A model generated the notes under the pieces. It was not told the origin of the DNA, did no database searches, and worked only from the letters and a program-made list of their open reading frames with translations. The position numbers and the translations under genes were made by a program. Positions 1 through 64,000 of a stretch of 64,000 nucleotides of DNA are shown here, piece by piece. Numbering within the stretch: position 1 is the first letter of the stretch; every line of letters begins with the position of its first letter. The DNA comes from Lachnospiraceae bacterium (GTDB lineage Bacteria; Bacillota; Clostridia; Lachnospirales; Lachnospiraceae). Where the stretch lies: the NCBI GenBank assembly GCA_015057445.1, contig SVEI01000006.1:1-64000 (forward strand), in the 5' to 3' direction.

Positions 1-84
1 CACGTCTGATGTTTCAAGCTGAAGTTTATAATTTTTAATCTGCTCTTTAATTACTGAGCTGATCTCTTCAGGTTTTAAATTCAT
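1..84 (-). CDS. atpA: F1 ATP synthase subunit alpha, N-terminal fragment
   Basis: Only the first 28 codons lie in the window; the gene continues past its left edge. The visible peptide starts MNLKPEEISSVIKEQI and continues with KNYKLQLETSDV, the usual N-terminus of the catalytic-head alpha subunit in clostridia. The ATG at 84 has a GAAGGTG ribosome-binding site. It follows atpH by 44 nt, the standard order b-delta-alpha, so it is the last visible gene of the ATP synthase operon. Gamma, beta and epsilon would be expected beyond the edge. Confidence 0.9.
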   Translation of the reverse strand, partial: MNLKPEEISSVIKEQIKNYKLQLETSDV

Positions 85-128
85 GGACAAAAAACACCTT
101 CTTTCTGTACGAATTTTTTCGAAATAAT

Positions 129-668
129 TTACGCGTTAGCCAGTGTTCTGGACATATTATCAAGCTTTGTCTTAATTGAACTATCCACAACTCTGTCCTC
201 AATTCTAATTACCAGTCCACCGATAAGAGATTTGTCTACTGAGTAGTGGGTCTCCATAGTATCGTAAACTGTTGTTTCTATAAGTCTCTTCTCTATAGCC
301 TGCTTCTGTGAATCACTAAGCTCTACCGCACTTGCCACTGTAGCAACACCGATATTCTTTTCCTTCTTAACCTGTTTTACAAAATAGTTAAGGATAGAAA
401 TAAGCTCATTTATGTGGCCTTTCTCAACCACCATAACCATAAGTCCGGTAAGCTCATCTGATGCCTTACCATCAAATGTATCTTTGACGATTTTAAGCTT
501 CTCATCCTTGCTTACCTTTGGATGACTAAGGAGTTTGATTAAATCCTCATTATCCTTTAATATCTGGATAAGAGCTAATGATTCCTCATACAAACCATCA
601 AGCTTACCCTCTTCTAAAGCAAGCTCAAAAAGAGCATTTCCATAGGTTATATCTACTTGTTTAGCCAT
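129..668 (-). CDS. atpH: ATP synthase F1 subunit delta
   Basis: A 179-residue protein of normal size for the OSCP/delta family, which joins the F1 head to the peripheral stalk. The N-terminus (MAKQVDITYGNALFELALEEG) and the C-terminal segment YSVDKSLIGGLVIRIEDRVVDSSI, which carries the family's conserved GG-V-R-GD-like region, support the call. It overlaps the 3' end of atpF by 16 nt, implying translational coupling, and precedes atpA. The start codon follows a GGGTGA site inside the atpF coding sequence. Confidence 0.93.
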   Translation of the reverse strand: MAKQVDITYGNALFELALEEGKLDGLYEESLALIQILKDNEDLIKLLSHPKVSKDEKLKIVKDTFDGKASDELTGLMVMVVEKGHINELISILNYFVKQVKKEKNIGVATVASAVELSDSQKQAIEKRLIETTVYDTMETHYSVDKSLIGGLVIRIEDRVVDSSIKTKLDNMSRTLANA

Positions 669-1231
669 GTATTATCACCCATTTCCTTCAAGGTCTCATC
701 GATAAGCTCTGCCTGCTTGGCATCATCTAAATTACCCTCTACAAGCTTTCCAGCCATAACAGTAGCAACTCCGATAATCTCCTGCTTAACCTCATCCTTA
801 ACCTTGTTCTTCTCAAGCTCCGCTTCCTGATTCGCTCTATTAATAATACGAGCAGCCTCTTCCTTAGCTTCAGCTACAATATTTTCTTCATTCTTAACTG
901 CCTTCTTACGAGCTGCTGTAAGAATCTCTTCAGCCTCATCGTCAGCCTGCTTCAATCTCTCATCATACTCTGCCTTAAGCTTCGCTGCATCTGCTTTGTC
1001 CTTAGCAGCACTGTCTAAGTCTCCCTTAATCTTCGCCTGTCTGTCGGCTATAACCTTCTTAACCGGCTCAATTAACACATATGATAAGAATAAAAACAGT
1101 AAGAACACAGCTAAACCCTGTATTAATATGTCAAACAATAGCTGGGCATCAAGACCAAATATACGTCCCTGGTCTGCCTCTGCCATAAGCGATACATTTG
1201 CCATACTAAAGCTAGCACCTCTTAATGTCAC
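653..1231 (-). CDS. atpF: ATP synthase Fo subunit b
   Basis: A 192-residue peripheral-stalk subunit. It has one N-terminal membrane helix (about residues 30-55) followed by a long charged helix rich in Lys, Glu and Ala that forms the dimeric stalk. The start is a GTG at 1231, chosen because an AAAGGAGG site lies just upstream; an internal ATG nine codons in is less well placed. It sits between atpE and atpH in canonical operon order and overlaps atpH by 16 nt. Confidence 0.93.
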   Translation of the reverse strand: MTLRGASFSMANVSLMAEADQGRIFGLDAQLLFDILIQGLAVFLLFLFLSYVLIEPVKKVIADRQAKIKGDLDSAAKDKADAAKLKAEYDERLKQADDEAEEILTAARKKAVKNEENIVAEAKEEAARIINRANQEAELEKNKVKDEVKQEIIGVATVMAGKLVEGNLDDAKQAELIDETLKEMGDNTWLNK

Positions 1232-1297
1232 TGTTAATCCTCCTTTCGGTTCCTAAGGTATTAATCCTTAAAACCTACATATTTGAAATACTTAATC

Positions 1298-1618
<321 letters not shown>

Positions 1619-2350
1619 TTACCCCTCTACCTCTCTCTTCTGAGCTACAAAGGTCATGGTCAGCATACAGAATACGTATGTCTGGATAGCTCCCGAGAAT
1701 AAGTCGAAGTATACGTGAAGCGCTGATGGTATACCTAGCTGGAATAACCACGGAAGCATTCCGTAGTAAAGTGCCATCATAACTGTTCCTGCCATTACAT
1801 TACCGAAGAGACGGAGCGAAAGCGAAATCGGTGTGGCAAATTCACTGATTACGTTAATAGGGAAGAATAAGAATATAGGTTCAAACATTCCCTTAAGGTA
1901 ACCCCACTTCTGGTATCTAATGGCTGCGTACTGAATCATTACAAATGAAACAAGTGCGATAGTAAATGTTGTGCCAAAGTCCGCAGTAGGCGGTCTTAAG
2001 CCAAACAAGCCGGATATATTCGAGAATAGCACGAATACAAACAGCGTACCAATGTAGTTGGTATATTTTTTACCACATTTGCCCATAGTACCATCAACAA
2101 AGTTAACCAATACACTTACAGCAAACTCAACTCCTGTGGCGAATTTGCTTGGGTTATCCTTTGTCTTTAGTACACTTCTTCTGGCACAAAGCGCAAGTAT
2201 AGCTATGGACAGAAGAACTATAAATGTACAAACATGGGTGGTGGTAATATATACCGTAGTGCCAAAGAAGTTGATTGGATAAAGCTGATGTATATAGAAA
2301 TCTACCTCAGGCCTTACCATAGGCAACCCAATGGCTACACCATTAGTCAT
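1619..2350 (-). CDS. atpB: ATP synthase Fo subunit a
   Basis: A 243-residue polytopic membrane protein with five or six hydrophobic segments. The segment SLSLRLFGNVMAGTV contains the essential arginine of the subunit a helix facing the c-ring, and the C-terminal PSALHVYFDLFSGAIQTYVF block is typical of the family. An AAAGGAGG site precedes the ATG at 2350. It is followed by atpE after 63 nt and preceded by a 187-nt gap after atpI, so an extra promoter or processing site there is possible but not evident. Confidence 0.95.
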   Translation of the reverse strand: MTNGVAIGLPMVRPEVDFYIHQLYPINFFGTTVYITTTHVCTFIVLLSIAILALCARRSVLKTKDNPSKFATGVEFAVSVLVNFVDGTMGKCGKKYTNYIGTLFVFVLFSNISGLFGLRPPTADFGTTFTIALVSFVMIQYAAIRYQKWGYLKGMFEPIFLFFPINVISEFATPISLSLRLFGNVMAGTVMMALYYGMLPWLFQLGIPSALHVYFDLFSGAIQTYVFCMLTMTFVAQKREVEG

Positions 2351-2537
2351 ATGTTCACCCTCCTTTATGTTATTTAATTTTTATTAAAGAGTTTACAGGA
2401 AACTCTGTATATATCTCAAGAGTGACATGCACTCTATCAAACAATGCAACATCCACACATCCCCTAATCAACGCTCTTACGAGCTATAGGCGCCACTTTT
2501 AGTTTAGTATATGCATATGCCATAATTTCACTCAGGC

Positions 2538-2954
2538 CTACCGAAAATCTGGTAAAACCTTCTTGATGAGCGGATTAATTAATGCTGATATTTTAAGTGA
2601 AAATAAACCCAATATGGAGCCTACAAATGTGGCAACCCCTATAAAATATGCTACAACCATAATCACAGCTGATATAATCAATCTAAACATGCTCTTAGCG
2701 GTCATATAGCCTCTTGCCTTACCCTCATCAACACTTAAGGCTCTGTCTATGGTGTCGTACATATTATAAAGCTGAAAGGCTGCTCCCAGACCTCCACCTA
2801 TAATTCCAACTAGATACATCCACATAGGTCTTAAAAATATAAGGCCCACTCCAAGCATTATGATACAGCTTACTATAATTCCAACGTATAGCTCCAAGAG
2901 AGTTCTAGTCTCAGGTCTTTTACTCATACGCCTAAGAGTCTTTTTTATTCCCAT
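2538..2954 (-). CDS. atpI: ATP synthase subunit I-like membrane protein
   Basis: About 138 residues with four predicted membrane segments. Members of the AtpI/ATP synthase I family sit at the 5' end of ATP synthase operons and assist c-ring assembly or ion supply. A GTG at 2963 opens the frame further upstream, but the ATG at 2954 follows an AGGTGAGG stretch matching the 3' part of the extended Shine-Dalgarno sequence and is preferred. The 3' end of atpZ lies 22 nt inside this gene. Sequence conservation of this family is low, so the call leans on size, topology and position. Confidence 0.75.
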   Translation of the reverse strand: MGIKKTLRRMSKRPETRTLLELYVGIIVSCIIMLGVGLIFLRPMWMYLVGIIGGGLGAAFQLYNMYDTIDRALSVDEGKARGYMTAKSMFRLIISAVIMVVAYFIGVATFVGSILGLFSLKISALINPLIKKVLPDFR

Positions 2955-3168
2955 TATCCTCACCTATATACCCACGGACTAGGATAAATACGGACCTAAA
3001 ACCAGAGACGACCCCCAGCACAATAAACCACACAAGAAGCTTGGTTCCAAAAAATTTGTCCACTGCCATACCTAAGACAATACACAAAAATATGGTGACA
3101 AGCATAGTAATTCCTATCTGTGAAATAAGGAACAACATCTTAACTACTTGACCATGGTTTTGGTTCAT
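2932..3168 (-). CDS. atpZ: AtpZ/AtpI-family small membrane protein
   Basis: A 78-residue protein with two hydrophobic segments separated by a short loop (VDKFFGTKLLVW), matching the AtpZ family (putative F0F1-ATPase subunit, Ca2+/Mg2+ transporter annotation) that opens many ATP synthase operons. The ATG at 3168 follows a GGAGAGGTG site; the ATG five codons upstream would place that site inside the gene and has no site of its own. It is the first gene of the operon and overlaps atpI by about 22 nt. Confidence 0.8.
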   Translation of the reverse strand: MNQNHGQVVKMLFLISQIGITMLVTIFLCIVLGMAVDKFFGTKLLVWFIVLGVVSGFRSVFILVRGYIGEDNGNKKDS

Positions 3169-3205
3169 ATTACACCTCTCCATTTTTTACCTACACTAAA
3201 AGTTT

Positions 3206-3234
3206 ATTATATATGATTTTACCCTATTTTTCAA
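3206..3234 (-). promoter_or_regulatory. sigma-A-type promoter of the atp operon
   Basis: On the minus strand TTGAAA (3229-3234) and TATAAT (3206-3211) are separated by 17 nt, and the predicted start lies about 30 nt before atpZ. Confidence 0.75.
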
Positions 3235-3284
3235 TGAAATAGTTATCTATTAATTAAATAAATGTAAATCTTATCCGTTAAAAA

Positions 3285-3313
3285 TTGACATTCACCTTTA
3301 GATGTATTAAATT
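3285..3313 (+). promoter_or_regulatory. Candidate promoter of sua5
   Basis: A perfect TTGACA (3285-3290) is followed after 17 nt by TAAATT (3308-3313), a 4 of 6 match to the -10 consensus. It lies 67 nt before the sua5 start and is divergent from the atp promoter. Confidence 0.5.
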
Positions 3314-3379
3314 ATTGATGCAATTGGTGGTTTCTAAAGCCATCTATACTATATATTTTATAAAATGGAGAGTAATAAG

Positions 3380-4519
3380 GTGTCTGATTTTAGAGAGGAC
3401 AATTACATAGATACCCAGTTTCTAGCAGGAAATGAAAAGGAAAATATCAAGGCAGCTTCTAGGATTTTACAAAACAATGGATTAGTTGCATTTCCCACAG
3501 AAACAGTATACGGATTAGGTGGCAATGCTCTAGAACCTAATGCTGCAGCCAAAATATACGCTGCCAAGGGCAGACCTAGCGACAATCCCCTGATTGTTCA
3601 CATAGCAGATACCAAGTCCGTGTATGAGCTTGCCAAAGAAGTACCAGAAAAAGCAAAGCTACTTATGGAAGCGTTTTGGCCAGGACCACTTACCATTATC
3701 CTTCCAAAGAAGGAGCTTGTACCTGATGGCACAACTGGTGGACTTAACACTGTGGCAATCCGTATGCCTTCTCACCCAGTAGCCCTTGACTTAATTAGAG
3801 AAAGCGGATTGTATATTGCCGCACCTAGCGCAAACACTTCTGGAAGACCTTCCCCTACCCTGGCAGAGCATGTTATGGAGGATATGAATGGTCGCATTGA
3901 AATGATTCTGGATGGTGGAGCTGTAGGTATAGGCATAGAATCTACAATAGTAGATTTGACAGGTGATGTTCCTGTGATTCTTAGACCTGGATTTATAACC
4001 AAGAGTATGCTTGAGGAAATTGTGGGAGAAGTGACCATTGACCCTGCACTCATAGAACCAGATCCTAATCTTAGGCCAAAGGCTCCAGGTATGAAATACA
4101 CACACTATGCGCCTAAAGGGGAACTGACTATAGTGGAAGGTGAAGCTTTTGATAATAGTGGAATTACCTGCACCGAAGGGAACAAGAAAGACAACAACTA
4201 TATGGTTGACGCTAATTCTACTAGTAAAATCGTAAGAAAAATCAACGCATTAGTTGACGAGAAGAAGGCTGCCGGCTTCAAAGTTGCCGTAATCACAACC
4301 AGCGAAAACTCAGACAAATACAACTGTGATCATGTACTAATTGCTGGAGACAGAGCCCAAGGTGAAACCATTGCAGCAAGACTTTATCAGGTTTTAAGAA
4401 AGTGCGATGAACTAAGGGTTGACTATATATTCAGTGAAGCCTTCAATGAGGGTGAACTAGGCGGAGCAATAATGAATAGACTGCTGAAGGCCGCAGGACA
4501 CAGAGTAATCAAAGTGTAA
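3380..4519 (+). CDS. tsaC: L-threonylcarbamoyladenylate synthase (Sua5-type)
   Basis: A two-domain Sua5/YwlC protein of about 380 residues that makes threonylcarbamoyl-AMP from Thr, bicarbonate and ATP for the t6A37 modification of ANN-decoding tRNAs. The N-terminal YrdC domain shows LVAFPTETVYGLG, KGRPSDNPLIVH and the SANTSGRPSPT loop. After the linker (PKAPGMKYTHYAPKG) comes the Sua5 C-terminal domain. A GTG at 3380 is chosen because GGAGAG lies 7 nt upstream; the ATG at 3365 has no such site. An AT-rich promoter region separates it from the divergent atp operon. It is convergent with rpiB across a structured element. Confidence 0.92.
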   Translation: MSDFREDNYIDTQFLAGNEKENIKAASRILQNNGLVAFPTETVYGLGGNALEPNAAAKIYAAKGRPSDNPLIVHIADTKSVYELAKEVPEKAKLLMEAFWPGPLTIILPKKELVPDGTTGGLNTVAIRMPSHPVALDLIRESGLYIAAPSANTSGRPSPTLAEHVMEDMNGRIEMILDGGAVGIGIESTIVDLTGDVPVILRPGFITKSMLEEIVGEVTIDPALIEPDPNLRPKAPGMKYTHYAPKGELTIVEGEAFDNSGITCTEGNKKDNNYMVDANSTSKIVRKINALVDEKKAAGFKVAVITTSENSDKYNCDHVLIAGDRAQGETIAARLYQVLRKCDELRVDYIFSEAFNEGELGGAIMNRLLKAAGHRVIKV

Positions 4520-4528
4520 TATAAAAAT

Positions 4529-4652
4529 AAGAGGATGCGCAATTATAGTTCTTGGCCGGACCTGCCTAGGGTGGGTCCACGCTGACGCGAAAAATGGTCA
4601 GCTTAGTCCCCACCCTGTCGCGGCCGGATGAAATTTGTTGGCGCATCCTCTT
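4529..4652 (+). ncRNA. Structured RNA-like element, copy A
   Basis: A 124-nt element lies between the convergent tsaC and rpiB genes. A 12-bp perfect outer helix (AAGAGGATGCGC pairs with GCGCATCCTCTT) encloses a helix AGGGTGGG/CCCACCCT and an apical helix GCTGAC/GTCAGC. The single-stranded-like core contains GCCGGACCTGCC and CGCGGCCGGA. A second copy at 29457-29580 on the minus strand shares this core but has different, still paired, helices, which suggests selection on structure. It begins 9 nt after the tsaC stop and is followed by an AT-rich tail, so it could also end transcription. Strand is assigned by the gene it follows. I do not recognise the family. Confidence 0.6.
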
Positions 4653-4681
4653 AATATTTTATAAACATTGATTAACCTTAT

Positions 4682-5110
4682 TTAATCTTCTATCATGTTA
4701 ATTCGCCTGATGTGTCTTTCATCATTTGAGAATGGTGTATCAAGGAATGTATCCACAATCTTAAGTGCAAGTCCCGGACCTGTAGTTCTAGCACCCATAG
4801 CAAGAATATTTGCATTGTTATGCTCCTTTGTTGCCTGAGCTGAGAAGCAATCTGCACAAAGAGCTGCTCTAATTCCTTTTACCTTATTTGCAGCAATCGA
4901 AATTCCTATTCCTGTTCCACAGATAAGAATACCAAGTTCGCACTCACCATCAGCCACTGCATGAGCAACCTTCTTTGCATATTCTGGATAATCTACAGAG
5001 TCTGTGCTGTAGCATCCAAAATCTTTAAATTCAAAGCCTCTCTTTTCAAGATGAGCCTTAACCTCCTGCATCAATTCAAATCCACCGTGATCACAACCTA
5101 AAGCTAACAT
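4682..5110 (-). CDS. rpiB: Ribose-5-phosphate isomerase B
   Basis: A 142-residue LacAB/RpiB-family isomerase interconverting ribose-5-phosphate and ribulose-5-phosphate in the non-oxidative pentose phosphate pathway. The start (MLALGCDHGGFELMQEVKAHL), the active-site block ILICGTGIGISIAANKVKGI with its Cys-Gly-Thr-Gly, and HNNANILAMGARTTG are family signatures. CGGAGGA precedes the ATG. It stands alone, convergent with tsaC. Members of the family can also act on allose-6-phosphate, which cannot be excluded here. Confidence 0.93.
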   Translation of the reverse strand: MLALGCDHGGFELMQEVKAHLEKRGFEFKDFGCYSTDSVDYPEYAKKVAHAVADGECELGILICGTGIGISIAANKVKGIRAALCADCFSAQATKEHNNANILAMGARTTGPGLALKIVDTFLDTPFSNDERHIRRINMIED

Positions 5111-5577
5111 AATTTGTCCTCCGTTTTGAAATTGTTTTATAATATTTATTCATATTGCTTATTCTTTCTATTTACAACAAGGATAGGTTATCACGAAATC
5201 TTTAACATTTCAATGTTTGAAATATGTAATTTGATTAGATTTTATATGTTTTAAATATGCAAGGAACACTATCAACACACCCACAACGCAAAAGAGACCG
5301 AAAACTTAATTTCGGTCTCTTTTGCGTTAGCAGGTTGCCCTGCCTTTAAAGAAAAGATTTAAAATTTATGAAATGAACTATATTTAATATACAATATAAT
5401 TATTAACAAAGTATGTACAAATTTCAAACTTTGTGTAAGCTTTTTTTGTATTTTTGAATTATTTTCAGTTTACAATTCAATATATGTTAACAATTTAATT
5501 GCTTATTTATGTTGTATTAGATAGAATAATAATGGTGAAATTTTGTAACTAATTACCTTTTTTGAAAGGAGTTTTAT
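5111..5577. other. 467-nt AT-rich intergenic region
   Basis: It separates divergent rpiB and the glycosyltransferase at 5578. It holds the long hairpin at 5285-5328 and otherwise very AT-rich DNA, presumably with promoters for both neighbours. I find no open frame or RNA gene that I can support. Confidence 0.6.
5285..5328. terminator. 19-bp perfect inverted repeat, probable terminator
   Basis: AACGCAAAAGAGACCGAAA pairs perfectly with TTTCGGTCTCTTTTGCGTT across a 6-nt loop. The U-rich part lies inside the stem and no T tract follows on either strand, so termination is likely but not certain. No gene ends next to it; it sits inside a divergent intergenic region. Confidence 0.45.
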
Positions 5578-6744
5578 ATGAAGATTATATATTGCCGTTG
5601 GGGTAGCATATGTGAAGATGGCATAATGAATGCATTTAGGAGGCTTAAGCATGATATTGTGGATTTTTACAGACTATTCGACAGTGTAGATTATGATAAA
5701 GCTTATCTTAAGGCTCTAGCCGACTGCATACAATCAAACTCAGGCGTGGATTGTGTATTCTCAGTAAACTTCCAACCTATAGTTGCTAGGGTATGTAAGG
5801 TTTTCAAACTGCCTTACATTTCATGGACTGTAGACTGCCCTAGCTTTCAGCTCTATTCAGAAACTGTATCATATCCTACAAATAGAATATTTGTGTTAGA
5901 TAGACTTCAAGCAGCTAAATTTGCGCCAATGAACCCAAATAATATATTTCATATGCCTATGGCCTGCGACCTAGCAACCTGGGATAGTGTGAAGATAACC
6001 CCTGCCGACCACAGGGAATACGATTGTGATATTTCATTTATAGGTTCTCTTTACTCCGAAAAGTGCAGATATAACTACGTTGAAAAAGATTTACCCGAAT
6101 ATATGCAGGGATATGTAAAAGGGTTAATAGATGCTCAGCTTCAGGTGTATGGATATAATTTTATAGAAGATTCTATAAGCGACCAGTGGGCAGACGATTT
6201 CAAAAAATATGTTGGATGGGTGCCACTTGGGGCAGACTACATAGAGGATGTAAAAGGTATTGTAGCAGATTTATATATCGGTGAAAAATGCACTGAACAA
6301 GATAGAATCCGAACCCTTAAAGCAATAAGCGAAAACTTCAATATGGATTTATACACATTGAGCGACACTTCTATGCTACCAAAGATTAACAACCGCGGTG
6401 GAGCTGATTCTAACCGTATGCAACCAAGAATTTTCAAATGCAGTAAGATAAATCTAAGCATGACTAACAGACCATTTAAATCAGGTATCCCGCTTAGAGT
6501 GTTTGACATAATGGGGGCTGGCGGTTTCCTTATATCTAACTACCAACCTGAATTGGCAGAGCTTTTTGCTCCTGGAGAGGATATTGTACTATATGACAGT
6601 ATTCCAGATTTGCTTATGAAGATAGAGTACTATTTAGAGCATGATGATGAGCGAATTCAGATAGCAAAGAATGGATATGAAAAGGTTAAAGAGCTACATA
6701 GCTATGACGTAAGGCTTGCAGAGATTTTAAGTCTTGCTCTATAA
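5578..6744 (+). CDS. DUF3880/CgeB-type glycosyltransferase, paralogue 1
   Basis: A 388-residue cytoplasmic protein resembling the DUF3880 plus glycosyl-transferase-1 (CgeB) group of GT-B enzymes. The N-terminal half carries the DCVFSVNFQPIVARVCKVF and SWTVDCPSFQLYS region; the C-terminal half has IFKCSKINLSMTNRPFKSG, SGIPLRVFDIMGAGGFLIS and PGEDIVLYDSIPDLL, the nucleotide-sugar binding end of the fold. A clear paralogue with the same architecture lies at 11233-12402. AAAGGAG precedes the start. It is next to the pseudaminic acid and flagellin loci, so a role in flagellar or surface glycan assembly is inferred. Donor and acceptor are unknown. Confidence 0.75.
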   Translation: MKIIYCRWGSICEDGIMNAFRRLKHDIVDFYRLFDSVDYDKAYLKALADCIQSNSGVDCVFSVNFQPIVARVCKVFKLPYISWTVDCPSFQLYSETVSYPTNRIFVLDRLQAAKFAPMNPNNIFHMPMACDLATWDSVKITPADHREYDCDISFIGSLYSEKCRYNYVEKDLPEYMQGYVKGLIDAQLQVYGYNFIEDSISDQWADDFKKYVGWVPLGADYIEDVKGIVADLYIGEKCTEQDRIRTLKAISENFNMDLYTLSDTSMLPKINNRGGADSNRMQPRIFKCSKINLSMTNRPFKSGIPLRVFDIMGAGGFLISNYQPELAELFAPGEDIVLYDSIPDLLMKIEYYLEHDDERIQIAKNGYEKVKELHSYDVRLAEILSLAL

Positions 6745-6753
6745 ACACAAAAG

Positions 6754-6800
6754 AGAAGGTTCAAAATTAGATTAATAATCTAAAACTGAACCTTCTTTTT
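6754..6800. terminator. Bidirectional terminator
   Basis: AGAAGGTTCA (6754-6763) pairs with TGAACCTTCT (6787-6796), with an inner TTAGATTA/TAATCTAA helix. T tracts follow on both strands. It ends the plus-strand gene at 6744 and the convergent minus-strand gene at 6799. Confidence 0.8.
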
Positions 6801-7299
6801 ATAATATCTTCTCTAATACTCCCACTACCTTGGCCTTGTCATAGGAAGAAATAAAAATAATATACTCCAGAGCTTGCATAGATATATTCTTTTCTTGCAA
6901 GAAACAAACCAGCCCCTCTGCCGCATCATTACTTCTTAAAAACTCCATTTCCCACAGCAGGAATTTTATCTGTCGAATAATTCTAATAATTTGGTCTAAA
7001 TTATCTCCCCAGTTAAATATGACATTTTCAATTTCTGCATTTTTCTCAGCACTATAAATATCTAGCATTACCATAATAAAGGCAATATCACTTTCCTCAC
7101 TTAAAGCTTTTACCATATTTTCATCTTTAAAATAATCTTCCAATTCTTTTATGTGAGCTTGATCTTTTCTCAGCAAAGCATTATTAGCCAACTCTATTGC
7201 CCTATCTTTTTTTTCACCATATTGTTCTTCCCAAAGTAATCTTTCTTTTTCTTCCTGCAATATGTATTCTTCAGTTTGAATCATCTGTTCATCAATCAT
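6799..7299 (-). CDS. Uncharacterised 166-residue acidic helical protein
   Basis: I do not recognise a family. The N-terminal third is very acidic and predicted helical (EEYILQEEKERLLWEEQYGEK), the rest is Leu- and Ile-rich helix without membrane segments or signal peptide. AAAGGAG precedes the ATG. Its start overlaps the stop of the upstream glycosyltransferase (TAATG), so the two are probably translated together and may work together, for example as a partner subunit of a sugar transferase. This functional link is inference only. Confidence 0.6.
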   Translation of the reverse strand: MIDEQMIQTEEYILQEEKERLLWEEQYGEKKDRAIELANNALLRKDQAHIKELEDYFKDENMVKALSEESDIAFIMVMLDIYSAEKNAEIENVIFNWGDNLDQIIRIIRQIKFLLWEMEFLRSNDAAEGLVCFLQEKNISMQALEYIIFISSYDKAKVVGVLEKIL

Positions 7300-7946
7300 T
7301 AAAAATACTCCTTTATGAGCTTTCGTCTCTCACCATAATAATTAGTCAAGTCCATCAAGCCATCATCATGTATGCACCATGGTTTTAACATATTAGGTAC
7401 AACAACCTTATATCCAGCCTTTCCAAATTCCAAGCTTTGTGATACATCGTAGAAGTCCCACTTATCAAATATATCATCTCTCCAAGGCAAATCATATTGT
7501 GTTGCCATCAAAAGGCCATCCACTGCCTGAACCTGACAATAATCACCTTCAACCTGACCGTAATCAATCATGTTCATTGAATATATATTGTTTGCAAATA
7601 TTTTACCCACTCTATAGCCCTTCCACATAACCTTATTCTCAGGCAACTTAGGACTACCAACCATACCTATCATCCCGATGGTTTCATCCTGAAATATCTT
7701 AATCAACTTATGAATAAAATACTTTTCTATAATCATCACATCCTGATGCATATACACCTTATACTTTGCATCTGACGTTTTCATTGCTTCATTATAACCA
7801 GCAGTCATACTGTCAGCTCCACCAACGGTTAACACATCTATGGAGTATCCCCTTGGAACATTTAAATTATTAATATAATAAATTGCTTCTTCAGCATACT
7901 GCGTATTATTCGTACACATGATAAAGCATATTTTATTTTGATCCAT
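7299..7946 (-). CDS. GT2-like glycosyltransferase (short GT-A form)
   Basis: About 215 residues resembling the Glyco_tranf_2_5 group of GT-A enzymes. Visible signs are ICFIMCTNNTQYAEEA at the N-terminus, GGADSMTAGYNEAMKTSD, a metal-site-like YKVYMHQDVMII and a late WDFYDVSQSLEFGKAGYKVVVP acceptor region. The ATG at 7946 is chosen because GAGG lies 7 nt upstream, while the ATG at 7952 is too close to it. It is the third gene of the four-gene minus-strand cassette and shares a TAATG junction with the next gene. The donor sugar cannot be told from sequence. Confidence 0.7.
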   Translation of the reverse strand: MDQNKICFIMCTNNTQYAEEAIYYINNLNVPRGYSIDVLTVGGADSMTAGYNEAMKTSDAKYKVYMHQDVMIIEKYFIHKLIKIFQDETIGMIGMVGSPKLPENKVMWKGYRVGKIFANNIYSMNMIDYGQVEGDYCQVQAVDGLLMATQYDLPWRDDIFDKWDFYDVSQSLEFGKAGYKVVVPNMLKPWCIHDDGLMDLTNYYGERRKLIKEYF

Positions 7947-7973
7947 AATCATACCTCATAATAAAAACAAAAC

Positions 7974-9152
7974 TTACACACCATTTTGGTGCATCAAGAT
8001 GATATCCTTAAGTCTATTTTCCCATGTACACTTATGGCTTGCTATATTGTATCCATTATTTGCTATATATTTCGCAACATCCGGATGTTCCAATAAAAAC
8101 TTCACGTCATAGGCCATCTGTAAAGGATTATTCAAGTCATAAAATACTATATTTTCTCCATCGGTAAATATAGTTTCCAATACAGAACTTTTATCACTGA
8201 CACAGACCGATTTATTAAGCATAGCATTAAATACTCTCTCAGTTGTCCCTTCCTTAAACCAAGGCATAAAGTTTAAGCAAATTTTTGCGTTACCTGCCAT
8301 ATAGTTACATTCTCTGGAAGATACTCTACTATGCAACCTAATATTGGGTCCATACTGATACTCATCGTCTTCCCAATTCTTGCCGTACACATCTACAACT
8401 ACGCCTAACTTATCTAATTCTCGCATGCAAAGCTGTTTATAATGTCTTCGAATATAATTTTCTACATGGGGAGCAGCTATATTATAAATGTAATATATTC
8501 TTTCTAAGTTATATTCCACACCACATTCATCCAAGTAGGAACGAATAGCAGATTCTGCAGTTAAGTTACAGTCAATCATCATCTCTTGTATAACCCTACT
8601 GTATAAATTCATTCCACCATCTTCTAGTCCATCTATCACAGGAAAGTCACTTATCTTTTGTTGACAATCTCCCACATACAACACCTGATACTCTCGAGAA
8701 TCATAAACTACCACATCCTCTTGGGCACCTCCATGTCCCAAAAAAGCTACTTTACCCACCTTAGGATAGAACTCCCTAATATATCTGACGTGGTCCTTGT
8801 CTATACAAAGCACATTTAAACATGTCAAAGGTTCTATAAATGCACCTCTGAAATTTCGAGGATGATCTACCATTATATCATATATTTGAACATTATATTT
8901 TTCCCATACATTTTCCTCACTAGAATTAACTAATCTAGTTCCTATCTGATTAAATGTAATTAATATACTATTCTCTTGTTTTATAAAGTCAAAAAAGGCA
9001 GAAGATGAATAACTCTCCACATTTTCCGTGTCTGCCACGTAGTAATCTATGTTATTTGCTACAGCAGCATCAACTAGCTTCTCTACAAAATAATCTAAGG
9101 TTTCAAGAATTCCCTTAAAAAACACTATATGTATCTGTTTATTTCCCTCCAT
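7974..9152 (-). CDS. CgeB-family glycosyltransferase, divergent
   Basis: A 392-residue GT-B-like protein. The C-terminal half has the recognisable block ICLNFMPWFKEGTTERVFN followed by DGENIVFYDLNNPLQMAYD and a helical HPDVAKYIANNGYNIA segment, comparable to the C-terminal domains of the two DUF3880 proteins on either side of the cassette. The N-terminal half (ILITFNQIGTRLV, YDIMVDHPRNFRGAF) is only loosely similar. GGGGGAG precedes the ATG. It lies 11 nt downstream of the acetyltransferase/GT-D fusion, so the two are co-transcribed. Confidence 0.7.
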   Translation of the reverse strand: MEGNKQIHIVFFKGILETLDYFVEKLVDAAVANNIDYYVADTENVESYSSSAFFDFIKQENSILITFNQIGTRLVNSSEENVWEKYNVQIYDIMVDHPRNFRGAFIEPLTCLNVLCIDKDHVRYIREFYPKVGKVAFLGHGGAQEDVVVYDSREYQVLYVGDCQQKISDFPVIDGLEDGGMNLYSRVIQEMMIDCNLTAESAIRSYLDECGVEYNLERIYYIYNIAAPHVENYIRRHYKQLCMRELDKLGVVVDVYGKNWEDDEYQYGPNIRLHSRVSSRECNYMAGNAKICLNFMPWFKEGTTERVFNAMLNKSVCVSDKSSVLETIFTDGENIVFYDLNNPLQMAYDVKFLLEHPDVAKYIANNGYNIASHKCTWENRLKDIILMHQNGV

Positions 9153-9163
9153 ACATACTCCCC

Positions 9164-11059
9164 CTAGTACAGTCTTGCAATCACCTGTTTTTCATATACT
9201 GGATCATTAATTTCCTCTACTTGATCCCCACCGTTTAATTCATTATTATATTTATTCTTTATCTCTACTCTCTTTCCCTCTCCCTTTAGCATCCATTCAT
9301 ATTCCAAATCAATATGCCCTAGATCTAAAGCTTGATATCCAGCCTTTGCCAAATCATAAGCTAACACCGTTGCTGTAGCACCAAGAGATATGATTATAAG
9401 CTTGTCTTTATCTAATTTTAAGGCTTCCTCTAAAATGTCATCATACCTGTCAAAGGCATTCACTGCCGGACCTAGAATCCTCTTTACATCTGTGGCTTCG
9501 TCAAACAAATCATTTCCCACACCCATTCGAGTCTGATGTCCCTCAATAATCACAACATCTCTTCCAGTCCATATCTGCTTTAATCGCTGAAATCTCTTCA
9601 CTGGCCCATCAGTCATATTATCAGCTCTATCAACATAAGGTCTGGACATATATGCATCATAGTACTTTCTCTTAAAATCCAGCACCGAATAATGCTTCTT
9701 GCGCGTTTCCTCTGTCATATATGCCCTAATATTATATCTGCTGAATAAATTATATCTGGTTAAATCTCCATAATTATCGGCTATGGCCACAAGAATATCT
9801 TCATCCTTAGATTCAAGCACTTCCTTTAGCCTAACTCCAAGTTTAGGATTAGGTTCTTGAAACACCTGTCTATCTTCACCTAATATTACTGATATCTCTC
9901 CATCACCAAACCTACATATAGATTTGCCTTCTTGAATAATTTTATCTACAGTTTCATCCTCAGAAGCAATTGTAGGATATAAAGGTCTTTCCTCGTCAGC
10001 AAAAATCTCATAACGAACATTCTCCATGGCATGATTAATAGAATACTGAATCATGGAAAACTCTTCAAACTGGCTATATATATTATTGATGTGCTTATCT
10101 ACAACCTCTTTGAATTTTCTGAACACATCTATGGTAATAAGATTTCTCGTGTCTAAACTTTGTGCTTTCTCAGTCTTCTTTTCAAACTGCAACATATCCT
10201 TATGTGTTTCCATATTCATCTTAGAATTTAGAATTATTGGCAACTCAAATAGCTCTGCCATATCCATATATTTTAGGTTATCAGCAGAGCAACTAGTTAT
10301 ATATCCATCAACCTGACCCATAAGACCTCTTTTATCTTGAAGATTTCCCACATACAAATTCACATAGCAATTTGCATCCTCATATTTTGCAAATTCTATG
10401 TTTAGTAATTCCAAATTATTGTCCAAACTAGCATTATCCTCAACGTACAAAAGCAACTCATAATTTGTCTCACTGTACATTTCTACAAACTTCTCTATTA
10501 CACTAGGATAAGATGGTTCATTCTCATCAAAATCCGGTACATAAAGCAGTATTTTTTCTTCCCCATGGTTAGACTTTTCTATGTAATTTACCTCTGCAGG
10601 AATAATTCCCCGTATACCATCCTCTGCAGTCTTTAAATTATTATTTATAAACTGACTTATATTTATTTCTTCTCTCGCCAGTTTATCACATATCTTATCA
10701 TGGTCCCAGTTCCACCAACGAATTAAGTTTAATGCAGCTATATCCGACTCATTGTATCTATATCCGATAATCTTGGCTGGATTTCCTGCCACAATAGCAT
10801 ATGGAGGAACTGATTTTGTCACCACCGCACCTGCCATTATATACGCACCGCTTCCGATTACAATATTTCCCCTTAAAACAACGTTATCTTCTACACAACA
10901 ATCATTCATAATGATTATCTGTCCACCAAACCTATTTTGCCCCAAAGCAAGAGATATCGTATTATCGTGAGATACATCAGGACTAAGTACCACCTTGTCT
11001 GATACACAAGAATACTCACCTATTTGAATATCATACTTCCAATTATTATATAATTTCAT
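9164..11059 (-). CDS. Hexapeptide acetyltransferase fused to GT-D glycosyltransferase
   Basis: About 631 residues in three parts. Residues 1-145 form a left-handed beta-helix acyltransferase of the CatB/maltose O-acetyltransferase kind, ending GAVVTKSVPPYAIVAGNPAKI and a WWNWD helix. Residues about 150-350 match nothing I know. Residues about 360-605 resemble the GT-D (DUF1792) glycosyltransferases: SICRFGDGEISVILGE supplies the DxE-like metal motif, and RDVVIIEGHQTRMGVGNDL and IIISLGATATVLAYDLAKAG follow. The ATG at 11059 has GGGGG 5 nt upstream; the ATG at 11071 lacks a site. One chain could both transfer and acetylate a sugar of the surface or flagellar glycan. Confidence 0.75.
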   Translation of the reverse strand: MKLYNNWKYDIQIGEYSCVSDKVVLSPDVSHDNTISLALGQNRFGGQIIIMNDCCVEDNVVLRGNIVIGSGAYIMAGAVVTKSVPPYAIVAGNPAKIIGYRYNESDIAALNLIRWWNWDHDKICDKLAREEINISQFINNNLKTAEDGIRGIIPAEVNYIEKSNHGEEKILLYVPDFDENEPSYPSVIEKFVEMYSETNYELLLYVEDNASLDNNLELLNIEFAKYEDANCYVNLYVGNLQDKRGLMGQVDGYITSCSADNLKYMDMAELFELPIILNSKMNMETHKDMLQFEKKTEKAQSLDTRNLITIDVFRKFKEVVDKHINNIYSQFEEFSMIQYSINHAMENVRYEIFADEERPLYPTIASEDETVDKIIQEGKSICRFGDGEISVILGEDRQVFQEPNPKLGVRLKEVLESKDEDILVAIADNYGDLTRYNLFSRYNIRAYMTEETRKKHYSVLDFKRKYYDAYMSRPYVDRADNMTDGPVKRFQRLKQIWTGRDVVIIEGHQTRMGVGNDLFDEATDVKRILGPAVNAFDRYDDILEEALKLDKDKLIIISLGATATVLAYDLAKAGYQALDLGHIDLEYEWMLKGEGKRVEIKNKYNNELNGGDQVEEINDPVYEKQVIARLY

Positions 11060-11071
11060 TGCTACCCCCAT

Positions 11072-11232
11072 TTATACACAATACTAATAAAAATATTATA
11101 ATCCATACACAAAATCTCTTCAATATTTACAACGTAATATATGTGATTTTATGCAGAAAAATCAACTATTTTCTTGACATATACCCCTAGGTAAAAGAAA
11201 ATAAAAATATAATATTTTAAATGAGGTAGATT
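11072..11232. promoter_or_regulatory. Divergent promoter region
   Basis: A 160-nt AT-rich spacer between the minus-strand cassette and the plus-strand gene at 11233. A TTGACA (11174-11179) points right but has no clear -10 at normal spacing; TATAAT occurs 28 nt further. No firm promoter can be assigned. Confidence 0.35.
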
Positions 11233-12402
11233 ATGAAAATAATATTTTGCACTTGGGGAAGCCTATGCGAACCAGGAATGAAAAAAGCAATAGAAGAATC
11301 TGGTCATGAGTTGGTGTTATTTAACAAAACCTACACTGACTCAAATTACGATAAAGAATACCTTCTTTCACTGGCTGATAAAATCAAAAATACACCTGAT
11401 GCTGGCTGTGTGCTTTCTATTAACTATACACCTATAATTGCAAGAGCCTGCAAACCATTTAAGATACCATATATTTCTTACACAGCAGACTGCCCTTGCT
11501 CTAATCTTTTCTCTAAGACTATAGAGTACGATACTAACAGAATATTCCTGTTTGACAAAATACAAACTGAAAAATTCCTACCTCATAATCCTGACAACAT
11601 CCATCATCTGCCTTTGGCAACGGACACGTCACACTGGGATAGTATCTCTGTAAATCAGGACGATATAGCAAAATATAGCTGCGATATCTCATTTGTGGGA
11701 TCTCTTTATTCTGAAATGTGTCCTTACAACAAAATAGAGCACAGATTATCTGATATGACTCGCGGATATGTGGATGGACTGATTGCTGCCCAGCAAAATG
11801 TGTATGGTTATTACTTTGTAGAGGATGCAATTACAGAAGATTGGGCTAAACAGTTCCAGCAGGAAGCCCAACTGTCAGATATGGCTGAAGATTATTTTAA
11901 TGACATAAGAGCCGTAATCGCAGATAATTACATCGGTTACAAATGTACAGAACAAGATAGAATTAATACTATTAAGGCAATTAGCCAGCAATTCAAGCTA
12001 GATCTTTGGACCTTAAGCGACACAACTCCCGTACCTATGGTCAACCATAGAGGACCTGCAGATTCTGGCATAGATATGCCAAAGATTTTTAAGTGTAGCA
12101 AAATCAACCTGAACATGACTAATAAAGCTATGCGCTCAGGAATACCTCTTAGAATATTTGACATTATGGGCTGCGGTGGATTTCTTATATCCAATTACCA
12201 GCCTGAGATATTAGATTATTTCGTCCCTGGAGAAGACATTGTTCTATATGATAGCATCCCAGATTTATTGGAGAAAATTGGTTATTATCTAGAGCATGAT
12301 GAAGAACGAGATATAATTGCTAGAAATGGGTACGAGAAGGTAAAAACATTCCACAACTACAACCAAAGACTGAGCATAATATTAGAAAACAGCAATTTAT
12401 AA
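11233..12402 (+). CDS. DUF3880/CgeB-type glycosyltransferase, paralogue 2
   Basis: A 389-residue paralogue of the protein encoded at 5578-6744. Both begin MKIIxCxWGSxCE, share YISxTxDCPxxxLxSxTxxY, GxKCTEQDRIxTxKAIS, the FKCSKIN-MTN block and GIPLRxFDIMGxGGFLISNYQPE, then PGEDIVLYDSIPDLL. The two genes point the same way and flank the four minus-strand genes at 6799-11059. The substrate is unknown; a function in flagellar glycan building is inferred from the adjoining Pse locus. The spacer upstream holds a TTGACA without a convincing -10. Confidence 0.75.
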   Translation: MKIIFCTWGSLCEPGMKKAIEESGHELVLFNKTYTDSNYDKEYLLSLADKIKNTPDAGCVLSINYTPIIARACKPFKIPYISYTADCPCSNLFSKTIEYDTNRIFLFDKIQTEKFLPHNPDNIHHLPLATDTSHWDSISVNQDDIAKYSCDISFVGSLYSEMCPYNKIEHRLSDMTRGYVDGLIAAQQNVYGYYFVEDAITEDWAKQFQQEAQLSDMAEDYFNDIRAVIADNYIGYKCTEQDRINTIKAISQQFKLDLWTLSDTTPVPMVNHRGPADSGIDMPKIFKCSKINLNMTNKAMRSGIPLRIFDIMGCGGFLISNYQPEILDYFVPGEDIVLYDSIPDLLEKIGYYLEHDEERDIIARNGYEKVKTFHNYNQRLSIILENSNL

Positions 12403-12404
12403 TT

Positions 12405-12450
12405 TAAGACACTCCGCCAATTAGCAAATCGCCATTGGCAGAGTGTCTTA
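12405..12450. terminator. Bidirectional terminator
   Basis: TAAGACACTC-C-GCCAAT pairs with ATTGGC-A-GAGTGTCTTA. It separates the convergent genes ending at 12402 and 12462. Confidence 0.75.
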
Positions 12451-12461
12451 ATTATTGAAAT

Positions 12462-13604
12462 CTATTTATTTGACGGTAGATATTCCACTATATCAGACAT
12501 TTCGTTTCCACACATAATGTAATAACCAAATCTGTTGGAACTGTCCGTTACTTCTCCTTCCACATCATAATTTATATCGTAATCCTTCAGAAATTGTGGA
12601 GCTTCTGACTTTATCTTCTCAAATATCGCTACATCATCTTCGTTAAATATAAATCTGACAGCAGCATACTTCTTTTTATATATCTCATAACTTTCTGGTT
12701 CGTAACCTAAAGCTACGTCAATTACTGCTTTAACAAAATCATAACCTATAGAAAGCTTTACCAAATCACTTCCAATAAAATCTCCACCCATTCTTCCTCC
12801 AATTTCTATGATTTTTATATTACCATCATCATCTATTTTTAATTCTGAATGGGATGCTCCATATAATATTCCTAAAGAATCCAGGCCTTGCGTAACTACA
12901 GAATATATTTTACTTCTTAGATTATCTTCTATACCTGCTGGCTCTAGATGCCCTGTTTCTATAAAATGTGGAGATCCAGTAGTATATTTTTGAGTTATAG
13001 CTAAACATCTGTGAATCCCTTTCCAGGATATACTTTCCACGCTATACTCCCTACCGCCCACAAATTCCTCAACAAGAGCTTTTTTTATAAACCCACACTC
13101 TTTAGCAGCTTCTATAGCATTAGACAGTCCTTTACTATCATCTAGCTTTGTTATTCCTCTGCTACCGGATCTATCTAAAGGTTTTACTATTATTGGATAT
13201 TCCAAGGAAACTCCGTCTAAGTCCTCCACTTTTTCAACAAGAATACTTTTAGGGGATGGAACCTTATTTTCTTCAAATCTTTTTCTCATCATATTCTTAT
13301 TAGTGGAATACAGAGTACTCTCCAAAGAATTACCCACAAGCCCCATATGATGCGCAACAAAATTTACAGTTACTACAGCCAAATCGGATGCTATACTGCA
13401 GATACCATCTACACCAATCTCCATACATTTATCAAGTATCTTTTCCTTTTCAATTATGCTAATATCATAGAAAAAATCAGCACTTGCTTCCCCAACATCC
13501 CCTACTTTCCAAGCAAACACATGGGTTTGTATTCCCATACTCTTTGCCTTTAATATTAATGGTTGTTGCAAGTATGAAGCTCCAATTATTGCTAATTTTT
13601 TCAT
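12462..13604 (-). CDS. ATP-grasp ligase, carbamoyl-phosphate synthase-like
   Basis: A 380-residue ATP-grasp enzyme. The N-terminal pre-ATP-grasp domain starts MKKLAIIGASYLQQPLILKA; the ATP-grasp core shows YPIIVKPLDRSGSRGITKL (P-loop-like lysine and glycine-rich turn), ALVEEFVGGREYSVE and the metal-binding KIIEIGGRMGGDFIGSDL. Family members ligate a carboxylate to an amine or thiol. It is the last gene of the glycan run, just after the WecE-type aminotransferase, so it may amidate or attach an amino acid to an amino sugar. That substrate is inference. Confidence 0.8.
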   Translation of the reverse strand: MKKLAIIGASYLQQPLILKAKSMGIQTHVFAWKVGDVGEASADFFYDISIIEKEKILDKCMEIGVDGICSIASDLAVVTVNFVAHHMGLVGNSLESTLYSTNKNMMRKRFEENKVPSPKSILVEKVEDLDGVSLEYPIIVKPLDRSGSRGITKLDDSKGLSNAIEAAKECGFIKKALVEEFVGGREYSVESISWKGIHRCLAITQKYTTGSPHFIETGHLEPAGIEDNLRSKIYSVVTQGLDSLGILYGASHSELKIDDDGNIKIIEIGGRMGGDFIGSDLVKLSIGYDFVKAVIDVALGYEPESYEIYKKKYAAVRFIFNEDDVAIFEKIKSEAPQFLKDYDINYDVEGEVTDSSNRFGYYIMCGNEMSDIVEYLPSNK

Positions 13605-13632
13605 TCTATCATCCTCTTTATAAGTTTGTTTA

Positions 13633-14763
13633 TTATCTCTTATAAAATTCCCTTACCTTACTTGATATGTACTCAGCCTGTTCTTCTTTTAATCCATAGA
13701 ACATTGGTAACCTTAACAAACGTTCACTTTCTTTTGTAGTGTTTTTGTCTTCCCCAACAAACTCCCCATATTTTTCTCCTGCTTTTGCCGAATGTAGTGG
13801 TACATAGTGAAATACTGCCTTTATTCCATTGTTCATTAAGTATTCAATTAATGCACTACGTTCCTCTAAATCCTTTGCTTTTATGTAAAACATATGAGCA
13901 TTATGTTCACAATAATTTGGAATAAACGGAAGTTCTATTTGTCCTTCTTCTTCCAAGCTTTTCAGTTCTTTGTAATATATATCCCATAGCTTAAGTCTTT
14001 TATTATTGATTTCCTCAGCAATCTCTAGCTGTGGCATAAGATACGCCGCATTCATCTCACTTGGAAGATAAGATGAACCAACATCAACCCAACTATATTT
14101 GTCAATTTCTCCACGGAAGAACTTTGCCCTATCAGTGCCTTTTTCTCTAATTATTTCCGCTCTTTCCACATATTTTTCATTATTTATAATACATAGGCCA
14201 CCTTCACCCATAGTATAATTTTTCGTTTCATGAAAACTATACGCACCAAAATCTCCTATGGTACCTAATGCTTTCCCTTTATATGTGGACATCATACCCT
14301 GAGCTGCGTCTTCTATGACGTATAAGTTATATTTCTTGGCTAGGGCCATTATCTCATCCATCTCACAAGACACTCCCGCGTAATGAACTGGAACTATTGC
14401 TCTTGTTTTTTCTGTTATAGCCTGCTCTATTAAAGCTTCATCTATGTTCATTGTGTCTTTTCTGATATCCACAAACTTTACCTTCGCCCCACGTAAAACA
14501 AAAGCATCTGCAGTTGATACAAAAGTAAAAGAAGGCATAATAACTTCATCTCCAGGACTTATCTCTGACAAAATTGCACCCATTTCAAGAGCATGTGTGC
14601 AGGAAGTTGTTAGAAGAACCTTAGAGTTCAACTTCTCTGTAAACCATTTTGTACACATAGCAGTAAATGGTCCATCTCCATTTAGTCTTCTGTTTTTTAC
14701 TATGGCATCTGTTATATAATCTAATCCTTTTTCCACATAGATTGGTTCGTTAAATGATATCAT
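13633..14763 (-). CDS. DegT/DnrJ/EryC1 sugar aminotransferase (WecE/RffA-like)
   Basis: A 376-residue PLP-dependent sugar transaminase. Visible signatures are TTSCTHALEMGAILSEI (cofactor phosphate region), VIEDAAQGMMSTYKGKALG and SFHETKNYTMGEGG, whose Lys is the PLP-bound residue. The HETKN form and overall pattern resemble dTDP-4-dehydro-6-deoxyglucose aminotransferase (WecE/RffA). The ATG at 14763 follows GAGGG at proper spacing; the ATG at 14769 is too near it. Together with the upstream NeuD-like acetyltransferase it could make an N-acetylated 4-amino-6-deoxy sugar, distinct from Pse. Confidence 0.85.
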   Translation of the reverse strand: MISFNEPIYVEKGLDYITDAIVKNRRLNGDGPFTAMCTKWFTEKLNSKVLLTTSCTHALEMGAILSEISPGDEVIMPSFTFVSTADAFVLRGAKVKFVDIRKDTMNIDEALIEQAITEKTRAIVPVHYAGVSCEMDEIMALAKKYNLYVIEDAAQGMMSTYKGKALGTIGDFGAYSFHETKNYTMGEGGLCIINNEKYVERAEIIREKGTDRAKFFRGEIDKYSWVDVGSSYLPSEMNAAYLMPQLEIAEEINNKRLKLWDIYYKELKSLEEEGQIELPFIPNYCEHNAHMFYIKAKDLEERSALIEYLMNNGIKAVFHYVPLHSAKAGEKYGEFVGEDKNTTKESERLLRLPMFYGLKEEQAEYISSKVREFYKR

Positions 14764-14778
14764 TTGCATCCCTCTTTT

Positions 14779-15438
14779 TTACTCTCTGTATTTTATTACC
14801 TTAGCTGGATTACCCACCACTACTGCGTTATCAGGCACATCCTTCACCACTACAGCTCCTGCTCCGATAATACTATAATCACCTATAGTAACCTTTTCTC
14901 TAATACTGCAGTTAGTGCCAATATGCACACCCTTACCAATGGTTACGTTAGAACCAACTACACTGTTGGTGGCAAGATGACAAAAATCCCCAACCTTTGA
15001 ATCGTGACCTACAAAGCAGTTTCCAAATAAGCTGCAGTGATCACCAATTGTAACATTGGGACTTAACTGGCTTAATGGTCCAATAAAAGTATCCTTGCCT
15101 ATACCACAATACTTCAATGGAACAATAGCAGTCTTATCAATAAATGTTAGCCACTTATCATCTGGCACATTAATTGACAACAATCTTTCAAGTGTCTTAG
15201 CAGGATTTGTAAAACCCCCATATGCCGAAATCACTTTGCATCCTTCCTGTTTTATTAAATCTGTTATCTCATCTGTCTTTCCTTCTACAGGGATGGTTTT
15301 ATATATGCCAATTGTAGAGCCAACTTCATCCACATCATTTAAAAATGCTATATCTAAGTCATCGTTATTCCTATCAATAGCAGCAGCAATTACAAGACCA
15401 TTTCCCTCTCCACCTAATACATACAATTTATTCATCAT
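14779..15438 (-). CDS. NeuD/PglD-type sugar O/N-acetyltransferase
   Basis: A 219-residue protein with an N-terminal nucleotide-sugar-binding Rossmann-like part (MNKLYVLGGEGNGLVIAAA) and a C-terminal left-handed beta-helix of hexapeptide repeats (for example VTIGDHCSLFGNCFVGHDS and VHIGTNCSIREKVTIGDY) ending VVVGNPAKVIKY. PglD and NeuD relatives acetylate 4-amino sugars or sialic-like acids. It overlaps the upstream glycosyltransferase by 11 nt and precedes the aminotransferase, consistent with an aminotransferase/acetyltransferase pair. Confidence 0.85.
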   Translation of the reverse strand: MMNKLYVLGGEGNGLVIAAAIDRNNDDLDIAFLNDVDEVGSTIGIYKTIPVEGKTDEITDLIKQEGCKVISAYGGFTNPAKTLERLLSINVPDDKWLTFIDKTAIVPLKYCGIGKDTFIGPLSQLSPNVTIGDHCSLFGNCFVGHDSKVGDFCHLATNSVVGSNVTIGKGVHIGTNCSIREKVTIGDYSIIGAGAVVVKDVPDNAVVVGNPAKVIKYRE

Positions 15439-16957
15439 AATTATCCTCTACATATGTTATTAAATTTTTGATTCTAGTTTCTAGTGACTTTTCAGCAGCT
15501 TCCACCGAATTCTCATCTGCAAATTTTTTAGTTAAAGACTTTTGCACACTATAATATTCCTTATCATTATAATATCTGCATATTTGCTCTATCATCTGTT
15601 CATAGTCTTTAACAACAAAGTCTTCTCCAACATTGTAGGCCACATCACAATCGGGCAGAGTAACAACTGGAACTCCCATAATAAGAGCCATAACCGAACT
15701 AAATCCTCCACCTTTTCTCTCCGGATTAACATATAAATCCATGGTAGGATATATTGACATTATATCATCACAATACCCAAGATAATATACCTTGTCGGCT
15801 ATTTTAGATTTATCTATACGCTCCTTTGCTTTTGACACCTTGCCAATTACAACAAATCCTACATTAGATATATCTTCTCCAATCTTTTCCATAACCGATA
15901 TAAATTCATCACGTATTTCTTCATCTAACCTATTTCCAACTACTGTAATCAAGAATTTATCTTCTGGAAGGTTTAATTCTGACCTTGTTACTTTATTATC
16001 AGATATTTCAAAATAATTCACTCCACTTTTTTCTTCGTAGAGTTTCTGTTTTTCACTTAAATGTTTTATATCTTGACAAGATGTTTCTCCCTTAATCTCC
16101 ACAATTACATCTGCGTCCGAAACAGGCAATCCTAATGAATATTTTCTTGCAACAGTTGTTATAAATCTTTGTGGCACATCACCTATAGGATTAAACATGC
16201 CCATTGAATATACAAAAAGCGGCTTGTATTCATATATAAAATCCAACATTTTCTTATAATGATTAAGACCTTCATCATCCATGTTAATCTGGTACACTTC
16301 CAAATCAACTCCCTTGTGTCCTAAAACAAAATATTGATTTCTTACATCTTGAATACAATTTAATGATATTGAATCGTGCCACAGTCCTTCTCCTATATTA
16401 ATATCGCTAGGACATACAAAAATCATTACTTCATAATTCATTTTTTTCATAGCAACTGCAGTGTCTAAAACTGCCTTTGTAGGAGCGTGATTAATTCCTA
16501 GTATTTGTTCAGTAATAATCACTATTCTATTCTTGTTTCTAGCTTTCATCTCTATATATGGATATTGAGACTGCAATGTAGATACATACTTTTCCACATT
16601 TTTTCTGTGAAGCTGTCTCTTCTTTTCATAAAATCCTGATATGCCAACCACAACCTGCAGTTCAAGCATACTATTGGTATAACAATCATAATCTGTAGAG
16701 ATTAAGCAGTCTAGGACCTTCTCTTCAAATTCTGAGATATTCATATATTTCACAAAAAAAGACAATATATACGTCAAATCACTAATATCAAACTGACTTC
16801 TCAATATATGATTAACCTTGTTTTTTTCATCTTGACTAAATTGGAGATATTCCTTTTCTAATTTCTTAAACTCATCCTGTAATGAATTATCCACATATGT
16901 ATCAAAACCAGCACATACTCCAACACTCTTTTTTATCCAGTCTATTATCTTATCCAT
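15428..16957 (-). CDS. GT4-like glycosyltransferase with N-terminal extension
   Basis: A 509-residue protein. The first about 140 residues are helical and of unknown role. From about 145 the GT-B fold begins (RIVIITEQILGINHAPTKAV). The C-terminal nucleotide-sugar domain has DKFLITVVGNRLDEEI, FVVIGKVSKAKERI and the E-x7-E-like stretch NPERKGGGFSSVMALIMGVP with VVTLPDCDVAYNVG. GGAGGAG precedes the ATG. It lies between the putative PseH and the NeuD-like gene in one run, so it most likely acts on a Pse-containing or related glycan. Confidence 0.8.
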   Translation of the reverse strand: MDKIIDWIKKSVGVCAGFDTYVDNSLQDEFKKLEKEYLQFSQDEKNKVNHILRSQFDISDLTYILSFFVKYMNISEFEEKVLDCLISTDYDCYTNSMLELQVVVGISGFYEKKRQLHRKNVEKYVSTLQSQYPYIEMKARNKNRIVIITEQILGINHAPTKAVLDTAVAMKKMNYEVMIFVCPSDINIGEGLWHDSISLNCIQDVRNQYFVLGHKGVDLEVYQINMDDEGLNHYKKMLDFIYEYKPLFVYSMGMFNPIGDVPQRFITTVARKYSLGLPVSDADVIVEIKGETSCQDIKHLSEKQKLYEEKSGVNYFEISDNKVTRSELNLPEDKFLITVVGNRLDEEIRDEFISVMEKIGEDISNVGFVVIGKVSKAKERIDKSKIADKVYYLGYCDDIMSIYPTMDLYVNPERKGGGFSSVMALIMGVPVVTLPDCDVAYNVGEDFVVKDYEQMIEQICRYYNDKEYYSVQKSLTKKFADENSVEAAEKSLETRIKNLITYVEDNYDE

Positions 16958-16974
16958 TTTCTCCTCCGAATTAT

Positions 16975-17442
16975 TTATTCAATAGTTTTCCTATATTCTA
17001 AATATTCTCCGCAATCACTCATCCTATATCCTTCCGATATGAAGCACTTTTGAGATGGAATATTAGTATGTTTTACTTTTCCAACCAAATCTATCCTTGA
17101 ATCAGTACAACAAAAATATGATTTTGCTAACTTCTCTGCATATCTTAAAAGTTGTTTTCCAATACCTTTTCCTCTGTGATTTTTATCCACACTATAGCTA
17201 ATTATCCCTTGATTTCCATCTAACTCCACTCTGATTTGACCAACATTTGAATCTCCTTGCTTACATATGTATAATAAGGTATTTTCATCATCAATCTTTT
17301 TTGTATACCACTTTACATGTTCATCATAAGGGATTGGTCTAGTATTAAAGGCGTTTTGCCTAGTTGTTTCATCATTAGCCCAATCATAGACTATATCTAT
17401 ATAATTCATATCTGCTTTAACAAAGCACAAAACTTTTTCCAT
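16975..17442 (-). CDS. pseH: GNAT N-acetyltransferase, probable PseH
   Basis: A 155-residue GNAT protein. The acetyl-CoA-binding motif A is seen as SVDKNHRGKGIGKQLLRYA, and the C-terminal strand pattern SQKCFISEGYRMSDCGEYLEY is typical. PseH acetylates the C4 amine of UDP-4-amino-4,6-dideoxy-beta-L-AltNAc, the third step of pseudaminic acid synthesis. No other gene in the cluster fills that step, and this one sits directly after pseI. The assignment to PseH is therefore positional plus family-level; the protein is slightly shorter than Helicobacter PseH. Confidence 0.7.
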   Translation of the reverse strand: MEKVLCFVKADMNYIDIVYDWANDETTRQNAFNTRPIPYDEHVKWYTKKIDDENTLLYICKQGDSNVGQIRVELDGNQGIISYSVDKNHRGKGIGKQLLRYAEKLAKSYFCCTDSRIDLVGKVKHTNIPSQKCFISEGYRMSDCGEYLEYRKTIE

Positions 17443-17460
17443 AGTAATTACTCCACCTGA

Positions 17461-18489
17461 TTACATCAAGGCATCCCATGACAGTGGTGTACCCTTAACC
17501 ATATCAAAGCTTGCCTTTTTACCAAGTACTTCCTCGTAAAATTTTGGTTCCATTCCAGCACTAGGTCTAATAACTCTAATATTCTCTTCGTTAAGAATTT
17601 CCCCTTCTTTAATATCTTTCACAACAAAAATAGATCTTCTGAAAGCCAAATTCCCTTCCTCTTCTTTCGTTGGTCCATAATTTATTGTTCCCTTCGCTTT
17701 CTCTACAATTCGTATGTTTTGTACCATCTCCTTAAATTCAGAAGGTTCCATAGAAAATGCAGAATCTGGATTTTCAATCTCTCTACTAATACAGAAATGT
17801 TTCTCAATAACCGATGCTCCCATTGCCACTGCTGACACTGCCCCTATGTATCCCATAGAATGATCTGAAAGCCCCACAGGAACTCCAAACTTTTCTTTCA
17901 TATCTACCATTGTATTAAGATTCATGCTATCACTTATGGCTGGATAGGCGCTGGCACACCTAAGTAAACATATTTTATTATTTCCACAGCTTTTTATTGC
18001 GTTAACAGCATCACTAATCTCTTGGAAACTTCCCATTCCAGTAGACATTATTATAGGTTTACCTTTTGATGCTATATATTTTATCAGTGGAATATGCACC
18101 AATTCGAAGGATGCAATCTTGTAGAATTCAAGCCCTATACTCTCTAGGAAATCCACAGCAGTATTATCAAATGGTGTGGACAAAAAATCCAATCCTACCT
18201 TCTCAGCCTCTTCTTTAAGCTCTGCTTGCCATTCCCAAGGCGTGTATGCCTTTCCATATAGCTTATAAAGATTTTCTCCGTCCCACAATCCCTTATTAAT
18301 ACGAAAATACTCGTTGTCACAATCTATAGTGATTGTATCTGGGGTGTAGGTTTGTATCTTAATACAGTCTGCTCCTGATTCCTTTGCAGCGTGTATTATT
18401 TCCTTTGCTCTTTCCTTACTTCCTGCATGATTTGCTGACATTTCTGCAATTATATAAGTTTTGTTTAAATCATTAATATCAAATCTCAT
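17461..18489 (-). CDS. pseI: Pseudaminic acid synthase
   Basis: A 342-residue NeuB-family synthase condensing 2,4-diacetamido-2,4,6-trideoxy-L-altrose with PEP. The TIM-barrel part shows YIIAEMSANHAGSKERAKE, ADCIKIQTYTPDTITID and KLYGKAYTPWEW, the last typical of PseI rather than NeuB sialic acid synthases; EKHFCISREIENPDSAFS holds metal and PEP ligands. A SAF antifreeze-like domain ends the chain (RSIFVVKDIKEGEIL). The ATG at 18489 follows GGTGAGTAAT directly after the pseF stop and is preferred to a GTG three codons upstream. Confidence 0.93.
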   Translation of the reverse strand: MRFDINDLNKTYIIAEMSANHAGSKERAKEIIHAAKESGADCIKIQTYTPDTITIDCDNEYFRINKGLWDGENLYKLYGKAYTPWEWQAELKEEAEKVGLDFLSTPFDNTAVDFLESIGLEFYKIASFELVHIPLIKYIASKGKPIIMSTGMGSFQEISDAVNAIKSCGNNKICLLRCASAYPAISDSMNLNTMVDMKEKFGVPVGLSDHSMGYIGAVSAVAMGASVIEKHFCISREIENPDSAFSMEPSEFKEMVQNIRIVEKAKGTINYGPTKEEEGNLAFRRSIFVVKDIKEGEILNEENIRVIRPSAGMEPKFYEEVLGKKASFDMVKGTPLSWDALM

Positions 18490-18490
18490 A

Positions 18491-19183
18491 TTACTCACCC
18501 TGATTATTCAATCTATATTTTAACTCAGCCATCTTCCAATCAATTTCATTGTCGATATCTTGAACCTGAAGTTCTGACATAATTATAGCCGAAGCTTTAG
18601 AGCCAACAATTTTCCCAGACTTTAAAAATGCTTGTACATCGAAACAATAAAACTGGCCACAATCATGGTAAATAGGTTCTAAATCCTGTGACCTTGTATT
18701 CATATGCTCTGGATACATATATTTCAAGCTGTCACCTTCAATTACAAAAGCTCTCTGTGGCGGGAAGGAATACCGAACTACAGGCACTACAGAATGAAAA
18801 TCTCCTGATATTAGCTTTGCCATTGCCTCTTCAAGCTTCTTATCTGTAATAAATGGTGCTGTAGGATATATACAACATCCATATTCAAATTCCCTACCTA
18901 ATTTTTCATACTCGCTGATTACCTCTTTTATTACATCAGCCGTAGTTGCATAATCATTAGATGTGGCTTCACTTCTCATAAACGGAACCTTAGCCCCATA
19001 CCTTTCAGCAATTTCTTTTATCTGCAAGCTATCTGTTGACACCATAACTTCATCAAACACACCACTTTCCATTGCCGCCTTAATGGAATATGCAATGATA
19101 GGTTGCCCACAAAATTCTTTTATATTTTTCTTTGGTATTCTCTTGCTACCACCTCTGGCAGTAATTATTGCTATAGAACTCAT
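18491..19183 (-). CDS. pseF: Pseudaminic acid cytidylyltransferase
   Basis: A 230-residue CMP-nonulosonate synthetase of the NeuA/KdsB fold, activating pseudaminic acid with CTP. The N-terminal nucleotide motif is IAIITARGGSKRIPKKNIK, and CCIYPTAPFITDKKL, VVPVVRYSFPPQRAF and PIYHDCGQFYCFD follow, as in PseF. The ATG at 19183 with AGAAGG upstream is chosen; the GTG three codons earlier overlaps the pseC stop. The stop is followed at once by pseI (TAATATG), so both are translationally coupled. Confidence 0.92.
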   Translation of the reverse strand: MSSIAIITARGGSKRIPKKNIKEFCGQPIIAYSIKAAMESGVFDEVMVSTDSLQIKEIAERYGAKVPFMRSEATSNDYATTADVIKEVISEYEKLGREFEYGCCIYPTAPFITDKKLEEAMAKLISGDFHSVVPVVRYSFPPQRAFVIEGDSLKYMYPEHMNTRSQDLEPIYHDCGQFYCFDVQAFLKSGKIVGSKASAIIMSELQVQDIDNEIDWKMAELKYRLNNQGE

Positions 19184-19188
19184 ATGCG

Positions 19189-20382
19189 TCACCTTCTATA
19201 ATATGATATTACTTTCTTCACTGCTGTTATTACTCCGTCAACATCTTCATCTGACATTCCATAGAATAAAGGAATAGATATTATTCTATCATACAGCTTT
19301 TCTGCATTAGGACACAGTCCCTTTTTATATCCCAAACTTTGATAATATGGAAAATAATACACTGGTATATAATGTACGTTACAACCAACATTTTCCGCAA
19401 CTAAAGCATCATATATTCCCTTTCTGTCAGTTGTTAATTTTTCTAAACAAAGCTGAATAATATATAAATGTCTGGCAGTATCAGACTCAGGAATTTCTTC
19501 TTGCAACACAATCTCTGGAACCTGAGAAAATGCTTGATTATATCTTTCTACTATTTCCTTTCTTCTTTTAACAAAGCCTTCTAATTTGTCTAGCTGGGAA
19601 GAAAGCAGTGCCGCTTGAATATCTGTAACCCTGTAGTTATATCCTAAGCTGATTTCCTCATAATACCAACCCCCCTGATTTTCATTAATCATAAGTTGGG
19701 GTTCTCTTGTTATTCCGTGGGCCCTAAACAGAATCAGCTTTTTATATAATTCTTCATCATTTGTAATAATTGCTCCACCCTCTCCCGATGTCACAGTTTT
19801 AACTGGGTGAAAACTAAATGTAGTCATATCAGCAATATTTCCAACAGGAATTCCATCATACTTTGTTCCTATAGAATGGGCTCCGTCCTCTATAAGAATC
19901 AAGTTATGTTTCTTGCATATAGCTTGAATCTCCCTTAGAGCAACAGCCTGACCAGTAAAATCCACAGCCACAATCGCCTTGGTTTTGTCCGTAATCTTTT
20001 CTTCTATTGATTTTGGATCAATATTATATGTTGCGTAATCAATGTCTGCAAACACTGGGGTGGCGCCACAATACAACACTGAATTCGAAGATGCTGCGAA
20101 TGTAATTGGAGTTGTTATAACCTCGTCCCCTTCGCCTAAAGAAGCAGCGCTACAAGCTGCATGTAACGCAGCTGTTCCATTACTAATTAATACTGCATAT
20201 TTTGCACCTGTAATATCACATAGTTTTTCTTCTGCCTCTTTTATTTTAGGACCACATGTAAGAAAATCACTTTTCAGTACATCTACCACACTCTGAATAT
20301 CTGCTTCATCTATGTATTGATGACCATAACCTATTCTCTGCTCAAATACAGGAGTTCCTCCATATAACGCCAATTCTTCCAT
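19189..20382 (-). CDS. pseC: UDP-4-amino-4,6-dideoxy-N-acetyl-beta-L-altrosamine transaminase
   Basis: A 397-residue PLP aminotransferase of the DegT family that acts on the PseB product. Signatures include LISNGTAALHAACSAASLG, TPITFAASSNSVLYCGATP, LILIEDGAHSIGTKYDG and SFHPVKTVTSGEGGAI, whose Lys binds PLP; the HPVKT form is typical of PseC. A GTG at 20415 opens the frame but has no site. The ATG at 20382, after AAGGTGGG, gives the family-typical start MEELALYGGTPVF. It follows pseB by 76 nt. Confidence 0.92.
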   Translation of the reverse strand: MEELALYGGTPVFEQRIGYGHQYIDEADIQSVVDVLKSDFLTCGPKIKEAEEKLCDITGAKYAVLISNGTAALHAACSAASLGEGDEVITTPITFAASSNSVLYCGATPVFADIDYATYNIDPKSIEEKITDKTKAIVAVDFTGQAVALREIQAICKKHNLILIEDGAHSIGTKYDGIPVGNIADMTTFSFHPVKTVTSGEGGAIITNDEELYKKLILFRAHGITREPQLMINENQGGWYYEEISLGYNYRVTDIQAALLSSQLDKLEGFVKRRKEIVERYNQAFSQVPEIVLQEEIPESDTARHLYIIQLCLEKLTTDRKGIYDALVAENVGCNVHYIPVYYFPYYQSLGYKKGLCPNAEKLYDRIISIPLFYGMSDEDVDGVITAVKKVISYYRR

Positions 20383-20458
20383 CTTAGTACCCACCTTGCC
20401 AATAATATAATCCACAAAAACCAGCTATATAAACTAACTTTATACAGCTGGTTTTGTT

Positions 20459-21457
20459 CTAATTATGATAATTTATATCTGTTTTTAATAATTTTTGAAT
20501 ATCCTCAACACTCAACCACTGTGTGTTTGTACCTGAACTATATTCAAATTCTGGTTCCACAAGCTTTCCACCAGGAATAAGGTCATTTTCACCCCACCAA
20601 TTATAATGTGGGTATACTATGTAATGCTTGTCGTATTCGTATGTATGAAGAGAATCTTCTCTTGTGACCATAATTTCATGAAGCTTCTCACCTTCTCTTA
20701 TTCCAACCTCTGGCATCTCACATCCTGGCAACATAGCCTGAGCCAAATCGGTAATTCTAAATGAAGGAATTTTGGAAATAAATGTTTCTCCACCTCTAGA
20801 TTCCTCCAACGCCTTGATTACAAGCTTTACACCCTCCTCTAGGCTTATCCAAAATCTGGTCATTCTATAATCAGTTATAGGAAGTTCTTTTCCTCCATTG
20901 TCTATAATCTTCTGGAAAAATGGAATAACTGAACCTCTGCTTCCAGCCACATTTCCATATCTAACAACCGAAAATCTAGTACCATCAGCTCCTGAATATG
21001 CATTTGCCGCAGTAAACAATTTATCAGATACTAATTTTGTTCCACCGTATAAATTTATAGGATTAACGGCCTTGTCTGTAGAAAGGGCTACAACCTTCTT
21101 TACTTTTGCATCCAATGATGCAGTTATAACATTCATAGCTCCATTAACATTAGTTTTTATTGCTTCATTCGGGTTGTATTCGCAGGCTGGAACCTGCTTT
21201 AATGCGGCAGCATGGATGACATAGTCAACCCCATTCATAGCCATCTTAAGTCTTGCTTCATCCCTAACATCACCTATAAAAAATCTTAATATACTCCTAA
21301 ATTCTTTATATTCGTTATCCATTAAAAACTGTTTATATTCATCTCGAGAGTAGATTATTATCTTCTTAGGTTTATAATTCTCCAATACATAGTCTACGAA
21401 GTGGTGACCAAAAGAACCTGTTCCACCTGTAATCAATATGGTTTTGTCATTTAACAT
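20459..21457 (-). CDS. pseB: UDP-N-acetylglucosamine 4,6-dehydratase (inverting)
   Basis: A 332-residue SDR-family dehydratase, first enzyme of pseudaminic acid synthesis from UDP-GlcNAc. It has the NAD(P) motif ILITGGTGSFGHHFVDYVL, the FFIGDVRDEARLKMAM region, ALSTDKAVNPINLYGGTKL with the YxxxK pair, and RYGNVAGSRGSVIPFF. Two ATGs are close; the one at 21457 has GGGAGG at proper distance. A good sigma-A-type promoter lies immediately upstream, so the Pse genes may be expressed apart from flagellin read-through. Confidence 0.93.
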   Translation of the reverse strand: MLNDKTILITGGTGSFGHHFVDYVLENYKPKKIIIYSRDEYKQFLMDNEYKEFRSILRFFIGDVRDEARLKMAMNGVDYVIHAAALKQVPACEYNPNEAIKTNVNGAMNVITASLDAKVKKVVALSTDKAVNPINLYGGTKLVSDKLFTAANAYSGADGTRFSVVRYGNVAGSRGSVIPFFQKIIDNGGKELPITDYRMTRFWISLEEGVKLVIKALEESRGGETFISKIPSFRITDLAQAMLPGCEMPEVGIREGEKLHEIMVTREDSLHTYEYDKHYIVYPHYNWWGENDLIPGGKLVEPEFEYSSGTNTQWLSVEDIQKLLKTDINYHN

Positions 21458-21495
21458 TCTCATACCCTCCCCGTAACAAAAGAATCACTATATTT

Positions 21496-21524
21496 ATCTT
21501 AACAAAATACTCGGATTTTTACAA
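21496..21524 (-). promoter_or_regulatory. Candidate sigma-A-type promoter of pseB
   Basis: On the minus strand TTGTAA (21519-21524) and TAAGAT (21496-21501) are 17 nt apart, between pseG and pseB. Confidence 0.5.
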
Positions 21525-21554
21525 CATTATCAGGTAATTAAACCATCTTACTCA

Positions 21555-22565
21555 TCATAGTTTTAATATTGCTTCAGCTATTCTTTGGCATCCTTTTCCA
21601 TCTACTACGGCCTGCATAGCTTCACTAGTATTTTTTCTTCTTTCATAATCAACTGCATATTGTTGCAGATAAAATATAATCTTATCCAAACATTTCTCTT
21701 CATCTATCCGAACATCTCCTGCCCACGGAATCAAATTTCTTTCCTGAAATGCTCTAGCCATACTTAATTGATTATCAGCAATAGTGTATAAAATTGATGG
21801 TATGCCACTTGCACACAACTCATAAACTGTTGTACCACCTGCCGATATTGCAACATCACACATCTGCATATATTTAGACATATTGCTTATATCACATAGC
21901 AATTTTATGTTAGATACATTGCCCCATTTATTTTGCAACAAATCCTTATTCTTGTTATACTTTCCAATTACCACATAGTACGTGAAGGTTTCAAACCATT
22001 CACACTGTTTTACTCTACTTAAAATTTTATCAGTTATATTATAATTGTCTGTCCCTCCAGAAGTAATTAATATTTTGCTTACTTTTGAAACGTCCTTTGC
22101 TACAATATTTTGAAATTCTTGTCTTAAAGGTACAAATTCAGTTCCTAGAGCAAGATTTTTTATATTGCCGTATTCCAATACGCTTGCATAGATATTGTAA
22201 TTTATAAGAAGATCTACATTTAAAGAACAGTCATTAAAATCATCTATATAAGCCACCTTAATTTTCTTTCTCAACTCTTCAACATATTTGGATGTTACAT
22301 AGTAAGAATCTATTAGTAGCATTTCTATTTTGTTTTCTTCAATAACCTTACGGAGTTTAGGAATTTCAGCCTCCATATTTTGCCAGTCCGAATCTAAAGA
22401 TATTGTCCTAAACCCACGATTTTCTATAATATCTTTAGGACATTCATCAGCCAAAATAAAAGTTACATCTTCTCCTATTTTGCGCATTTTCTCTGCTATT
22501 GCAAGACACCTCATAACATGACCAGTTGCAATAATATCATTTCCATCTACTCTTATATATAACAT
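21555..22565 (-). CDS. pseG: UDP-2,4-diacetamido-2,4,6-trideoxy-beta-L-altropyranose hydrolase
   Basis: A 336-residue GT-B-fold hydrolase that releases UDP before the PseI step. The N-terminus LYIRVDGNDIIATGHVMRC carries the G-x-GH-like motif with the catalytic histidine of PseG. The C-terminal domain shows ILITSGGTDNYNITDKI and CDVAISAGGTTVYELCASG, resembling MurG-type UDP binding, then ADNQLSMARAFQ. It lies between maf and pseB. The ribosome-binding site is weak (TAGGT). The GNAT step that is fused to PseG in some organisms is encoded separately here. Confidence 0.9.
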   Translation of the reverse strand: MLYIRVDGNDIIATGHVMRCLAIAEKMRKIGEDVTFILADECPKDIIENRGFRTISLDSDWQNMEAEIPKLRKVIEENKIEMLLIDSYYVTSKYVEELRKKIKVAYIDDFNDCSLNVDLLINYNIYASVLEYGNIKNLALGTEFVPLRQEFQNIVAKDVSKVSKILITSGGTDNYNITDKILSRVKQCEWFETFTYYVVIGKYNKNKDLLQNKWGNVSNIKLLCDISNMSKYMQMCDVAISAGGTTVYELCASGIPSILYTIADNQLSMARAFQERNLIPWAGDVRIDEEKCLDKIIFYLQQYAVDYERRKNTSEAMQAVVDGKGCQRIAEAILKL

Positions 22566-22585
22566 CTTATTTACCTATCAAGCCT

Positions 22586-24409
22586 TTATTGACTCATCTC
22601 TTCAAGACACTGATCCACTAATTCAACCAACTTAGGACAAGCCTCTACCATTGATTTGTAATACTTCTCACATTTATGAAATAACCTAATACTTTCCTTT
22701 ATTTCATCCTCATCTTTAAGATAAACATCTTCTTCAAATTCATTTTCCGATGTAGCATCCAATTTATTAAGCAAAACCCTCTCATCAGATTGCAAAATAT
22801 AGTCATTTAATTTCTCTATAGTTGTGTGAATTTTCTTTAATTGACTAACATTATAATCTCCTTGAGATAACATTAAACTTCCCTTATGGCATTCCAAAGC
22901 TCCCTCACTAAGCCTTCTCTTCAAATTTTTTAAATTTGCTTTCATAGTAATAAGAGCTTCTTCTACTATTCTTTTATCTTTATCAAGGAATAATCTTGGC
23001 ACACTATCTATAATATTTTTAACATCAAACTCTTTGGTACAATAGCTATCTATTGCATCTTTAAATGTCATAGTCTTTGTATTAGCCTTTAAAGCCCCAC
23101 CCTCTGTGGCATCTATAAATTCAATCTCTGAGTGAATATATGCTTTATTTTCAATCCACCTTAAATATGATAAATAATCTTTTCTTGTTATTAAATCCTC
23201 TCCATTGATTCCTTTGACATATGCATAGTGTCCTGTTGAAAAGTCATACTCTGATACTTCCTCTCCAATATGCATAGAACCACCTGTAAATGTCAAATCC
23301 TGTCCTATAAGAATAAGTCGTTTTATTCCCCAGGAAATCAATGTAGCTATAGCTACTGTGGCAACAGAGCCACCGCCATCAAGCATACATATTTCACTTC
23401 CAGCTTTCTCAAATACATTAGCCCACAACATAGAATCAGCAGCGCAAAAAACCACCTGTTCTGGTTTTACATAATCCAACACCTCTATGTTGGAATCTGC
23501 ACTTACCACAAATGGTATCTTATTGAGTCCTTCACTATGAAAATGTTTTAAAGGTTTTTCAAAATCCGCTGTAACCACCATGTCTGGTTCTACACCCATG
23601 GACATAACATGGGGGATTGCGGTATCCACAACCACAATCAAAGCCTTACCCTTAGCTTCCTTTAGCAAGTGCTTATTTTTTGACAGAGAAGGACCTGCGG
23701 ATACAACTATAGCCGGCATATCATCCGGGAAAACACCAACAAAATCTGATGCACTTCTACATCCGCTCAAATACTTCATATTGAGAATATTATTTTTACA
23801 TACCTTAATCCCACTTCCTAAAAATGTATTACTAACCATTCCTAAGTTTTCATATAACTCCTGTGTTCGATATGCAAAATCATTATACTGTTCAACGAAT
23901 ATCTCTGTATATTTTGGTAAAGCTATATGTCTATTTGTCAATTTATTGTAAGAATGAAGATTCAAATTCATAGCAACTTCATATTTCTGCGAATTTAACC
24001 CTTCAACAACAACAATTACTCTTTTTTCTGTTAATATATCTGTTAAATCTATATGCTTTATAGCTTGCATAAATATAGATTTAGACGGTTCATATACGAT
24101 TATCAAAACTTCATCATTTGTGTATTTTATAGCTTGCTTTACGAAGTCACCATTAGATAGACCAAACAATGTAAGAATTGATTTTTCCGGCATATCTTTA
24201 ATTTCCATCAAATATTTCTCAGCCTCTGATTCTGGATTATATTTTGAATTTAAATATATCTCCTTATTGTCCTTGCTGAAGACCATTATCTTTTGGCCAT
24301 TTCTAGCCTGACTCACAAAAGCAGAATCGTCTATTTCTTCATTATCAATATTTTTATATAAATCATCATGATTTTCCTTTAAGGCCGCCAGATTACCTTC
24401 GTATATCAT
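22586..24409 (-). CDS. maf: Maf-type motility accessory factor (flagellin nonulosonate transferase)
   Basis: A 607-residue DUF115/MptE-like protein of the flagellin glycosyltransferase (Maf) family, which moves pseudaminic acid from CMP-Pse onto Ser/Thr of flagellin. The core domain contains MPAIVVSAGPSLSKNKHLL, KALIVVVDTAIPHVMSMG, VEPDMVVTADFEKP and KRLILIGQDLTFTGGSMH, as in Maf proteins. The C-terminal 150 residues are helical. It sits between flagellin and the Pse genes, which is the usual setting. GAGAGG precedes the ATG. Confidence 0.9.
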   Translation of the reverse strand: MIYEGNLAALKENHDDLYKNIDNEEIDDSAFVSQARNGQKIMVFSKDNKEIYLNSKYNPESEAEKYLMEIKDMPEKSILTLFGLSNGDFVKQAIKYTNDEVLIIVYEPSKSIFMQAIKHIDLTDILTEKRVIVVVEGLNSQKYEVAMNLNLHSYNKLTNRHIALPKYTEIFVEQYNDFAYRTQELYENLGMVSNTFLGSGIKVCKNNILNMKYLSGCRSASDFVGVFPDDMPAIVVSAGPSLSKNKHLLKEAKGKALIVVVDTAIPHVMSMGVEPDMVVTADFEKPLKHFHSEGLNKIPFVVSADSNIEVLDYVKPEQVVFCAADSMLWANVFEKAGSEICMLDGGGSVATVAIATLISWGIKRLILIGQDLTFTGGSMHIGEEVSEYDFSTGHYAYVKGINGEDLITRKDYLSYLRWIENKAYIHSEIEFIDATEGGALKANTKTMTFKDAIDSYCTKEFDVKNIIDSVPRLFLDKDKRIVEEALITMKANLKNLKRRLSEGALECHKGSLMLSQGDYNVSQLKKIHTTIEKLNDYILQSDERVLLNKLDATSENEFEEDVYLKDEDEIKESIRLFHKCEKYYKSMVEACPKLVELVDQCLEEMSQ

Positions 24410-24431
24410 ATATCCAATCCTCTCTTATATC

Positions 24432-24689
24432 CTATAACAAGTCTATTATTTCTATTAACTCATAAGTAATAACATCAGCCAATAAAGTTCCATCATTACT
24501 TTCCATAGCTTCAAGGGCCTGCATTAATCCATCATTAATATATCTACTGGCCAAGTCTTCGTCTTCTATCATTGTACTTACTTTTGCCAAGTCTTCTATA
24601 ACCTGTGTCATCATAGCCATACCCACCAACGTATCACCTTTATATAATGTATCGGCTATGCAACTCAATTTTTCTCTTGTTTCCTCCAT
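24432..24689 (-). CDS. Small acidic protein between flagellin and Maf, unknown
   Basis: An 85-residue acidic, helical protein (MEETREKLSCIADTLYKGDT, then VIEDLAKVSTMIEDEDL) that I cannot place in a family. The ATG at 24689 follows GGGAGGTAATT and is preferred to an earlier ATG in the frame at 24710. It is the first gene after the flagellin terminator and directly precedes maf by 22 nt. Its size, charge and position suggest a chaperone or adaptor in flagellin modification, which is inference. Confidence 0.65.
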   Translation of the reverse strand: MEETREKLSCIADTLYKGDTLVGMAMMTQVIEDLAKVSTMIEDEDLASRYINDGLMQALEAMESNDGTLLADVITYELIEIIDLL

Positions 24690-24707
24690 AATTACCTCCC
24701 TATAATA

Positions 24708-24746
24708 CAAAATAAGCTGACTCGCAAGCGAGCCAGCCGTATTTTG
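24708..24746 (-). terminator. Leaky terminator after flagellin
   Basis: On the minus strand CAAAATA and TATTTTG flank GCTGGCTCGC-TT-GCGAGTCAGC. Only a short broken T stretch follows (TTATTTTG), so partial read-through from the flagellin promoter into maf and the Pse genes is plausible. Confidence 0.6.
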
Positions 24747-24759
24747 TCAATAAACTTAA

Positions 24760-25572
24760 TTACTGAATTAATGAAAGTACACCCTGAGTAGACTGATTTG
24801 CCTGAGCAAGCATTGACTGTGCAGCCTGCTGAAGAATGTTAGTCTTAGTGTAAGTAGTCATCTCAGCAGCCATATCTGTATCTCTGATAGTTGACTCTGA
24901 TGAAGTTAAGTTCTCTGAGTAGTTCTCAAGGTTGTTAATAGTGTAACCAAGTCTGTTCTGAACAGCACCAAGAAGTGATCTTGCAGCTGATACAGTCTTG
25001 ATTGCAGCTGTAACAGTTGATAATGTCTTAGAAGCATTTGAGTGTGAATCAACCTTAAGTGCGTTAACACTAAGTGTTGCAGCATTCATCTTGTTGATTG
25101 AAATCTTCATGTTCTGTCCTGCGTTAGCACCAACCTGGAGATACTTACCAGTATAATCACCAGTAAGAAGCTTAGTTCCGTTGAACTCTGCCTTGTTAGA
25201 GATAGAATCGATCTCTTCTACTAACTGATCCATCTCGTTGTCGATTGCTGTACGCTCATCTGCTGAGTTAACATCGTTAGCTGCCTTGTTAGCAAGCTCG
25301 CCCATTCTCTGAAGGATTGAGTGAATCTCATTCATGTTACCTTCTGCAGTCTGGATAAGTGATACACCATCCTCTGAGTTAGAAACTGCCTGATTGATTC
25401 CTCTAATCTGATTTCTCATCTTCTCAGAAATTGAAAGACCTGCTGCATCATCAGCTGCTCTGTTTACTCTGTAACCTGATGATAACTTCTCTGTTGACTT
25501 TGCTACTGCCTTAACGTTCTGTCCTAACATTCTGTTAGTGTTGATTGCCTGCATGTTGTGCTGTACTACCAT
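24760..25572 (-). CDS. hag: Flagellin
   Basis: A 270-residue short flagellin made almost only of the conserved D0 and D1 parts. The N-terminal part shows NTNRMLGQNVKAVAKSTEKL and RAADDAAGLSISEKMRNQIR; the C-terminal part shows GAVQNRLGYTINNLEN and IRDTDMAAEMTTYTKTNIL, ending ANQSTQGVLSLIQ. The variable centre is only about 60 residues and Ser/Thr-rich, offering O-glycosylation sites. AAGGAGG precedes the ATG. It has its own sigma-28-type promoter and a leader of about 145 nt containing a CsrA-type hairpin. It is followed by maf and the Pse genes. Confidence 0.97.
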   Translation of the reverse strand: MVVQHNMQAINTNRMLGQNVKAVAKSTEKLSSGYRVNRAADDAAGLSISEKMRNQIRGINQAVSNSEDGVSLIQTAEGNMNEIHSILQRMGELANKAANDVNSADERTAIDNEMDQLVEEIDSISNKAEFNGTKLLTGDYTGKYLQVGANAGQNMKISINKMNAATLSVNALKVDSHSNASKTLSTVTAAIKTVSAARSLLGAVQNRLGYTINNLENYSENLTSSESTIRDTDMAAEMTTYTKTNILQQAAQSMLAQANQSTQGVLSLIQ

Positions 25573-25579
25573 AATAATT

Positions 25580-25626
25580 CCTCCTTGAATATAATGTCGC
25601 TTCCTTGCGACATGTACTAGTGGTCC
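25580..25626 (-). promoter_or_regulatory. CsrA-binding leader of flagellin
   Basis: A perfect hairpin at 25594-25613 (7-bp stem ATGTCGC/GCGACAT) presents AAGGAA in a hexaloop, the classical high-affinity CsrA target with GGA in the loop. A second GGA-containing site (AAGGAGG, 25580-25586) is the flagellin Shine-Dalgarno itself, and a third (CAAGGACC) lies at 25623-25630. This matches the known B. subtilis arrangement where CsrA blocks hag translation until FliW sequesters it; csrA and fliW are at 29646-30327. Confidence 0.75.
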
Positions 25627-25721
25627 TTGCCACCGTTAATTTGTTTATGTAATTCCCTTAACGGGTAACTACCTTAGTTAGTTTGTAAGGTTTTTATTGT
25701 GTTTTGTTCCTTACATTATAT

Positions 25722-25747
25722 ATATCGGAGTGTTTTTTATATACTTA
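25722..25747 (-). promoter_or_regulatory. Sigma-28 (SigD)-type promoter of flagellin
   Basis: On the minus strand TAAG (25744-25747), a 15-nt spacer and CCGATAT (25722-25728) fit the SigD consensus TAAA-N15-GCCGATAT closely. The transcript would carry a leader of about 140 nt. Confidence 0.82.
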
Positions 25748-25789
25748 ACCCCTTTTTTTATTTTTTTTAAATTTTTTTTACATTTTTTG

Positions 25790-26272
25790 CTATTTTTTTC
25801 TATCGTATAATATAGAGTCGTTAATCATACCATTAGACATGGATTTATAGTACTTATTTGCCACCTGCTTAGACTGCTTTAATTGCTTAACACCTCTATA
25901 GCTTTTAGCAAATGCTGTCTCTAATGCCGCCTTATTTCTAAGCTCTGCACTTTCTATAGCCATACCCAAATCTACGCACTTTCTTATAGAATCTTGTATA
26001 GCTTTAAGTTCATCCTTGTACAATTCCTTGTCTTGGATAATTTCTCTTCGCACTCTCTCATATACAGCAGTAAAACCCTTATCTATCTCATTTACATTAG
26101 ATATAAGAATATCCTTTTTCTCTACAATATCACCAAAGGCATTTTCATCTAATTCATTAGCTAGAGCAAGTTCTCCCTGCTTATTAGTTAATTCCAGAAT
26201 CTCTTGTAAGTAATTTTTCTTTCTCACAAGAGATTCCTTCATTATATTTACATATGTTCCTGTCTGGTTCAT
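25790..26272 (-). CDS. Putative FliT-like flagellar export chaperone
   Basis: A 160-residue soluble helical protein with a charged coiled-coil pattern (EILELTNKQGELALANELDE, VYERVRREIIQDKELYKDE) and no signal or membrane segment. It is the last gene of the flaG-fliD-fliS run, the position of fliT in Bacillus, 19 nt after fliS. Sequence similarity to known FliT is weak, so the call rests on size, helical content and synteny. An FlgN-like role is the main alternative, but a better FlgN candidate lies at 35729. Confidence 0.55.
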   Translation of the reverse strand: MNQTGTYVNIMKESLVRKKNYLQEILELTNKQGELALANELDENAFGDIVEKKDILISNVNEIDKGFTAVYERVRREIIQDKELYKDELKAIQDSIRKCVDLGMAIESAELRNKAALETAFAKSYRGVKQLKQSKQVANKYYKSMSNGMINDSILYDRKK

Positions 26273-26291
26273 GAGTACACCTCACTTTACA

Positions 26292-26690
26292 CTAATTAGT
26301 ATCTAGAACGAGCTGAGGACCCTTGGCCTTTGCCATTACTTCCTTCCATACATCTCTCATTCCACGAATTTCCTCAAGAGCCCTCTGTAGAGATTCCATA
26401 TCCTTCTCCATATTAGCTTTAACCAATAAATTGAATATGTAATCGTACATTCTCTTGAAGTCCTCCGCCACTGGATACTTAAAATTAAGTGTAGACATAA
26501 GCTCTACGATAATAGCTCTACATCTCTGAATGTTAATATTAGTGTTCTCATAATCCTTCTTTTCAAGGGCATCCACCGCACGATTTGCAAACTTTACTGC
26601 TCCATCGTAGAGCATAAGTGTAAGCTCTGCTGGTGTTGCTGTTAGCACTTTATTATTACCGTATGCTTTTGTTGCATTATATGCTGCCAT
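26292..26690 (-). CDS. fliS: Flagellar export chaperone FliS
   Basis: A 132-residue helical chaperone that binds the flagellin C-terminus before export. Family marks are the N-terminal AYNATKAYGNNKVLTATPAE, LTLMLYDGAVKFANRAVDAL and CRAIIVELMSTLNFKYPVAE. GGGAGG precedes the ATG. It follows fliD by 33 nt and precedes the FliT-like gene by 19 nt, the standard fliD-fliS-fliT order. Confidence 0.95.
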   Translation of the reverse strand: MAAYNATKAYGNNKVLTATPAELTLMLYDGAVKFANRAVDALEKKDYENTNINIQRCRAIIVELMSTLNFKYPVAEDFKRMYDYIFNLLVKANMEKDMESLQRALEEIRGMRDVWKEVMAKAKGPQLVLDTN

Positions 26691-26723
26691 ATAATGTACC
26701 TCCCAAATCTAGTTTTAAAGGGT

Positions 26724-28691
26724 TTACATGCCACCCATAAGACCTGCTATATATGACTGTTGCTGCTGTAATGCTGCCATAGCAGACTCCATAGCTGCAA
26801 ACTGGTCATAATATTTATCCTCAATCTTCTTAAGCTTCTCTTCCCACTTGTCTACCTCGTCCTCATAGTCCTTCATCTGCTCTTCCATAGTAATATCATC
26901 ATAGAAGGTAAGAGAACGACTTGTACTTGTACGAGCCATAGATTTTCCAAGTGATTCATACAACTGCTCGCCAATTCCATTAGCATCTCCTGTTCCTGCA
27001 AATACCTGCTGGAATATCTCTGGATTAGCCTCAAGAGCGGCCTTAAGCTTGTTTGTCTCTGATGAATATGTAGTATCATCCTCATCACCAAGTATGTGAA
27101 GCTTACCATCTTCTGTGTAATTTCCTGTTACTATACCAAGGGAAGCAAGAGTAAACTGTTGCTTTGATCCATCTGCCATAGTAACCTCAACAGACTTATT
27201 AAGGATATTTCTCATATTAGAAAGAAGCTTATCTATAGTGGAATCTCTTCTAAGAAGACCTTGCTTTGCTTTCTCTTCCCACTTCTCAATCTGAGTCTCT
27301 GAAAGCTGACTTCTCTCTTCGTCTGTAAGTGGCTCATAATCTGTAGTCTTCTCGTCATAAAGCTTATTCATCTCTTCTATAAGCTCATTATACTTATTTA
27401 CAAACTTCTTAATACTGTCATACATCTTGTCTGTATCCTGAGATACACTTATGCTAATTGGCGCATCATCTGTGAATGTTCCTGTTTCTTTGTCGTACTT
27501 TCCAGTAACTGAAGCTGCTGTAATAGTAAGACCATTAATCTCAAATGTGTTACTGTCACCAGTATATTCTACACCGTTATACTCGATAATCGCATCTTGA
27601 GCATCAACCTTCGTTGCTCCACTTCCAAGACCAAGTATCTCAAGAGCTTCATTGTCAGATGATGTAAGCTCAAAATTATTTGCCTCTCCAGACTTAGATG
27701 AATTGATATAGAATCTACCATGATTAGCATCAAAGCTAGCTCCTACACCCATCTTAGAGAGTTCCTCAGTAAAGCTAATGATTGTAGTCTTATCATCTAC
27801 CACAAAATCCTTGCCATTGATACTAAATGTAGTACCCACTTTAATACCTATATCTGCCAATTTTGTTGTCTTTGTAATATCTGAGCCTGTAAACTCCTTC
27901 TTGAAGTTTGCATCTAAAGTGCTTTCTAAGGTAGGATGCTTCTCTGCATTCTTATCTGTCTTAAATCCTAATTCTCCATTCATTCCAAGAGCATCAGCGG
28001 AGATGTTGTAAACATTTCCTTCCATAGCAAAGTCTTCATTTTCCTTGCCTGTAGAGTTTGTAAATGTGATTTTACCATCTACCATGCTAGCCTTAAGTCC
28101 TTTGAAATTGTCATTTGCAGCAAGCTTAGAATTGAGTTCATCAAGATTTTTAATACTATTGGCCTCTGAACCACCTAATGTAAATTCAAGAACCTCTGTG
28201 GTCATCTGACCATCTTCACCCTCAAATGTACTGCTAATAGAAATAGTTTTGCCATCTAAAGCCAAGCTATTGCCATCTGCATCTGTCATATCTGCAAAGT
28301 TAGTAGCTGTTGTTATATCTGAATAGCTAACATAATCCTTATCACTCTTCATACTTGCTCCTGTAAGATATGCAGAAGATGCAAGTTGTTTAACAGATAC
28401 TGTATGCGAACCGCTAGGTGCATTAGCTCCCGCACTTACCTTTACCTTGTTCTCATCTCCTGATGTTGCCTTTTTGGTCTGATATGTTCCAGCACTCTTA
28501 AAGTTAAAGAGTTCGCCTTTATAGAAATTATATATTTTAGTGTTAAGATCCTGCCATGCTTCCTGCTTCCATTCAAGCTTCTGTTGCTCAGCTTTCACTT
28601 TATCAACCTTAGTAGAGCTGGCTGCAACTAACTCCTTAACCATGCCCTCTGTATCCATACCGGAAATAAGACCTGTCATTCTGATTGCCAT
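26724..28691 (-). CDS. fliD: Flagellar filament cap protein FliD
   Basis: A 655-residue hook-associated protein 2, somewhat longer than average. The start MAIRMTGLISGMDTEGMVKE and the C-terminal coiled coil (DEVDKWEEKLKKIEDKYYDQ, then FAAMESAMAALQQQQSYIAG) are diagnostic. The central region (about 120-420) is the variable surface-exposed part, acidic and rich in Asn, Thr and Ser. It caps the growing filament and folds flagellin subunits. GGGAGAGA precedes the ATG. It lies between flaG and fliS. Confidence 0.96.
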   Translation of the reverse strand: MAIRMTGLISGMDTEGMVKELVAASSTKVDKVKAEQQKLEWKQEAWQDLNTKIYNFYKGELFNFKSAGTYQTKKATSGDENKVKVSAGANAPSGSHTVSVKQLASSAYLTGASMKSDKDYVSYSDITTATNFADMTDADGNSLALDGKTISISSTFEGEDGQMTTEVLEFTLGGSEANSIKNLDELNSKLAANDNFKGLKASMVDGKITFTNSTGKENEDFAMEGNVYNISADALGMNGELGFKTDKNAEKHPTLESTLDANFKKEFTGSDITKTTKLADIGIKVGTTFSINGKDFVVDDKTTIISFTEELSKMGVGASFDANHGRFYINSSKSGEANNFELTSSDNEALEILGLGSGATKVDAQDAIIEYNGVEYTGDSNTFEINGLTITAASVTGKYDKETGTFTDDAPISISVSQDTDKMYDSIKKFVNKYNELIEEMNKLYDEKTTDYEPLTDEERSQLSETQIEKWEEKAKQGLLRRDSTIDKLLSNMRNILNKSVEVTMADGSKQQFTLASLGIVTGNYTEDGKLHILGDEDDTTYSSETNKLKAALEANPEIFQQVFAGTGDANGIGEQLYESLGKSMARTSTSRSLTFYDDITMEEQMKDYEDEVDKWEEKLKKIEDKYYDQFAAMESAMAALQQQQSYIAGLMGGM

Positions 28692-28707
28692 AGTCTATCT
28701 CTCCCTT

Positions 28708-29148
28708 CTATCTTCTCTCATCTACCATAAGACCTGCAAGTTCCCAAGCCTTTGCTATCATATCAAGAGCCTTCTCTGGTGGTATCTCTCTGATTACCTC
28801 GTCTGTATCCTTATCTCTAACTGTTATAGAGATACGATTAGTCTCTTCATGATACTTAAAGCTACAGCTTGTACGTCTAAGCTGATTATTGATATTGTCA
28901 ACTGCTGACTTAACCTGTTCAGTTGAGACTTCCTTTTCCTTCTGAACTACTCCAGCCTGTTGCTCTTGTTCGCCGTATTGTGACTGTCCACTCTTAGTGT
29001 CTGTCATAACAGGCGCTACTCTTTCAGGTGTAGCTGCAGATACAGGTACAGAACCCATATCGGTCACCTGAATTTCAGGTCTATTTACCTTCTGTGTGCT
29101 TGTGGTGTAGCTCATTGCACTTGCACCACCAATTCTTTCAATTCCCAT
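28708..29148 (-). CDS. flaG: FlaG family flagellar protein
   Basis: About 146 residues. The C-terminal half is the FlaG domain (NNQLRRTSCSFKYHEETNRI, then DKDTDEVIREIPPEKALDMI), while the N-terminal half is a low-complexity Thr/Gln/Val-rich region. FlaG influences filament length and is encoded before fliD in many bacteria, as here. The ATG at 29148 is preferred because GGAGGTG lies upstream at suitable distance; a GTG three codons earlier overlaps that site. Confidence 0.9.
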   Translation of the reverse strand: MGIERIGGASAMSYTTSTQKVNRPEIQVTDMGSVPVSAATPERVAPVMTDTKSGQSQYGEQEQQAGVVQKEKEVSTEQVKSAVDNINNQLRRTSCSFKYHEETNRISITVRDKDTDEVIREIPPEKALDMIAKAWELAGLMVDERR

Positions 29149-29281
29149 AATTTCCACCTCCGTGTGTATTCGTCCCTTTCCTTATATAGGGATATAATAA
29201 AGTTTAAATGTCTCTATAACTAGTATTGTAAACAGCTTTTCTAGACATACGCCCAGCACTAGCCTTTTTCTGCTATCTTTT

Positions 29282-29309
29282 ATATCGTCAAGTTAATATA
29301 TAAATTTTA
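29282..29309 (-). promoter_or_regulatory. Sigma-28-like promoter of the flaG-fliD-fliS operon
   Basis: On the minus strand TAAA (29306-29309), 16 nt and GACGATAT (29282-29289) resemble the SigD consensus with one mismatch in the -10 core. The leader before flaG would be about 125 nt. Confidence 0.5.
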
Positions 29310-29411
29310 TACTTAAATCTAATAAAACTCAACAAATTTACTCATTTTTCTTAATTTATTTCAAATCTATCTGTTTTAACACTTCGTTATTACTACAATA
29401 TACAGCAAAAT

Positions 29412-29624
29412 GGGTTGCGCCAAATTAAGCACTGGCCATATCATCACATATTACTATGAGCCTGTGCCAAGAATTTTTGTTTCCGGCCGCGCCAGGTGTG
29501 AGGTCTTAGCCGGACATCTTAGTCCGGCGGGTGCCTCACCCTAGGCAGGCCGGCTAGTAATCTCTAACCGCACAGGCTCATTCTCGTAACACTAGGAGCC
29601 AGTGCGTACATGGCACAGCCCCTA
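29412..29624 (-). ncRNA. Structured RNA-like element, copy B, with extended outer helices
   Basis: The 124-nt core at 29457-29580 is closed by an 11-bp perfect helix (TGAGCCTGTGC with GCACAGGCTCA) and contains GCCGGCCTGCCTAGGGTG and CGCGGCCGGA, as does copy A at 4529-4652. Its inner helices AGGTGAGG-like/CCTCAC and GCCGGAC/GTCCGGC differ in sequence from copy A but stay paired. Outside the core, GCACTGGC pairs with GCCAGTGC and GGGCTGTGCC with GGCGCAACCC (one mismatch, one wobble), extending the rod to about 213 nt. It begins 21 nt downstream of the csrA stop in the same direction. No T tract follows, so it is not a normal terminator. The family is not recognised. Confidence 0.6.
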
Positions 29625-29645
29625 GCTTTATATTGTAAAGAACTG

Positions 29646-29861
29646 CTAAAACAGCTTCTTAAGGCTCTCTATATCGATAGATGCTGCAGTAGCTCTATTC
29701 TCCTCTTGAATTTGAGCATAAATCTCTTTTCTATACACAGGTACACTCTTAGGAGCGTTAATACCTATCTTAATCTGGTCACCTTTTACTTCTAGGACAG
29801 TAAGTTCAATGTCACTGCCTATCATAATTGACTCTCCCTGTTTTCTTGATAGTGCTAACAT
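29646..29861 (-). CDS. csrA: Carbon storage/translational regulator CsrA
   Basis: A 71-residue RNA-binding dimer. The sequence [20 protein letters not shown] with the conserved N-terminal Leu-Ala-Leu-Ser-Arg-Lys and the [21 protein letters not shown] block containing the RNA-contacting Val-x-Val-x-Arg stretch make the call firm. GGAAGGTGAG precedes the ATG at 29861, one nucleotide after the fliW stop (TAATATG). Its expected target is the flagellin leader, which carries a GGA hexaloop hairpin. Confidence 0.96.
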
Positions 29862-29862
29862 A

Positions 29863-30327
29863 TTACTCACCTTCCTTTTCTTTCATAGCCTGAATAGCCT
29901 GGTAAGCATTAAACTTAACCGGATATTCTGAATTCTCAACTATAACCTGCATAGCCTTTCTCTCTACAGTATTAATAATAAATGGCGCTTTAAGGTTTGC
30001 TGTCATTAGTGTAAGATCCGAAGGTATAGAAAGAGTTACAAATATAAGTAAATCCGCATCAGCAGGGTCTCCAATATTCTTCATAAGTTCATCTTCTATA
30101 GTTGGTGTATATGCATCCATTAAATCAAGTGGATTAATGACAGGAAGTACCATAAGTGGCTCCTCCATAGACTGCAACCAGCTAATCTTAGATCTCTCTT
30201 CTCTCTCTGAATCATAAATAAGAGCAAAATTCTTAAGATTTTCAAATCCAATAATACCATTAGGGAAGTTGATTATCTTTTCGTCCTCAATATCAATAGT
30301 TCCAAAAAATTTAGTCTCTGCTACCAT
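29863..30327 (-). CDS. fliW: Flagellar assembly factor FliW
   Basis: A 154-residue protein that binds CsrA non-competitively and is itself titrated by cytoplasmic flagellin. The signature [20 protein letters not shown], then [20 protein letters not shown] and [20 protein letters not shown] identify it. AAGGAGGGTG precedes the ATG. It is immediately followed by csrA and preceded by flgL, so it is the end of the flgM-flgN-flgK-flgK-flgL-fliW-csrA run. Confidence 0.96.
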
Positions 30328-30348
30328 GTAAACACCCTCCTTAATATT

Positions 30349-31878
30349 TTATAAGTAATCAAGCAATGTTGTCTGCATTATATTACTTGTTGCCGCAAGG
30401 GCTGACTCATAAACAAGTTCTGCTTCATTGAAATCTATTATAGCAGAGTCTGTTTCTGTATCCTCATTCTTAGACTTAAGCTCTTTAAATGCTGCATACT
30501 GCTCATCAACTCTTGTGCTAATCATCTCCAGCTTTGACATACGGCTTCCTATATCTGACTGCATAGCAGATACAACCGACATATAATTCTGGAAATTTGT
30601 AATATTGTTAGAGAAGGTTTTCTGCATATTTTCCTTCTTAACAGCTATCTCTGTATCCAAATCATTAATCATTCTATTAATCTGTTCTACTGCTGCCTCA
30701 TCTGAATTATACTGAACATCTTCAAGCATCTTCTCCAATCTTACCTTTGCATCTTCCGCCTCAGTCAAATCTGTAAGAGCATAAATAAGATCATTGATAT
30801 CATTGCTCATCTCTTCAGATATAACCTGATTACCCTCAGTATTTACCTGAATACTTTGATTAAAGTTAACCTCGTAATATATAGCCTGACCCTCTTCAGG
30901 TCTGTCATAATCCACTTCCTTAACACTACCATCTGTCTGTACTGTATACTGTGTGCAGTCAAAGTAATGTTCTGGTCTTAAATCTCCTGCCAAAAAGTTT
31001 GTCTTTGCATAAGTCACATCAATAGTCTCTGCGGTTTTAAGTGTATTATAAACATTTTCACCGAATATAATTTCTCCAGTTTCTTCTATAACATGAATAT
31101 CATCTGGTCCCACGTTATAATAATCTGCCACATCGTCTTCAGTCATTACAGTAACTCCAAAACCTGTAAGATCTATATCAGAACCGTCTGCCGCCTTGGC
31201 AGCTAATGTGAGTACATTTTCTCCATCATTATTAGTATCTGTAATATCCTCATATGCCAGATTAAGTCTGTAAACCTGTTCTGGATTTGGCTGCTCGTAA
31301 GTAGCTGTTCCATCAATGTAAGCGTCTACCTGGGTATAATCAACTCCATCAAGGACAACATTCTTGGTATCCATAGCTGTTGGAGAAAAGCTTTGAGTAA
31401 TGTCATATGAATATTTACTTACATCTTCTGTATCGATAAATGTTAAGCTTCTATCAGTCTTATATCCTGAGAAAATATATCTACCTGCATATGTTGCATT
31501 ACCTTCTTCGTAAAGCATCTCCTGAAGCTGCTTTAATGAGTCAATAATAGCATTTCTATCATCAGAGTTAAATGAATCTGTAGAACCCTGTACGCAGTAT
31601 GTTGTAATATCCTCAATTCTCTTAGTTATATTATCAAGAGATGTTGTTGATATATCAAACCATGATGATGCATCCGGAATATTCTTCTCCTTGTACTGCT
31701 GAAGCTGGTTAACAGTTGTTCTAAGCTTCAACGCTCTGATTGCGATAACCGGGTCCTCTGATGCCTGAGATATCTTCTTGCCTGTTGTCATCTGTTGTGT
31801 TGTTTTATTAACTGCAGACATACTCTTTTGCATATTTCTAAGTGAGTTGCCTGTAATCATCTGGTTAGTTATTCTCAT
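30349..31878 (-). CDS. flgL: Flagellar hook-filament junction protein FlgL
   Basis: A 509-residue flagellin-like hook-associated protein 3, longer than the usual about 300 residues because of a 200-residue central insertion rich in Asp, Thr and Asn. Terminal coiled-coil parts are typical: MRITNQMITGNSLRNMQKSM with TTGKKISQASEDPVIAIRAL, and at the end FNEAELVYESALAATSNIMQ then TTLLDYL. GGAGGTAGG precedes the ATG. It lies after the second flgK with a 105-nt spacer that shows no clear gene. Confidence 0.93.
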   Translation of the reverse strand: MRITNQMITGNSLRNMQKSMSAVNKTTQQMTTGKKISQASEDPVIAIRALKLRTTVNQLQQYKEKNIPDASSWFDISTTSLDNITKRIEDITTYCVQGSTDSFNSDDRNAIIDSLKQLQEMLYEEGNATYAGRYIFSGYKTDRSLTFIDTEDVSKYSYDITQSFSPTAMDTKNVVLDGVDYTQVDAYIDGTATYEQPNPEQVYRLNLAYEDITDTNNDGENVLTLAAKAADGSDIDLTGFGVTVMTEDDVADYYNVGPDDIHVIEETGEIIFGENVYNTLKTAETIDVTYAKTNFLAGDLRPEHYFDCTQYTVQTDGSVKEVDYDRPEEGQAIYYEVNFNQSIQVNTEGNQVISEEMSNDINDLIYALTDLTEAEDAKVRLEKMLEDVQYNSDEAAVEQINRMINDLDTEIAVKKENMQKTFSNNITNFQNYMSVVSAMQSDIGSRMSKLEMISTRVDEQYAAFKELKSKNEDTETDSAIIDFNEAELVYESALAATSNIMQTTLLDYL

Positions 31879-31983
31879 ACAACCTACCTCCTGTTTTTAT
31901 GTTTATCCGTCTCACCAGCTTGTAATCAAGTCTCTTTCCCGTTCTGGGTATCAACTAGTTTCAGCCTCCCTTTTGAGTATTCA

Positions 31984-33852
31984 CTATACTCCTGTTTGGT
32001 TAATTAGCTTATCATATACTTCGTTCAGAACAGATATAACCTTAGATGCAAGATTATACAAATTCTGGAACTTTGTTAAATCTGCTGCCTCTTCATTCTC
32101 ATCTACACCAGAAACTGATGTACGCTGACTATCTATGGTGTATCTTATATCGTCCTGATTAGCAGCAAATGTGTTGGTCTTTGAAATATCAACCGCCATA
32201 GTGGTTGTTACCGCCTGCATAAAGTGTGAAACTGTACCCTGAGAAAACATTGTCATATCTGTCATGCCGTAAATAATCTTATCAACTATAGGTCTAGCCT
32301 CCACATCACCCTGTGCAATGTCATCCTCATAAGATACAACCACTTTTGCAGGATCCTTCTTCCATGCTTGATTAAGTTCCCAATTAAGTGCTGTAAGCTT
32401 GTAATATGATGAATCCGTAGACTGGAGAGTACCTGCCCCCTCCATTGTTCCCTTAAGAACATAGTCATCACCATTCGGATCCTCGGCTGTAAACATGTCA
32501 AGTCCTGCATCTCCATTTTCATCTACACCTTCACTGGTGATAGAATTCATATAGTCTGAGAATGTTCTTACCATCTCATTAAATCTAGCCATATAATAAG
32601 GAATACCCTTAACGGAAATATATTCTCCTATCTTAGCTGTGTGATTCTCCATACCATCTGGAAAATCTGCAGTTACCTCAACACCTTTATCATCAAACAT
32701 TGTCATATTATTAAATACGAAGTTGTTGAGATATCCATCCTCATCATAATCTGCAGTCCATCCATCATACATATACTCCTTACCGTTAAGAGTAATTATA
32801 CCCTGTGATGGAACATTTAAATTATATATATGAATGGCTTTTTCTAATTTTATGGTTACACTAGATGGATTCTCTGTAATGGCCTCAATATTTCCTGAGA
32901 AATTCTCTCCATTGTTACCATCTCTTATCTCAAATAATCCCTGAAGCTTTCCTTCTGTGTGAAGAGCGTCAAACTTTTCACCTGCAGTACCATCTGCACA
33001 CTTCCAAAATACGTCTACTAATCCTTCTACATCTGTTTGGTTTACATTCTCGCTTCTTGGAACTACCATAAGCTCATTAAATTCCATCTCGTCAACTAAA
33101 ATGGCGCCATTAATTCTAACTGATAATGCCTCCGCATTGGACGGAACCTGATCATGTCCCACTCCATACATAATAGATTTTTCTATTACTTCAACCTCTG
33201 CATATTCAGAAAGTGTGTCAATACATACACCTCTCTTATCTCTTAAGTCGTTGGCATTACCACCCTTAAGCTCTACATTTATAATCTGCTGTGTAAGCTC
33301 ATATATCTGCTTTGCTAAGGAATTAATTTCACTTACTGCTAACTCTATCTCATCATTAATAGTTTTCTGAGTGTTCTGGAAATTGTTAGCCATCTCGTTC
33401 ATCATATCAGTAAAACCATCTGCTGTAAGTGTATATGAAATTCTAGTAGTATAATCTGATGGGTTGTCTGCCAAATCCTGAAGAGCAGAAGACATCTGTG
33501 ATAACCACTGGGTATATCCCGCCTCTCCTGTCATCTCATTCATATAAGTTTGAAGAGTTGAAAGGTTATCATTCTGAGTGTAATACTTGTTATACTTTGA
33601 GTTAGCTGCCCAATACTTATTGTCGTAGAATTCGTTTCTCAGACGGTCAATGCTATCTCCATTTACACCTGTTCCCATCATTCCGTAGCTCTGGTGAAGT
33701 CTAAGTGGATCAGTTGCTGACACCATAACCTGCTGTCTGGAATAACCTTCTGTATTAGCATTAGAAATATTGTGTGAAGTTGTATTGAGGGCTGACTGGA
33801 AATAATTTAATCCTGAAAGTCCTGTATTAAGTCCTAAAAATGTTGATGGCAT
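31984..33852 (-). CDS. flgK: Flagellar hook-associated protein FlgK, second copy
   Basis: A 622-residue HAP1. The N-terminal block is FLGLNTGLSGLNYFQSALNT with NISNANTEGYSRQQVMVSAT, and the C-terminal helix is NEEAADLTKFQNLYNLASKV. It differs clearly from the adjacent flgK at 33865, so it is an old duplication and not an assembly repeat. Central regions are unrelated in length and composition. AGGAGGTGAGG precedes the ATG 12 nt after the first copy. The two may assemble together or alternate at the junction. Confidence 0.9.
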   Translation of the reverse strand: MPSTFLGLNTGLSGLNYFQSALNTTSHNISNANTEGYSRQQVMVSATDPLRLHQSYGMMGTGVNGDSIDRLRNEFYDNKYWAANSKYNKYYTQNDNLSTLQTYMNEMTGEAGYTQWLSQMSSALQDLADNPSDYTTRISYTLTADGFTDMMNEMANNFQNTQKTINDEIELAVSEINSLAKQIYELTQQIINVELKGGNANDLRDKRGVCIDTLSEYAEVEVIEKSIMYGVGHDQVPSNAEALSVRINGAILVDEMEFNELMVVPRSENVNQTDVEGLVDVFWKCADGTAGEKFDALHTEGKLQGLFEIRDGNNGENFSGNIEAITENPSSVTIKLEKAIHIYNLNVPSQGIITLNGKEYMYDGWTADYDEDGYLNNFVFNNMTMFDDKGVEVTADFPDGMENHTAKIGEYISVKGIPYYMARFNEMVRTFSDYMNSITSEGVDENGDAGLDMFTAEDPNGDDYVLKGTMEGAGTLQSTDSSYYKLTALNWELNQAWKKDPAKVVVSYEDDIAQGDVEARPIVDKIIYGMTDMTMFSQGTVSHFMQAVTTTMAVDISKTNTFAANQDDIRYTIDSQRTSVSGVDENEEAADLTKFQNLYNLASKVISVLNEVYDKLINQTGV

Positions 33853-33864
33853 TTACCTCACCTC

Positions 33865-35685
33865 CTATACTCCAAGCGTTGAAATAAGATGTTCTATCAT
33901 CTCTGCTACTGTGTTTATATATCTTGATGATGCATTATATGCATGCTGGAACTTAATCATATTAGAAAGCTCCTCATCCGACGATACACCAACTACCTGC
34001 TGCCTTAAATTCTCTATATCTGTAACAGATTGTTGCTGAGTCTGGGCCATATTATTGTATGTATAACCTCTATCAGCCAAATCCTCCATCATACCTGCGT
34101 AATAGTCCATATAATTACACTCAACAAGAGAGTTTGGACTAACGGTTGCAAACTTTGTATTCCAAAGCTTTAACATGGCATCTACATTCTCCTGAGCCTC
34201 TTCTCCAGTTACCATAGTAAGTGGTAAAAGCGAAGGGTTCTGAAGCAACTTATCGTTAATTTCTATGTTGCCTCCTGTATAAAGAGAATAGAAATCATCT
34301 TCATTTTCTTCGTTATATACCATGTAAGTCTCTATAGAACCATCAGCTAGCTGAATAGTCTGCTCTGTATATCTAGGAGTGCTCTTCCTTACAAAAAGCT
34401 CTGTTCCCGGATATTCATTGCCAACACCCATTCCCATGCCAGCCTTTTCCTCATCAAGAACTTTAATCGTAGTTCCATCAGCAAGTGTAACCTCTTTGTT
34501 AGGACAAAGAAGATCATTAAATCCTGTAACAATGGCATGTACTAAAACATCAAACTGTGCCATAAGATTAGTAACTGTATATGGTTCTACGTATTTGTTA
34601 AAATAATCCAACTTATCAACATATGTAGTCATATCAGCTTCATACTCTACCATAGCTGCATCGTAATCTGCTGTATTTTGATAATCGTCTGCTACTGGTT
34701 TTTTAGGTTTTGTAGGAACATCAGTATAATTACTAACAAAATATCCTCTCGACATCATAAGACCCTTTAAAGAACCTATATCTGAATTACTCTCTGTTGT
34801 AGGAATCTTATTAATATTAAATAATGCCGTCTCATCATCTTTCCATATTGGCATCATAAAATCTGTTGCATCCTCTGCAAAATCATACTGAGCCAAATAC
34901 TGCTCACTATCACATACCTTTAAAACATCTAGCTCATATGTTTTTCCTCTGGTAACTAAGCATCTTCCTTCTATATAAAGCTCTACTGTACCATCAACAT
35001 TGTTAACTATCTCTGTCTTAACCATTCCACTAAGTTCATCTAACAACAAGTTTCTTGCATCTCTATAATCATTTGCATTCTCAATGCCAGATGCCTCACA
35101 GGCAAGGATTTTATCATTAAGTTCTAATACATCCTTGGCTATATTGTTGATTCTATCAACCTGATTCTTAATCTCAACATTAAGGTTTCTCTGATAGTTA
35201 ATAAAGCTTGTTCTAATATCTTGTACTCTATCTAAAAAGAGCTGTGCTGTAGATATAAATGAGCTTCTTGTAACAATGCTGTTTGATTCCTTTTGAAGCT
35301 CTTGTAAACTAAGCCACAGTTCATTCATTGACGTATTAAAATCCTGACCCTCCAGCTCACCAAAATAGGTTTCTATCTCTGCTGCAGTCTCATATTGTGC
35401 CTTGTAGTAATTCATTCTTCCGCTTTCTGCTCTGTAAGCAATATCAGCAAAATTATCTCTAGCCTGCTTAATCTCTGCAGTTACTACTCCAAGACCTGCC
35501 TTGTTCTCACCAAATACATTGGTAGTTCCGAGGCCTCTATAAGTTCTATCAGTGAGCATAACCTGCTGTCTTGTGAAGCCTGTTGTCTGAGTATTCATTA
35601 AATTGTGTGCTGTCGCATTAAGTGCGTATTGGCTAGTCTGAAGACCAGTAACACCTATGGACAATCTTCCCATGGTTCCGCTCAT
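33865..35685 (-). CDS. flgK: Flagellar hook-associated protein FlgK, first copy
   Basis: A 606-residue HAP1 linking hook to filament. It starts with RLSIGVTGLQTSQYALNATA followed by NLMNTQTTGFTRQQVMLTDR and ends with SDEELSNMIKFQHAYNASSR and a final helix IEHLISTLGV. The insertion around residues 300-330 is rich in Pro and Lys (DVPTKPKKPVADDY). GGAAGGTGAG precedes the ATG. It follows flgN by about 44 nt and is directly followed by a second, divergent flgK. Confidence 0.93.
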   Translation of the reverse strand: MSGTMGRLSIGVTGLQTSQYALNATAHNLMNTQTTGFTRQQVMLTDRTYRGLGTTNVFGENKAGLGVVTAEIKQARDNFADIAYRAESGRMNYYKAQYETAAEIETYFGELEGQDFNTSMNELWLSLQELQKESNSIVTRSSFISTAQLFLDRVQDIRTSFINYQRNLNVEIKNQVDRINNIAKDVLELNDKILACEASGIENANDYRDARNLLLDELSGMVKTEIVNNVDGTVELYIEGRCLVTRGKTYELDVLKVCDSEQYLAQYDFAEDATDFMMPIWKDDETALFNINKIPTTESNSDIGSLKGLMMSRGYFVSNYTDVPTKPKKPVADDYQNTADYDAAMVEYEADMTTYVDKLDYFNKYVEPYTVTNLMAQFDVLVHAIVTGFNDLLCPNKEVTLADGTTIKVLDEEKAGMGMGVGNEYPGTELFVRKSTPRYTEQTIQLADGSIETYMVYNEENEDDFYSLYTGGNIEINDKLLQNPSLLPLTMVTGEEAQENVDAMLKLWNTKFATVSPNSLVECNYMDYYAGMMEDLADRGYTYNNMAQTQQQSVTDIENLRQQVVGVSSDEELSNMIKFQHAYNASSRYINTVAEMIEHLISTLGV

Positions 35686-35728
35686 TTGCTCACCTTCCTA
35701 TATCTAAAGTTAATTCTTAATCATTTGT

Positions 35729-36262
35729 TTACTGTTTTGTATCAAATCGTCCAGATGCACCCATACCATCATTTCCTGCATATCCACCTTGACCTCTAAA
35801 CATCTCTCGGCTGTATTCTGCAGTTTCAGGCGCTCTGTTTAAATTCTGTAAAAGGTTAATATTATATTCTATCATAGCTAAAGACTCTTTAATTAAGTTC
35901 TGATTATGAGCATTAACCTCTTTAAGCTTTCTGGCTATCTTTGCCAGTTTCTCATTAATTTCCATAAGTGGATCTCTAAACTCCGGCTGTCCTTCTAAAA
36001 ATCCTATTACATCTGAGATTTTTAAATCAGCAGCCTTTTTGTTAAGTACACTGGCTATATTTGCCATAGTGTTATTTCGCTTGCTCTCATAGCTTGTAAT
36101 AGTGTCTACTAGAGCCTGCTCCTTGTCAGTTGTTGTTTTCAACCTATCAAGGTTGTTGGAGATAATAGATGAGGTTTTCTCCATAGAAACCTCAAGAAGC
36201 TTCTCATACACAGCATACTCCTCATTAAGTCCTATTATTAAATTCTCGATTAAGCTTGCCAT
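35729..36262 (-). CDS. flgN: FlgN-type export chaperone
   Basis: A 177-residue helical protein (SLIENLIIGLNEEYAVYEKL, then VSMEKTSSIISNNLDRLKTT) with the FlgN pattern of an amphipathic N-terminal hairpin and a C-terminal tail rich in Gly (GQGGYAGNDGMGASGRFD). FlgN escorts FlgK and FlgL to the export gate. It lies between flgM and flgK, the position of flgN in Bacillus. AAGAAGGAG precedes the ATG. Confidence 0.85.
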   Translation of the reverse strand: MASLIENLIIGLNEEYAVYEKLLEVSMEKTSSIISNNLDRLKTTTDKEQALVDTITSYESKRNNTMANIASVLNKKAADLKISDVIGFLEGQPEFRDPLMEINEKLAKIARKLKEVNAHNQNLIKESLAMIEYNINLLQNLNRAPETAEYSREMFRGQGGYAGNDGMGASGRFDTKQ

Positions 36263-36288
36263 ATTAAGTAACTCCTTCTTATCTCCAA

Positions 36289-36576
36289 CTAGATTGATTG
36301 TGCTTCGTATGCGCTGATAAGCTTTTCAGCAAATGCTTCTGGGCTAACGCTGTATGTGCCATTTTGTACCTTGGCCTTAAGCTCACTTATCTTGCTTTCT
36401 CTTACATCTGATACGCCTGCTAATGCATTCTTAGCTACCTGCATATCCTTGCCCATGCTAGAAAATGATACCTCATCCTTGAAGCTTGCATAGTTGGTAC
36501 CACTTACTGAACTAGACTTCTTAGTGCCCTTAGCGCCGTAAATCTGATTAACCATGTTATAAGTACCAATTCGCAT
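36289..36576 (-). CDS. flgM: Anti-sigma-28 factor FlgM
   Basis: About 95 residues. The C-terminal half VRESKISELKAKVQNGTYSV with SPEAFAEKLISAYE is the FlgM sigma-binding region, and the N-terminal part is disordered Ser/Lys-rich. The ATG at 36576 follows AAGGAGGG; the frame opens further upstream but without a site. FlgM holds sigma-28 inactive until it is exported after hook completion. The sigma-28 gene itself is not in the window. Confidence 0.9.
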   Translation of the reverse strand: MRIGTYNMVNQIYGAKGTKKSSSVSGTNYASFKDEVSFSSMGKDMQVAKNALAGVSDVRESKISELKAKVQNGTYSVSPEAFAEKLISAYEAQSI

Positions 36577-36611
36577 AATGATCCCTCCTTGTAAATAATT
36601 CTTCACTTAAT

Positions 36612-36619
36612 TTATCGGT
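36612..36619 (-). promoter_or_regulatory. Possible sigma-28 -10 element of flgM
   Basis: On the minus strand ACCGATAA lies about 40 nt before flgM and matches the SigD -10, but only TTAT is found at the -35 position, so the promoter is weakly supported. Confidence 0.35.
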
Positions 36620-36659
36620 TTTTTTCAAAATAACATAACACCTTTTTGAATATTTTTGT

Positions 36660-36715
36660 TTCTGAAACAAAAATAAACCGAGATAATCAAGCTTTTCGCT
36701 TTATATCTCGGTTTA
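36660..36715 (-). terminator. Terminator after yvyF
   Basis: On the minus strand TAAACCGAGATA (36704-36715) pairs with TATCTCGGTTTA (36674-36685) and is followed by ATTTTTGTTTC. It separates recD2-comF-yvyF from flgM onward. Confidence 0.8.
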
Positions 36716-36774
36716 CTTTCAATATAACTTAACAACTTATATGGTTACCAATAGTTACCTTATTATAAGAATTC

Positions 36775-37176
36775 TTATTCAAGGAATCTCATCTTTCCTG
36801 CTGCGCTTCCCTTTGGCTTTGAACGATCCTCTACTTTCTTTCTAAATGCATTGTTCATGGCATCCGCAAGACCGCCTGCACACTCATTACAGAATCGTCC
36901 ACTATGTATCATCTTTCCGCATCTCTCACATTCAAGTCCTACCAAAGAATCATCTGTAAATGATAATCTCTCCTCACGAACCCATTTTCTAATTTGCTTA
37001 ATAGATACTTCACACTCTTCTGCAACAACGTTGATATTTGCTCCAGGATGCTCCTCTATATACTTCTTTACAATCTGAAACAATTCCTCAACCTGCTCCT
37101 TACAAGGCATACAAAGTTGCTCACCAGTCACATAATGAAATATTTTCTTACATCTTACACAATTTCTTAAATCCAT
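36775..37176 (-). CDS. yvyF: YvyF-type flagellar operon zinc-ribbon protein
   Basis: A 133-residue protein with two zinc-ribbon-like knuckles: CVRCKKIF with LCMPC near the N-terminus, and CERCGKMI with FCNEC near the C-terminus. Between them is a helix-turn-helix-like stretch (INVVAEECEVSIKQIRKWVR). It corresponds to the YvyF/TIGR03826 family found between comF and flgM, as here. The helix-turn-helix suggests nucleic-acid binding, but no function is established. AAAGGG precedes the ATG. comF ends one nucleotide before it. Confidence 0.85.
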   Translation of the reverse strand: MDLRNCVRCKKIFHYVTGEQLCMPCKEQVEELFQIVKKYIEEHPGANINVVAEECEVSIKQIRKWVREERLSFTDDSLVGLECERCGKMIHSGRFCNECAGGLADAMNNAFRKKVEDRSKPKGSAAGKMRFLE

Positions 37177-37177
37177 A

Positions 37178-37909
37178 CTAATAACCCTTTCCTACACATA
37201 TACTCGTATAATATACATCCTTTATCCCCATACTATGAAGCACCCCTGTACATGCTTCAACTGTAGCCCCTGTGGTGTATATATCATCCACTATAAGGGC
37301 ACTCTTATATTTTACTATCTTTTTAGTAGAAATAAAAGCCTTTTTTAGGTTTTCCTCTCTTTCCTTGTTACTTAAGTGTTTTTGCGGTGTAGTTCTTGCA
37401 CTTCGCTCCACAAGAGTATTATCCACCATAATTCCCAGCCTTTTCCCTAGTTCATTTGCCAAAACCTCTGCCTGATTGTAGCCTCTCTCCTTTAATTTTG
37501 CTTTATGCACTGGTACTGGCACTATTACCTCAGGGGCTGACAGGAGTATTTCTCTACCTTTACTTTTAACAATTACATCTGCCAAAAATCCACCATAACA
37601 CCTCATATTATGGTATTTGAAATCAGAAAGACATTTTGCCATTTCTTCGTTGTAATTCAAACAAGGAAATCCTTTCACAAAGCTTCTAATCATTCCTGAA
37701 CAGTCATTACAGCAATCCTGTTCTTCATTATCCACTTCCTTGCCACATTTTAAACATAGGGGAGCTTTTATAGGAATAAGCTTTATACTACATTCTTTAC
37801 AACAATATTCTTTTCTGCCATCTATAACCTTCTTGCACAACGGACAAATCTCTGGGTACAACACTTTTCCTATTCCAGATATGGCAGAACTAATTTTTTT
37901 AATCATCAT
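37178..37909 (-). CDS. comF: ComF family phosphoribosyltransferase-like protein
   Basis: A 243-residue ComFC-type protein. Its N-terminus has paired cysteines (CPLCKKVI, YCCKEC, CLKCGKEV, CCNDC) likely binding zinc; the C-terminal half is a type I phosphoribosyltransferase domain with VIVPVPVHKAKLKERGYNQA and the PRPP-site-like ALIVDDIYTTGATVEAC. ComFC acts in DNA uptake for transformation. It overlaps recD2 by 11 nt and precedes yvyF, so a helicase/ComF pair is translated together, as comFA-comFC is in Bacillus. Confidence 0.9.
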   Translation of the reverse strand: MMIKKISSAISGIGKVLYPEICPLCKKVIDGRKEYCCKECSIKLIPIKAPLCLKCGKEVDNEEQDCCNDCSGMIRSFVKGFPCLNYNEEMAKCLSDFKYHNMRCYGGFLADVIVKSKGREILLSAPEVIVPVPVHKAKLKERGYNQAEVLANELGKRLGIMVDNTLVERSARTTPQKHLSNKEREENLKKAFISTKKIVKYKSALIVDDIYTTGATVEACTGVLHSMGIKDVYYTSICVGKGY

Positions 37910-40235
37910 CCACCATCTCCTGTATTCTAAGCCCTAGAGACGTATATCTCTTTTGCTCCTCTAGGTTATCTATCATCTGATTGACCAGATTAATATTTCC
38001 AACTATAACTACCATTTGCTTTGCTCTTGTAATAGCAGTATATAACAGGTTTCTATTAAGTAATTTCTGCGGTCCCGACAAAAGGGGTATAACAACAGCC
38101 GGATACTCACTTCCCTGTGATTTATGAATGGTTACTGCAAAAGCGTGTTCTAACTCTCCCAGATTATTAAAACTATATACTGCTTCTCTTCCGTCATCAA
38201 ACAACACTGTCAGTTCTTCATCATAGTCACTTATGTCAGTTATAGTTCCCACATCTCCATTGAATACACCAACACCCTCATCAATCACATAGCCTGAATC
38301 TCTACCTTTATCAGAGTACACCTTCCACTCCTGTTTGTAGTCATTTTTTATCTGCATTACCTTGTCGCCTCTTCTGAAAATCACATCATTCTTTATCTTC
38401 TCAGGCTTTCCATTTTTCTCTGGATTAAGTAAGCTCTGCAACTTTTCATTCATACTGACAACTCCCACATCTCCCTTTCTCATAGGCGTGAGAATCTGTA
38501 TTTCTTCCGGATTCAGATTCAGATATCTAGGTAAGTTATCCGATACCAAAACCTTTACCTCCTGGATAATATTGTTTACTCCATTTCTAGGAATAAAGAA
38601 GAAATCCTTACTTTTATTGTGAATTTCTATGTGCTCACCTTGGTTGATTTTGTGGGCATTGAAAATGATATCACTTCCCTCATCCTGTCTAAATATCTTG
38701 GTAAGTGTGGTTACAGGAAAACATCCTGAACCAATTATATCCTTAAGTACATTACCTGCCCCGACGCTTGGAAGCTGATGAATATCTCCCACCAATATAA
38801 GTCTTGTTCCGTGAGTTATTGCCTTTAGTAGGGAATGAAAAATGTATGAATCCACCATAGACATCTCATCCACAATTATGGCATCACACTCTAGAGGATT
38901 CATCTCATTTTTGCCAAATTTTAAATCCTGGTCTCTATCATCACTGCTTTCGATTGCTCCATTAAACTCTAGCATCCTGTGTATTGTTTCTGCTGGCCAG
39001 CCTGTTTGTTCTGTCATTCGTTTTGCTGCCCTTCCCGTAGGTGCGCAAAGCTTAATATCCATACCCTGACTGGTAAAATATTTGATGATTACATCTATAA
39101 TGGTAGTTTTTCCTGTACCTGGTCCACCAGTAATAACAGCTACTCCCGCCTTTATTGCAGCCTCTACTGCTTGATTTTGAACATCATCTAACTCAATGTT
39201 GTTTTTTCTTTGTATAGTTGCAATGGTTTCTTCAAGCTCTGTCTGATTAATATCATATTTTAACTGAAGGTCTAGCAACATCCTTGCAGAGTTAAGTTCT
39301 ACATAGTAATTTACTGCACTGTAAATCACCAAAATTCCATCTATTTCTTTCTCAATTACTTTGCTTTCAACAGAAAGTTCCAAAAGCTGAGAGCTCATAA
39401 GCTCATACATTTCCTCGTATACAGAATTACCACTATTAGAATCTGCATACTCCGCATATCCATAGGAAAACTCCTCATAACTATTGCCTTCTAAGTCCCA
39501 ATCTGATCCCCTTGTAAGTTCTATTGCTTTTCTAATAAGAGTCTCCTTAGGAAGATACATATGCCCCTCGTTTTGAGACATATTCAGTACATATAACAAA
39601 GACGAGCGAAGTCTATACACAGAGTTTGATGGTATCCCCATTTTTCTAGCTATCTGGTCCGCAATTTTAAATCCCACTCCCGTTACATCTTCTGCAATTT
39701 TATACGGATTCCCTTTGATAACTTCGTATACCTTATCTCCATAGTTTTCATATATTTTTATAGCCAAATTAACCCCTATACCATATTGACTAAGGAATAT
39801 AACAACTTCCTGGAATTCCCTTTTTTCCGCATAGGAAATAGCAATGGCTCTTGCCTTTCTCTCGGAAATGCCATTAATCTCTGCCAATCTTATTGGCTCT
39901 TGTTCAATTATTCTAAGGGTATCTGATTTGAATTTTTTAACTATTCGCTTGGCTAGAACTTCTCCTATGCCCTTGATTATTCCGGAACCAAGATATCTTT
40001 CTATACCTACAGTATCCTCTGGGAGTTTAAGTTCACATGATGTAAACTTGAATTGTATATCGTATTTTGAATGATTAACGTATTCTCCTTCAGCAATGAT
40101 GTACAAGCCTTCCGCTACGCCAAAGGCTGTTCCCACAAATATTTCTTCTCCATCCTGACCAGATACATCAAATACGCAGTAACCATTTTCCTCATTGGTG
40201 TAAATTATCTTTTCTATGTAACCTTCTCTTGTCAT
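37899..40235 (-). CDS. recD2: RecD2-type ATP-dependent DNA helicase
   Basis: A 778-residue SF1B helicase with 5'-3' polarity. The N-terminal OB/HhH region (about 1-330) contains INGISERKARAIA and GVGFKIADQIARKMGI. Motif I is VITGGPGTGKTTIID, motif Ia TGRAAKRM, motif II IVDEMSMVDS, motif III GDIHQLPSVGAG, and the C-terminal motifs include AVTIHKSQGSEYPAV and LLYTAITRAKQ. It is not part of a RecBCD set here. The stop lies inside comF. The link to comF suggests a role with incoming DNA or recombination, which is inference. Confidence 0.93.
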   Translation of the reverse strand: MTREGYIEKIIYTNEENGYCVFDVSGQDGEEIFVGTAFGVAEGLYIIAEGEYVNHSKYDIQFKFTSCELKLPEDTVGIERYLGSGIIKGIGEVLAKRIVKKFKSDTLRIIEQEPIRLAEINGISERKARAIAISYAEKREFQEVVIFLSQYGIGVNLAIKIYENYGDKVYEVIKGNPYKIAEDVTGVGFKIADQIARKMGIPSNSVYRLRSSLLYVLNMSQNEGHMYLPKETLIRKAIELTRGSDWDLEGNSYEEFSYGYAEYADSNSGNSVYEEMYELMSSQLLELSVESKVIEKEIDGILVIYSAVNYYVELNSARMLLDLQLKYDINQTELEETIATIQRKNNIELDDVQNQAVEAAIKAGVAVITGGPGTGKTTIIDVIIKYFTSQGMDIKLCAPTGRAAKRMTEQTGWPAETIHRMLEFNGAIESSDDRDQDLKFGKNEMNPLECDAIIVDEMSMVDSYIFHSLLKAITHGTRLILVGDIHQLPSVGAGNVLKDIIGSGCFPVTTLTKIFRQDEGSDIIFNAHKINQGEHIEIHNKSKDFFFIPRNGVNNIIQEVKVLVSDNLPRYLNLNPEEIQILTPMRKGDVGVVSMNEKLQSLLNPEKNGKPEKIKNDVIFRRGDKVMQIKNDYKQEWKVYSDKGRDSGYVIDEGVGVFNGDVGTITDISDYDEELTVLFDDGREAVYSFNNLGELEHAFAVTIHKSQGSEYPAVVIPLLSGPQKLLNRNLLYTAITRAKQMVVIVGNINLVNQMIDNLEEQKRYTSLGLRIQEMVDDD

Positions 40236-40299
40236 GTCACCTAAGGCCTTTCCTAATTAGGTAGCATTACCCACCAAACTTATTTCTCAGACACAATGA

Positions 40300-40321
40300 G
40301 GCTACTCAGTGGTAGCCTCTG
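40300..40321 (-). other. Hairpin across the flgJ stop codon
   Basis: GAGGCTAC and GTAGCCTC form an 8-bp perfect stem with a 6-nt loop; the flgJ stop TAG lies in the 3' arm. No T tract follows. Confidence 0.45.
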
Positions 40322-40664
40322 TTAATGTAGTGGGTCCGCTATTTCGCTTCATAGCATCATACAGCTGCTGAGCAAGACCTACTCCTCCTTGATCCACAAC
40401 ACTTTTTGCGTATTGTTGGATTCTCATATCTCCAAAATATGTTTCATATTCATTTTCTTCTTCATCAGCCTTCATGATAGTTTTTTCCATAGATTTATAA
40501 ATCTGCTCTATCATGTATGTTTCGAACTCTTTACAGGCTGCCATCATCTCGTCATCAGTAGCCTTGGTGCTATCCATAGCTCCAAGAGTTCCCTCTAACC
40601 CACTGGTTTGAGTTTGAGCAATTACACTACTGTAGTCGGATCCTGATATATTATTTATAGTCAT
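40302..40664 (-). CDS. flgJ: Rod-binding FlgJ N-terminal-domain protein
   Basis: About 120 residues, corresponding only to the rod-binding domain of FlgJ without a muramidase domain. The typical pattern is AACKEFETYMIEQIYKSMEK and ETYFGDMRIQQYAKSVVDQG with GGVGLAQQLYDAM. The ATG at 40664 follows a near-perfect extended Shine-Dalgarno sequence (AAGGAAGGTGATC); the GTG at 40673 lies inside it. It is downstream of the flgF/flgG-type rod genes. A hairpin spans its stop codon. Confidence 0.88.
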   Translation of the reverse strand: MTINNISGSDYSSVIAQTQTSGLEGTLGAMDSTKATDDEMMAACKEFETYMIEQIYKSMEKTIMKADEEENEYETYFGDMRIQQYAKSVVDQGGVGLAQQLYDAMKRNSGPTTLTEATTE

Positions 40665-40691
40665 TAAGATCACCTTCCTTAAGTGTATCTT

Positions 40692-40735
40692 AACAACCTC
40701 AGATAAGGGAGATTACTCCCTTATCTGAGGTTGTT
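40692..40735. terminator. 20-bp perfect inverted repeat overlapping the flgG stop
   Basis: AACAACCTCAGATAAGGGAG (40692-40711) pairs perfectly with the sequence at 40716-40735 across a 4-nt loop. The distal arm contains the last four codons and stop of flgG. No T tract follows on the minus strand (TTGTTAAGATAC), so it may act as a 3' stabiliser or an attenuator before flgJ. Confidence 0.55.
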
Positions 40736-41548
40736 AGCCTGTTGCATCATCTCATCGGAAGCCTGTATGGCCTTTGAATTCATCTCGTAAGCTCTCTGAG
40801 CTACTATAAGATTAACCATCTCATTTGCCACGTCAACATTGGACCCCTCTGTATAGTACTGATGAGTTAAACTTGGTGTCAGATTTGGATTTCCAATTTC
40901 TGACATTGCCTCTCCAGAAGCCGCTGTCACAGAAAATGTATTGCTTCCTTCTTTTGAAAGTCCTGCCGGATTGCTAAACTGATATAGTCCAAGTCTAACC
41001 TGATATCCATTATTCATAAGTGGCTCAAAATTACCCTTTGCATCAGGAAATCCTATGTAACCATTCTTATCAATTTCTACATCTGAAGCATTATACTTTC
41101 CTGGCAACACAATTTGATTACCATTTTGATCAAGCACTGGAAGTCCTGCAGCTGTACAAAGGAGGTTTCCTCCTGGTACAGGTGATACATTAAGAGTACC
41201 ATCTCTGGTATATACAAGCTCTCCTGCTTCATTTCTAACCTGGAAGAATCCATCTCCCTCAATAGCCACATCAAATGGTCTTGCACTAGCGTTAAGATTA
41301 CCTTGATCAAACTGACTAGTAATAGCCGATAATCTAGTACCAAGACCTACTTCCGCAGGAACAGGTTTGTTCTCTCCTGCGTTGTTTGTAGAGGTTGACT
41401 GAAGATTTTGATATAACAAAGTCTTAAAGCTTGCCTCTTGTGACTTATATGCTGTTGTATTAACATTTGCAATATTATTCGCTATAGTATCTACATTTAA
41501 CTGCTGTGCTCTCATACCAGAGGCCGCAGTCCAAAGTGAACGCATCAT
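40721..41548 (-). CDS. flgG: Flagellar basal-body rod protein FlgG-type (FlhP-like)
   Basis: A 275-residue distal-rod protein. It has the rod/hook N-terminal motif (MRSLWTAASGMRAQQLNVDT then IANNIANVNTTAYKSQEASF), a central PFDVAIEGDGFFQVRN block and the C-terminal VDVANEMVNLIVAQRAYEMN with SKAIQASDEMMQQANNL. GGGAGG precedes the ATG. The order mreB/mbl, FlgF-type, FlgG-type equals mbl-flhO-flhP in Bacillus, so it is probably FlhP in function. Confidence 0.93.
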   Translation of the reverse strand: MMRSLWTAASGMRAQQLNVDTIANNIANVNTTAYKSQEASFKTLLYQNLQSTSTNNAGENKPVPAEVGLGTRLSAITSQFDQGNLNASARPFDVAIEGDGFFQVRNEAGELVYTRDGTLNVSPVPGGNLLCTAAGLPVLDQNGNQIVLPGKYNASDVEIDKNGYIGFPDAKGNFEPLMNNGYQVRLGLYQFSNPAGLSKEGSNTFSVTAASGEAMSEIGNPNLTPSLTHQYYTEGSNVDVANEMVNLIVAQRAYEMNSKAIQASDEMMQQANNLR

Positions 41549-41567
41549 AGGCTATACCCTCCCGTCA

Positions 41568-42353
41568 TTAGCCGACTCGACCTATGTCGTTAACGGCTTT
41601 CTCTAATATCTGGTCTATACTTTGTACCATCTTTTGGTTTGTCTCGTATGCTCTTGTAACTGCTATCATATCTACCATTTCAGTAACCATATTAACATTG
41701 GACATTTCAAGAAATCCCTGGTTAACTGTAGCATCTGCCTCAATTATATTAGCTCCTTCAACTGGTTCATACATATTCTCACCATAGCTGGATAAAGCCT
41801 CATAATTATCAAAATCTACTATCTGCAAGGTAGATACATATGTGGTACCCACATATATTTCTCCAAGAGCATTAACACTAATTTTCGCTGTATCTGCTCC
41901 TGGAATCTGGATTGGATTGCCACCATCTCCCAGCACCATATCTCCATCCTTTGTCACAAGATAACCATCCTTGGTTAAAGTGAAATCACCATCGCGGGTA
42001 TATCTAGTGTGTGTATTTCCACCCTTGTCAGTTGTGCTGATGGTAAAAAATCCTCTTCCAGACAATGCAAAGTTGTATAAATCCTCTGTTTGTCTAAAAC
42101 CACCCTGAGACATATCATAATAAGTCTCACCAATTTTAACACCTAATGTAACTCCTCCCACACTTCTAATTAGGTCTGGGCCTTCAATTCGGTCATTAAT
42201 CTTAACAGCCAATTGAGTATCGAAGGATTGAGATGTTGCCTCTACCTTTTTATATCCAGTAGTATTGGCATTGGCCATATTATTGGTGATGACATCCATA
42301 CGTTTTTCTTCATTACGAAGACCTGTCCAGGCTGTATAAAGTCCTCTTACCAT
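41568..42353 (-). CDS. flhO: Flagellar rod protein FlgF-type (FlhO-like)
   Basis: A 261-residue hook-basal body protein. The N-terminal motif is TAWTGLRNEEKRMDVITNNM with ANANTTGYKKVEATSQSFD; the centre has YNFALSGRGFFTISTTDKGG; the end has MSNVNMVTEMVDMIAVTRAY with ETNQKMVQSIDQILE. AAGGAG precedes the ATG. It sits 12 nt downstream of mreB and 19 nt upstream of the FlgG-type gene, the mbl-flhO-flhP layout. Confidence 0.9.
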   Translation of the reverse strand: MVRGLYTAWTGLRNEEKRMDVITNNMANANTTGYKKVEATSQSFDTQLAVKINDRIEGPDLIRSVGGVTLGVKIGETYYDMSQGGFRQTEDLYNFALSGRGFFTISTTDKGGNTHTRYTRDGDFTLTKDGYLVTKDGDMVLGDGGNPIQIPGADTAKISVNALGEIYVGTTYVSTLQIVDFDNYEALSSYGENMYEPVEGANIIEADATVNQGFLEMSNVNMVTEMVDMIAVTRAYETNQKMVQSIDQILEKAVNDIGRVG

Positions 42354-42365
42354 CCTATCTACTCC

Positions 42366-43355
42366 TTAATTCTTATCACTTAAAAATTCAATATACTTAC
42401 CAGTTCCAATAGCTACAGCTGTAAGTGGCTGTTCTGCTGTCATAGTGGTAATTCCAGTGTTCTCCTCGATTAAATCTTCTAATCCATGAAGAAGGGCTCC
42501 ACCACCGGTAAGAACAATTCCTCTGTCAGCAATATCCGCTGCGAGCTCTGGCGGCGTTCTCTCAAGAACTGAATGAACTGCATCAACAATTTGAGCTGTA
42601 ACCTCTCTTAAAGCTTCCTCAGTTTCATCTGATGATATTGTAACTGTCTTAGGAAGTCCTGTAACAAGGTTACGTCCTCTAATATCCATAGTAATATTCT
42701 CAGGTCTCTTATAGCATGTACCTATCTTTATCTTAATCTCCTCCGCAGTTCTCTCTCCGATAAGAAGATTGTGTCTCTTTCGCATAAATTTAACGATAGC
42801 ATCATCAAAGTCATCTCCAGCAACTTTGATAGAATTACTAACAACTGTACCTTCTAATGATATAACTGCTATATCTGTAGTACCGCCACCTATATCCACA
42901 ATCATATTGCCACAAGGTCTTGAAATATCAATACCTGCTCCAAGAGCAGCAGCCACTGGTTCCTCGATTATATACACATCCCTGGCACCTGCCTGGTAAG
43001 TAGCATCTTCTACTGCCTTCTTCTCAACCTCTGTTACTCCTGATGGAACACAAACGCTGATACGTGGTCTTCTTCCGAAGAAATTCTTACCTACTGCCTT
43101 CTGAATAAAGTACTTAAGCATCTTCTCAGTGATTGTATAATCTGATATTACACCCTGTCTAAGTGGTCTAATAGCAACTATATTACCTGGAGTTCTACCA
43201 AGCATAAGTCTTGCCTCTTCTCCTATAGCCTTAATACGGTTAGTATCTCTATCATATGCTACAACTGAAGGCTCCTGAAGTACAACGCCTTTACCCTTAA
43301 CATATACTAAAATACTGGCTGTCCCTAAATCAATTCCTATATCTGAACTTGCCAT
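42366..43355 (-). CDS. mreB: Rod shape-determining actin homologue (MreB/Mbl)
   Basis: A 329-residue actin-like filament protein that guides cell-wall elongation at the membrane. ATP-site motifs are IGIDLGTASILVYVKGKGVV (phosphate 1), NMIVDIGGGTTDIAVISLEG (phosphate 2) and RGIVLTGGGALLHGLEDLI (adenosine). AAAGGAG precedes the ATG. The linkage to the two rod genes suggests the Mbl paralogue, but Mbl and MreB cannot be told apart safely by eye. Confidence 0.95.
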   Translation of the reverse strand: MASSDIGIDLGTASILVYVKGKGVVLQEPSVVAYDRDTNRIKAIGEEARLMLGRTPGNIVAIRPLRQGVISDYTITEKMLKYFIQKAVGKNFFGRRPRISVCVPSGVTEVEKKAVEDATYQAGARDVYIIEEPVAAALGAGIDISRPCGNMIVDIGGGTTDIAVISLEGTVVSNSIKVAGDDFDDAIVKFMRKRHNLLIGERTAEEIKIKIGTCYKRPENITMDIRGRNLVTGLPKTVTISSDETEEALREVTAQIVDAVHSVLERTPPELAADIADRGIVLTGGGALLHGLEDLIEENTGITTMTAEQPLTAVAIGTGKYIEFLSDKN

Positions 43356-43394
43356 AATAGCTCCTTTCCCGCTACTTTATATATCGTCAATAAT

Positions 43395-45194
43395 TTATAA
43401 ATCCTTAGCTTTTCTTAAAATAATTAATGAAGCTGCCTCGCCGGATAACCACTCAATACTAATTTCTGTTATATCCATGATGTTATCAAGTCTCTGGATA
43501 TATCTTCTCCAATTCACAACACGTTCCTTGGTTATAAATGGTTTTCTGACTCCGTCAAGATTATCAAATTTATCTCGTAAATCTGTAATAAGTTCCCTAC
43601 TGTCATGACCAGTAAAGTCTCCACCCATAAGTTCATTCATCTTCTTATTAGAGAAGAGAACCTCCCCAGAGTGCGCATCCCTTACAAATATAGCCACATT
43701 AAAGTTATTGTATGTTTCTATAAGATGTTTATTCACATTTCTTATGTTATCGTCACCAACCGCATTTTCAAGCATATTTTGAATAACTACGGCAATATTA
43801 TAAGTAAATCTCAACTCATCACTAGTCCAGACACGCTCTGCACTTGACTCCGCCAAGAATAATATTCCATATAACTTATCCCCTAATTCAATAGGATAAG
43901 CAATAACAGCCTTTACGCCATACTTCATGAATAATAGTTTGTTAGCTTCGGTCTGATTAGCATTATCAGCCACATAAGAACCATCACCATCTCTGATGAG
44001 CTTTTCCACCATATACATGTTATCTGGCAATGTACTTAATAAGTTCTTTCCTGGCACCTCGCCACTGGCATCCCAATAACTTCTCAGTACATAATTCTTT
44101 GTACTATTGTCAATGGTGTAAAGACCAGCCTTGTCTATACCCATATTTATTCCCACATTACGAAGGGTTTCTTCAATTACCTGATCAGCTGTATCAATAA
44201 GCTTACTGTTTATTTTGCTCATAGCATCACTTACTATACTTTGTCTTGTGAGCTCGTCTAAAAGTTTCTTTCCTGCTCCTTTAGATTTAGTAGACTCTAT
44301 ATCTATGGCAATAGTCATACGAAGATCCTCAGAAATCATATTAGCAATCTCCCAGTGACTGTCATAAACTGTTCTAAGCTTTTCAGTTTCTTCCTTGGTG
44401 TATGAACCTACCATCCAAATTCCCTTAAGTTCATCACCTATCTTAATTGGTACTGCAGAAATCTTACCAATTCCACCCTCTTCTCTATCCAAAATAGTAG
44501 GTGCATCATTTTCTAAAACTGTTTGTTTTATATGTTTGTAGTATTCCTTATAAGCGGGTTTCTCAAAAAGGTCATAAAAATCGCCTAGATTGGTAGCCGG
44601 ACCTGTAGGTGGAAATACTATTCTTCCCTCCACATCAACAAACACAGAATAAAGACCTGTAAGTTTTGTGAAGGTTTCCATCATTAGTTTTACCTTATCA
44701 TCGGTAATTAAGTCATCAATTTTTTCTTTGCTAATATTGACTGCATTTTGTTGAGTTCTTTTAAAAGTCCTAGCCACGCGCTTTTCAGCATCTGCTGTCA
44801 CCTTTTCACCAGCTCTGCTGTCTGTTATGTCCTTAATGTAAAACTCCACTTTGAAAAATCCATCGGTCACATCAGACACAGATATTTCGTTGGACACATA
44901 ATAAAGTTTCCCATCGTCACCCACCATTCTATATTCATGAGTGTAATCTTCTACGTTATTCTGTACTGCCTCCAATACGGTTTTAATCACCTTTTCTCTA
45001 TCCTGTGGATGTATATAATCTTCAGAAAGCTTCATTCCTTTATTAAGCATTTCTATATTCATTCCAAGCATAGTGGCATTGGGAGATACATATTCTAATT
45101 GACTTTTTCTTTCATTAATATGACAGGTTTTAACTATTATCACATATCCAGCCTTCTGAATAGCTTTTCTAAGATATTTATTCTCAAGTACCAT
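43395..45194 (-). CDS. PAS/GAF multi-sensor protein without output domain
   Basis: A 599-residue soluble protein. Residues 1-130 form a PAS domain (YVSPNATMLGMNIEMLNKGM, HEYRMVGDDGKLYYVSNEI, then VEFYIKDITDS). Residues about 165-310 resemble a PocR/GAF-like ligand-sensing domain (SVFVDVEGRIVFPPTGPATN, GELKGIWMVGSY-like). Residues about 325-475 are a GAF domain (AVIAYPIELGDKLYGILFLA). Residues about 490-595 are a second PAS-like domain. No kinase, GGDEF, EAL, methyl-accepting or DNA-binding part is visible, so its output must be a partner protein. It precedes mreB by 40 nt. Confidence 0.65.
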   Translation of the reverse strand: MVLENKYLRKAIQKAGYVIIVKTCHINERKSQLEYVSPNATMLGMNIEMLNKGMKLSEDYIHPQDREKVIKTVLEAVQNNVEDYTHEYRMVGDDGKLYYVSNEISVSDVTDGFFKVEFYIKDITDSRAGEKVTADAEKRVARTFKRTQQNAVNISKEKIDDLITDDKVKLMMETFTKLTGLYSVFVDVEGRIVFPPTGPATNLGDFYDLFEKPAYKEYYKHIKQTVLENDAPTILDREEGGIGKISAVPIKIGDELKGIWMVGSYTKEETEKLRTVYDSHWEIANMISEDLRMTIAIDIESTKSKGAGKKLLDELTRQSIVSDAMSKINSKLIDTADQVIEETLRNVGINMGIDKAGLYTIDNSTKNYVLRSYWDASGEVPGKNLLSTLPDNMYMVEKLIRDGDGSYVADNANQTEANKLLFMKYGVKAVIAYPIELGDKLYGILFLAESSAERVWTSDELRFTYNIAVVIQNMLENAVGDDNIRNVNKHLIETYNNFNVAIFVRDAHSGEVLFSNKKMNELMGGDFTGHDSRELITDLRDKFDNLDGVRKPFITKERVVNWRRYIQRLDNIMDITEISIEWLSGEAASLIILRKAKDL

Positions 45195-45303
45195 CAGTAT
45201 TCCCCTTTCTGCTTTTGCTTAAACTAATCTTATTCCTTAAGTACACCACACTGGTTTACATCCGCTTGCAACGTAAATGTTACTCATAAAGTATATTTCG
45301 CAC

Positions 45304-45338
45304 AAGATGGCTGTTGCAGAAAATGCAACAGCCATCTT
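45304..45338. terminator. 15-bp hairpin, probable terminator
   Basis: AAGATGGCTGTTGCA pairs perfectly with TGCAACAGCCATCTT around a GAAAA loop, between the coiled-coil gene and the PAS gene. The U tract is poor on both strands. Confidence 0.6.
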
Positions 45339-45361
45339 TAAAATAATTCTAATAGAATTTT

Positions 45362-46213
45362 CTAAGAGTTAAGCTCTGGAAAAGCTATGTCTGTTACTTC
45401 CTTAGCATCATCAACAGCCTTAACTACATTATCAAGTGATAACTTAAGCTGTGTCATATAATCACTTACGCTCTCACACTCACGCTTAACATTCATTCTA
45501 GTTGTGTATGCCTCTGTTCTAGCTTGAATACGAATTTCCTCGCACTCAGCTTCAGCCTGCTCTCTCATAACCTTAACTTCATACTCAGCATTTGCTCTAA
45601 GAGCAGTTGTCTCTTCCTCTGTTCTTCTCTTTAAATCATCGCAATTTGCGTAAGTACTATCTCTTCTTTCCTGACATGCGCTAGTAGTTTCAGCCTTCAT
45701 CTTCTCACAAGTTGAAACTGTCTCTGCATGCATTCTCTCGCACTCATCAGTTGTATCAATCATCATCTTTTCACAAGCAGCTGCTGTATCTGACTGTAGC
45801 TTCTGACATTCTGCCTCTACACTCATCTTAAGAGCCTGACACTCTGCTTCAGTCTGTCTCTGAAGAGAATCTGCATTCTCTCTAGCCTCAAGAAGAGTTC
45901 TAGAAATAGACTCATATCTAGCTGCTGATTCCTGATCTCTACTTGTATATGTTTCCATCTTCTCTCTAAGCTGAGCGACCTCCAAAGAAAGCTCATCATT
46001 AACCTTCTTAAGATTATCAATAGTCGCTGTAGACTCATTAATATTAGTTTCTCTCATTGCGTGAAGATTTTTTACTGTCTCACTAAGCTTTAATACATTT
46101 GCTTTAAGATCTGAAACTTCTTTTTCATGAGCTGCCTGAGTTTCCTCTATATATGCATCTACTGCCTTCTTGTCGTAACCACCAAAGGAAGCTGTTTTAA
46201 ACTGTACATCCAT
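45362..46213 (-). CDS. DivIVA-like coiled-coil protein with periodic cysteines
   Basis: A 283-residue protein. The N-terminus (FKTASFGGYDKKAVDAYIEE) is a DivIVA-type membrane-targeting motif, and the rest is almost entirely coiled coil. Cysteines stand at residues 125, 136, 147, 158, 169, 180, 191, 224 and 246; all are spaced by multiples of 11, so they occupy one register of an 11-residue (hendecad) repeat. There is no other cysteine. A role at poles, septum or a cytoskeletal scaffold is likely from the DivIVA start. AAAGGGG precedes the ATG and an extended -10 promoter lies upstream. Confidence 0.75.
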   Translation of the reverse strand: MDVQFKTASFGGYDKKAVDAYIEETQAAHEKEVSDLKANVLKLSETVKNLHAMRETNINESTATIDNLKKVNDELSLEVAQLREKMETYTSRDQESAARYESISRTLLEARENADSLQRQTEAECQALKMSVEAECQKLQSDTAAACEKMMIDTTDECERMHAETVSTCEKMKAETTSACQERRDSTYANCDDLKRRTEEETTALRANAEYEVKVMREQAEAECEEIRIQARTEAYTTRMNVKRECESVSDYMTQLKLSLDNVVKAVDDAKEVTDIAFPELNS

Positions 46214-46257
46214 CTTTTAATACCCCTTTCATAAAAGCGTAACAATAATTCTACACA

Positions 46258-46266
46258 ATTATAACA
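46258..46266 (-). promoter_or_regulatory. Extended -10 promoter of the coiled-coil gene
   Basis: TGTTATAAT on the minus strand is a TGn-TATAAT extended -10, 45 nt before the start codon. The -35 is poor. Confidence 0.5.
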
Positions 46267-46360
46267 TAACAAACCATATATTGCACTCATTTTTTGCATT
46301 GTTTAGTCATTTTTTGTTTTGGGATTTTTATATATTTTTATCGCAATTAAATATTTGATG

Positions 46361-46369
46361 TGATATAAT
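46361..46369 (+). promoter_or_regulatory. Extended -10 promoter of the lipoprotein gene
   Basis: TGATATAAT is a TGn-TATAAT extended -10 about 50 nt before the start. No good -35 is seen. Confidence 0.5.
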
Positions 46370-46420
46370 CTCTATGACATTGGGTCTTGTCCTACATAAT
46401 TAACAAGAAAGGATTTTAAT

Positions 46421-47107
46421 ATGGGGAAATTTTTTAAGAAACTAACGATTTTTACTATATGCTTTAGTATGCTTTTCTCACTTACAGCCTGCGGGACTGA
46501 CGTAGAAAAAATATATCAAAGCTACATAAAGAGCTTAATAGCTATAAATTACATGGGCGCCACAGAAGATTATATTAATGCTTCCGGTGCCACTCAGGAA
46601 GAAGCAGACAATCTCTACCAAGCTAACGTAGAATATTTGGCCGACAATATTATTACATATTATGGCATCACTATTACAGATGCTCCCGAACTTAGAGAAG
46701 ACTACATAGAGTTGGCACGATTGATTTACAGCAAGTGCAACTACACCGTTTCCAAGGCAAGAAAAGACGGTAGCGTTTACCTTGTGGATGTAACCATCTA
46801 CCCTATGGATTTATTTGCCCAGACTTCTGCAGAAGTTTCTTCTTACGTAGAAGCCTTTAACCAAGGTGTAAAAAATGGCACATACAATGATTACACACTC
46901 TCTCAATACGAGACAGAGTTTTCTGATGGTATGATAGATATCCTTACGAACGGAAGCCTCAATATGACTTATTGCGAGCCTGTAACCATAACTGTAGAGA
47001 TTATCGTAGACGGTGACACATACTACATAAGCGACAGAGATTTTATGCGAATTGACGCGGCAATGATTGCAAGTTCAATTCCAGAACCTACAACAAGTGA
47101 AGAGTAA
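46421..47107 (+). CDS. Putative lipoprotein, unknown function
   Basis: A 228-residue protein with a signal peptide (KKLTIFTICFSMLFSLTACG) ending in a clear lipobox LTAC, so it is anchored to the outer face of the membrane. Two similar acidic halves rich in Tyr, Asp and Thr follow, with no family that I recognise with confidence; it loosely resembles small lipoproteins of the DUF5105 kind. The last 14 codons and the following spacer are duplicated 91 nt downstream, out of frame. It is convergent with glmS. AAAGGA precedes the ATG. Confidence 0.75.
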   Translation: MGKFFKKLTIFTICFSMLFSLTACGTDVEKIYQSYIKSLIAINYMGATEDYINASGATQEEADNLYQANVEYLADNIITYYGITITDAPELREDYIELARLIYSKCNYTVSKARKDGSVYLVDVTIYPMDLFAQTSAEVSSYVEAFNQGVKNGTYNDYTLSQYETEFSDGMIDILTNGSLNMTYCEPVTITVEIIVDGDTYYISDRDFMRIDAAMIASSIPEPTTSEE

Positions 47108-47250
47108 GCATTACCAACGAGCTATGCTTACCAACCATGCCAGCTATGCTGACATGATTACAAGCTCCATTCCAGAGCCTACAACAAGCGAAGAGTAAAC
47201 ATTAGCAACGAGCTATGCTTACCAACCATGCCAGCTATGCTGACATGATT
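47063..47250 (+). repeat. 91-bp tandem duplication of the lipoprotein gene end
   Basis: ATGATT starts recur at 47063, 47154 and 47245. The two complete 91-bp units differ at a few sites; four of five changes in the coding part are synonymous in the original frame, while the spacer part with CAACGAGCTATGC is nearly identical. The second unit is out of frame and lies after the stop. Confidence 0.8.
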
Positions 47251-47272
47251 GGTATCGCAGCAGTCGCTGTAT

Positions 47273-47332
47273 ACACAAAATAAGAGACACATACATACAA
47301 GTGAACTTGTGTATGTGTCTCTTATTTTGTGT
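47273..47332. terminator. Bidirectional 23-bp terminator between lipoprotein and glmS
   Basis: ACACAAAATAAGAGACACAT... at 47273-47295 pairs perfectly with 47310-47332. The AT-rich half of the stem supplies the U tract for both convergent genes. It is flanked outward by inverted copies of GCAACGAGCTATGC. Confidence 0.8.
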
Positions 47333-47353
47333 GCATAGCTCGTTGCTTATGCT

Positions 47354-49168
47354 TTACTCCACAGTTACCGACTTAGCTAAGTTACGTGGCTTATCAACAT
47401 CAAGCCCCTTAGCTTCTGATGTATAATACGCAATAAGCTGCAAAATTACCGCGGTTGCAAAGGCTGTAAATTCTGGATCTAATTTAGGTATTCTAATGTG
47501 CTTATCACAAATCTTCACATCATCTACCTTTTCATCCATACTTATCAAGATTACATATGCGCCTCTTGCCTTAACTTCTCGAATGTTAGATATAACCTTC
47601 TCATACACATCTTCCTGTGTTGCTATGGCGATAACAGGAACATTTTCAGTTATCAGCGCAATTGTTCCGTGCTTAAGCTCTCCAGCCGCATAAGCCTCTG
47701 CGTGAATGTAAGAAATCTCCTTAAGTTTAAGAGACGCCTCAAGACTCATGGTATAATCAAGACCTCTACCGATGTAGAATGCATCTGGAGAAAGCTTAAT
47801 ATGATTAGCCACTCTCTTAATGTCATTTGCTCCTTCAAGAGTTTCCTCAATTATGTTAGGAGTATTAATAAGCTTTGTCATAAATTTCTTGGTTTCTGAA
47901 TCTGACACAAGCTTCTTTACCACACCCATTCTTGCAGCTATTAAATACATAGCCGCAACCTGAACTGTATATGCCTTTGTACTTGCCACTGCAATCTCAG
48001 GACCTGCGTGAGTGTAAAGCACATAATCACTTTCTCTGGCAATGCTTGAACCCTTAACATTAACGATGGATATGACCTTTGAACCATTTGCTTTAGCAAG
48101 CTTCATGGCCTCCAAGGTATCTATGGTCTCTCCTGACTGAGAGAGAACTATAGTGAGTGTCTTTTCATCTATAATCGGATTCTTATATCTAAACTCTGAA
48201 GCAATCTCCACCTGCACTGGTATACGAAGCTTTGCCTCTATAAGATGCTTTCCAACCATACCTGCATGCATAGCTGTACCACATCCAATAACTGTCACCT
48301 TATCAATATTCTCAAATACACTATCATCTATTCCATCATCAGTAAAATCTGGCATACCGTCCATAACACGTGGTGCTACTGTGTTTCTAATAGCGTCTGG
48401 CTGCTCATAGATTTCCTTAAGCATAAAGAATGGATAACCACCCTTTTGAGCGCTAGCAATGTCCCAATTCACAGATAGCATCTGTGGTTTTACTTCATTG
48501 CCCTTCATATCTCTTACATCAATTCCATCCTTAGTAAGAGTAAGCAAATGATACTCAGGAACAACAAAATAATCCTTCGAATACGCAATAAGGGCTGTAA
48601 GATCTGAAGCAATAACCGAACCCCTGTCGCTTGTTGCAGCCACAAGTGGACTGACATTTCTAATGCAATAAATTGTATCAGGAATATCCTGGAACATAAT
48701 GCAAAGTCCAAAGGCTCCAGATAAAACCTTCACCGCTTTTTTAATTGCCTTTACAGGGTCACCCTCATAAAATTTGTCAATAAGCGCTGCCACAACTTCA
48801 GTATCCGTCTCTGAGATGATATCATCCGCCAAACCATACTCTGTAATAAGCTGGCGATAGTTCTCAATGATACCATTATGTATAAGCACCACCTGACCAC
48901 ATCGATGCGGATGGGCATTTACATCAGTTACTCCACCGTGAGTAGCCCATCTAGTATGTCCTATACCACAGGTTGCAGGGTTATCCATATCAGCACAAAG
49001 CTTCTTTAATTCTTCTACCTTTCCAGTTCTCTTGCGAACAGTAATTTCTCCGTCGCAAAGAAGGGCAACACCTGCACTGTCATATCCACGATATTCTAAG
49101 GTCTCAAGACCACCGATAATCACATCCTTGGCAGGTATATTTCCTGTAAATCCTATAATTCCACACAT
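47354..49168 (-). CDS. glmS: Glutamine-fructose-6-phosphate aminotransferase (isomerizing)
   Basis: A 604-residue enzyme making glucosamine-6-phosphate, the first step to UDP-GlcNAc. The N-terminal glutaminase domain starts MCGIIGFTGNIPAKDVIIGG with the catalytic Cys, and shows GIGHTRWATHGGVTDVNAHP. Two SIS domains follow (VIGCGTAMHAGMVGKHLIEA; LSQSGETIDTLEAMKLAKAN) and the end is KPRNLAKSVTVE. It is controlled by an upstream glmS ribozyme. UDP-GlcNAc also feeds murA and pseB in this window. Confidence 0.97.
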   Translation of the reverse strand: MCGIIGFTGNIPAKDVIIGGLETLEYRGYDSAGVALLCDGEITVRKRTGKVEELKKLCADMDNPATCGIGHTRWATHGGVTDVNAHPHRCGQVVLIHNGIIENYRQLITEYGLADDIISETDTEVVAALIDKFYEGDPVKAIKKAVKVLSGAFGLCIMFQDIPDTIYCIRNVSPLVAATSDRGSVIASDLTALIAYSKDYFVVPEYHLLTLTKDGIDVRDMKGNEVKPQMLSVNWDIASAQKGGYPFFMLKEIYEQPDAIRNTVAPRVMDGMPDFTDDGIDDSVFENIDKVTVIGCGTAMHAGMVGKHLIEAKLRIPVQVEIASEFRYKNPIIDEKTLTIVLSQSGETIDTLEAMKLAKANGSKVISIVNVKGSSIARESDYVLYTHAGPEIAVASTKAYTVQVAAMYLIAARMGVVKKLVSDSETKKFMTKLINTPNIIEETLEGANDIKRVANHIKLSPDAFYIGRGLDYTMSLEASLKLKEISYIHAEAYAAGELKHGTIALITENVPVIAIATQEDVYEKVISNIREVKARGAYVILISMDEKVDDVKICDKHIRIPKLDPEFTAFATAVILQLIAYYTSEAKGLDVDKPRNLAKSVTVE

Positions 49169-49499
49169 ATTTAATTACCTCATTTCTTTCTGGCAAATGT
49201 AGCTTCCTCCATTGGTTCACATTGTTTGCTGTAAAGCATAAAACAAATTACCAAATCAAGCATTGTAATCTCAAACAAACACAACAAAACACATAGGGAA
49301 CACAAATCCTATTCCCTAGTTTAAGTAATTATTCTGCCATCATCTGCCTATATATAAAAAAGTTTAACCAGTCTATTATTATATATGCCCGCCTTTTGAT
49401 CCTCATTCACGTTATGAAGCTACACAAAAATACTTTATTTGCATCACAAAAATTTTGTTCTTATTATGCAAACAAGCACATATACTAATACACTGCACT
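49169..49499 (-). other. Long 5' leader between ribozyme and glmS
   Basis: About 330 nt separate the end of the ribozyme core from the glmS ribosome-binding site (ATGAGG). The sequence is AT-rich with one modest hairpin TAGGGAA/TTCCCTA near 49292-49318. I find no open frame or second riboswitch. Confidence 0.5.
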
Positions 49500-49655
49500 G
49501 ATTGCCTGAATTTGTTTTGAAGTTACCCTCATATTTGTCCAGACATAACACGCTCAGTTGCGCGAAAGAGCATCCGCCGAATCCTTCGATAAACTCTTTA
49601 CCTCGTTAACCCTGCATAAAGTATCGTCACCTGCAAGGTGCATGGCGCTAAGGTT
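49500..49655 (-). ncRNA. glmS ribozyme (glucosamine-6-phosphate-dependent)
   Basis: On the minus strand the conserved core reads TTAGCGCCATGC, GTTAACGAGG, TTTATCGAAGGATTCGGCGG followed by ATGC, then CTGAGCGTG, all diagnostic of the glmS ribozyme. Self-cleavage is expected between 49649 and 49648, just 5' of GCGCC. The cofactor is the product of the downstream gene, so high glucosamine-6-phosphate triggers cleavage and decay of the mRNA. Helix P1 is short here, and the 3' boundary is approximate. Confidence 0.93.
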
Positions 49656-49698
49656 CCTAACCTTTCGAAATCTGCATCCTCCATTTACAGACGGTGTT

Positions 49699-49727
49699 AT
49701 TATAGCATATATACTACGTTAATGCAA
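49699..49727 (-). promoter_or_regulatory. Promoter of the glmS transcript
   Basis: TTGCAT (49722-49727), 17 nt, TATAAT (49699-49704) on the minus strand, with TGC before the -10. It lies about 45 nt upstream of the ribozyme cleavage site. Confidence 0.78.
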
Positions 49728-49751
49728 ATTAGTACTCATACATCAAACAAA

Positions 49752-49782
49752 GCCACCCTGCTTACGCAAGATGGCTTTAATA
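49752..49782 (-). terminator. Terminator after metG
   Basis: On the minus strand AAAGCCATCTTGCG, TAA, GCAGGGTGGCTTT forms a stem followed by GTTTG. It lies between metG and the glmS promoter. Confidence 0.7.
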
Positions 49783-49810
49783 TTTTTTTTATTCAGTTAA
49801 GTAAAATATA

Positions 49811-51808
49811 TTAACTAATCATAGCTCCTGCTGGCATATCCTTCTCTGCTGTAAGAAGTGCAAGATTTCCATCAAAATCCTCAGCACAAAGAAGCATACC
49901 CTCTGATAATACTCCTGCAAGCTTTGTAGGCTTAAGGTTAGTAATTACAACTACCTTCTTACCAACCATCTGCTCTGGAGAATAATAATTCTTAATACCA
50001 GATACAATCTGAAGAACTCTTCCCTGAATCTGAACCTGTGAACAAAGAAGCTTCTTAGAATCCTTTACCTCCTCGCATGAGAGAATCTCTCCCATCTGAA
50101 GCTGCATTCTATCAAACTCTTCAATAGTAATCTGCTCCTTAACTACTGCGTCAAGAGTTGGAATCTTAAGTTCAACTTTCTCTTTCTTCTTAGGCTTTTC
50201 TTCTTCCTTCTTCTCTTCCTCTTCTACTACCTTAGATGGGAACTTCTTCTCGATCTCATCTAACATAGCTGTTGCATCAATTCTTGCGAAGAGAATCTCT
50301 GGCTCTGAAGTAACCTTGTTTCCTGATGGATAGAGTCCAAACTGTGAAAGCTCAGTAACTCTTCTCTTCTCAGTGTTAAGTTGCTTTAATATCTTCTCTG
50401 ATGTCTCAGGCATGAATGGCTCAAGAAGTGTAGCACCTACAGTAATGCTCTCTACTAAGTTGTAAAGTACTGTATTAAGTCTGTCCTTCTGATCCGCTTC
50501 CTTTGCAAGGGCCCAAGGCATAGTCTCATCAATATATTTGTTACATCTCTTGAAGAGATTGAAAATCTCAGTCATAGCGTCAGCAACCTTAAGCTTGTCC
50601 ATGGCTGTATTAACCTTAAGTCTTGTGTTAATTACAACGTCACGAAGGTCATCATCTACTGGCTGATGCTCACCTGAGTTAGTAACTACACCATCAAAAT
50701 ACTTGTTAGACATAGAAATGGTTCTGTTAACAAGATTTCCAAGTGTGTTAGCAAGCTCTGCATTAATTCTCTCTATAACAAGCTCCCAAGAGATAACACC
50801 ATCATTCTCAAATGGCATCTCATGAAGAACAAAGTATCTAACTGCATCAACTCCGAAGAAATCTACCATGTCATCTGCGTAGATAACATTTCCACGAGAC
50901 TTACTCATCTTTCCATCACTTTGGATAAGCCATGGATGTCCAAAGATTTGCTTTGGAAGTGGCTGTCCTAATGCCATAAGCATAATAGGCCAATAAATAG
51001 TGTGGAATCTTAAGATATCCTTACCAATAAGGTGAAGGTCTGCTGGCCAATAACGTCTGTAAAGCTCGTCACTTGCGCCATCTACATCATAGCCAAGACC
51101 AGTTATGTAGTTTGATAATGCATCAATCCATACATAGATAACATGTCCTGGATCAAACTCTACTGGGATACCCCACTTAAATGATGTTCTTGACACACAC
51201 AAATCCTGAAGTCCTGGAATGAGGAAGTTATTCATCATTTCATTCTTTCTTGACTCTGGCTGAATAAACTCTGGATGTGAGTTAATATGGTCAATAAGTC
51301 TGTCAGCATACTTGCTAAGCTTGAAGAAATAAGCCTCCTCCTTAGCCGGCTGACACTCTCTACCACAGTCTGGGCACTTACCATCTACAAGCTGTGAAGA
51401 TGTGAAGAATGACTCACATGGAGTACAGTACATACCCTCGTACTCACCTTTGTAGATATCGCCCTGATCGTAAAGCTTCTTAAATATCTTCTGAACCTGC
51501 TTTTCATGGTCAGGATCAGTAGTTCTAATGAACTTATCATAAGACGTATTCATTAAATCCCAGATAGACTTAATCTGTCCTGATACCTCATCAACGAACT
51601 CCTTAGGAGTATTGAGACTTTCAAATGCCTTAATCTCAATCTTTTGTCCATGTTCATCTGTACCTGTCTGGAACCTTACATCATATCCTACAAATCTCTT
51701 GTATCTTGCGATACTGTCAGCTAAAACAACTTCGTATGTGTTACCTATATGAGGCTTACCTGAAGTGTATGCTATAGCCGTCGTAATGTAGTATGGTTTT
51801 TTTGCCAT
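49811..51808 (-). CDS. metG: Methionyl-tRNA synthetase
   Basis: A 665-residue class I aminoacyl-tRNA synthetase charging tRNA-Met. HIGH motif: AYTSGKPHIGNTYEVVLADS. Zinc knuckle: CTPCESFF with CPDCGREC. KMSKS motif: QSDGKMSKSRGNVIY. The C-terminus (about 560-665) is a Trbp111-like tRNA-binding OB fold (MQLQMGEILSCEEVKDSKKL), joined by a Lys/Glu-rich linker. AAGGGGG precedes the ATG. It is monocistronic with its own promoter and terminator. Confidence 0.97.
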   Translation of the reverse strand: MAKKPYYITTAIAYTSGKPHIGNTYEVVLADSIARYKRFVGYDVRFQTGTDEHGQKIEIKAFESLNTPKEFVDEVSGQIKSIWDLMNTSYDKFIRTTDPDHEKQVQKIFKKLYDQGDIYKGEYEGMYCTPCESFFTSSQLVDGKCPDCGRECQPAKEEAYFFKLSKYADRLIDHINSHPEFIQPESRKNEMMNNFLIPGLQDLCVSRTSFKWGIPVEFDPGHVIYVWIDALSNYITGLGYDVDGASDELYRRYWPADLHLIGKDILRFHTIYWPIMLMALGQPLPKQIFGHPWLIQSDGKMSKSRGNVIYADDMVDFFGVDAVRYFVLHEMPFENDGVISWELVIERINAELANTLGNLVNRTISMSNKYFDGVVTNSGEHQPVDDDLRDVVINTRLKVNTAMDKLKVADAMTEIFNLFKRCNKYIDETMPWALAKEADQKDRLNTVLYNLVESITVGATLLEPFMPETSEKILKQLNTEKRRVTELSQFGLYPSGNKVTSEPEILFARIDATAMLDEIEKKFPSKVVEEEEKKEEEKPKKKEKVELKIPTLDAVVKEQITIEEFDRMQLQMGEILSCEEVKDSKKLLCSQVQIQGRVLQIVSGIKNYYSPEQMVGKKVVVITNLKPTKLAGVLSEGMLLCAEDFDGNLALLTAEKDMPAGAMIS

Positions 51809-51840
51809 GTTTTCTTGTACCCCCTTAAATAACCTATATT

Positions 51841-51869
51841 ATAATACTTTTAATTATAGTCTGAATCAA
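51841..51869 (-). promoter_or_regulatory. Promoter of metG
   Basis: TTGATT (51864-51869), 17 nt, TATTAT (51841-51846) on the minus strand, 33 nt before the start codon. Confidence 0.65.
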
Positions 51870-51891
51870 TTAAGCTTTCCCAGATTATTAA

Positions 51892-53196
51892 TTATCCCAC
51901 CATAAGCTTAAATTTCTGAACCTCTTTGTCAGAATCAACTACTTCAATTTTTCCTCCTAAATCTCTTATCTTACCGTCAAAATTTTCGTAGCCACGTAAA
52001 ATGTATTTGATATTCTCTATAGTACTGAAACCATCTGCTGCAAGAGCTGCTATAACAAGAGCTGCACCTGCTCTAAGATCCGGAGCCACAAGATTTGCTC
52101 CTGTATATCTTTCAATACCATTGATAACTGCAGAATTTCCTTCTACCTTAATGCGAGCACCCATACGAGAAAGCTCACTAACATATTTGAATCTATTTTC
52201 AAATATACTCTCTGTAATGACACTAACACCCTGTGATAAAGCAAGTGTTACAGCCATCTGTGGTTGCATATCTGTAGGGAATCCTGGATAAGGAAGAGTT
52301 TTAATCTGTGTACACTTAAGTCTTCCATCAGCCATAACTCTTACAGAATCGTCATACTCTATAACATTTGCACCAATCTCATTAAGCTTAGAGGTAATAG
52401 CCTCCAAATGCTTTGGTATTACATTCTTTATAAGTATGTTGCCACCTGTAGCAGCAGCCATTGTCATAAATGTACCTGCTTCAATCTGATCAGGTATTAT
52501 AGAATAACAAGTACCCTTCAATTTCTGGACACCACGAATTCTAATAACATCTGTTCCAGCACCCTTAATATTAGCACCCATACTATTAAGGAAATTAGCC
52601 ACATCAACTATATGTGGTTCTTTTGCAGCATTCTCTATGGTAGTCTTTCCCTCTGCAAGAGCTGCCGCCATCATAATATTGATAGTTGCACCAACAGTTA
52701 CCACATCAAGGTAAATGTGATTGCCAATAAGCTTTTCTGCCTTTGCAACAACCTTTCCACCTTTTACAATATCAACCTTCGCACCAAGGGCTTCAAATCC
52801 CTTTATATGCTGATCAATAGGTCTAAGTCCTATATCGCAGCCTCCTGGAAGAGCTACCTGAGCATAATTAAATTTGCCGAGCAATGCTCCTAACAAATAA
52901 TATGAAGCTCTAATTTTTCTTATGTACTCGTCATCGACACATAAGTATTCATCGTTTAAAATTGTTCCTCCACATATGGAAACTGTGTGTTCATCTATAT
53001 ATTTAACTTTTGCACCAATATTCTCTATAGCTGCAAGAAGCACCTTCGTATCTTCAACAAAAGGTACATTCTCAATAATACATTCTTCATCTGTGAGAAC
53101 TGCAGCTGCCAAGATACCAAGAGCGGCATTTTTTGCTCCCGCTATGGTAACCTCTCCTTCGAGAACCTGGCCACCTTTAATAACATACTTTTCCAT
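51892..53196 (-). CDS. murA: UDP-N-acetylglucosamine 1-carboxyvinyltransferase
   Basis: A 434-residue EPSP-synthase-fold enzyme, first committed step of peptidoglycan synthesis. It has AGAKNAALGILAAAVLTDE, and the catalytic-loop cysteine at residue 120 in ALPGGCDIGLRPIDQHIKG, matching the fosfomycin-target Cys115 of E. coli. APDLRAGAALVIAALAADG is also conserved. GAGGTG precedes the ATG. Gram-positives often carry two murA copies; only this one is visible. Confidence 0.95.
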   Translation of the reverse strand: MEKYVIKGGQVLEGEVTIAGAKNAALGILAAAVLTDEECIIENVPFVEDTKVLLAAIENIGAKVKYIDEHTVSICGGTILNDEYLCVDDEYIRKIRASYYLLGALLGKFNYAQVALPGGCDIGLRPIDQHIKGFEALGAKVDIVKGGKVVAKAEKLIGNHIYLDVVTVGATINIMMAAALAEGKTTIENAAKEPHIVDVANFLNSMGANIKGAGTDVIRIRGVQKLKGTCYSIIPDQIEAGTFMTMAAATGGNILIKNVIPKHLEAITSKLNEIGANVIEYDDSVRVMADGRLKCTQIKTLPYPGFPTDMQPQMAVTLALSQGVSVITESIFENRFKYVSELSRMGARIKVEGNSAVINGIERYTGANLVAPDLRAGAALVIAALAADGFSTIENIKYILRGYENFDGKIRDLGGKIEVVDSDKEVQKFKLMVG

Positions 53197-53244
53197 TCCA
53201 CACCTCGTAGTCCTACAGTTAGGACATTTTACATAGTCTTATAA

Positions 53245-53272
53245 ATTATACCACATTCAAAAAAAATGTAAA
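53245..53272 (-). promoter_or_regulatory. Promoter of murA
   Basis: TTTACA (53267-53272), 16 nt, TATAAT (53245-53250) on the minus strand, with TGG before the -10. The leader is short, with a small GTCCTA/TAGGAC hairpin. Confidence 0.7.
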
Positions 53273-53299
53273 CTAAAAAATCTTCATCACTTACTATGT

Positions 53300-53713
53300 T
53301 TACTTATCTGCCTCACAATATATGCATCTATAAATTCGATTTTCCTCATCAGTTAACTTGAAAATGTGTGGAATATCTTGCTCTACTGAGGTTATACAGC
53401 GTGGATTCTTGCATTTTCTTACATTTGTAAGTTTTTCCGGAAGCTTAAGCTTCTTCTTCTCAACAGTCTGACCATCTTTAATTATACTAACTGTAATATC
53501 AGGATCTATATATCCTAACACGTCTAAATTAATATCATACTCCTGATGAATCTTTAAAATATCTTTCTTACCCATCTTGTTACTTCTTACATTCTGAAGT
53601 ATACCTATGCTGCAGTCCAATTCATCTAGCCCTAGATCATGATATACAAGAAGAGCCTTTCCTGCAGTTATGTGATCTAATACAATTCCATTCTGAATAC
53701 TTTCAATCTTCAT
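53300..53713 (-). CDS. pyrI: Aspartate carbamoyltransferase regulatory subunit
   Basis: A 137-residue PyrI subunit. The N-terminal allosteric domain reads IQNGIVLDHITAGKALLVYH and the C-terminal zinc domain has CKNPRCIT followed by YRCIYCEADK, giving the four Cys ligands. It binds nucleotides and gives CTP feedback to PyrB. Start and pyrB stop overlap by one nucleotide (TAATG), so the subunits are translated stoichiometrically. Confidence 0.95.
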   Translation of the reverse strand: MKIESIQNGIVLDHITAGKALLVYHDLGLDELDCSIGILQNVRSNKMGKKDILKIHQEYDINLDVLGYIDPDITVSIIKDGQTVEKKKLKLPEKLTNVRKCKNPRCITSVEQDIPHIFKLTDEENRIYRCIYCEADK

Positions 53714-54630
53714 TATACTGTCACCTCCAACAATGTCATAATAAGCGCCATACGAACATATTTGCCATTAAGTGCCTGTCTAAAATAGCACGCTCTTGGG
53801 TCGCTGTCCACATCTGTGGAAATCTCGTTTACTCTTGGAAGTGGGTGGAGGATTGACAGGTCAGGTTTTGCAGTCTTAAGCTTGCTCTTATCAAGGATGT
53901 ATGTGTCCTTCAAACGAATATAGTCCGCCTCGTTGAAGAATCTCTCCTTCTGAACTCTGGTCATATAGATGATATCAAGTTCATCCATAACCTCCTCCAT
54001 AGTGGTAACTTCTTTATACTCTATATTATTCTTCTTAAATACTTCTGTGATAATATATTCTGGAACTCTTAACTCATTTGGAGATATAAGCACATACTTT
54101 ATACCCTCGTATCTAGAAAGGGCCTTTATAAGAGAATGTACAGTTCGTCCAAACTTAAGGTCTCCGCAAAGACCGATAGTAAAGTTATTAAGTCTACCCT
54201 TCTCACGCTTAATAGTGAGCAAATCTGTAAGAGTCTGAGTTGGGTGATTGTGACCACCATCACCAGCATTTATAATAGGCACATCTGACACAAATGAGCC
54301 AAGAAGTGGTGCACCCTCCTTAGGATGTCTCATGGCAATTATATCTGCATAGCAACCTACGGTTCTAATGGTATCTCCCACGCTCTCACCCTTGGCAGTT
54401 GAGGATGAATCAGCAGAAGAAAAACCAAGCACATTACCACCTAACTCCATCATAGCAGCCTCAAAGCTAAGACGGGTTCTTGTACTTGGTTCAAAAAATA
54501 AAGTTGCAAGCTTCTTACGCTTACAAGCATCCTGGTATTTTTCCTTATCATTGATTATATCTATAGCCAAATCTAATATGTCATCGATTTCCTGAACAGT
54601 TAAATCAGTTGGGTCAATTAAATGCTTCAT
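53713..54630 (-). CDS. pyrB: Aspartate carbamoyltransferase catalytic subunit
   Basis: A 305-residue enzyme of pyrimidine synthesis joining carbamoyl phosphate and aspartate. The carbamoyl-phosphate motif is [20 protein letters not shown], the aspartate-side motifs are [18 protein letters not shown] and [13 protein letters not shown]. Its own strong promoter lies upstream with a short leader, and pyrI follows in the same operon. No PyrR- or UTP-dependent attenuator can be seen. Confidence 0.97.
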
Positions 54631-54676
54631 CAGTATCTCCTATCCTCTGCAAAAATGCAGATTTTTACTAACTACT

Positions 54677-54705
54677 ATAATAAAGCTATGGTTCCATAAT
54701 GTCAA
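54677..54705 (-). promoter_or_regulatory. Promoter and short leader of pyrBI
   Basis: TTGACA (54700-54705), 17 nt, TATTAT (54677-54682) on the minus strand. The leader of about 40 nt carries a small hairpin CTGCATTTTTGCAG directly before the ribosome-binding site, and no terminator. Confidence 0.78.
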
Positions 54706-54810
54706 TTTGTTTTGCCTTAATTATGAATAGTTTTTATGGGTTTTTCTCTATATATCCATATCTTGTATTTTATACTATAGAGTTATTTTCTAATTATTCC
54801 AAAATGTCAA

Positions 54811-55200
54811 TTCACTAACAGATTTGCTGATACTTACAGAGAGTTCGTGGTTGATGTAAAGGAAGATGGATATGATGTTGAGCTTGAGGGTAACGATAAG
54901 GCTTACAAGGTTACTTATCTTGACCTAGAGGGTACAGCAGAGGACACAACAGAGGAAAGCACTACCGAAACTCCAAGTGTTCCAACCACAGATGATATTA
55001 TTGACCACGTTTCAAATTGTGGTGGGGTTTGGACTCACGAAGAACTTGTGGGTGCAGGGTGGTCCCCAGAAGATGTTGCTTATCAGGTTAGTATAGGAAC
55101 TCCAAAGGGTACTACCTACACTACTAAAACTCATTACAAGTATATCGAAGTAGGTACTGGGAAGTATTATTGTGATAAGTGTTATCATACAAAACAATAA
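54811..55200 (+). pseudogene. Headless C-terminal fragment of a Thr/Ser-rich protein
   Basis: The frame is open from the inner end of the left inverted repeat but has no credible start or ribosome-binding site; a GTG at 54847 is unsupported. The peptide runs RFADTYREFVVDVKEDGYDV, an acidic beta-rich stretch, a linker TTEESTTETPSVPTTD, then CGGVWTHEELVGAGWSPEDV and ends KYYCDKCYHTKQ. It looks like the tail of a surface-exposed protein whose 5' part was lost. A terminator follows the stop. Confidence 0.55.
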
Positions 55201-55203
55201 ACT

Positions 55204-55235
55204 ATAACCCCTAGATTTTTCTAGGGGTTATTTAT
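55204..55235 (+). terminator. Terminator of the fragment
   Basis: AACCCCTAGA-TTTT-TCTAGGGGTT is followed by ATTTATATA, inside the inverted-repeat element. Confidence 0.7.
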
Positions 55236-55254
55236 ATATTGACATTTTGGAATA

Positions 55255-55735
55255 TTGTATATAAATTTATATTGTTCTATAGATTGCATATATCAGTTTT
55301 TTAATTCAAATATATTTTTTTATTTCACAAGCAATCTAAATTCCATTTTTCAATCAAATACAAAGGAGGTTAATACTGCCTTTACCGGCACATGCTAAAA
55401 TTCTGTAACGGTGGAAGGTCTATACCAAAAAACTTGAAATACTTTTATAGATAGGATAAAAAAGAAAGGAACACACGCTGTATGTCAGGAGGTGCAGTTA
55501 TGGATGTTATACAAAAAGAAGGTAACAGATGAATTTGTTAAAGATAAAACAATAACTATTCTAAGGTTACTTGATGCTAAAACCGATTGGTTAAAAACCC
55601 CTAAAACAACAAGAGAATATCATATTGTCAATATGGCAGTTTAATAATTTTGACTATGAGCTTTTTCTTGTAGTCTTTATTATTTTATAAAGTAATTTTA
55701 GCAAATGTTATCAATCGAATTTTTACGATAGTCAA
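55255..55735. other. 480-nt decayed region without a convincing gene
   Basis: This stretch contains a good ribosome-binding site at 55487-55492 (AGGAGG) with two short frames, and a 10-bp inverted pair TTTTGACTAT/ATAGTCAAAA about 75 nt apart near 55650-55735. Its AT-rich, broken character suggests remnants of an insertion. Confidence 0.45.
55504..55644 (+). CDS. Possible 46-residue small ORF, remnant
   Basis: The frame runs MLYKKKVTDEFVKDKTITIL and ends REYHIVNMAV. An AGGAGG site lies upstream, but it fits better an overlapping 10-codon frame starting at 55500. No family is recognised. It may be a remnant of a longer coding sequence or a real small protein. Confidence 0.25.
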   Translation: MLYKKKVTDEFVKDKTITILRLLDAKTDWLKTPKTTREYHIVNMAV

Positions 55736-55772
55736 AAAATCGCACCTGCATTTTAGCAAGTGCGATTTCTAT
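55736..55772 (-). terminator. Terminator after the DUF5673-like gene
   Basis: On the minus strand AAATCGCAC and GTGCGATTT form a stem followed directly by TTTTTTGAC. Confidence 0.8.
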
Positions 55773-55777
55773 TTTCT

Positions 55778-56269
55778 TTATATACTATCTACTGTCTTCG
55801 TATGGGCCACCTTTTTCTCATCAAATATTTCTCGAATTCTCCCCTTATCTTTTCTGTCACAAACCAACACATACTGCTTTCTGTTTGCACGAATCTTAAG
55901 AATAATTATATTACTATCATCCTTTTCATTTACCAGCTTGTAGCTTTTCATATCCTCCCACTCTAGGAAGGTGGTTCCTACGATAGCGCCCTCATCAGTA
56001 ATTCCACTTTTTACTCTGGTGGAAGCTATAATAAATGCCACAAAGGCTAGCACCGCCGGAACAAAGGTGTATACCTTAAAGTAAACCAACACAACAAAAA
56101 TCACTAGTGCTACATTTGCATATATTATCTCAGTATTTCCGGTTTTCCTTCTAATTCGGCTTTTTACTATTATACCGGACTGGCGCTTAACTGTTCCAAC
56201 ACAAACAAAAAATGCTGTTATAAAACCTAGGAATAGTACAAAGGCTAGTACGCCTATCCACACATCCAT
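55778..56269 (-). CDS. Small membrane protein (DUF5673-like)
   Basis: A 163-residue protein with one N-terminal helix (VLAFVLFLGFITAFFVCVG) and two adjacent central helices (ANVALVIFVVLVYFKV, FVPAVLAFVAFIIAS). The C-terminal cytoplasmic-type part has GTTFLEWEDMKSYKLVNEKD and ends with a Lys-rich segment, as in DUF5673 proteins. Function is unknown. AAGGAGG precedes the ATG. It lies 12 nt downstream of the carbamoyltransferase, so the two are probably co-transcribed. Confidence 0.75.
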   Translation of the reverse strand: MDVWIGVLAFVLFLGFITAFFVCVGTVKRQSGIIVKSRIRRKTGNTEIIYANVALVIFVVLVYFKVYTFVPAVLAFVAFIIASTRVKSGITDEGAIVGTTFLEWEDMKSYKLVNEKDDSNIIILKIRANRKQYVLVCDRKDKGRIREIFDEKKVAHTKTVDSI

Positions 56270-56280
56270 AGTATTCCTCC

Positions 56281-57213
56281 TTAATCCTTAAGCAAAGTAA
56301 CCATAACCGCTTTTTCAGCGTGTCTTCTATTCTCAGCCTGATCAAGAATTATATCCAGATTCTTGTCAATTATGCTCTGGCTAATCTCAAAGCCCACATG
56401 CATAGGCATATCATGGAATACAACCGCCTTGCTTCCCTCTACAAACTCGTCATTGATCTGATATGGCATCATCTTAGCCATAGTCTCTTCCTTTTGCTTT
56501 GCATATGCAGGATTGTTAAAGAACTCCATATCTACCCAAGTGTCTGTGTAGAGAATATCCATATCCTTAACATAAGTCTTGGCTTCCTCAATGCTCATAG
56601 CTGGGTCAAGTTCTACGTAGTGACCTGTAGCCTTTGCCTCCTCATAGAAGTCATCACCACATACTGTGTCATTTACAAGTGGTGTAAGACCATAAAGTGT
56701 ACCCTTCTTCATCTTAGCAAAGAACTCAACAAGGGAGTTAAATACGTTGTTCTTAGCTCCTATGTAGAGAAGCTTAACATCTAAGCTTCCAAAGTGCTCT
56801 ATAATGGTAAGAGCATCTGCAAGAATCTGACATGGATGATATGAGTTATCACAACCATTGATAAATGGTACTGTTGCATGCTTTCCAAAAAGCTCTACAG
56901 TCTCATTCTTAATAAGTCTTGCCATAATAATATCAACATTTCTGCATACATACTTTATCTCTGATACAGGCTCTCCAAGAACGAAGTTTGAATTGCTCCA
57001 AAGCTGGTTAAAGTAGTGTCCACCAAGCTCTGTGATACCTGTCTCAAAAGATAAAAATGTTCTAGTTGATGTCTTCTCAAAAAGAGTGTAAAGCTTCTTA
57101 CCCTCTAAAGCCTTAGAGTATTTCTTTGGATCCTTCTTCATATCAAGAGCAAGGTCTAATATCTCCTGTAATTCCTCTGCTGAGAAATTCTTAAAATTAA
57201 GCATATTTTTCAT
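56281..57213 (-). CDS. argF: Ornithine carbamoyltransferase family protein, atypical
   Basis: About 310 residues. The carbamoyl-phosphate half is conserved (FEKTSTRTFLSFETGITELG; NGCDNSYHPCQILADALTII) and the end DQAENRRHAEKAVMVTLL is family-typical. However, the ornithine-binding SMG loop is DTWVDMEFFN (DME in place of SMG) and the usual HCLP motif is HDMPMH. The substrate may therefore differ from ornithine, for example a related diamine or acylated amino acid. The ATG at 57213 follows AAAGGG; an earlier GTG at 57237 lacks a site. Confidence 0.7.
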   Translation of the reverse strand: MKNMLNFKNFSAEELQEILDLALDMKKDPKKYSKALEGKKLYTLFEKTSTRTFLSFETGITELGGHYFNQLWSNSNFVLGEPVSEIKYVCRNVDIIMARLIKNETVELFGKHATVPFINGCDNSYHPCQILADALTIIEHFGSLDVKLLYIGAKNNVFNSLVEFFAKMKKGTLYGLTPLVNDTVCGDDFYEEAKATGHYVELDPAMSIEEAKTYVKDMDILYTDTWVDMEFFNNPAYAKQKEETMAKMMPYQINDEFVEGSKAVVFHDMPMHVGFEISQSIIDKNLDIILDQAENRRHAEKAVMVTLLKD

Positions 57214-57308
57214 ATATTTGTTCCCTTTCCATACCACATGAAATCTAACGTCAAACTATCAAGCAAAAAACTAGCTTACATTTGAATAAATTCTATGTCT
57301 GTGTATTC

Positions 57309-58496
57309 CTACAGATAGCTCTTAAGCTTATCTGCCATATCTGTCTTCTCCCAAGGTACATCGATATCATTTCTACCAAAATGACCATAAGCAGCAGTCT
57401 GCTTGTAAATAGGTCTTCTTAGGTCGAGCATCTTGATAATTCCTGCTGGTCTTAAGTCAAAATTCTCTCTAATAATCTCAACTAACTTATCGTCAGCAAG
57501 CTTTCCTGTGCCAAATGTATCTACCATTATAGATGTTGGTCTCGCAACACCGATAGCATATGAAAGCTGAATCTCACACTTATCTGCCAGACCTGCAGCT
57601 ACAATATTCTTTGCAACATATCTTGCTGCGTAAGCTGCTGATCTATCAACCTTTGTACAGTCCTTACCTGAAAATGCACCGCCACCGTGACGACCATATC
57701 CACCATAGGTATCAACGATAATCTTACGTCCAGTAAGACCACTGTCTCCGTTAGGTCCACCGATTACGAATCTTCCTGTTGGATTAATGAAGAACTTAGT
57801 GTTCTCATCCACCATTTCCTTTGGAAGTACTGGCTCAAATACATACTTCTTAATATCTGCATGAATCTGCTCCTGAGTAACCTCCTCACCATGCTGTGTA
57901 GAAAGTACAACTGCATCTAATCTATATGGCTTGCCATTCTCATCATACTCTACTGAAACCTGAGTCTTTCCGTCCGGTCTTAAATATGGAAGAGTTCCAT
58001 TTTTTCTAACCTCTGTAAGCTTTAAAGCAAGCTTATGAGCAAGAGCTATAGGATAAGGCATAAGCTCTGGTGTCTCATTTACAGCGTAACCAAACATCAT
58101 ACCCTGGTCACCAGCACCGATTGCCTCAATTTCTGCATCACTCATGCTGTTTTCCTTTGCCTCAAGAGCCTTATCAACACCCATAGCTATATCAGCACTC
58201 TGCTTATCAAGAGCGGTGATAACACCACAAGTATCGCAGTCAAAACCGTACTTTGCTCTGTCATATCCGATTTCTCTAACTGTCTCTCTAACAATTGACT
58301 GAATGTCGATCTGTGCCTTAGTTGTAATCTCGCCCATTACAAGAACAAGTCCTGTAGTACATGCAGTTTCACAGGCAACTCTACTCATAGGATCCTGTGC
58401 TAAAATTGCATCAAGAATAGCATCTGAAATCTGGTCACAGATTTTGTCAGGATGTCCCTCAGTTACTGATTCTGATGTAAATAATAATTTTTCCAT
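57309..58496 (-). CDS. metK: S-adenosylmethionine synthetase
   Basis: A 395-residue enzyme forming SAM from Met and ATP. Signatures are [40 protein letters not shown] and the glycine-rich [25 protein letters not shown] precedes the ATG. A SAM-I riboswitch with its own terminator lies 135 nt upstream, so SAM represses the gene at transcription. The gene is transcribed alone. Confidence 0.97.
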
Positions 58497-58631
58497 TTTC
58501 TTTCCTCCGTATGTTAACTAAACTCTAATCCGCCATGCTGACAGATTAAGCTCATCTGTGCATGGCTTATTGCTCACGCATATCTCCCTTTCAGAGATTT
58601 GACTTTTGATATCTATCTTATCTATAAAGAA

Positions 58632-58663
58632 AACAAAAATCCGATTATATAATAATCGGATTT
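58632..58663 (-). terminator. Riboswitch-controlled terminator of metK
   Basis: AATCCGATTA pairs with TAATCGGATT and is followed by TTTGTTTT on the minus strand. Its 5' arm can pair instead with the sequence AATAAGAGGATTTGA at the end of the SAM riboswitch. Confidence 0.85.
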
Positions 58664-58683
58664 GAATATCATATGCTCAAATC

Positions 58684-58829
58684 CTCTTATTGCTCGATTC
58701 TATCTTAAATCGCTCAGGTCGGCACCTTCCATCAATTCACGCCACACTCCATACAAGGAATTGTCACTTTAATCTCCGGGGTTGCCGTGGCTTCATAGTC
58801 CCTTATGACTCCACCACTCTGAATAAGAG
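58684..58829 (-). promoter_or_regulatory. SAM-I (S-box) riboswitch
   Basis: P1 is CTCTTATT (58822-58829) with AATAAGAG (58684-58691). Core motifs on the minus strand are AGAGTGGTGGAG, CTATGAAGCCACGGCAACC and AAGGTGCCGACCTGAGCG, all diagnostic of S-box. P4 is GCGATT/AATCGAGC. The 3' P1 strand plus GGATTTGA can pair with TCAAATCCGATTATT to form the antiterminator, so SAM binding frees the terminator. Confidence 0.95.
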
Positions 58830-58839
58830 AGATACGTTT

Positions 58840-58868
58840 ACAATACTCTATAAGTTTTTTATTGTCAA
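58840..58868 (-). promoter_or_regulatory. Promoter of metK
   Basis: TTGACA (58863-58868), 17 nt, TATTGT (58840-58845) on the minus strand, directly before the riboswitch. Confidence 0.75.
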
Positions 58869-58917
58869 TAAATTTCTTTATTATTACACAATTTTCCTTA
58901 CACATAGCTAAAAGTAA

Positions 58918-58958
58918 AAAAATCGTACACCCTAGACTGTTACATCTAAGGTGTACGA
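58918..58958 (-). terminator. Terminator after the ChW/solute-binding gene
   Basis: On the minus strand CGTACACCTTAGA pairs with TCTAGGGTGTACG around TGTAACAG and is followed by ATTTTTTTAC. Confidence 0.85.
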
Positions 58959-58978
58959 CAATATGATTTTTATATTAT

Positions 58979-61900
58979 TTAATCAGTAATAGTTATATTT
59001 GGATGTGATTCAGATACCTGCTCCTTTATATATCCTATAGCTTCATTAATTGTATTAACTGTACCTTCGTTATACCACTGACATGCAGCTTCAACATAGT
59101 AACCATAGGTTGTCTGGTCTGGAGCAACTCCACTAATTTGGATGTTCTTTGCCACCTGATCATATACAGGAAGTGGATTCTGTCCACCAAGTTTTTCCAT
59201 ACCTAAATCATCACCATAAGAAATAAGATTCTCAACAGACTTTTTATTGTTAGGGAAATCATAACTCCAATAATAGCCTTCCATCATGCTTTCGTTACAA
59301 CAAAGAGCCTCTAAAACGCCTTCTGTAACATCAGACTTAAGTCCTGCATCAGTAGCCATCAAATAGCTTCCACTCCAGAAGTAATTTGTTGGACCTGGAA
59401 CTACATTATACTTTCCGTGTACTGCTGTATCCTCTATAGCAAGAGTCCATGGCACAAACCAAGTACAGCCAAAGTAACAGAATACATCTGTAGTCATTCC
59501 CTCACTCCACTCATTAGACCACTTAACAGCATCCTTGGTATATCCAGCTTCAGCAAGCTGCTTAGATAAGAGCAATAAATTGTAAGTATTATCATCAATG
59601 CTTAAAGCTCCATCTTTTACCCATGGAGATACATTTGAATTTAAGACAGCAAATCTAATCTCATCTGGCCCTGCCACCATAGCGTAACCAGCATCTTTCA
59701 TCTTGTCTGCTGTATCCATAAACTTATCCCAGTCTGCAATTGCAGCTTGAACTGTTGCAGGGTCAGATGATCCTAATACTGCTTTAGCAATATCTGTTCT
59801 ATAAGCCACAACACCTGGTGTTGCCTGCCATGTTAAGGCCATAAGCTCGCCATCTACAGTTGCATAATCAACTGTGTAATCATATGCATTTGCATACTCC
59901 TTATCTGCTGTGATTCCCACCTCAGACATTGGGGCATAGTAATTGTACTCATCTATAAATTTATGAAGCACATCAGCATCAGCTGCTACAATACCTGGTG
60001 TAGCATCTCCACCCTTCTTATAGGCAGCATCCACAGCCTTCATATAATCTTCTGATGTACCAGCTTTATCTAAATTCACGAAGTTAACCAATCCGATATA
60101 CTCTGGATGGAAGTAGTACATATCATCTAACTTTGTACCTACCTCATCATTCCATGAGTACACATTAATAGCATCTGGATATGCATCAACATCTGGGAAT
60201 GAAGCATCTACCTGATCTCTAATACTAATAATAGCATCATGCCATGAAAGAGTCTCATCATCTATGTAATTCATATTTGCCATATCCACATATCCACAGT
60301 AATAGTTATCATAAGGCGCTGCATAATCAACCTTAATTTTCTTAGCTACTGCATCATATACAGAAAGTGGGTCCTGACCACCTAACTTTGCCAAGCCTCC
60401 CTTTCCATCTTTGATAAGATTTTGAACAGCCTTTGTATTATTAGGATAGTCCAAATTATCTGCGAAGATATCGTACATTACCTTCTCGTCGCAACAAAGT
60501 GTCTTAAGAATTGTTTTGGCTAATTCCTTATCCTTACAAGCATCTGTAGCTAATACATAGCTTCCACCCCAGAAGAATGGAGCTGGACCTTCAACAACTC
60601 TGTACTTTCCATAAGCAGGAGTATCTTCTATGTTAAGACTCCATGGAATAAACCATGTACATCCAAAATAACAGAATACATTACCTGACATTCCTTCCAC
60701 CCAGTCACTAGACCACATATCAGCTCCATTTGTGAATTCTGAAATATCAAGAGCTGATGAATAGCGAATCATTTCGTATACAACAGGGTCAATATTAAGA
60801 GCACCATCAATAACCCATGGTGAAGTTCTCTGAGCCATATAAGCAAACTTTATCTCATCTGGTCCAGATACCATACTGTATCCTGCCGCGCTCATCTTCT
60901 CAGCAGTTTCATAGAACTTATCCCAATCTGCAATTGCAGCTTGAACCTTTGCAGGGTCTGAAGTTCCTAATACCTTTTGGGCAATATCTGTTCTATATGC
61001 AACAACACCAGGAGTTGCCTGCCATGTTAAAGCCATAAGCTTATTGTCAATAGTTGCATAATCAACTGTGTAAGCATATGCATTTGCATAGTCACCAGCT
61101 GTAATTCCTAAGTCTGACATAGGAACATAGAAATCATGCTCTTCAACAAAATTGTGTAATACATCTGCGTCAGCTACAACCAATGATGGAACAGTGTCCC
61201 CACCTTGTTTGTAAAGCTGCTTAATCTTATTTGGATATTCTTCACCTGTACCAGACAAATCAAGATTAATACAAGCTACCTTGTCTGCGTACTGTGGGTA
61301 CTTCTCATAGAAATAATTCATTCTTTGTTCAAACTCATCATTCCATGAATATATGTATAATGTATCATCTGCTACTACCTTATCTGAGCATCCACCAGTC
61401 TTACTAACAAATGGTGATGCGCCTGCAGCCGCAGGAAGATTATTAGGAGCCTCTGTACCCTTTGGTACAACTACAACCTGAATAGCCTCAAGTCTCTTTG
61501 CATAACCTTCAGTTCCTGATGCCTCACCGTTCTTAGCCCAACCAAGCCAACCGTAACTCTGAGCATGAACTCTGTAGTATACATCATAGTGAGTAGCAAG
61601 AGTTCCTGTAAGCTTAATCTTTATACCCTCAAGTCTCTTTCCCTGACCTGATGTACCTGACTTAGCTCCATTACTTACCCAGTCCATCCAACCATAGCTC
61701 TGAACATGAGTCTTGTATGTAATTCCACCAGTATAGCCACCTAGCTTAGAGTTATCCACCTTAATAGATATCTGCTCAAGTCTCTTTGCCTCACCAAATG
61801 TACCGGCAACAGAACCATCTGCTACCCACTTCTGGTCTCCATAAGACTGAACATGAGTCATATAGCTTACCATACCAGTTCCTGGTGTAGATGAAGTCTT

Positions 61901-62494
61901 AGCAACATCCACAAAGGCACAGCCCAAAGAACCTTGGTAGCCCATATCAGATAAAGAGTACCAAGCTGGAACTATAACTATCTCTATAGCCTCAAGTCTC
62001 TTTCCCTGACTTGCAGTACCTGCGTACTCACCATTTTTAGCCCAACCCATCCAGCCGTATGACTGTGCATGAACTCTGTAGTACACATTAAACATCTCTG
62101 CATCCGCACCTGTAAGCTCAATTTGGATAGCCTCAAGACGCTTAGCCTTACCCTCAGTTCCACTGAGCTGACCATTTGTACGCCACTCTTTCTCCCATCC
62201 AAATGACTGTATGTGAGTTCTGTACTTGATTCCTAAATCATAACCATATGTATCAAGTTCGATTTTAATACTCTCAAGACGTTTTCCCTCACCAACAGTA
62301 CCAGAAGACTGTCCGTCTGCCTTCCAATCTTTTTCCCAGCCATAAGTCTGTCTGTGAACCTTGTATCTTACTGTAGGAATAATTTCTCCAGCAAATTCCT
62401 TGGCACTTGCATTTACTGGTGCAATAACCAACAAGCTAAGTACCATAACAAAAGACAAGATTATAGCTGAAAATCTTTTCATCTTTCTTTTCAT
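58979..62494 (-). CDS. Secreted ChW-repeat protein with tandem solute-binding domains
   Basis: A 1171-residue protein. Residues 1-31 form a signal peptide (cleavage expected after NASA, no lipobox). Six ChW repeats follow at about 42-80, 89-127, 137-174, 208-246, 258-295 and 305-342, each with the pattern HxQSYGW...W..NG..SGT.G..KRLE.I.I. Two tandem family-1 extracellular solute-binding domains (376-772 and 773-1171) are nearly homologous along their length, each starting with IYSWNDE or VYSWNDE and containing VFCYFGCTWF. No permease genes adjoin. GGAGGA precedes the ATG. Confidence 0.85.
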   Translation of the reverse strand: MKRKMKRFSAIILSFVMVLSLLVIAPVNASAKEFAGEIIPTVRYKVHRQTYGWEKDWKADGQSSGTVGEGKRLESIKIELDTYGYDLGIKYRTHIQSFGWEKEWRTNGQLSGTEGKAKRLEAIQIELTGADAEMFNVYYRVHAQSYGWMGWAKNGEYAGTASQGKRLEAIEIVIVPAWYSLSDMGYQGSLGCAFVDVAKTSSTPGTGMVSYMTHVQSYGDQKWVADGSVAGTFGEAKRLEQISIKVDNSKLGGYTGGITYKTHVQSYGWMDWVSNGAKSGTSGQGKRLEGIKIKLTGTLATHYDVYYRVHAQSYGWLGWAKNGEASGTEGYAKRLEAIQVVVVPKGTEAPNNLPAAAGASPFVSKTGGCSDKVVADDTLYIYSWNDEFEQRMNYFYEKYPQYADKVACINLDLSGTGEEYPNKIKQLYKQGGDTVPSLVVADADVLHNFVEEHDFYVPMSDLGITAGDYANAYAYTVDYATIDNKLMALTWQATPGVVAYRTDIAQKVLGTSDPAKVQAAIADWDKFYETAEKMSAAGYSMVSGPDEIKFAYMAQRTSPWVIDGALNIDPVVYEMIRYSSALDISEFTNGADMWSSDWVEGMSGNVFCYFGCTWFIPWSLNIEDTPAYGKYRVVEGPAPFFWGGSYVLATDACKDKELAKTILKTLCCDEKVMYDIFADNLDYPNNTKAVQNLIKDGKGGLAKLGGQDPLSVYDAVAKKIKVDYAAPYDNYYCGYVDMANMNYIDDETLSWHDAIISIRDQVDASFPDVDAYPDAINVYSWNDEVGTKLDDMYYFHPEYIGLVNFVNLDKAGTSEDYMKAVDAAYKKGGDATPGIVAADADVLHKFIDEYNYYAPMSEVGITADKEYANAYDYTVDYATVDGELMALTWQATPGVVAYRTDIAKAVLGSSDPATVQAAIADWDKFMDTADKMKDAGYAMVAGPDEIRFAVLNSNVSPWVKDGALSIDDNTYNLLLLSKQLAEAGYTKDAVKWSNEWSEGMTTDVFCYFGCTWFVPWTLAIEDTAVHGKYNVVPGPTNYFWSGSYLMATDAGLKSDVTEGVLEALCCNESMMEGYYWSYDFPNNKKSVENLISYGDDLGMEKLGGQNPLPVYDQVAKNIQISGVAPDQTTYGYYVEAACQWYNEGTVNTINEAIGYIKEQVSESHPNITITD
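58982..61369 (-). repeat. Internal tandem duplication of the solute-binding domain
   Basis: Codons 376-772 (60179-61369) and 773-1171 (58982-60178) encode two copies that align end to end, for example LMALTWQATPGVVAYRTDIA in both. DNA identity is uneven, so the duplication is not recent or is being kept distinct. Confidence 0.85.
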
Positions 62495-62656
62495 TTACTT
62501 TCCTCCTTTTTGTGAAATATCCACAAGTATATCACATATTTTTGTAAATTGTATCAATATTGCATTTTTTTATGGTTTTTATGTGCTATAATACATTATT
62601 ATATCATCGGGTTATATAAAATGATAACTAGTAATATATTAATGGAGTAGATAAAA

Positions 62657-63499
62657 ATGAAAGAAAACAGAGAATCCTCTAGTTCAAGAGAGAATATTTT
62701 GAATAAAGAAATCCACCTTTCAGATATTAAAAATGGTTTAAACCAGGTGCGTGAAAAAATCCATGACTTTGGTTTTATTAACTCTTTTATTCTGAAACTT
62801 CTGGCTATTATTATTATGACCATAGACCATATTGGCGCATGTATCGGAACTACATACATTAATGGTCATAGCTATCTAAGTGGTCTTATTCCATCTGACA
62901 CTTATACGCTATTAAGAAGCATCGGCAGAATAGCCTTCCCTATATTTTGTTTTATGATAGTGGAAGGATATTTTCACACGCGGGATGCTAGGAAATACGC
63001 CTTAAGACTTTTTGTATTTGCATTTATCTCACAAGTACCATTCAGTCTTATGACCAGAAAAGCACCTTTTGCTCAAGATGCATCACTTAACGTGTATTTT
63101 ACCCTTGTTATAGGTCTCGTTACTATTATGTGCTTTGAATACTGTCTAAAACTATACAAACAGTCCGAAAGACCACGACCTATATTTATTGTTATAGGCA
63201 TAATAACAATCATCAGTACAATAACCTTAGCAGATTTTCTTAGAACTGACTATGGTGGACTTGGAGTAATATTCATCTTGATTTTTTACTTCTTCAGGGA
63301 TAAACATTTACTAACCTTTATAGCCCTTTATGTTTCCATATACCATTTATCCAATGACTTGGAAATGTATGCCCTATACGCTTTAATACCTATAATATTA
63401 TACAATCACAAGAAGGGTCCATCTATGAAATACTTTTTCTACGTATACTACCCTCTTCATATGACCATTCTGTATTTCATATATGCTGCAATGATTTAA
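62657..63499 (+). CDS. TraX-family membrane protein
   Basis: A 280-residue polytopic protein with about eight hydrophobic segments. The start LKLLAIIIMTIDHIGACIGT, then SIGRIAFPIFCFMIVEGYFH and a RDARKYALRLFVFAFISQVP loop identify the TraX family. TraX acetylates F-pilin in enterobacteria; chromosomal Firmicute members have no known substrate. The N-terminus has a charged 50-residue extension. GGAG precedes the ATG. It is flanked by its own terminator and by divergent/convergent genes, not by conjugation genes. Confidence 0.85.
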   Translation: MKENRESSSSRENILNKEIHLSDIKNGLNQVREKIHDFGFINSFILKLLAIIIMTIDHIGACIGTTYINGHSYLSGLIPSDTYTLLRSIGRIAFPIFCFMIVEGYFHTRDARKYALRLFVFAFISQVPFSLMTRKAPFAQDASLNVYFTLVIGLVTIMCFEYCLKLYKQSERPRPIFIVIGIITIISTITLADFLRTDYGGLGVIFILIFYFFRDKHLLTFIALYVSIYHLSNDLEMYALYALIPIILYNHKKGPSMKYFFYVYYPLHMTILYFIYAAMI

Positions 63500-63505
63500 T
63501 CAAAA

Positions 63506-63548
63506 AAGTCGCATTACCTAATCTATCTAAATTAAGGTAATGCGACTT
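63506..63548. terminator. Bidirectional terminator
   Basis: AAGTCGCATTACCT (63506-63519) pairs with AGGTAATGCGACTT (63535-63548), between convergent genes. T-rich sequence follows on both strands. Confidence 0.82.
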
Positions 63549-63562
63549 CTTATATATTTATA

Positions 63563-64000
63563 TTACTGTGTAACTGTTATTTTCTTACCTTCGTACATCT
63601 GCTTAATGTACTCTTTTGCCTTATCCACAGTCTCATAATCTGGTTCCATTACATATGCTTTTCCTAAGCTGTATGTTGTATTTGTACTATCGTAACCATT
63701 TACACTATACTTAAGAACCTCCCATGACTGCATATTATCAAGCTGGAACTTAACTAAATTCACTATCTCCTGATATGACATGCTTGTAATCATACTGTCA
63801 GATACTCCATCAAGCACCTCTGTATAATTCTTTAACATATCCGATGTAGCCATCTTCTTAATCATAGCCTCTATAACTGCCATCTGGTTCTTTCCACGCT
63901 GTCTATCACCATCCTGGAAAGCTCCTCTATTTCTGGCAAATAACAAGGCCTGGTAGCCTGTAAGATCATTGTAACCTTTATTATAATGAATATCTGCTGA
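63563..64000 (-). CDS. LytR-CpsA-Psr (LCP) family protein, C-terminal fragment
   Basis: Runs off the right edge; only the C-terminal 145 residues are present. The block TGYQALLFARNRGAFQDGDR and the following QRGKNQMAVIEAMIKK hold the conserved Arg residues of LCP ligases, which attach wall teichoic acid or other glycopolymers to peptidoglycan outside the membrane. The tail after it is a short helical region ending GKKITVTQ. The reading frame stays open to base 64000. Confidence 0.88.
   Translation of the reverse strand, partial: SADIHYNKGYNDLTGYQALLFARNRGAFQDGDRQRGKNQMAVIEAMIKKMATSDMLKNYTEVLDGVSDSMITSMSYQEIVNLVKFQLDNMQSWEVLKYSVNGYDSTNTTYSLGKAYVMEPDYETVDKAKEYIKQMYEGKKITVTQ

Follow-up and report, generated by a model that had tools for sequence, protein, structure and literature searches.

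Two copies of a structured element in the window

The window considered here, that is, the whole stretch of 64,000 nucleotides analysed in the genome of a Lachnospiraceae bacterium, carries two copies of one structured element. Copy A is flanked by the converging genes tsaC (3365-4519, plus strand; Sua5/YrdC) and rpiB (4682-5110, minus strand), and copy B by csrA (29646-29870, minus strand) and flaG (28708-29157, minus strand), with fliW located upstream of csrA (gene identities from Pfam). The coordinates, stems and core that an earlier note on this DNA had given for the two copies hold when re-read in the sequence, and the compensatory paired changes that it had seen between them are genuine, one architecture being common to both. 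However, the core that it had described as unpaired is mostly paired: the segments CCGG.CC and GGCCGG form a helix, designated P2, and the true internal loop consists of TGCCTA opposite TGTCGC. Also, copy B has to be read on the minus strand. The features are as follows:

4529..4652, plus strand: the complete copy A, terminator-like stem included (covariance-model match 4527-4654)
4529..4540, plus strand: copy A, 5' arm of P1 (AAGAGGATGCGC), the site-specific terminator-like stem, pairing with 4641-4652
4641..4652, plus strand: copy A, 3' arm of P1 (GCGCATCCTCTT)
4556..4562, plus strand: copy A, 5' arm of P2 (CCGG, a bulged A at 4560, CC), pairing with 4622-4627
4563..4568, plus strand: copy A, 5' side of the conserved internal loop, TGCCTA
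4569..4575, plus strand: copy A, 5' arm of P3a, variable across the family, pairing with 4609-4615
4581..4602, plus strand: copy A, P3b hairpin (GCTGAC/GTCAGC) with the apical loop
4616..4621, plus strand: copy A, 3' side of the conserved internal loop, TGTCGC
4622..4627, plus strand: copy A, 3' arm of P2, GGCCGG
29457..29580, minus strand (sense): copy B, whole element (covariance-model match 29454-29583)
29542..29547, minus strand: copy B, 5' side of the conserved internal loop, TGCCTA
29489..29494, minus strand: copy B, 3' side of the conserved internal loop, TGGCGC
29592..29627, minus strand: short hairpin (stem of the GGGGCTGTGC type) that lies between copy B and csrA, likely a relic or a plain terminator-like stem

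T-rich tails lie outside P1 of copy A on both strands; no T-run is seen by eye in the printed flanks of P1 of copy B. Compared with dinucleotide shuffles, both copies fold exceptionally well (z of -7.8 for A and -9.1 for B, with none of 200 shuffles as good for either), and so, about equally, do their complementary strands (z of -8.5 and -8.2, respectively). The sequence CCTGCCTAGGGTG is found in the window twice exactly and five times with at most two mismatches, against 0.64 occurrences expected. In Rfam 15, neither copy reaches the gathering threshold of any family, in line with the earlier note, which knew of no class with this core; the sub-threshold matches to copy B (miRNA, viral, ArcZ) were taken as chance. 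Five further loci of the family (L236, L237, L255, L090 and L096) also gave no Rfam match above threshold, so that a known Rfam class was rejected for all of these. The window additionally contains a SAM (S-box) riboswitch (58684-58829, minus strand; RF00162, 70 bits) and a glmS ribozyme (49493-49660, minus strand; RF00234, 59.8 bits).

A family dispersed in a few related genomes

With at most one mismatch, CCTGCCTAGGGTG matches seven times in the genome of origin (hereafter G000); exact matches occur in 5 of 99 genomes, G000 included, all of them within the genus, compared to 1 of 99 for the backward control. For RCCTGCCTAGGGW, the backward control gave no matches in six genomes. The 3' motif GKCGCGGYCGGAA, with one mismatch allowed, is specific in G003, G012 and G018 and unspecific in G032 and G031, where the backward control equals or exceeds the motif (24 vs 19 and 10 vs 7, respectively); it was used solely for finding long or truncated copies.

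A covariance-model search, which the earlier note had called for in Lachnospiraceae genomes, was run on the 37 genomes of the genus and revealed further covarying homologues in seven genomes. At E<=0.01, the first model gave 37, 44, 52, 50, 16 and 2 matches in G000, G003, G012, G018, G031 and G032, respectively, and none in 31 of the 37 genomes, while a model from 115 copies gave, at E<=1e-3, 41, 54, 59, 54, 15 and 10 matches in the same six genomes, 4 in G011 and none in the remaining 30; some of the matches in these totals may be weak ones that fall on the opposite strand of copies already counted. Since the models match the complementary strand of many copies, with up to 57 bits, the strand assignment of copies rests on the asymmetric loop. 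Counted as distinct places, there are at least 150 elements, namely at least 24, 36, 39, 42, 8 and 1 in G000, G003, G012, G018, G031 and G032, respectively, so that four species have at least 24 to 42 each and three more have fewer. Copies A and B, taken in the earlier note for a pair, are thus two members of a family with dozens of copies per genome, which rules out a two-copy RNA pair. The copies of G032 and G011 have other helix sequences but follow the same plan and possess a similar loop (TGCCTG/TGGCGC, TGTCTG/CGCCGC and others).

RNAalifold alone gave another inner fold, which became the basis of model R1; the hand-drawn fold underlies models R2 and R3. Of 397 genomes in the bacterial family, R2 matched G000 only, a weak negative because the filters were strict and 8 candidates per genome were scored (G000 itself yielded only 8). 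A pattern scan of contigs returned 61 stretches. Four Lachnospiraceae MAGs (SIG296, RGIG4033, RGIG6221 and RGIG8543) account for 40, and three of these MAGs are labelled as coming from a ruminant gut (roe deer, sheep and water deer); five of the remaining 21 stretches were inspected, none showing the architecture, and the other 16 were taken as chance uninspected. Viral contigs contained no match to a stricter pattern, and carriage by phages was discarded on these grounds. No description of the family was found in the literature, covered mainly through openly readable articles judged largely by title, so this family of a few gut bacteria is apparently new to description.

Architecture and covariation

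From the outside inwards, the element consists of P1, AT-rich linkers of ~14-20 nt, P2, a 6x6 internal loop, P3a, P3b and the apical loop. P1, with 10 bp in the model, is represented by 90 distinct stems among 115 copies. P2 comprises 6 bp, CCGGCC/GGCCGG, with variants such as CCGACC/GGTCGG, CCAGCC/GGCTGG and CCCCACC/GGTGGGG. The internal loop reads TGCCTA opposite TG[T/G]CGC in 87 of the 115 copies, P3a (7 bp) occurs in 35 distinct forms, P3b is GCTGAC/GTCAGC in most copies, and the apical loop is ACTTAAAACG in 49 of 115. Nested, tandem and truncated copies are present as well.

In a MAFFT alignment of 22 copies, the hand-drawn structure leaves 88.7% of the cells paired, compared to 33-45% when one side is slid, and its covariation score is 0.389 vs at most 0.117. 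When 115 copies (114 distinct) are fitted to the model, an alignment that leans towards the structure, 96.4% of the cells are paired vs 26-44% upon sliding, 28 of the 29 base pairs change on both sides, and none of 500 shuffles, which ignore relatedness, reaches the observed values. The helices covary beyond chance; relatedness and template switching lie within what such shuffles allow.

Position at gene ends and likeness to terminators

Of 122 copies, with orthologous copies taken separately, 63 lie between convergent genes, 51 between co-directional genes, 1 between divergent genes and 7 at contig ends; for comparison, the intergenic gaps of 60 bp or more in 16 loci comprise 12 convergent, 78 co-directional and 22 divergent ones. 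In convergent gaps, the median distance from a copy to the flanking open reading frames is 16.5 nt, and 7 of the 122 copies overlap a mechanically called frame of at least 90 codons. A survey of gaps of 30-700 bp in four carrier contig sets, in which plain hairpins were counted with no T-run required, found the element in 7, a plain hairpin in 12 and neither in 8 of 27 convergent gaps; of the 142 co-directional gaps, 4 contained the element, and of the 29 divergent ones none did. Three element-free relatives have a plain hairpin in 14 of 22 convergent gaps.

T-runs adjoin P1 on the sense side in 86 of 122 copies, on the other side in 73 and on either side in 96, compared to 66 of 244 control windows; both sides are devoid of them in 26 copies, B among them. 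Hence the combination expected of an intrinsic terminator, a stem with a T-run at a gene 3' end, is found in the family, on both strands in copy A and not in copy B, and, given the T-runs and the gene-end position, P1 of most copies resembles a terminator stem. Judged by its sequence context, P1 usually looks like an intrinsic-terminator-like stem, often a bidirectional one. As with intrinsic terminators, there is a stem with a T-run, often of bidirectional form between convergent genes; unlike in them, the "loop" is a structured shared core of ~100 nt instead of a few bases.

A stem bound to the site and a core shared between sites

At orthologous sites (60 pairs), the median identity is 0.79 for the core and 0.60 for the linkers. 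For 107 copies, the median core identity to the closest paralogue within the respective genome is 0.93, and 22 of the 107 have a paralogue at 98% or more. Taking the best of many is expected to give a higher value than a fixed pair would, and an exact core motif had played a part in the choice of the copies. Independent of both these effects is the comparison of 20 same-genome pairs whose cores are at least 98% identical: their linkers are 49% and their P1 stems 37.5% identical, no better than in 803 dissimilar pairs (50% and 50%). The profiles by column, based on pairs that are not independent of each other, follow the same division. The P1 columns are 0.26-0.56 identical in 50 same-genome pairs with the same P3 but 0.48-0.97 in the 60 orthologous pairs, whereas P3a columns 57-59 and 103-105 are 0.92-1.00 identical in the same-P3 pairs (by choice) and 0.35-0.60 in orthologues; the identity profile drops at the ends of P2. 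As far as sequence comparison goes, these data show that P1 and the linkers stay with the site and that the core, from P2 to P3, is common to different sites, which implies that the core is copied or exchanged.

Orthologous sites with and without the core

Among 153 site-by-genome comparisons, 129 sites were occupied in both genomes, a number biased upward because most of the compared loci were chosen for holding a copy, and 24 lacked a recognised core. Some of these 24 contain degenerate elements (e.g. L198 and L205) or are poorly bounded; several are plain hairpins. A contig pair chosen by synteny (G012:C11 and G003:C1) offers five sites, of which three carry the element in both genomes and two are plain in G003. 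Where G018 has AAAAGGACGAGG-element-CCTCGTCCTTTT, the orthologous site of G000 is a plain hairpin, AAAAAGACGAGG-10 nt loop-CCTCGTCCTTTT. A short form of the element within AAAAGCTGTGCGA/TCGCACAGCTTTT in G012 corresponds to a plain hairpin, AAAAGGCTGTGGGA-5 nt-TCCCACAGCCTTTT, in G003, and a second short form of G012 (stem AGACGGTGCG) corresponds to TAGGCTGTGGGA-4 nt-TCCCACAGCCTA, the stems being different. At another site, the element is present in G003, G012, G018 and G031, and G000 has a plain hairpin with an unrelated stem. The plain sites may be either ancestral states or losses. Presence or absence between relatives, as expected of MITEs, is thus seen in the family; inspection of the aligned sites by eye revealed no target-site duplication.

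At the tsaC-rpiB site, G000 and G003 share the element together with the bulged A in P2 (L026/L178) but differ entirely in P3a. The element of G012 is oriented oppositely and its stem is another one; in G031, all that is seen is a hairpin with the stem of copy A, G009 has another hairpin, and no element directly follows rpiB in G018. The csrA site differs among all five main carriers, a tandem pair and a nested copy being among the arrangements found there. Two contigs of the G018 MAG, G018:C22 and G018:C26, both contain the csrA locus with one and the same nested element, a duplication or an assembly artefact. In G009, where no copy of the element was found, rpiB is 95% identical to that of the window but csrA only 84%, so that a chimeric or recombinant origin of this MAG is possible. 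At the site where L203 of G000 and L230 of G012 have the element, G003 has another kind of hairpin, very long and near-perfect (L249, G003:C11).

RNA or DNA as the selected unit

The earlier note proposed a family of noncoding RNAs or structured mRNA tails. Conservation of structure, covariation and location at gene 3' ends have been borne out; that a noncoding RNA is the unit of selection has not. In its fuller form, the RNA scenario envisages a structured RNA in mRNA tails or a processed small RNA, the loop of which would bind a protein that stabilises transcripts or controls termination. Along with the strong covariation and the position at gene ends, the pattern of divergence speaks for it. 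In the 60 orthologous pairs (26 groups, one with the G012 tandem pair), the internal loop differs by 4.7% on its 5' side and 8.3% on its 3' side, P3b by 9.6% and P2 by 12%, compared to 17% for the apical loop, 24% for P3a, 30% for P1 and 34-39% for the linkers. P3b thus appears constrained and the internal loop near-invariant, the latter being either constrained in place or restored by conversion; such a constraint could reflect a host function.

The mismatches tell against this scenario. If the sense strand is read into RNA, G-U should be preferred to A-C, but the cells that deviate from Watson-Crick pairing comprise 33 G-U, 61 A-C and 58 others (32, 42 and 45, respectively, over distinct helices). 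Single-side changes in orthologous P1 stems include 12 G-U, 24 A-C and 15 others, next to 142 double changes, a number that small misalignments of P1 can inflate. Orientation along transcription is not seen either, 19 copies being sense and 32 antisense in co-directional gaps, and the family is found only in a few species of one genus. Two-strand termination would likewise give a strand-symmetric pattern. All this makes the RNA scenario unlikely in our view, albeit one to be reckoned with.

The alternative of a DNA-level origin of the pairing is illustrated by one copy, L205 (2910-3038, G000:C84), in which GCGACA stands opposite TGTCGC, so that its internal loop, asymmetric in the other copies, is a perfect palindrome. 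L205 is the only such copy of 115, and its orthologue, L213, has the canonical loop. The L205 palindrome looks like the footprint expected of DNA template switching, a process reported to create, maintain and repair hairpin stems (PMC8794818, as far as its accessible text goes). Because G-U is not favoured, a sense bias is lacking and L205 bears this footprint, covariation alone is no proof of selection on RNA; the retention of helices despite sequence change, read in the earlier note as the signature of such selection, does not by itself establish it.

Could template switching and ectopic gene conversion alone suffice, the elements being intrinsic terminators with grown loops and no mobility at all? 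The terminator-like P1 with its T-runs, the footprint in L205, the reported ability of template switching to make and maintain hairpins and the occurrence of common cores at different sites fit this possibility. It leaves unexplained why the same ~100-nt core resides at dozens of unrelated sites and why copies are nested in older copies, and template switching would erase the asymmetric loop, which is conserved. Accordingly, we deem an explanation by grown loops quite improbable.

A probable palindromic DNA family in terminator loops

The dispersal, the nesting and the sharing of cores point to mobile or recombining DNA in terminators. We therefore favour, as probable though far from assured, the view that the elements make up a dispersed palindromic DNA family, the ~100-nt cores of which sit in the loops of terminator-like stems, often bidirectional ones, at gene 3' ends and are mobile or recombining. 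Mobility is deduced here from the dispersal, nesting, truncations and differences between sites. The many copies in a single clade, the covariation, the gene-end position with T-runs, the plain hairpins at orthologous sites and the constrained loop also speak for this view. The spread of the core would be that of a non-autonomous element, mobile or recombining, with a preference for hairpin tips. Its insertion would be tolerated since the core, on folding back, keeps the two terminator arms joined, so that termination survives. The stems could be kept paired by DNA template switching and/or by selection for termination on both strands, and the invariant internal loop might be the recognition site of a mobilising or binding protein. 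At present, cores would be copied or exchanged between the resident sites of a genome, either by ectopic gene conversion or by a dedicated process. The weakest point of insertion into a loop is that nested copies carry their own P1 away from known terminators, so that P1 may travel with the core. Also counting against the view are the absence of a mobilising enzyme among the two families sought (below) and of a recognised target-site duplication, the large share of sites occupied in both genomes, biased upward as it is, the 26 copies devoid of T-runs, the 7 that overlap a reading frame and a conceivable host function of the constrained loop.

A more specific version is conceivable, in which a hairpin cassette targets terminator loops as well as its own earlier copies, overwriting the resident cores and leaving the terminator stems in place, with an enzyme that reads the asymmetric internal loop on folded single-stranded DNA. 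We mention this version tentatively and would sooner doubt than accept it. Comparable are integron attC sites, which are recognised via a folded single strand and have a variable stem sequence and conserved unpaired bases; unlike at attC sites, no cassette genes were seen at the copies of the family.

As to the enzymes, two families were sought, Y1 transposases and reverse transcriptases of the RVT_1 type. No Y1 transposase (PF01797, E<=1e-8) was found in G000, G003, G012, G018, G032 and G011, and G031 has a 43-aa fragment, several of the seven carriers being incomplete MAGs (80-91%) and three being 97-99% complete. For RVT_1 (E<=1e-6), these six carriers gave no match either, and G031 gave two; derivation from a group II intron or retroelement was rejected because of this absence from six carriers.

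The absence of an intact Y1 transposase bears on the REP/REPIN elements, which are mobilised by the RAYT (TnpA-REP) transposase. The family resembles such elements in being dispersed, extragenic and palindromic with a high copy number (PMC3733652, PMC3116915, PMC8266576, in their accessible parts), and its dozens of copies at gene 3' ends fit as well. However, the hairpin of the family is single and long (~100-130 nt), unlike the elements of 20-40 bp with a GTAG or CGTC tag that the accessible part of PMC3733652 describes, and none of the seven carriers, including the three that are 97-99% complete, has an intact Y1 transposase at E<=1e-8. An assignment to REP/REPIN elements thus appears most improbable. 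MITEs, in turn, are short, non-coding, imperfectly palindromic, dispersed and nested, as described in the available text of PMC10969869, and the family shares these features but shows neither a recognised target-site duplication nor a matching transposase (Y1 and RVT_1 having been sought). In Streptococcus pneumoniae, the BOX, RUP and SPRITE repeats, which are small, interspersed and predicted to form hairpins, are over-represented between convergent genes and regarded by the authors of their description as parasitic and currently dormant; SPRITE resembles a Rho-independent terminator (PMC3049150, accessible part). The present family is likewise made of hairpin repeats enriched between convergent genes; as far as the descriptions go, it is set apart by the site-specific terminator-like stem with only the inner core shared, by the full replacement of helices and by the near-invariant internal loop. 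We class it with the dispersed palindromic repeats, as a variant of these, and not as an RNA class.

If the preferred scenario of cores spreading through terminator loops is true, the repeat spreads where insertion does little harm and is rendered harmless by folding. The family also holds a warning for RNA discovery, since it strongly passes simple covariation tests despite DNA-level signs, namely strand-symmetric mismatches and copy-to-copy sharing of cores. The split between a site-bound stem and a shared core makes the mechanism directly testable.

Unusual copies

Short forms of ~77-83 nt, in which P2 and P1 are paired and P3 is missing, lie at 7588-7668 and 9984-10066 of L188 (G012:C11). 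In L236 (G012:C21) and L237 (G031:C478), a similar extra structured insert of ~110 nt, which gave no Rfam match above threshold, replaces the P3b loop. The insert has a stem AGTCGTGC/GCACGACT and a motif CGCAACAAGTTGCTCGGTGTC that is found in only these 2 of 255 loci.
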